Below, in pieces: positions 1-20,702 of a DNA stretch of 20,702 nt. The stretch lies in IMG/VR virus record IMGVR_UViG_3300040801_001797, positions 1 through 20,702 of that record. One strand, written 5' to 3'. Below the pieces are notes generated by a model. It did no database searches and was not told the DNA's origin. It was given only the letters and a program-made list of their open reading frames with translations. Every line of letters starts with the position of its first letter. The stretch's first letter is position 1. The DNA is from a virus. The translations under genes and the position numbers were made by a program.

Positions 1-2956
1 AGAACAGATTGCGTACGTTGAACAGATCTCTTCCCACGAACCTCCTCGTTATGGCATTGACATCGTCAACGATTGATCGGTACGCAGCGAAGAACGCCTC
101 CGCTATCTTCTGGTCTTTAGCACTTAGCATGCTCCCGCTCTGTATAGACTCAATCATCTCCTGCGTTAGCATGTGCGTTTCCTTGCCAGCTATGAAGCCT
201 TTGTACAAGAGGCTGTCGCTTGCGGCGTTGTTTATCTTCTTCGCTCCAGCTTCGACCTTGCCATCCATCGCGTACATGTAGAGCTTTATCCGCTGCATGC
301 GGGTTAGTTTTACGCTGACTTCCTTGGTGTCGAACACCGTGACTTCCTTGACCTTGCCTTTGGCGTCAGTCTTCTTTACCTTTCGAATGTTGGTCTTCAC
401 AGTCAGCTTAGTCGGGGAGTCCATCGTGTTGAGCTCAGCTATGAGCTTGTTGAGATTCTTTGCGTCGATCCCTATTTCTTTTAAGCCAGCCCTAAAGTTG
501 TCAGATAGTTTTCGGGCTATCATTGACATTATCTCTTCTGACTGGCTGAACTTCTCTGCTATTTCGGAAAACACCGGCCCCATCTTACGGAGCTGTACTG
601 CTAAACTGTAGACACTTCGAGCGCCAATGACCCCCGATCGGTTGAGCATGTTCGTTATCGTCTTAACAGCCTTGGTTTTAGGTATCGAGGTTCCAGCCTG
701 TATTCCCTTCTCCGGAGTTACTACTTCCTTAGCTATCCTGCGTACCTCATCCTGCGCCGCTTGTGTGGCTAAGGCTTCTTTGGTTTGCGCCTTCTCTTTT
801 TTCGCCTGCTCTGCCTTCGCCTTCTTCTCCGCTGCCCGCGCCTTCCTCTGCTCCGCAGCCTCTTTTAGTATCTCCTTTTTTGTCTTTGTAGATCCGCGCT
901 TTTTAGCGGCAGGCTTCTTAACCGGTGCTTGCATTTTAACTGGAGCGGGGGCCTCGGGTGCGGGTGCTCCACCTTCGAACACTCGACTTACGTACTCGTC
1001 AAGACTCTCCAACACTCGGTCCTTCATCTCTGGCGTGACCGCGTCTCCGAACTCCTCAGTTATTTGCGCCATAACTTCATCCACCGCGTCATCCAACTGC
1101 TTGCCAAGGTCTGCCCCGTCAGTCTGTATCATAGCTTCTGGATCTCCTACTACCTTGGACCGGCTAGGAATGTCCAGCTCTTTCTTTATCTGGTCAACGA
1201 TCTCCCTCATCGCATCGTCCAGCTGGTCTCTGGTCGTTATCTCATCACCAGCCCTACCTGGAGCGAACAGCGCTCTGGTCCTTGCCTTCATTCTTTCTAC
1301 GGCGACTACTAATTCCCGATATGCATCCGGTTTGGTGTCGTCAAGTTTGCTGAACAGCGCTTTGAACACAGAGTTATCATCTGCTTTTGGGTCAAGCCCG
1401 AGCACCTTCCGGTACACGTTAGTGATCCACTCTTTCACAGCCTTGAACGCCCGCCTCAATGGCCGGTTGAAGTCATCCATCTTGCCCGCCATGAACTTCA
1501 CAAAGTCATCAGCGAACATCTCCTCCATCTTTCTGGTCCAAGGCATATCTGCCTGCGCCCCATACTTTTTGTTGAGCGCATCGAGATGTTTACCCTTTAT
1601 GTCCGAGCGCATAAGGTGGCCCATCTCGTGGATGAACTCAGCGCTTGAAGTACCTTTACGCACCGACCTAAGTATAAGTTTGTTATCCCTCGAAAGTAAC
1701 GACACCGTGTCCGCCATCTCTGCTTGGAAACCCTTGGCTTTCATGTACTCGGTTAGTGACATCTTATCGCTGGCGGCTCTTGCCTCTAGCAGGTCAAGCT
1801 CCAGGTCGATAGTTCCTTCCTCTCCCGGGGCGCGAGTGGCCTCCATGAAAGATCTTAGATTGTTTCTGCTTGGCTCGGCGTTTACCGCGTCAACGATAGC
1901 CTGGTCCGCATCCACTTCTGGGACGTCAGGAACCTCGACATCTGCTGGTCGTGTAGCGTTCTGGTACTTGACAGACTGAGGCTTGTCAGATCTTACGGTA
2001 GGTACAAACTCGCCGTCTACGAATGATCCTAGCGGAGTCTCGCCTGCTAAGTCAGTCTCTGTCAGCTGTAGTATGGCGTTCTCAACGTCTTTTGCTGGCG
2101 CCCCTGTGGCCTCCGCTACGTCATTAGCCGCCCGCTTGGCGTATCTTGACTTGGCTTCTTTGAAAGAAATGCCGAGTGCTCTTGCGCTATTTCGCAAAGC
2201 GAATCCGAATATAGGTGAAGCAAGCCCGTCCGTCAACCCAGCCTCTACGACGTTTCTCATGTCTCCGCCTTTGCCAAGTCGTTGCTGTATTGCCTCCGAC
2301 AGCACGCCAGTCGCTACTCCCTCTAGCGTGTCTACTCCAGCCTCTACCAACAACTTATGCCCTCCTGATCTGCCGGCTACTGTCAGCGCGTGGATGGCCT
2401 TAGCCTCTCTCAGTATCTGGCCTGCATTGCGCAGCCTGAATGCGGCTTTTCCCACATGTTTGGCCCTGTTGAACGCGGCAGCAGCCACCCCTAGCGGACC
2501 TGTCAGCATGCTAACACCTATCTCAATCGGAGAGTCAGAAGCGAATCGGGAGACCAGGCCCGCGCCGAACGCAGTCACCGGGTTGCTCGACGCGTAGTTG
2601 TACGCTTCCATGTCGAGCCTGTCCTTCTCCCCAGGCGTAAGGTTCTGCATGCCCAAAGCCCTGCCGATTATACCCTCTGAAAAGTCACGTTGTATTACTG
2701 ACCCGAGGGAGCCCTGTTCTACCTGCGACCGCTCGAGGGGGTTCGCTGGCGCGAACTCGCCCATCATTGACGACCCCGTGTCGCTCTCGAACTCCTTCTG
2801 CGCTGCTACTGCTGGATCGAACCGAGGGGCGCTTACGGGATCTGGGGCTGATACTTCACTGGCAGTGGATATGACTCCAGTTGGCCCCCTAGATATTTGT
2901 AGGTCTGGGCTCGCGCCTAGCAGGACGTCTTTATTGAGTATTCCCACTATACGCAT
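1..2956 (-). CDS. Giant putative ejection / polyvalent virion protein with HExxH metallopeptidase motif (5' part only)
   Basis: I translated this frame by hand: it stays open for 985 codons and leaves the window at base 1, so the C-terminus is missing. Residues 1-95 look like a flexible, Pro/Ser/Ala-rich leader. Residues 100-265 are helical, with hydrophobic Ala/Gly stretches near 144-162 and 236-262. Residues 441-447 read FIHEMGH, an HExxH zinc motif (H443, E444, H447). MEEMFADDF follows at 477-485, where E479 could be the third gluzincin-type ligand. Residues 664-740 are a Lys/Ala/Glu-rich linker or coiled coil. Residues 880-985 are helical and begin with LTRMQRIKLYMYA. Peptidase domains of this kind are known in large phage polyvalent proteins that enter the host with DNA; delivery here is inferred from the position after the tail genes. 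The ATG overlaps the upstream gene by 26 bases. AAAGAGGA abuts it with no spacer, so GTG at 2947-2945 (spacer 9) is a good alternative start. Confidence 0.85.
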   Translation of the reverse strand, partial: MRIVGILNKDVLLGASPDLQISRGPTGVISTASEVSAPDPVSAPRFDPAVAAQKEFESDTGSSMMGEFAPANPLERSQVEQGSLGSVIQRDFSEGIIGRALGMQNLTPGEKDRLDMEAYNYASSNPVTAFGAGLVSRFASDSPIEIGVSMLTGPLGVAAAAFNRAKHVGKAAFRLRNAGQILREAKAIHALTVAGRSGGHKLLVEAGVDTLEGVATGVLSEAIQQRLGKGGDMRNVVEAGLTDGLASPIFGFALRNSARALGISFKEAKSRYAKRAANDVAEATGAPAKDVENAILQLTETDLAGETPLGSFVDGEFVPTVRSDKPQSVKYQNATRPADVEVPDVPEVDADQAIVDAVNAEPSRNNLRSFMEATRAPGEEGTIDLELDLLEARAASDKMSLTEYMKAKGFQAEMADTVSLLSRDNKLILRSVRKGTSSAEFIHEMGHLMRSDIKGKHLDALNKKYGAQADMPWTRKMEEMFADDFVKFMAGKMDDFNRPLRRAFKAVKEWITNVYRKVLGLDPKADDNSVFKALFSKLDDTKPDAYRELVVAVERMKARTRALFAPGRAGDEITTRDQLDDAMREIVDQIKKELDIPSRSKVVGDPEAMIQTDGADLGKQLDDAVDEVMAQITEEFGDAVTPEMKDRVLESLDEYVSRVFEGGAPAPEAPAPVKMQAPVKKPAAKKRGSTKTKKEILKEAAEQRKARAAEKKAKAEQAKKEKAQTKEALATQAAQDEVRRIAKEVVTPEKGIQAGTSIPKTKAVKTITNMLNRSGVIGARSVYSLAVQLRKMGPVFSEIAEKFSQSEEIMSMIARKLSDNFRAGLKEIGIDAKNLNKLIAELNTMDSPTKLTVKTNIRKVKKTDAKGKVKEVTVFDTKEVSVKLTRMQRIKLYMYAMDGKVEAGAKKINNAASDSLLYKGFIAGKETHMLTQEMIESIQSGSMLSAKDQKIAEAFFAAYRSIVDDVNAITRRFVGRDLFNVRNLF

Positions 2957-4667
2957 TCCTCTTTATGATTATGTATTTATCGAGTATATCGGAGTACTTA
3001 GCCAGCCCCTCTCCAGCGAGGAGCACCGCGTTAGGCTTGCGGGGCGCTACAGGAGCAGGTCCAAAGGCTATTACTGATTCTGGCATAACCATTCCTGTAG
3101 CATTCCTCGAGGTCAGGGCCTCATCCAAGAACCCCCTTGAGGCTCTGAGTTCGACCAATAGTTGGCCCATTCTAGTGTTAGGATCTTTACCTCCGTCAGA
3201 GCCAGCGATGAGCCGGTCGAGCCCTCTGTATAGGCTCCTAACCTTTCGCACAGGTCTATCCCATCCGTCTTTCCCCTCGTTGGCTAGCGCCTGTACATGC
3301 TCTGTAGCTAGACCTTGGTACTGAGCGGGGGTGAGTAACTTGGTGTTGACCATAGCCTTCGTCTCCGGATCTTGCGTCATGGCGTACCTATTTAGTCTGG
3401 CTCCAGGCTCTGACATAGTGGCCCCGAGTTGCGGCCCGCTATCCAAGCGCATGAATACCGTCGGGCCTTGGCGGGTTACCGCAATCCCTCTATCAACGAC
3501 CCCAGGTATCTCTTTCCTGGCCTCGAATATTCCTGAGCTTTGGAATCCAGCTCCAGTTATCTTAGCTACGTTTGGATTTGTGTTAGAGAAAGTTAGGCCC
3601 TTAGTGTCGACCCCCCTTATAGCAAGTTGAGTTATCATTAAGCCACTTTTTACTCCGATCTGTTTCGCGGTTGTCCCCTCGCTGATGTCTTTTTTGCGTT
3701 GTATATTGTATGCCGCTAGAGTCTCGCCTACAGTCTTAAACTTCGAAGTCTTCATGAACTCTTGCCCATCCTTCGTTTTTAACCAAGCTCGTATCTCAGC
3801 ATCGGTGGCGTCAGCCCCGAATTCTTCCAGTATCGTATCCGCCAGAGACTTAACTGCCTGCTCTTGTATCTGATTCTCGTTTTGTTTCTTTATCTCTTTG
3901 TCGGTCCTGTTCGTATTGGCAAGGGCTTTATCTATGATAGCCTGCCGTACCTTTGGGTCCGGAGTACCGCCAGCCGCAACTACGTCGGCATCATACGCAG
4001 CCAGAACTCCTTGCAGGTCTGATATGTTAGCCGCGTTTAGTAGAAGGTCTTGGTATTTGCTTGGTATGGGAGGCGCTGACCCAGCTGCCGCCGTTGGCCA
4101 TATAGATTTGGCTGTGCTCTGCAGCTTCTCTATAGCTGCTACTTTGACGCTGGGTGACGCCTTCGACCCTTTGATGGCTGCTATCGCATCCGGAAGGCTT
4201 GGTTGGTCCATGCCCTGTATCACTAGTTCGCCAAGGTCGTTATCATCTTTCTGTTTTCCAGCTTTGGTCTGCAGCATGGTTGTGTAGTCTATCAGTTCAG
4301 AACTAACACGCTTCGGATCCACTTTGCTCTGTCCCTTAAAATACGCTCCGAGCTTCTGGTCCATGAGGCCGGAGGAGACCATGCTGTCAATAGTTTTTCC
4401 GTTTCCTGCCTGCGCTAACACATCAGCCCTGTACTTGACGAAGGCTTTAGGCTCGCGCATAGCGTCTGGATGAAAGGTCATACGCTCTTTGGCGATTGAC
4501 CCCAAAGACTTGTCGAGCTGCGCTTGCTGGTTGAACTGATTGACTGCTTCAGAGAAGTCAGCCCGTGTGCGCGTTTCTTCCTCACGCACTCTGTAGTTCG
4601 TCATCTGAGACTGGATCCTCGAGGGATCTAGCATGTTCCCGATTATGCTTGCCGTGTTGTCAGCCAT
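2931..4667 (-). CDS. Internal virion / ejection protein candidate, 578 aa
   Basis: I do not recognise a family. The first roughly 90 residues are polar and Gln/Arg/Glu-rich (for example RVREEETRTRADFSEAVNQF near 26-45), as in helical ejection proteins. The middle is Ala/Lys/Asp-rich and the C-terminal third mixes beta-like and helical stretches with Pro-rich segments. There is no signal peptide or clear membrane segment. Its start shares one base with the upstream stop (TAATG), implying translational coupling, and its 3' end overlaps the giant gene by 26 bases. Lying between the tail nozzle genes and the giant protein, where podoviruses encode internal core proteins (T7 gp14, gp15 and gp16 positions), it is probably packed in the head and ejected. 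That role is inferred from gene order only. Confidence 0.7.
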   Translation of the reverse strand: MADNTASIIGNMLDPSRIQSQMTNYRVREEETRTRADFSEAVNQFNQQAQLDKSLGSIAKERMTFHPDAMREPKAFVKYRADVLAQAGNGKTIDSMVSSGLMDQKLGAYFKGQSKVDPKRVSSELIDYTTMLQTKAGKQKDDNDLGELVIQGMDQPSLPDAIAAIKGSKASPSVKVAAIEKLQSTAKSIWPTAAAGSAPPIPSKYQDLLLNAANISDLQGVLAAYDADVVAAGGTPDPKVRQAIIDKALANTNRTDKEIKKQNENQIQEQAVKSLADTILEEFGADATDAEIRAWLKTKDGQEFMKTSKFKTVGETLAAYNIQRKKDISEGTTAKQIGVKSGLMITQLAIRGVDTKGLTFSNTNPNVAKITGAGFQSSGIFEARKEIPGVVDRGIAVTRQGPTVFMRLDSGPQLGATMSEPGARLNRYAMTQDPETKAMVNTKLLTPAQYQGLATEHVQALANEGKDGWDRPVRKVRSLYRGLDRLIAGSDGGKDPNTRMGQLLVELRASRGFLDEALTSRNATGMVMPESVIAFGPAPVAPRKPNAVLLAGEGLAKYSDILDKYIIIKRNAYSGNTQ

Positions 4668-5218
4668 TAGATTGATGTGCCTCTAGTTGGACTATTAAAG
4701 AACTGTTGGTGCTGGCGGCTGGATGTCTGCGCCGCTCCAGCCTGGTCCTGTAGCAGCTTGAGCGCATGCAGGTTACGAGCTACTATGGCGTTGTTCGTGT
4801 CAACAGTATTCAGCATTCGTGTCACTTCTTCGTCAGCGAACTTACGTTCTAATCTTCCGATTGCAGTCCGCTCTGCGTCCTTTATGTCTGACAGAGCGCC
4901 CGCTGTTTTGAAAGCAGTTGACGCGGTCTCAAGACCAAAATTCTGCTCATTCGTTAGCGTCTTCCTCGGGTCCATTTTTGGCTCTAGCCTAACGTCTCCA
5001 ACGCCAGACGCCAGATTAACTTTGCTCAAGTCAGAGCCGAACTTAAGACTGTCGGGAGCAGAAGTAACGGCAGGCGTGTTCAGCACACCGAGGGATGACA
5101 GATCTCCGAACTCCGAAACTCCACCACCGCCAGCGCCTATGCCTGATAGCGGCGCTCTGGCGAAAGCTGGGGTGTCTGGCTCGCCACCAAGTAACTTTAC
5201 TTCAAGCGGTCTAGCCAT
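4667..5218 (-). CDS. Probable internal virion protein, 183 aa
   Basis: Start chosen at the ATG at 5218-5216 (MARPLEVKLLGG), because GGAG lies six bases upstream and the gene then overlaps the preceding stop by only 8 bases (ATGGCTAG). An upstream ATG at 5230 and a longer frame to 5275 exist but lack comparable ribosome-binding sequence. Residues 1-75 are Gly/Pro/Ser/Ala-rich and probably disordered (GIGAGGGG near 26-33). Residues 85-165 are helical and charged, compatible with a coiled coil. The C-terminus is Gln/Ser-rich. No family is recognised. The size, composition and place in the post-nozzle gene cluster suggest a small internal core or ejection protein. Confidence 0.65.
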   Translation of the reverse strand: MARPLEVKLLGGEPDTPAFARAPLSGIGAGGGGVSEFGDLSSLGVLNTPAVTSAPDSLKFGSDLSKVNLASGVGDVRLEPKMDPRKTLTNEQNFGLETASTAFKTAGALSDIKDAERTAIGRLERKFADEEVTRMLNTVDTNNAIVARNLHALKLLQDQAGAAQTSSRQHQQFFNSPTRGTSI

Positions 5219-5513
5219 TCTGTGCTCCATCGTTAAGTACTGATTCAGACAAATCGCCGAACTGTTGTATGCCACGGGTCTGTAACGCGCGATTGCGGAG
5301 CTCAGTGGCCTTCGCTTCTTCGACTTTCCTGGAGGTGCGCTGCGCTTCTTTTAGCTGCTCGCGGTCCCTGAGCTCTGCTGCCCGAGCCTCACGGCTGAGC
5401 TGCTCACGCCTGGCCTCCACTCTGCGTCCAGCCTTGCGCTGCTTGCTGGCTACGACCTGCTGAGCCCCAGCGGCTATGAGGTTTGACGCTACTATTGCTG
5501 CTCCTGTTGGCAT
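5211..5513 (-). CDS. Small coiled-coil internal virion protein candidate, 100 aa
   Basis: An Ala-rich N-terminus (about residues 4-21, AAIVASNLIAAGAQQVVA) is followed by a strongly basic and acidic helix from about 22 to 80, full of Arg, Glu and Ala and consistent with a coiled coil. The upstream sequence GGAGTATAAAATG gives a good ribosome-binding site with seven-base spacing. The stop lies inside the start of the next gene. Short Ala/Gln/Arg-rich helical proteins at this position in podovirus genomes (T7 gp14-like place) are usually internal virion proteins that help form the ejection conduit. I see no diagnostic motif, so the role is inferred from position and composition. Confidence 0.65.
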   Translation of the reverse strand: MPTGAAIVASNLIAAGAQQVVASKQRKAGRRVEARREQLSREARAAELRDREQLKEAQRTSRKVEEAKATELRNRALQTRGIQQFGDLSESVLNDGAQNG

Positions 5514-5514
5514 T

Positions 5515-5892
5515 TTATACTCCTAAGATCATGTTAGTCACCAGCTGGTCACCAATCCGAAAACCGATTCTGCTCATCAATTTTAGCAGAGCGGGGTTGT
5601 CTGTATAGGCGAACACGACAAGGCATCCAGCGTCCTGCGCTTCATCTGCCTGTTCTTTGAATATCGATTCCAGAGCTTTAAGCGCTGCCAGTTTACCAGC
5701 CTTTGGGTTTATGACAGGCCAGCCGATGAACGCTATGGCTGAGTTGCCGGTGTACAACCAGCTCGCAGCCAGATCTTCTACGATCAACCCGTCCTTCGAC
5801 AGCAGAGCTGGGTCTGGCGCGAAAGCGTCATTACCTTCCCACCAGTCTTGGATCGTGGCGTAGTCCTCAGCGATGTATCTTCTCATGCTCAT
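5515..5892 (-). CDS. GNAT-like acetyltransferase-fold protein, possibly degenerate
   Basis: This 125-residue protein has the outline of a GNAT N-acetyltransferase: an N-terminal MRRYIAEDYATI segment, a central beta strand (SAIAFIGWPVIN, 51-62), a helix (68-86), a strand (CLVVFAYTDN, 90-99) and the C-terminal pattern NPALLKLMSRIGFRIGDQ (99-116), typical of GNAT motif B. The acetyl-CoA pyrophosphate loop (R/Q-x-x-G-x-G/A) is not evident; the corresponding area reads NPKAGKLAAL, so catalysis is doubtful. Small GNAT-like proteins often sit beside tail or internal-core genes in podoviruses, where they may be structural. The ATG overlaps the nozzle gene stop (ATGA), and a second ATG two codons later could be the true start. 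Upstream there is little Shine-Dalgarno sequence, so coupled translation is likely. Confidence 0.7.
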   Translation of the reverse strand: MSMRRYIAEDYATIQDWWEGNDAFAPDPALLSKDGLIVEDLAASWLYTGNSAIAFIGWPVINPKAGKLAALKALESIFKEQADEAQDAGCLVVFAYTDNPALLKLMSRIGFRIGDQLVTNMILGV

Positions 5893-7829
5893 CGTACAAA
5901 GTAGAAGTCGTAAAGTATTGAGCCCGAGGTCAACGCCTGCACTTCAAAGGTCCAAGTTCGCCCCAGGCTGCTTGGCAACCTCTGGATGAACTCTTGTTGG
6001 GATACGGCTGTAGGAAGCGTCATGTCGACCGTGTTGGCCGTTAAGGCGTTCCCGTCTTGTGACACGAACCTAATCCTCAGACTTCCAGAATACGACACCT
6101 TGAACTTCCTCGCGTACTCTATCTTGAACCTCTGCAGTACTTGTGGCGTGAACCGTTTAGAAGTCCACTTCCATAACCCAGACGCCTCAAGTGTCTGAGT
6201 ACTCGTAACCCAGTTCTTGGCGTCCCTGTGGTACACCATGATAGTTGGGTTGTTTGTCTTCTTGAACACATACTTGTCACTACCTGACAGCTTAGCATAG
6301 CTTACGCCTTGCGTAGTTATTGGGCTGGAGTTCTTAACCCTCTGGCTTACTTCCTTTACTGCCTGGAGATTGTACTCGTAGACCTTCTGGCCATACGGAC
6401 CAGTGTCGTATCCTGCGTCAGTCGACCTGGTTATGAACATGACGACACCATTGGCGTCAACCATAGAATTGGCCTCAACATAGATGTCTGGTATTGCCTT
6501 GAACATCACGTATGGGTTGGCCTCCGTTCCATCTCCGTTTATATGGTATAACCCTTTAGTTGTCCCGACTACTGTAGTGAACGACCCGCCAACCGTAGTA
6601 GGATCTCGGACGGTTATAAGGTCGGTTATGTTTCCTTCAAAAGAGAAGGTGTTCGACCGGTTCCATCCCCACCAATCCCCCGCTCTGCTGTACAGCAAAA
6701 GATCTTGCCTGCTGTAGGGCTGCATCCACAGCCTATTGTCCTTCTCAAACAGTTTTAGGTAGTCGCTACTTGTGTTGTTTATGGCTGTGTTTATGACAGA
6801 AAACGTCTCATCGTCTTTGTTGACAAGTAGTGTTACGCTTGCTATGGCTGAGGCCAGTACATTGTCCGACCACTGAGCCCCCGCAGTAACTGTTCCATTC
6901 TCCGCAGTTACGTTTACGCCATCGTATTTGGCGACCCGTATGTACTCAGCGTCGTCTGGGCCTCTCCGGAAGAGCCACACTTCGTCTGTGTATGTTAGGG
7001 GAAAAGTAGGGAATGTTAGCTGAGGCGCAAAGCTCCCAGTTCGCACCCCTACCTCGTCAAAGTTGTCTACTGTTATAGTGGAAGGCGCACTGGGGACCCC
7101 CTGTATCTCCGCTTCCGGATCAAGGGCCACAGTTGCGTCTTTCTTTACGTTTACTTGCAGATAACTGTAGTCTCCATCAGCGAAGGAAGGCGCCATCATT
7201 TTACTGGAGGCTACTGCGTTTAGCGTTGGGATCCCCGTGTTGAAGGCAACTATCAACCCCCCGTAGCTAATATCGACTGTCGTACCAGGGGTCGCGGGAA
7301 CCGATAAAGGCCCGACCCGTGCGTTTACGTCAGTCGAGAACTTCCAGACGAACTGATAAGGTGACGAGTTTGTAATGATTATCTCTATCGTTACGCCAGA
7401 AGCCCCGGTATAGGACTCGTTTGCTTTGAGCGCGAAGGTCACCGACTGGGAAGGATTACTATCGAAGAGGGCAGGGTTTTGATCTATGCTTAGGTTCTCA
7501 GCGAGGCCCAAGACCGGAGTACTGGCGGTAGGGGGATGAAAGTTATCATTGACTTGGTTGCTTAGCCCCCCAGGCGTCTCGTAGAAGTACAGAGACCCGG
7601 AACTAAGGTAGAACTTGCGCCCATTCAGCACGACATCGGTCGACACACCAGACCAGTCCTTGGCTGTATCAGTCGCGTCATAGTAGTCGCTGCCTTCCAG
7701 GGTTCCGAGGGCAAGTCTGTCAGCATCAAGACCCTCCACTAGCGTGGCCTCCGGTTTACGGAGGTCCGCCGCGTCCTGGTTGTTGTTCAGGAACCCAAAG
7801 GTGAATCGGCTGTTGACTTGGTTACCCAT
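5889..7829 (-). CDS. Tail hub / nozzle protein (tail tubular protein B-like)
   Basis: A 646-residue, almost wholly beta-rich protein with many Thr, Ser, Val, Tyr and Gly residues and no transmembrane segment. The N-terminus (MGNQVNSRFTFGFLNNNQDA) is followed by short strand-turn units, including WLFRRGPDDAEYIRVAKYDG near 306-325. A tryptophan-containing segment (AGDWWGWNRSNTFSF) and a propeller-like portion (TKGLYHINGDGTEANPYVMF) occur in the second half, then a C-terminal beta domain ending in ILYDFYFVR. Length and composition fit podovirus nozzle or stabiliser proteins such as T7 gp12, which close the tail tube beneath the adaptor. Assignment rests on fold impression and on position between fibre genes and internal virion genes. 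It starts at a TAATG junction with the 90-residue gene, so it is probably translationally coupled. A fibre or baseplate-hub role is the main alternative. Confidence 0.65.
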   Translation of the reverse strand: MGNQVNSRFTFGFLNNNQDAADLRKPEATLVEGLDADRLALGTLEGSDYYDATDTAKDWSGVSTDVVLNGRKFYLSSGSLYFYETPGGLSNQVNDNFHPPTASTPVLGLAENLSIDQNPALFDSNPSQSVTFALKANESYTGASGVTIEIIITNSSPYQFVWKFSTDVNARVGPLSVPATPGTTVDISYGGLIVAFNTGIPTLNAVASSKMMAPSFADGDYSYLQVNVKKDATVALDPEAEIQGVPSAPSTITVDNFDEVGVRTGSFAPQLTFPTFPLTYTDEVWLFRRGPDDAEYIRVAKYDGVNVTAENGTVTAGAQWSDNVLASAIASVTLLVNKDDETFSVINTAINNTSSDYLKLFEKDNRLWMQPYSRQDLLLYSRAGDWWGWNRSNTFSFEGNITDLITVRDPTTVGGSFTTVVGTTKGLYHINGDGTEANPYVMFKAIPDIYVEANSMVDANGVVMFITRSTDAGYDTGPYGQKVYEYNLQAVKEVSQRVKNSSPITTQGVSYAKLSGSDKYVFKKTNNPTIMVYHRDAKNWVTSTQTLEASGLWKWTSKRFTPQVLQRFKIEYARKFKVSYSGSLRIRFVSQDGNALTANTVDMTLPTAVSQQEFIQRLPSSLGRTWTFEVQALTSGSILYDFYFVR

Positions 7830-8101
7830 TACTCAGCAGGTAGCTCCTCAGTTATGCTAGATATTGACGCTAGGTGCGAAGCGTACGCATCTATTACGTC
7901 CTGAGTGTGAACGATGTTCTTTATAGCTTTTACCGCATCGGACTCGTCTTCCGCGCTGTCTACTGGAGATAGAACTCTCCTGTGGAAAGACCTGGATATT
8001 TCAGTCCCGTCCTCCGAGACAACAGTTGCCTCCCGAAGATGTACCATATTGTACGAGCCAACTATTTCTATTTTGTCTATTTCTGTAGTTTTTGATAACA
8101 T
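7829..8101 (-). CDS. Small conserved phage structural-region protein, 90 aa
   Basis: The sequence contains DKIEIVGSYNMVHLREAT (9-26), EDGTEISRSFHRRVLSP (30-46) and an acidic helical C-terminus. The pattern of DKIE, an R-x-A/K-T strand and an EDG-x-E-I/L-S-x-S/T-F-H-R core is one I associate with small proteins beside tail or fibre genes in many phages. Their function is not established to my knowledge. It begins three bases after the fibre stop (AAGGCGTAAACATG supplies ribosome-binding sequence) and ends at a TAATG overlap with the nozzle gene. It could be a minor tail component or an assembly helper. Confidence 0.75.
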   Translation of the reverse strand: MLSKTTEIDKIEIVGSYNMVHLREATVVSEDGTEISRSFHRRVLSPVDSAEDESDAVKAIKNIVHTQDVIDAYASHLASISSITEELPAE

Positions 8102-8103
8102 GT

Positions 8104-9909
8104 TTACGCCTTATAACTCATGGTAAAAAGAAGACTTCCAGTGCCAAGGTCAGCATGCGTCGTATTGTTAGACACGCCACAATTGTCGTGAGTGAACACT
8201 ATAGTCGACCCAGAACTCTGAGCGAATCCCGTGTTGTCAACGCTAGTCACAGACCAGCCAACCCCTATGACCGACGACGTTACTGCTTGTTGCGACGCAC
8301 CAAGCGCAAATGGCAACCCGGCGACTATTACCTGGCCACTTGCAGTCCCGGCTACCAGAACGTCTATATGGCAGAACACGTATACTAGGTCCCCTATCTT
8401 AGTGTATCTTCCGATCTGCACCGCGTATGTCCCCGTTCCTATGTTGGAGAAGGTCGGGGTCCAAGTTCCCTCTTCGTAATCGTCGAGAGTGTTTGCAGCT
8501 GCCGTGTCTCCATGAAACAAAACCCCAACGAAGTTGGGCGTTGCCGTAGTCGCTACGCTTTGGTTTAGCCCTAAAATGGCGTTTACCTGTGCCGCTGTCA
8601 AGTCAACTGGAACTCCGGTTCCCGCGCCAGACGCTCTTCCCTTGATCGTTGCCTGCGCCATGTTAGCGAGCTTGGCGTTGGTCACTATAGCCGTGCCAAT
8701 AGTAAGAGCCCCGCTTCCCGTTACGTCCCCCGTGTGCGTGGCGTTGGTGACCTTCGCTGTGTTCGCCGATACATTTGAGTTGGCGGACACAGTAGTCTGA
8801 AAGTCAGATATGGTGGCTGCAAGCTGAGTTCCGGTGTGGTTGGCCCGTGCAAGCAGAGTAGCGTCTGAGCTATTGGCAGTCGCACCAGCGGCTATGCCGT
8901 CGAGCTTCGACCCATCTGTAGCTATCGTTCTGCCGTTTACCGCAACAAAACTAGGGCTTGCCGTAGTTCTGACATCTTGGTTTAGGTACGTGTGGTCGAC
9001 GCCTGAGCTGGTCCTGTGAGTGGTATTCAGACCTACTGCAGCATCATTGGCGCTCGCTAGAGCCTCTACCTCTGACTTAGAGTAGACGTCGAGGTTACCT
9101 CGCGAAGTTGCTATGCTTGCGAGGTCTCCAAGGTTTGATGCAGCGGCCAGGTATTTGTTGTCCGCTTCAGTCTTTGTGTAGACGTCAGCCTTGGCATACA
9201 CATCCAAGTTTGTCCTGGCGGTGGCTGCGTTATTCAAGTCCGACAGGTTGCTTGCCTTTGCCAAGAACAGCGAGCTGCTGCCGTCGTAGCGCAGTAGAGC
9301 GCTTACCGTCTCGTCATCAGATATTAAGCCACCGGTTCCCTGCGCGAAAAACGTAACGGGGACCGAGACATAGCCGCCGGTTCCCGGCCCACCAGTCTGA
9401 GTTGGGGTCCCGGTTACGTTGAAGTTATAGACCTTGTCTCCTTCATTCTTGTCAGAGATCATCATCGCGTCTCCATCCCCAAGAAGCAGCGTTATGTTTG
9501 AGATGTTCAGCCCCTGGTCGTTGAAGTTAGAGAGGTTTATGACCGAGGCCAAAGAGGGGTCAGCGTTATCCATCTTCGCCTCGCCGTCCGCAGGGGCGTC
9601 GACCGCTGTCTTCCACAAGAAGGTGGACTGCGTGGTGGATAGGGTGCTGAGGTCTTCCATCGTAGCAAAGACGTTCAGCGCCGTGGGGGTTGCGGCGCCA
9701 TCCAGCGCGGCTTTCTGGTCCGTTGTGGGAAGAAAGGGCTTGACGTTGTTCGTTACATCGTCAACTATCGCTTGCTGCGATATGAGTGTCTCAGCCCGCA
9801 CACCTTTCTCGTATAAGTGATGGGTGCTGGTGGGAGAATCGACTGTCGCTGGCGAAGCCTTGTACGCTTCTGCTTCTAGCCTACCTGGATTGTTTGTTTC
9901 TAGTGCCAT
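8104..9909 (-). CDS. Tail fibre protein with EEGTWTP-type C-terminal domain
   Basis: A 601-residue fibre. Residues 1-245 are a paralogue of the start of the upstream fibre: both share an ExxN-x-GRL-x-A-x-AYKA opening, the segment H-x-YEKGVRAE and the block NLSDL-x-NAATARTNLDVYAK (221-240 here). Residues 259-278 hold a degenerate second copy (NLGDLASIATSRGNLDVYSK). Residues 293-365 have the GLNTTHRTSSGVDHTYLN and KLDGIAAGAT patterns common in trimeric phage fibres. The C-terminus has ANTLDDYEEGTWTPTF (472-487) then QIGRYTKIGDLVYVF (498-512), a widespread globular tip of fibre and receptor-binding proteins. The N-terminus probably docks on the tail and the tip contacts the host, which is inference from architecture. 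A 49-base gap precedes it; AAGAGATAACGACATG gives a modest ribosome-binding site. Confidence 0.9.
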   Translation of the reverse strand: MALETNNPGRLEAEAYKASPATVDSPTSTHHLYEKGVRAETLISQQAIVDDVTNNVKPFLPTTDQKAALDGAATPTALNVFATMEDLSTLSTTQSTFLWKTAVDAPADGEAKMDNADPSLASVINLSNFNDQGLNISNITLLLGDGDAMMISDKNEGDKVYNFNVTGTPTQTGGPGTGGYVSVPVTFFAQGTGGLISDDETVSALLRYDGSSSLFLAKASNLSDLNNAATARTNLDVYAKADVYTKTEADNKYLAAASNLGDLASIATSRGNLDVYSKSEVEALASANDAAVGLNTTHRTSSGVDHTYLNQDVRTTASPSFVAVNGRTIATDGSKLDGIAAGATANSSDATLLARANHTGTQLAATISDFQTTVSANSNVSANTAKVTNATHTGDVTGSGALTIGTAIVTNAKLANMAQATIKGRASGAGTGVPVDLTAAQVNAILGLNQSVATTATPNFVGVLFHGDTAAANTLDDYEEGTWTPTFSNIGTGTYAVQIGRYTKIGDLVYVFCHIDVLVAGTASGQVIVAGLPFALGASQQAVTSSVIGVGWSVTSVDNTGFAQSSGSTIVFTHDNCGVSNNTTHADLGTGSLLFTMSYKA

Positions 9910-9958
9910 GTCGTTATCTCTTGGTTGATGCGTTGCCGTTTGCTCATTTTAGGTTTGG

Positions 9959-11455
9959 TCATGCTCTTGATATAACGGTAGACACCCGACTTCCGTGCTC
10001 ATTCAGCACCGTAGGCGTCATGTTAGCTGACTGAGTTAGTGACACCGTCAACTGTCCAGTCGTTGTCAGTGTGTAGGTAACTGTCACTGTCCACGCTGCG
10101 TCACCGGGGACCGCTACATACATGGTAGCCACATTTACGGTCCCAGTTGCCCCTAACAGCCCACCGTTATTATAAAAAGGCGACAGTTGCATCCTTTGGT
10201 TCGCATAATGCCCTACAAACGAACCGTTATCGTACATGAGAAGTACACTACCGGCTCCCACCACCGTTCCACCACTGTAGAACATCTCCGATTGGATGAG
10301 GTATTTGCCTGTTGGCGTAATGTCAGCATGTGATATTACTACAGACTCATTTGTAAAAGACGGATTGGTTGTGACCTGGCCAATCCCAAGAGGCAGACCC
10401 GAACCGGCTGATATTTCGTCTGACACATAATCAGCGACCGCTTTACTCGATGGAACCCTAAACTCCGACACAGGATTGAGCGGCGTCTGCAGCCACGAGG
10501 CCGGTATTTGTTCGACGTTTAACACGGAACCAAGTCCTATATTTACTTTTGCGTCCCCTATGTTGGTCAAGTCCGACAGGTTTGATGACGATATGAGATA
10601 CCTCGAATCTCCCTCCGTGGTAGAATACACGCCAAGGTTGCTTCGAGCTGTGGCCGCGTTGTCCAAGTCCGACAGGTTTGTGCTCTGCTTGAGGAACAAC
10701 CCGTCAGCTGCCGACTGGGTGTAGACTGACGCCTTGGCGTAGACATCGAGGTTGGTGCGAGCTGTAGCCGCGTTCTGTAGATCAGAGAGATTGTTGGCTT
10801 TGGCCAAGAACTTTGTGTTGCTTCCGTCATAGCGCATGAGAACATTCGCCACCTCTCCGTCTGCAATAGTGCCTCCACCCCCTTGAGAGAAGAGAGTAAC
10901 CGGCACTTCTACGTAACCTCCAGTTCCCGCGCCGCCCACCTGAGTGGGGTCGCCAGTCACATCGAAGTTGTAAACCTTCGTAGCGTCTATGACGTCAGCG
11001 ATCATGATAACGTCGCTGTCGCCTAATAGGAGTGTCTGGTTCGAATCATTGAGCCCGTTGCTGCTTATGTTGGCTACCCTAACCACAGTCGCAAGTGCTG
11101 GATCCGCGTTGTCCATGCTGACTTCACCGTCTGCTGGGACGCCAGCCGCTGCGTTTGAGTAGTAAGCAGCCTGTGAGGCGGCAGCCTGGACCGCTACATC
11201 ACTTGTTGTAGCAAATGGGTTTGAGGAGCTTGGGCTGTTGGCGGCGTCCATCGCGGCCTTCTGGTCAGAGCTGGGGAGCACAGGTGTGATTGTGTCCGTG
11301 ACTTCATCGAGGACAGATTGCTGAATTATGAGCAGCTCAGCGCGTACTCCCTTCTCGTAGGAGTGGTGCGAGCTGGTTGGAGATTCGACGTTTACCGGGT
11401 CCGCTTTATACGCCTGCGCGTCTAATCGTCCTTGATTGCTTGTCTCTTCAGCCAT
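9959..11455 (-). CDS. Tail fibre / adaptor fibre protein, paralogue of the downstream fibre
   Basis: A 498-residue fibre. The N-terminal 245 residues match the following fibre: RLDAQAYKADP (10-20), HSYEKGVRAELLI (31-43), a shared beta section (VYNFDVTGDPTQVGGAGTGG, 161-180) and MRYDGSNTKFLAKANNLSDL (207-226). Three 19-20-residue units follow at 222-241, 260-279 and 292-310, of the form NLSDL-x-N-x6-NL/I-x-VY/GLG. Residues 311-498 are unlike the other fibre: a short helical part (SSKAVADYVSDEISA, 336-350) and a beta-rich tip with no EEGTWTP motif, ending VLNEHGSRVSTVISRA. It starts inside the end of the coiled-coil gene (ATGGCTGA, 8-base overlap). It may be the adaptor carrying the second fibre, or an alternative receptor-binding protein. 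Confidence 0.88.
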   Translation of the reverse strand: MAEETSNQGRLDAQAYKADPVNVESPTSSHHSYEKGVRAELLIIQQSVLDEVTDTITPVLPSSDQKAAMDAANSPSSSNPFATTSDVAVQAAASQAAYYSNAAAGVPADGEVSMDNADPALATVVRVANISSNGLNDSNQTLLLGDSDVIMIADVIDATKVYNFDVTGDPTQVGGAGTGGYVEVPVTLFSQGGGGTIADGEVANVLMRYDGSNTKFLAKANNLSDLQNAATARTNLDVYAKASVYTQSAADGLFLKQSTNLSDLDNAATARSNLGVYSTTEGDSRYLISSSNLSDLTNIGDAKVNIGLGSVLNVEQIPASWLQTPLNPVSEFRVPSSKAVADYVSDEISAGSGLPLGIGQVTTNPSFTNESVVISHADITPTGKYLIQSEMFYSGGTVVGAGSVLLMYDNGSFVGHYANQRMQLSPFYNNGGLLGATGTVNVATMYVAVPGDAAWTVTVTYTLTTTGQLTVSLTQSANMTPTVLNEHGSRVSTVISRA

Positions 11456-12104
11456 TCGATCTACCTATTGAAAACTTGTTCCTGCCCGGCCTTGTATTGG
11501 AAACCACTACATTTTTTGCCTTGGCTGTTGCGTCCACGGAGGCGACCAGCGCTTTATCCAACTGGCCTATGGCAACATCGATTCTGTCCTCTTGGACCTT
11601 CAGCCTGCGCTGAGCCTCGTGCAGTTGGTTGACTACATTATTACTGCCCTTCAAGATGTTCAACTCTATGGAACGCTGAATTTCTAATTTTTTATTCTCG
11701 AAGGCTTCATCCGCTTTTTTACGTGCCTCTTCGGCCCACCCTGTTACCTCGTTCAGTTTCTTATAACACGCCAAAACGCTGCGTAAATGCTGAATCTGGG
11801 TCGGCGCTAGGAGCTCTCGTATCTTTTCTCCATTCTCAGGTACGAGGCCCAGGTACATGGCGTAACTGAAGGTGGCGCCAAGTTCGGCGCACTCTTCCTC
11901 CATCTCGGCCTCGTCTTTGAACACTCTCCGCAATTCTCTGGGCGAAGGGCGATGCCGAGTTCTAAAGCTCAGCTCTCCTTTGGGCTCTCCTACGTACTCC
12001 AGCATCTGTTCACAGCGCTGGGCAATGATGTCAACCGTGTCTTCGACCTTAGCCAGTCTCCCCTCCATCTTTACAAGGGCCTCTGCTAAGAGCGTCAGCG
12101 ACAT
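11448..12104 (-). CDS. Coiled-coil virion-region protein of unknown function, 218 aa
   Basis: Not recognised. The N-terminal 35 residues form a heptad-like helix (LLAEALVKMEGRLAKVEDTV, 5-24). A middle segment, about 45-110, is charged and contains RHRPSPRELRRVFKDEAEM. Residues 115-185 form a long Lys/Glu/Gln-rich helix with coiled-coil character (EVTGWAEEARKKADEAFENK in its centre). The C-terminus is basic (TRPGRNKFSIGRSNG). There is no membrane segment. It begins at a TAATG overlap with the adaptor gene and overlaps the first fibre by 8 bases, so it is co-translated with tail genes. It could help attach fibres to the tail or act as an assembly helper. Neither is shown by the sequence. Confidence 0.65.
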   Translation of the reverse strand: MSLTLLAEALVKMEGRLAKVEDTVDIIAQRCEQMLEYVGEPKGELSFRTRHRPSPRELRRVFKDEAEMEEECAELGATFSYAMYLGLVPENGEKIRELLAPTQIQHLRSVLACYKKLNEVTGWAEEARKKADEAFENKKLEIQRSIELNILKGSNNVVNQLHEAQRRLKVQEDRIDVAIGQLDKALVASVDATAKAKNVVVSNTRPGRNKFSIGRSNG

Positions 12105-12778
12105 TAGGGCATGGCGCGGTTGTTGTCTACACGGTAAGTCAGCGCGTCAACTGGAGCGTTCTCTCTGACTTCCTGGTCCGCTATCATCTTGAATTTCTGC
12201 GCCTCTTCTCTGTCTCCCTCGTCTGCTCTGGAGAGCAGCAGGTAGCTCATCGTGTAGTAAAGAATGGCGTCTTCGAACTGCGCGGGGTACGGTATCGTCT
12301 GCGCCAGGTTTGGACCTGTCGCGGGAGACGAAGATATTATAGAAGTGTCAACGTCATAGGTAACGACGATAGCGTCCGTCGCGCTTCTGGCAGGAGCGGG
12401 CCAGAAGTACAACGAGTACCGATCTGCCGTGGCTCCCCCTGTCAGGCTTAGGGCGAACCTGTCTGGATCCGATTCCTGTGGAACGGTTATGGGGATCTCG
12501 GCTAGAGGAACTTGGGGTAACCCACACGCTAGCGGCTCGTTACCGTTTTCTGGTATGATTTTAACGTCTTGTATGCGCCTCACCCCTACTGGGAGCTCAT
12601 ACTCTTGTTGGCTTGCTACTAACGAAAGTGTCAGACGAGCCTCGTCCCGACCTACTTTGTTCGCAACTTTGCGGATTGCCTTCGTAGCAGCGCGAGCCAC
12701 AGCAGTGTTCGACCACGCAGTTTGCAGTGAATCCTGCAACTCGTCATAGACAATCGTTAATAGCTCACCAAAAGTCAT
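12104..12778 (-). CDS. Head-tail adaptor (tail tubular protein A / gp11-like connector)
   Basis: A 224-residue protein. Residues 1-45 form helices (MTFGELLTIVYDELQD, AVARAATKAIRKVANKV) like the helical bundle that docks adaptor proteins onto the portal. Next come strand segments RLTLSLVASQQEYELPVGVR (48-67) and VKIIPENG (72-79), resembling the FxxxxGQ-x-Y-x-LP entry strand of podovirus adaptors. Residues 125-145 contain YSLYFWPAPA and DAIVVTYDVD, and 165-195 form a helix (FEDAILYYTMSYLLLSRADE). Size, fold order and position between capsid and tail genes fit the ring that connects portal to nozzle. Both ends are TAATG one-base overlaps with its neighbours, so translation is probably coupled. 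The assignment comes from pattern and context rather than a diagnostic motif. Confidence 0.72.
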   Translation of the reverse strand: MTFGELLTIVYDELQDSLQTAWSNTAVARAATKAIRKVANKVGRDEARLTLSLVASQQEYELPVGVRRIQDVKIIPENGNEPLACGLPQVPLAEIPITVPQESDPDRFALSLTGGATADRYSLYFWPAPARSATDAIVVTYDVDTSIISSSPATGPNLAQTIPYPAQFEDAILYYTMSYLLLSRADEGDREEAQKFKMIADQEVRENAPVDALTYRVDNNRAMP

Positions 12779-13380
12779 TAGTATCTACCTATCTTGGTTC
12801 CAACAGGTTTAGGGTTTGTTACTTCGCCGAGAATGTCGACGCTGTAGTGAGGTTGCCGTACCGACTTTGTGCTGACGACCATCGCTGTATCAACGGCAAG
12901 AATCTGCTCTATGGTCATCGAGGCTCCTTTCTCTACGCGAAAGTCGTGTGCGCGTTTGAGACAGTCAATAGCAAATTTGGTGAGGCCCTCTTCCAAGATG
13001 ACCCCGCACCGACCACGAACCGTGATAGGCGCATCTGTTTTTGGGTTTGATATGGTGAGTTCAAAGTGGTCCCAGCCTGGGCGCAATGAGTTCACTACGC
13101 AGCGATAACGCTTCTTGCACTCCTCTACGTATTTGGCGCGGCCAGCACTTACTCCTTCCCTGGCCTTTACCTGCTGCTCAGTCATCTTTCCGACCTGAGC
13201 CATTACTGCGTTGATCACCTTTGAATCAGTTCCTTCTGGGAACTCGAAGTTGACCTTCGTGGAGGTGCTCTTCGGCTCCGCCTTTTTGGCTGGAGCCCTG
13301 CGCTTTTTGGGCGCGGGTGACGCTACGGGGCTGTCGAGATCCTCGAAGGCGTCAGTTGTTGCTTGTTCTGTCTTGGCCAT
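12778..13380 (-). CDS. Head-proximal protein with basic disordered tail, 200 aa
   Basis: Not recognised. Residues 1-18 are acidic and polar. Residues 20-42 are a Pro/Ala/Lys stretch (SPAPKKRRAPAKKAEPKSTS at 21-40) like nucleic-acid-binding tails. From 43 on there is an ordered domain with helices (VINAVMAQVGKM, 55-66) and strands (WDHFELTIS, APITVRGRCGVILEEG), four cysteines (C88, C94, C125, C140) and a helical C-terminal third. The neighbours are the capsid gene upstream, across an 86-base gap with a strong hairpin, and the adaptor downstream with a one-base overlap. Possible roles are head completion, a DNA-contacting head component or a capsid accessory protein. The ribosome-binding site is weak (AGGA, about 11 bases from ATG). 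Confidence 0.68.
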   Translation of the reverse strand: MAKTEQATTDAFEDLDSPVASPAPKKRRAPAKKAEPKSTSTKVNFEFPEGTDSKVINAVMAQVGKMTEQQVKAREGVSAGRAKYVEECKKRYRCVVNSLRPGWDHFELTISNPKTDAPITVRGRCGVILEEGLTKFAIDCLKRAHDFRVEKGASMTIEQILAVDTAMVVSTKSVRQPHYSVDILGEVTNPKPVGTKIGRY

Positions 13381-13420
13381 TGTATGCGTTTTCCTGTAAA
13401 AAAGTTAAGGGTGGTCGAGT

Positions 13421-13446
13421 GGGGAGCGCCCCGAAGGGCACTCCCC
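13421..13446 (-). terminator. UUCG-capped hairpin after the major capsid gene
   Basis: The minus-strand RNA folds as GGGGAG-U-GCCC, loop UUCG, GGGC-G-CUCCCC: eleven pairs including one G-U wobble, closed by C(UUCG)G, an exceptionally stable tetraloop. The nearest U6 run is 17 bases downstream (13403-13398), so this is not a textbook intrinsic terminator. It may be a partial terminator, or a 3' barrier protecting capsid mRNA from exonucleases. Confidence 0.7.
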
Positions 13447-13467
13447 CGCCTCGGCCAGATAAGGCGT

Positions 13468-14481
13468 TTACGCGTCCCCGAGTGAAAACTCGTACTGGAA
13501 CATGTAGGTAGGCTGCACGATTACAGCAGCCTTTTTGGCTTTCCACCCAATGGTCGACCTCTGATTGAGAGGATCGGTAGTTCCACCAGAGCCCAAAGGC
13601 TTGATGATAACTTCGACATCGGAAGCCCCGATGAGGGTGGTGTGGAAGGCGCCTTTACCGAACACCAAAGACAGCGAGATCTCTTGTGGAGTCCCGGCAG
13701 TGTTATCGGCGGTAGAGGTTTCCGTGTCGCCAATGAAGGAGAACTGTTTGAAAGTTCCGTACTCATTGGTCCAGGTTGGACGCTGAGAACTGTAGTTCTC
13801 AGTGTTGGTGAAAGTGTTACCTTCTCCGTCGTCCAGAGCTTCCAACAGGCCAACTGCTTCCCAAGGCACGATAACGGGGTACGTCTCGCGGGTGGGGGTA
13901 GTTCCGGTGTTGGCAGAGCCACTGGTCATTGGGCGGATGGGCTTGACTTTCTCGTTCTTGAACGCCTTGAACATGAACGCGAAGTCGGCTGCAGGCATGC
14001 TGGAGGTCGTGATAGAATCACGGTCAGCAACACCACCGGCATAACGAATGTTGGTTCCACCAAGCAGATCGTCACGAACAACTTTGTTCATGGTTTCAGC
14101 GCCTTGCTCTGCAATGCGCATGTTGAACTGAGAAGTCAATCCGTTTACGGATTCTTCAGACAGGCGGTCAGTAGTGGTAGCGTAGCCACCGTACTGGTCA
14201 ACTGCTTTCTCCAGGCGAGACATCTGGAACTGCTGTTCCGTGGGGGTCGTACCTTCGGTGAGGGGCGAGCTTTCCAGAGTGGAGAGCTTGTTTACCTTGT
14301 TGAAAACGATGGTGTTCGAGGAATTGTTGGATATGTTGGCGGGTGTGCCGAACATGTCAAATACCAGCTCAGGATTCGCAATGCGAATAAACTCAGCTAC
14401 GTAGTATTTGTGGTTTGCGGGGAACGCACCAAGCGCGGGGGATGCCGCGCCGATAGTTCCAGTACTTATATTCAAAGCCAT
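13468..14481 (-). CDS. Major capsid protein, N4-gp56 type
   Basis: A 337-residue protein matching the N4-gp56 major-capsid pattern: KYYVAEFIRIANPELVFDMF (25-44), a strand with TIVFNKVNKL (57-66), PLTEGTTP (73-80), DQYGGYATTTDRLSE (95-109), then a long helix and VVRDDLLGGTNIRYAGG. These correspond to the family features LTEGxTP, xQYGxY and VRDxLxxGTN. It forms the HK97-fold shell around the scaffold. The start is supported by AAAGGA nine bases before ATG. It follows the scaffold gene across a 39-base AT-rich gap and precedes a UUCG hairpin. Codon use differs from its neighbours: I count 2 ATA among 18 Ile codons, suggesting selection for high expression. Confidence 0.9.
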   Translation of the reverse strand: MALNISTGTIGAASPALGAFPANHKYYVAEFIRIANPELVFDMFGTPANISNNSSNTIVFNKVNKLSTLESSPLTEGTTPTEQQFQMSRLEKAVDQYGGYATTTDRLSEESVNGLTSQFNMRIAEQGAETMNKVVRDDLLGGTNIRYAGGVADRDSITTSSMPAADFAFMFKAFKNEKVKPIRPMTSGSANTGTTPTRETYPVIVPWEAVGLLEALDDGEGNTFTNTENYSSQRPTWTNEYGTFKQFSFIGDTETSTADNTAGTPQEISLSLVFGKGAFHTTLIGASDVEVIIKPLGSGGTTDPLNQRSTIGWKAKKAAVIVQPTYMFQYEFSLGDA

Positions 14482-14520
14482 GATTGTTGTCCTTTACAGT
14501 AAAATTGAAAATTGAAAGCG

Positions 14521-15624
14521 TCAGACAGGCAAACCGTTTTTCCTTTTCCACTCATCGAATTTCGCTGGGTCTTTCGCGAGCTCGTAGAAATCTGGTTCTC
14601 CGTCCTGGGCATTTTGCGGGTTTCGTCCTCGTGTCCCGGAGGAGACAGAACTTACCGCCGACCTGCTTTTGGTCTTTGATCCATCGTCGGTGTTCGAATC
14701 CGACTGTCCCCCAGCGCTGCCTCTATTTGCCAAAGATGCGTTCCGTTCTCGAACGGTCTTGGTAAACAGCGAGCCCCACTGGTCGGGATCTCTCTCAATA
14801 TCCAGTTGTTCCTTGAAGGGCAGTTTCGCAAGATTCTGGTCGAACATATCCATTATCTCACTCATCTGGCCTGTGGCCACTAGATTATACATAGTCCTGC
14901 GAGTGTCTGGTCTGCCCCAGAACTCGTCATACACCTTTGCAAGGATGCGAGCTCGCAAGTCTGTCTCTACTATATCAAGGTTCTTCTTGTAGTCAACCCC
15001 TTCACTGACATCTGAGAACGCTTCGTCCCATTTGTCCTTGTCAGCCTGTTCATTGAGTTTGGCGTTTTCGTCAAACTCATCGTTTATGTCCTCAAGATTG
15101 TCGATCATTCCATCGACGTCCTCAGCTCCAGTGAAATCTACGAGCATCTTCTGCAGTTTCTTCTGGGCGCCCTTATCTCCTTCCTGCGCGGCTTTCATTA
15201 TCACTCCGAGCTTGTACTCGTCACTCTTCGACAGCGTGTCAGCCTTCTTCTGGCTGGCCTCCGCGCGTCCAAGCGCGGCTACTATGTCGTTCGCAGACAG
15301 CTCGCGCTCCTTGCCCCGGAACATAACCTTGATGGGCGCTGACGGTGTCTCAGGTGTTGTCTCACCCCCATCCTCTCCATCATCTTTAGCGGGCTCTTTA
15401 TCGTCTTTGGCGTCTGGTTTTGGTTCTTCCTTCTTGGGCTCCACTGGGGCGTCAAGATTTATGTCTTCGACTGGTTCCTCTTGTTTGATGTCCGGGTTGG
15501 CAACTGTCGTGAACTCGTCTGCTTCACTTCCCGACAGCTCCTTTGAGAACGCTCTTACGCTCGCCAATAATTCTGGCGAGGCGCCCTCTTCTACTGCAAT
15601 CTGGTTCTGGCCATTTTCACTCAT
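14521..15624 (-). CDS. Capsid scaffolding protein
   Basis: A 367-residue, highly acidic and mostly helical protein. Residues 40-95 are a Pro/Glu/Asp/Lys-rich, probably disordered region (EEPVEDINLDAPVEPKKEEP in its first part). A central strand (PIKVMFRGKERELSANDIVA) and helices with coiled-coil character follow, then a Ser/Gly/Thr-rich linker and a short basic C-terminal segment (FDEWKRKNGLPV). This composition, a Glu/Asp-rich rod with a basic tail just before the capsid gene, is characteristic of phage scaffold proteins, whose C-terminus usually contacts the coat. It starts in an ATGA overlap with the small coiled-coil gene, and AAAGGA lies six bases upstream. No protease motif is visible in it, so maturation by a fused protease is not supported. 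Confidence 0.85.
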   Translation of the reverse strand: MSENGQNQIAVEEGASPELLASVRAFSKELSGSEADEFTTVANPDIKQEEPVEDINLDAPVEPKKEEPKPDAKDDKEPAKDDGEDGGETTPETPSAPIKVMFRGKERELSANDIVAALGRAEASQKKADTLSKSDEYKLGVIMKAAQEGDKGAQKKLQKMLVDFTGAEDVDGMIDNLEDINDEFDENAKLNEQADKDKWDEAFSDVSEGVDYKKNLDIVETDLRARILAKVYDEFWGRPDTRRTMYNLVATGQMSEIMDMFDQNLAKLPFKEQLDIERDPDQWGSLFTKTVRERNASLANRGSAGGQSDSNTDDGSKTKSRSAVSSVSSGTRGRNPQNAQDGEPDFYELAKDPAKFDEWKRKNGLPV

Positions 15625-15965
15625 TTTGTTTCCTTTAGCTTGTTGTAGGTGTCGACGTGGGTCTTAGCTTTATCCGCGTCCGATTCTATGTTATCCAAAA
15701 ATTTACGTAGGCATAGGCGACCAAAAAGCGCTCTCTCGTCTCTGATGTCTATGTCTTCACCGTTGTACTTCTTATCAGCAAATACCTTTATCTGCGCCTC
15801 AAGCGCCTCCCCCAAGAAGGTCTGCAATATCACCCTCTGGAATGCCTTGCTCTCCTTCAAGGCCCGGTACTCCCTGGCCAAGTCCTGCTTCTCCTCCAGG
15901 AGCTTGAGCAGGTATGCCTCCCTCTTCTGGTCCAATCGCTGGAACTGTAACTCCGCCGCCTCCAA
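15621..15965 (-). CDS. Overlapping small coiled-coil gene begun inside the portal gene (TTG start)
   Basis: A 114-residue protein whose first 55 codons lie in another frame within the 3' end of the portal gene (167-base overlap). The start is TTG at 15965-15963, preceded by AAGGAGGT with eight bases between, a near-perfect ribosome-binding site inside the portal coding sequence. Residues 1-62 form a charged helix with heptad-like leucines (REAYLLKLLEEKQDLAREYR, 15-34), and the rest is helical (ERALFGRLCLRKFLDNIESD, 77-96). The stop overlaps the scaffold start (ATGA). The non-overlapping half fills the entire portal-scaffold gap. Function is unknown; position suggests a head-assembly helper. 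A small terminase subunit is another thought but has no motif support. Confidence 0.8.
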   Translation of the reverse strand: MEAAELQFQRLDQKREAYLLKLLEEKQDLAREYRALKESKAFQRVILQTFLGEALEAQIKVFADKKYNGEDIDIRDERALFGRLCLRKFLDNIESDADKAKTHVDTYNKLKETK

Positions 15966-17676
15966 TTGTCTGTACCTCCTTTTTCATTAAAAGTTCAATC
16001 TCGTCTATGCCCATCAGCTTCGCTGTGCTGAGCCCAATGATGGACATCGCTTCTGGCGGTATCCCTTGTCCAACTGAAGGCCCAAAGAACTGAGCCCATT
16101 GGAACGCGTTGTCAATTTTCTGCTGTTTGTCGGCGCCTACGTCGACGTCGATCTCCAGCGAGAAGTAGCCCCCAAGGTCTTTCTTCGACAGGTGCAGCCA
16201 GTCTCCTGCCTTTCGCGCTGGAATTACTATTGTGCCCTCTGGCCCCTCGTAGCGGAACTCATCAGAGCCAAACTGCAGTTCCAGGTCTTGTGGCTCGAGG
16301 AACTCTTGGTTGTACGCGATGATTGACCTGGCCAAAGGCTTTAGGAACATCTCCCCAAATCTCTTAGTCAGCTCCCACATGCGCATCTCAGACCGAGAGG
16401 TTATCGCTACAATGCCGGTCGCCGTCTGGTTGAGTGACTTGGAATCAAGCCCCTGCGAGTATCGAGTGAATCCGGACCTGTTCTCCTTGGCTACTTCTAA
16501 CAGCTCCCATGTCGTAAACGCATGGCCAGCAATGGGGATCACTGGCAGTGGGTTTACCGACCCGATCTTGTTTACTGGGATAGGGATGCGTGAGCCCTTT
16601 GGCGCATGCTGAAGCAGCTGAACCCCAATATCGTCGACGTTATTCTGGTCAAACTCAATCATGCCATTCATCTGCGCGTTGAGGTTGTCAGATGTCAGAC
16701 GCAAGATACCGGTCTTGTATTTCTGAATGTCGGATAGCACCTCGGACCAACTCTGCGCAGGATTACCGAGGACGTCTCTCACGCACTCGCACTGAAAGAA
16801 AGGCGGGCGCTGAATTGGGAGCGGGTTCTTGATGAGCTGCACCAATTTGTCGTCAATGAATACCGCCATCACCGGCACGACTGTGTCTCCACCGTCCAGG
16901 GAGTAGGTAGTCCAGTGCTCGCGCCGCAGGTACAGCGTGTGGTTTTTGTCCATCTTGTCATCGTTGTTCCCTACCCAGTTGGGCTGGTCGTTGACTTCGT
17001 CCTGCAATCTGGCGGTCTTGAAATTGCGACCTGGCTCGGCGATCGCCTTCTCGAAGCACGATTCTATCAAGCCATCAGCACCTTTCATGAGCTCAATTAT
17101 GTCAGCTCTGGTCAAGTCCTCTTCTTGTGTAACTACGTGCGAATCAAGGAAGTTGAGCACAGTCCAGTCGTATCGTATCTGGGCCGCGGGGGTTGGAGTT
17201 ATGATCGGCCTGCTTACAGGTTCTCCCTTCTTTTGATCTTTCTCCTGCCAGGCCAGCTTGGCAAATGCTTCGCGCTGTATGAGCATGCCTTTTATGCTGT
17301 CGTAGAGGGTCTGATACCAATTGGATTTCTTCTTTACCTGGTAGTTCAGCAGCTCACGGTGCGCCTTGGCGCGTATCATAGACTGCATGTCGGCCTCTTC
17401 TGGACGTATTTTTATGAAGTTCCCTGTCTCGACGAAAGGCTGTATCATGGTCGGAACCATCCACTCTATCGCGTCCCAGATGGAGGAATCGACAATTGTC
17501 GACTGGCCAGCTACTTCGTTCCCGTAGGGCTGAAACTTGTACTCTCTGTACATCTTCAGCCTTTCTGACTTAAACGCATCGTACCCAGACTTAAGAGACT
17601 GGAACTCTGTGTTGAGCTCGGCCTCCACTTTCGCCACGCTCAGGTTCTCGTAATTGGGGATCTTCGGTTCAGCCAT
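15799..17676 (-). CDS. Portal protein (P22-like family)
   Basis: A 625-residue protein with portal features: after a helical N-terminus, GQSTIVDSSIWDAIEWMVPT (58-77) followed by MIQPFVETGNFIKIRPEEAD (77-96) resembles the signature segment of P22-type portals, and MIRAKAHRELLNYQVKKK (100-117) follows. A central RYDWTVLNFLDSHVVTQEE segment and TRYSQGLDSKSLNQTATGI are also typical. The last 50 residues are low-complexity Gly/Pro/Glu, and their DNA also encodes the overlapping coiled-coil gene. The dodecameric portal occupies one capsid vertex, is the DNA channel and anchors the terminase. GAAGGATAAAACATG gives a good ribosome-binding site. It lies 56 bases after the terminase gene, a gap that holds a candidate promoter. 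Confidence 0.9.
   Translation of the reverse strand: MAEPKIPNYENLSVAKVEAELNTEFQSLKSGYDAFKSERLKMYREYKFQPYGNEVAGQSTIVDSSIWDAIEWMVPTMIQPFVETGNFIKIRPEEADMQSMIRAKAHRELLNYQVKKKSNWYQTLYDSIKGMLIQREAFAKLAWQEKDQKKGEPVSRPIITPTPAAQIRYDWTVLNFLDSHVVTQEEDLTRADIIELMKGADGLIESCFEKAIAEPGRNFKTARLQDEVNDQPNWVGNNDDKMDKNHTLYLRREHWTTYSLDGGDTVVPVMAVFIDDKLVQLIKNPLPIQRPPFFQCECVRDVLGNPAQSWSEVLSDIQKYKTGILRLTSDNLNAQMNGMIEFDQNNVDDIGVQLLQHAPKGSRIPIPVNKIGSVNPLPVIPIAGHAFTTWELLEVAKENRSGFTRYSQGLDSKSLNQTATGIVAITSRSEMRMWELTKRFGEMFLKPLARSIIAYNQEFLEPQDLELQFGSDEFRYEGPEGTIVIPARKAGDWLHLSKKDLGGYFSLEIDVDVGADKQQKIDNAFQWAQFFGPSVGQGIPPEAMSIIGLSTAKLMGIDEIELLMKKEVQTIGGGGVTVPAIGPEEGGIPAQAPGGEAGLGQGVPGLEGEQGIPEGDIADLLGGGA
15966..15981 (-). promoter_or_regulatory. 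Internal ribosome-binding site within the portal gene
   Basis: On the minus strand AAGGAGGT (15981-15974) is followed by eight bases and TTG at 15965. This near-perfect anti-16S complement inside the portal coding region decides the start of the overlapping 114-residue gene and explains how a TTG start could be used efficiently. Confidence 0.75.
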
Positions 17677-17698
17677 GTTTTATCCTTCGGAAATCCCT

Positions 17699-17732
17699 TG
17701 TATCTTAAGTGAGTTACGCACCTGTCAAGCCC
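17699..17732 (-). promoter_or_regulatory. Candidate promoter upstream of the portal gene (GGGCTTGACA motif)
   Basis: On the minus strand GGGCTTGACA (17732-17723) contains a consensus sigma-70 -35 hexamer. TAAGAT follows after 15 bases (17707-17702, 4 of 6 matches to TATAAT); GATACA at 18-base spacing is an alternative. The same ten bases occur before the small fibre-like gene with the same 15-base spacing to GAAAAT. Fifteen is short for sigma-70, so activity is uncertain. It would boost the portal, scaffold and capsid genes. Confidence 0.45.
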
Positions 17733-17756
17733 CTAGAACACAGTTGAACTAGGGGC
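17729..17756 (-). repeat. Inverted repeat spanning the terminase stop codon
   Basis: GCCCCTAG (17729-17736) and CTAGGGGC (17749-17756) form an 8-bp perfect stem with a 12-base loop. The terminase TAG stop lies in the stem. No U-run follows on the minus strand, so it is not a clear terminator. It partly overlaps the candidate -35 element, so it might limit readthrough or affect promoter access. Confidence 0.4.
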
Positions 17757-19184
17757 AGACATGAGCTTATCATAATCTAATTTTGATTTACGAATTTTAA
17801 TGTGGTTCATGGCAGCGTAACCACCACAGTCAAGCATGTCGTCATGCTTGCCGCGGGGGAAGGTTACCATCTCATCTTGGAAGTCAACCCACCACGGTGC
17901 AGATGCGGGTATCATAATCTGGCGACGGTCAAAAAAGGGCTGCAGGTTGTAGATTCTGTTCTTACCCATGGCTACCTGCTTGCCATCTATCTCCTCAACA
18001 TTGATGCAGTGCCCGCCAGGCCACGACCCGTTCTCCAGATCCTGCACAAGGTAGTGCTGGCCTTGGACCGCCTCTATGTACGTGCGGTTTGGGTTCCAGC
18101 GCAGGTACTCTTCGACCACCGTGTTGAGGATCTCTGTCTTCATCATACGCTCTCTCACGATGTTCAGTACCCACATGTTACCCAATGCGTCCAGCCCAGA
18201 GGTCCAGATGACAGTCGGGTCATGGTCCCCGTCAGCGCGGATGCCGGGGTCTACGATGGTGATGATGTCCATGCGCCCCGCTCTCGCAGCCTTGAGCTGC
18301 TCCGGGCCATAGAACCTTACCTGCTGGGGCTCGAAGGTTCTGTCCTCTCTGGCCACAGCGATGTTCATGTACTCGGTATTGAACCGGTAGAGCATTCCCT
18401 GCCGGATATATTCCTTGCGCTTGGCTGCTATCCAGGATTCGTCATATTTCTCTGGCCAAGTTGGCTTGCCTGTGACGTCATCGATAACTCCATACCTAAA
18501 GATCTTCCAGTCTCGACCCGTCTTGGGATCCACGGGCGCATTAGCCTGGATGTCAGCCAGCAGACTGGCCTCGTGCAGCATGGTCCCAACGTAAAAGAAC
18601 CTTGCTTCTTTACCGAGGGGCATCACATCTGAGTAGAACCAGTCCTTTAGCTTCTTGCGCTGGTCTGGATTCCTAACGTTTTCCGTGTTCTCGATGTCGT
18701 CAATGATGATTAGGTCAGGGCGGTACTGCTCGTAGCGTTCACCGCGCAGGTTCTGGCCGGCTCCAAAGCACTTGATCATAAACTTGTTGTCGCCCAGAGA
18801 GTAGCTAAATTGCTCCTTCGTTGGGTGGACCTTAGTCATCATCCGCTTAAGAAGCGGGTGTCCGAGAACGGCGCTCTGGACGTTGCTCAGCGCGGAGGAG
18901 GCCTTGGTCAGACTGGTGGCGATGTACATGATGTAGTGGTACTTCTGGTGAAGTATATTCCACGAGCTCATTCCTTCCCACACAAAAGTCGTCTTACCGA
19001 ACTCTCTAGGGAAAGCCAGCGCGGTTGATTCCTCTGAGTTTACGAGGGCGTCACTCAGCCGGTAGTGGAGGGGGCAGGGCTTTACGTAGAAAAGGTCAGG
19101 GTAGAGCGCCAGACCAGTGCTTACAAGGTTACGCCTCGTAACGTGGAGGAGCTCCTTTATCTGGTCTTCTTCTAAATCTGACAT
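17733..19184 (-). CDS. terL: Terminase large subunit (packaging ATPase and nuclease)
   Basis: A 483-residue TerL. The ATPase Walker A variant is PREFGKTT (59-66, K64), Walker B is LIIIDDIE (158-165) and the coupling motif is GTMLH (200-204). The RNase H-like nuclease follows, with candidate metal ligands D312 (VDPG, 311-314), E371 (YIEA) and D448/D449 (KHDDMLD, 446-452). All motifs are intact and length is normal for the family. The enzyme cuts concatemeric DNA and drives it through the portal encoded next. A small subunit is not recognisable nearby; upstream are fibre-like and membrane proteins. The ribosome-binding sequence before ATG is weak, so translation may be coupled to the gene ending 12 bases upstream. 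The stop lies inside an 8-bp inverted repeat. Confidence 0.95.
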   Translation of the reverse strand: MSDLEEDQIKELLHVTRRNLVSTGLALYPDLFYVKPCPLHYRLSDALVNSEESTALAFPREFGKTTFVWEGMSSWNILHQKYHYIMYIATSLTKASSALSNVQSAVLGHPLLKRMMTKVHPTKEQFSYSLGDNKFMIKCFGAGQNLRGERYEQYRPDLIIIDDIENTENVRNPDQRKKLKDWFYSDVMPLGKEARFFYVGTMLHEASLLADIQANAPVDPKTGRDWKIFRYGVIDDVTGKPTWPEKYDESWIAAKRKEYIRQGMLYRFNTEYMNIAVAREDRTFEPQQVRFYGPEQLKAARAGRMDIITIVDPGIRADGDHDPTVIWTSGLDALGNMWVLNIVRERMMKTEILNTVVEEYLRWNPNRTYIEAVQGQHYLVQDLENGSWPGGHCINVEEIDGKQVAMGKNRIYNLQPFFDRRQIMIPASAPWWVDFQDEMVTFPRGKHDDMLDCGGYAAMNHIKIRKSKLDYDKLMSAPSSTVF

Positions 19185-19195
19185 ACGTTTCTGGC

Positions 19196-19612
19196 CTAAC
19201 GTCTGCGTGAGTGCAAGCTGAACATTGTAACGAAGGCTATCGTTACCTCAAACCATGCCTGGAATAAAATACCTGGTGTTCGGCCAGGAACCACAAGGCT
19301 CTCTGGCTGGTTGAATAATCTACCTATAAGTCCGTGCTTTAACGGAATAAGGATGTCGGTCTCCGTGGGGTGATACATCGCGTAGACCCCTATAAAACAC
19401 CAAGTCCCGAAGACCATGAACGCGCATATCGAGCGCGTCAAATTAGCTATGATGTTTTTGTTGGTGAGCTTCATGAGCTCTATGTGGGCTTTTATCTGCG
19501 CTTCTTCCCGTAGGTGAAGCCGCTCAGAGTTCTTCTCTGAATTATAAAACCACGAGTTTACTACGTTGAATATGAGCTTTGATCCAGCTCCTACTAATAT
19601 CGATTCAATCAT
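19196..19612 (-). CDS. Two-membrane-segment protein, possible holin
   Basis: A 138-residue protein. Residues 3-22 form an amphipathic helix (ESILVGAGSKLIFNVVNSWF), and 25-58 are a charged helix. Two likely transmembrane segments follow at about 60-80 (SICAFMVFGTWCFIGVYAMY) and 114-133 (GILFQAWFEVTIAFVTMFSL), and the C-terminus is basic (SRRR). The shape fits small phage inner-membrane proteins such as three-helix holins, which make the hole that releases lysis enzymes, but no signature is decisive and no endolysin is visible. The likely start is ATG at 19612-19610, where AGAAGG touches the ATG without a spacer. It follows a hairpin and precedes the terminase gene by 11 bases. Confidence 0.65.
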   Translation of the reverse strand: MIESILVGAGSKLIFNVVNSWFYNSEKNSERLHLREEAQIKAHIELMKLTNKNIIANLTRSICAFMVFGTWCFIGVYAMYHPTETDILIPLKHGLIGRLFNQPESLVVPGRTPGILFQAWFEVTIAFVTMFSLHSRRR

Positions 19613-19628
19613 CCTTCTGGCCCTAATG

Positions 19629-19652
19629 AAAGGGAGGCGCGAACCTCCCTTT
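19629..19652 (-). terminator. Nine-base-pair hairpin between the small fibre-like gene and the membrane-protein gene
   Basis: AAAGGGAGG and CCTCCCTTT form a perfect 9-bp stem around a six-base loop. CCTAAT (19622-19627) and ATTAGG (19661-19666) could form an outer arm. Only three U residues end the stem, so termination would be partial at best. It may instead set the level of downstream membrane protein and terminase. Confidence 0.5.
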
Positions 19653-19661
19653 CTAGGAGGA

Positions 19662-20141
19662 TTAGGCTATTCTTTGGCCGAGTACAAACCAGTTGGTTCC
19701 GTCGCTGTACAGCTCAGCGTAACCGTAGTCGACAGCGATTACCAGGGTGGCAGCACCATCAATAGTCTCCGAGCCTTCAGTGTCAATAGTGATGTTGTTG
19801 GCAGTTGCTCCACCACCAGCGTCTTTTACGATAACCCGTCTTCCGTTCGATACCTGTGCCGTTGGCAGCGTGAGACTTGTCACGGCCCAAGTGCCGGTGT
19901 AGGTAACATGGACAAGCAGATCAGTGACCAGAAGGTCATACGTCGCAGCAGCGACAGTTGTTACAGGAGTGAGCAAGCTGCCGTTCATCGTAAAGGCGCC
20001 AGTTATTGTTGCGGCTACGAGGGTCAGCAACGTGCTTGTCGCTGAGGATATTGCGGTCATGATAGCTTCCAGCTTATCTCTTGACGCGCTTCCCTTCAGG
20101 GTACTCGTGTCCCTGTTCTTGCTTGTTACATACGTACTCAT
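19662..20141 (-). CDS. Small fibre-like beta protein, 159 aa
   Basis: Residues 1-35 are polar and helical, 36-60 are a Thr/Ala/Leu repeat-like stretch, and the remainder is beta-rich: TYTGTWAVTSLTLP (80-93), GRRVIVKDAGGGAT (100-113), ITIDTEGSETIDGAATLVI (117-135) and ELYSDGTNWFVLGQ (143-156). The S/G-ETIDGA and LYSDGTNWFVL pair is common at C-termini of phage fibre, head-fibre and tail-spike-associated proteins. The start has a strong ribosome-binding site (GGAGG six bases from ATG). It lies between membrane-protein genes rather than tail genes, so it may be a head fibre or decoration protein, or a displaced fibre tip. A promoter-like element sits upstream at 20177-20207. Confidence 0.75.
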   Translation of the reverse strand: MSTYVTSKNRDTSTLKGSASRDKLEAIMTAISSATSTLLTLVAATITGAFTMNGSLLTPVTTVAAATYDLLVTDLLVHVTYTGTWAVTSLTLPTAQVSNGRRVIVKDAGGGATANNITIDTEGSETIDGAATLVIAVDYGYAELYSDGTNWFVLGQRIA

Positions 20142-20176
20142 GCTTTCCTCCAGATAAAGGGGGTTACTAAAAACTC

Positions 20177-20207
20177 ATTTTCTATGGCGTGTCTCATTGT
20201 CAAGCCC
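20177..20207 (-). promoter_or_regulatory. Candidate promoter upstream of the small fibre-like gene (GGGCTTGACA motif)
   Basis: GGGCTTGACA runs from 20207 to 20198 on the minus strand, and GAAAAT (20182-20177, 4 of 6 matches to TATAAT) follows after 15 bases. It sits in the 65-base gap before the gene starting at 20141, and its first base overlaps the stop codon of the upstream gene. The match with the element before the portal is the main support. Confidence 0.45.
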
Positions 20208-20587
20208 TATTGATGTTTCACGATGTACAAGACCGCCTTGTACCCTAACACCACGGAACCGGTTAGCACCGAGCCCATGAACCCCAGGATCACAGTCCAG
20301 ACGCTTACCTTCTGCACCCTCGACATGTTACTTACGTCTATCGACTTCAGCGTCTGCCTCTCGGCTTCGCAAGTTACATGCTTGTCGTGGATGGTTCTCA
20401 CTTCGGAGCTCACCTCTTTTAGGAGCTCCGTGGTGGTACGATTGTTCTGCGACAGCACTCTGAGCTCTGAAACTGCGGGGACCACTATCGTGTTGTGCAT
20501 CTCAAATAGTAGCGTTTTGTCTTTTTCGAGCTGCTTGAGCCGAGCCTCATGGGCTCCCTGCTCTTTGAGTATCTCTGCTTCAGTCAT
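20207..20587 (-). CDS. Coiled-coil protein with C-terminal membrane segment
   Basis: A 126-residue protein. Residues 3-85 are charged and helical with coiled-coil character (LKEQGAHEARLKQLEKDK, 7-24, and ELLKEVSSEVRTIHDKH, 54-70). Residues 96-122 (VWTVILGFMGSVLTGSVVLG and following) form one likely transmembrane segment, with a short basic end (KHQ). This layout of a soluble coiled coil and C-terminal anchor resembles phage hemolysin-XhlA-like and spanin- or holin-accessory proteins, but orientation and partner are not shown. Its start is one base after the stop of the preceding gene, so the two are co-translated. Together with the protein at 19196-19612 it may form a lysis or membrane-interaction set. 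Confidence 0.7.
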   Translation of the reverse strand: MTEAEILKEQGAHEARLKQLEKDKTLLFEMHNTIVVPAVSELRVLSQNNRTTTELLKEVSSEVRTIHDKHVTCEAERQTLKSIDVSNMSRVQKVSVWTVILGFMGSVLTGSVVLGYKAVLYIVKHQ

Positions 20588-20588
20588 T

Positions 20589-20702
20589 CTATATATCCGA
20601 CGCTATGATCTGCGCTTTTTCAACGGTTACCGTGTCACTAGACGATGCAGCCAAGGTTCCATACAACTCGATGTAGTCATTTGTCGACAGCGACACGCCC
20701 CC
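20589..20702 (-). CDS. 3' end of a beta-rich structural protein (partial)
   Basis: The window opens inside this gene on the minus strand. The frame reads 37 codons and then TAG at 20591-20589. The peptide contains GVSLSTNDYIELYGTLAASS followed by DTVTVEKAQIIASDI, a Ser/Thr-rich beta-strand pattern like the ends of phage fibre, decoration or head-associated proteins. The N-terminal part is outside the window, so the assignment is only to the structural class. The next gene starts one base after the stop. Confidence 0.6.
   Translation of the reverse strand, partial: GGVSLSTNDYIELYGTLAASSSDTVTVEKAQIIASDI

Follow-up and report, generated by a model that had tools for sequence, protein, structure and literature searches.

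What is the very large protein encoded at the end of the late gene cluster of this virus, and what could the zinc-peptidase motif within it be doing there? The window analysed here, 20,702 bases of viral DNA, is a whole IMG/VR record, and the gene in question is cut at its 3' end by the window edge, which is the end of that record.

The giant gene and its syntenic relatives

The giant gene lies on the minus strand and is, with 985 residues, the biggest frame of the window (Table 1). FIHEMGH at residues 441-447 and MEEMFADDF at 477-485, which the original prediction had read in this frame as a gluzincin-type motif with E479 as candidate third ligand, are present to the letter. Among shuffles of the giant protein, which contains 7 His, any HExxH at all occurred in only 0.3%, and an HExxH with ExxA downstream at roughly the expected spacing in 0.03%. 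An AAGAGG sequence is found 1-2 bases ahead of the ATG at 2956 and about 10 ahead of the GTG at 2947 (codon 4), and given these spacings the true start may be the GTG, three residues later. The Lys/Ala-rich linker and the hydrophobic helices that had also been noticed are both there, but the linker is poorly conserved in homologues and the hydrophobic segments, at residues 144-162 and 236-254, are moderate, with Kyte-Doolittle values of 1.5 and 1.3. Opposite the giant gene, a plus-strand open frame of 450 aa (window 627-1979) probably mirrors codon bias rather than being a gene.

Homologues were sought by way of synteny around the capsid gene (phrog_1357) and not by way of the motif, and the motif conservation seen among them is therefore unbiased. 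Two complete syntenic giants were found, namely P0002 of 1338 aa (L006:4188-8204) and P0003 of 1346 aa (L014:2120-6160). Some 350 residues of the window giant would lie beyond the end of the record. The window giant, P0001, is about 32-33% identical to P0002 along 590 residues (pairwise E 8e-77), and P0003 is about 20-25% identical to either. When the three giants are aligned, 83 of the 718 columns free of gaps (11.6%) are invariant, most densely at residues 421-480, and H443, E444, G446, H447, D452, E479, F481, A482 and D484 are the same in all three giants, as is the His-Glu spacing of 32. Residue E478, on the other hand, is Ser in P0003, which makes E479 the better candidate for a third ligand. 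Conservation among homologues had been set beforehand as a check that could refute the interpretation, and upon running it the motif proved conserved, at fixed spacing and with E479 included. A TD-x-(I/L)ASP-x-FGFAL stretch is furthermore kept in two of the three giants, and its ASP-x-F part in all of them. The C-terminal region of P0003 matches phrog_28077 (1524 positions, function unknown; E 9e-6), and P0001 and P0002 do not.

Other searches for relatives came back empty: the window giant stood alone in a protein-based scan of viral contigs, tblastn of all three giants and of the 578-aa upstream neighbour against 50,697 phage records found no relative, two scans of genome contigs found nothing, and an HMM search over Schitoviridae, T7 and AD45 genomes gave no match. 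Those phage records likewise contained no named member of this short-tailed phage group, and the architecture of the whole giant had no match in Pfam, PHROG, NCBIfam or the named-phage proteins searched.

Table 1. Features of the giant protein and of the late gene cluster, in window coordinates
Feature	Position	Strand	Basis
Giant gene, 985+ residues, 3' end cut; homologues of 1338 and 1346 aa	2..2956	-	Frame
Metallopeptidase-like domain, residues ~375-545; mobile module of other giant viral ORFs	1322..1834	-	AlphaFold2 model; blastp/hhalign over ~385-548
HExxH motif H443-E444-M445-G446-H447; two candidate zinc ligands and general base	1616..1630	-	Invariant His, Glu, Gly, His
E479-x-F-A; candidate third zinc ligand, 32 residues past H447	1511..1522	-	E479, F481, A482 invariant
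N-terminal Gly/Ala-rich helical region, residues ~85-300; candidate membrane-interacting part	2057..2704	-	Hydropathy, conserved ASP-x-F
Lys/Ala-rich linker, residues ~664-745	722..967	-	Sequence, alignment
578-aa protein, 26-base overlap with giant gene; positional counterpart of SU10 gp23, T7 gp15 and N4 gp51 (tunnel slot)	2931..4667	-	Gene order, size
Protein of up to 202 aa, presumed ejection cluster; counterparts of 184 and 202 aa in L002 and L009	4667..5275	-	Gene order
100-aa protein, positional candidate for small pore-type ejection protein; homologue in L009	5211..5513	-	Position
125-aa protein, phrog_17252 (function unknown), very weakly acetyltransferase-like	5515..5892	-	Profile match
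646-aa protein, positional nozzle/tail-tube-B candidate, kept in both homologous contigs	5889..7829	-	Position
SU10-type adaptor, PF24175	12104..12778	-	E 2.8e-13
Major capsid protein, phrog_1357	13468..14481	-	Used for syntenic-homologue search
SU10-type portal, PF23899	15799..17676	-	E 4e-63
Terminase large subunit, phrog_38	17733..19184	-	E 4.4e-80

A metallopeptidase-like domain shared with polyvalent proteins

The AlphaFold2 model of residues 360-545, made from three sequences (pLDDT 76, pTM 0.74), consists of helices, strands 411-414, 418-421 and 427-430, helix 438-449 with the HExxH motif, helix 455-465, helix 475-489 with E479, and a long helix. The core of the polyvalent MPTases has been described as an N-terminal helix, three strands and two helices, with an HExxH helix and a Glu on the second C-terminal helix (PMC5512222), and the secondary-structure order of our model, judged as order rather than from coordinates, is the same. 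The placement of HExxH on helix 438-449 and of E479 on helix 475-489 likewise agrees with that description of the MPTases (Iyer 2017), and residues 360-545 are accordingly predicted to hold a zincin-like core. Foldseek against the PDB with this model returned no zincin, only unrelated helical folds, and VIA-align on these matches reached Z up to 4.1 with globins and again found no zincin; such an absence does not show that the fold of the domain differs from that of zincins. In BFVD no match fell below E 0.001 (best probability 0.97, E 0.03), and the best and several further matches are phage proteins of more than 1000 aa, two of them named large polyvalent proteins, which is suggestive only. 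An AlphaFold model of the full-length giant from two sequences was poor (pLDDT 40) and is excluded from our conclusions.

To look for the domain elsewhere, HE[hydrophobic]GH-x31-E-x-F-A was written as a degenerate DNA pattern and validated on known copies. Run on viral contigs, it matched 84 stretches against about 3 expected by chance (a rough estimate), and among the matches listed the motif was in frame at 79 of 80 loci, many of which belong to other protein families. The window domain does however align with that of eight ORFs (L052, L056, L060, L063, L095, L098, L125 and L127), which measure 887 to 3667 residues, most of them being cut by the end of their stretch. Because the motif served to select these eight, finding it invariant there is uninformative, but R450, L/I453, G466, W473 and E478 are conserved outside the search pattern. 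By blastp the best match of the window domain to these giants has an E-value of 1e-15 over residues ~392-548, and the profile-profile comparison gives a probability of 99.6 and an E-value of 3e-24. The likeness is mainly confined to this domain, which is therefore a mobile module. The Pfam family ART-PolyVal (PF18760) is found in L063 (4.5e-23) and L127 (2.1e-17), and phrog_9880 (2231 positions, function unknown) covers the domain in four of the five giants scanned, with L052 as the exception, at E 1e-4, and matches the window domain at E 4.9e-5.

Since the domain is shared with giant ORFs bearing ART-PolyVal, it is, as far as sequence relationships go, a metallopeptidase-like domain of the polyvalent-protein kind (Iyer 2017). 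The HExxH, the downstream Glu and the predicted three-strand core order are common to the window giant and the polyvalent MPTases (PMC5512222); the giant differs from these polyvalent proteins in having no second recognised enzymatic or LPD domain, and the Pfam model PF18818 (MPTase-PolyVal) gave no match to G000, G001 or G003 at E<=10. The original prediction had called the architecture unfamiliar, and this applies to the protein as a whole, which matches no family searched, but not to its domain, which is of a known polyvalent kind found beside ART-PolyVal.

Besides these giants, the DNA pattern recovers a distinct viral family, with HELGHRYE ... GE-x-FAELFA in proteins of ~150-600 aa, that recurs in many large viral contigs (L051, L059, L065, L066, L083, L087-L090, L092, L094, L096, L097, L101, L102 and others). 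The L056 contig, which bears a giant of 3039+ residues with the same domain as the window giant, contains a stretch resembling the SU10 terminase (L056:12509-12892, E 1e-8), and this giant is therefore also near virion genes.

The giant in a presumed ejection slot

The structural genes of the window are all on the minus strand and run from terminase through portal, scaffold candidate, capsid, adaptor, two fibres, nozzle candidate and small proteins to the 578-aa protein and the giant. This is the order of SU10, which has terminase, portal, scaffold, capsid, adaptor, fibres, the nozzle gp17 and then gp20-gp24, with gp23 of 551 aa and, as last late gene, gp24 of 1473 aa, an established ejection protein whose slot and size resemble those of the giant; gp20-24 are present in SU10 virions and missing after genome release (PMC9509320). 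In T7 the cluster likewise ends with gp14 (196 aa), gp15 (747 aa) and gp16 (1318 aa), the last being a giant helical protein of comparable slot and size, and in N4 with gp52, gp51 and the 3500-residue vRNAP (gp50), again in the order small, mid-size, giant. The late position after the tail genes, to which the original prediction drew attention, is thus the place where SU10, N4 and T7 have genes for injected proteins, and by its gene order and size the giant is most likely the last-encoded ejection protein of an SU10/T7-like short-tailed phage. This assignment is one by analogy, as the giant has no similarity above null to T7 gp16 or SU10 gp24. That it is an ejection-slot giant with a polyvalent-type MPTase-like domain we regard as very probable.

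Comparison of the window giant with SU10 gp24 gave no sequence similarity above null, and homology to T7 gp16 was rejected at the sensitivity of hhalign, the scores being within the permuted null. The neighbouring proteins were at or near null against T7 gp12-15, N4 gp51-53 and SU10 gp17-23; in particular, the 646-aa protein reached barely null level against SU10 gp17, and the 100-aa protein had no similarity to T7 gp14 or N4 gp52. The best named relatives of the window portal are from Alteromonas phages and Schitoviridae, at ~20-25% identity.

A parallel in domain content is provided by N4, in whose vRNAP, the third ejection protein, a large helical region, C2, comes after an HExxH domain, C1 (PMC12633501). 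Two weak collinear profile matches between C1 and the window giant (P 0.009 and 0.003), one over the HExxH segment and one over the helix that comes after the Glu motif, exceed all 100 permuted-column nulls, and make a likeness of C1 to the window domain suggestive. The His-Glu spacing is however 32 in the window giants as opposed to 64-81 up to the EF-x-A motif in N4-like phages, and single-subunit RNAP Pfam models, which are found in N4 gp50, have no match in P0001-P0003. SU10 gp24 in turn differs from the window giant in having no HExxH, and the motif, as read from these sequences, is thus not general for the giant slot.

Possible functions of the domain

For the giant as a whole we consider it reasonably probable that it is an injected peptidase acting at entry, with H443, H447 and E479 as zinc ligands and E444 as base; its packaging, injection, zinc binding, proteolysis and substrate are all features that we infer. 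As a late product it would be enclosed in the phage head and enter the cell before the DNA or together with it, and its N-terminal helices would probably engage the cell envelope. During entry the peptidase would then most likely cut the giant itself or its partner ejection proteins, and cleavage at poorly conserved linkers, for instance the Lys/Ala-rich one, would free a large C-terminal part or allow it to refold. This choice of substrate, which we favour tentatively and at somewhat less than an even chance, follows the precedent of P1 DdrB, where an MPTase-bearing packaged protein is processed (PMC5512222), and the poor conservation of the segments after the domain. Against self-cleavage it should be mentioned that the proposed linker cut site is itself unconserved and that the N4 vRNAP stays whole.

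Indeed the fact that the N4 vRNAP is packaged unprocessed (PMC5512222) keeps host targeting a serious, if rather unlikely, rival, by which the same ejection protein would carry its peptidase into the cell as an effector that cuts a host protein of defence, envelope or regulation early on. The pairing of the same domain with ART-PolyVal, a protein-modifying effector type, in related giants speaks for this, as does the fact that host targeting is one of the options considered by Iyer et al. (PMC5512222), but neither the giant nor its two homologues have an ART or other recognised effector domain, and there is no clue to a substrate. N4 also suggests that the HExxH domain might be mainly structural, serving packaging or folding but having hardly any peptidase activity or none. 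This may be the case for C1 of its vRNAP, since encapsidation requires the region with the MPTase and the vRNAP is nevertheless unprocessed (PMC5512222). In the window giant and its homologues, however, the two His are retained at 20-32% identity together with the catalytic Glu and the Glu of the third ligand, and as a structural role would not obviously need all four, we find this improbable. The late-cluster position would also suit a maturation protease, a late protein that is no part of the virion and processes head or tail proteins inside the cell, but the length of ~1340 aa, the hydrophobic helices near the N-terminus and a slot in common with SU10 gp24, T7 gp16 and N4 gp50 suit ejection better and make such a function very unlikely.

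A further role to be considered is opening of the envelope, with the metallopeptidase replacing the peptidoglycan hydrolase of T7 gp16 and SU10 gp20. No SLT or lysozyme domain was found in the ejection-cluster proteins scanned from the window and its homologues, including the N-termini of P0001-P0003, whereas the same scans detect SLT in T7 gp16 (1.7e-31) and SU10 gp20 (1.1e-23). To our knowledge, however, peptidoglycan metallopeptidases mostly use other motifs (M15, M23), and furthermore divergent hydrolases can escape HMMs and the gene sets of these phages are partial, so that the lack of a hydrolase among the scanned proteins is a lead that falls short of proving absence, and this role seems to us highly improbable. 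P22-type gp16 proteins are also without an SLT domain (PMC8954989). There is only a small chance, in our view, that a virion-packed metallopeptidase is the only recognised enzyme of the ejection apparatus and cuts either an envelope protein or a host protein at genome entry, in a group for which no virion peptidoglycan hydrolase is recognised.

Returning to the injected peptidase acting at entry, HExxH domains have been described in the N4 vRNAP and in polyvalent proteins (PMC5512222), and whether such head-packed domains are active has been a question since their description. The kind of domain is thus known, and what is new is the whole architecture, in which a polyvalent-type metallopeptidase-like module is found in the ejection slot of a short-tailed phage. 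Judged from sequence comparison, a giant with HExxH but with no polymerase and no recognised peptidoglycan hydrolase matches no family searched, and at ~1340 residues and with no other recognised enzyme it would be a simpler protein for testing HExxH activity. The giant ejection slot may be a cassette site, as its contents suggest: T7 fills it with a transglycosylase and N4 with a polymerase, SU10 gp24 has no recognised enzyme, and the window giant carries a metallopeptidase-like domain.

Two observations concern genes further up the cluster. A 138-aa protein with hydrophobic segments (window 19196-19612) adjoins the terminase gene and is 64% identical in L008 and L009, which places it among the best conserved proteins of the group. 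The two fibre-like genes, at 8104-9909 and 9959-11455, are similar over their N-terminal ~210 residues and then diverge, and each of them matches the same short protein of 213 aa at 12589-13230 of the homologous contig L002, which looks as though the tips of the fibres had been duplicated and swapped on one anchor.
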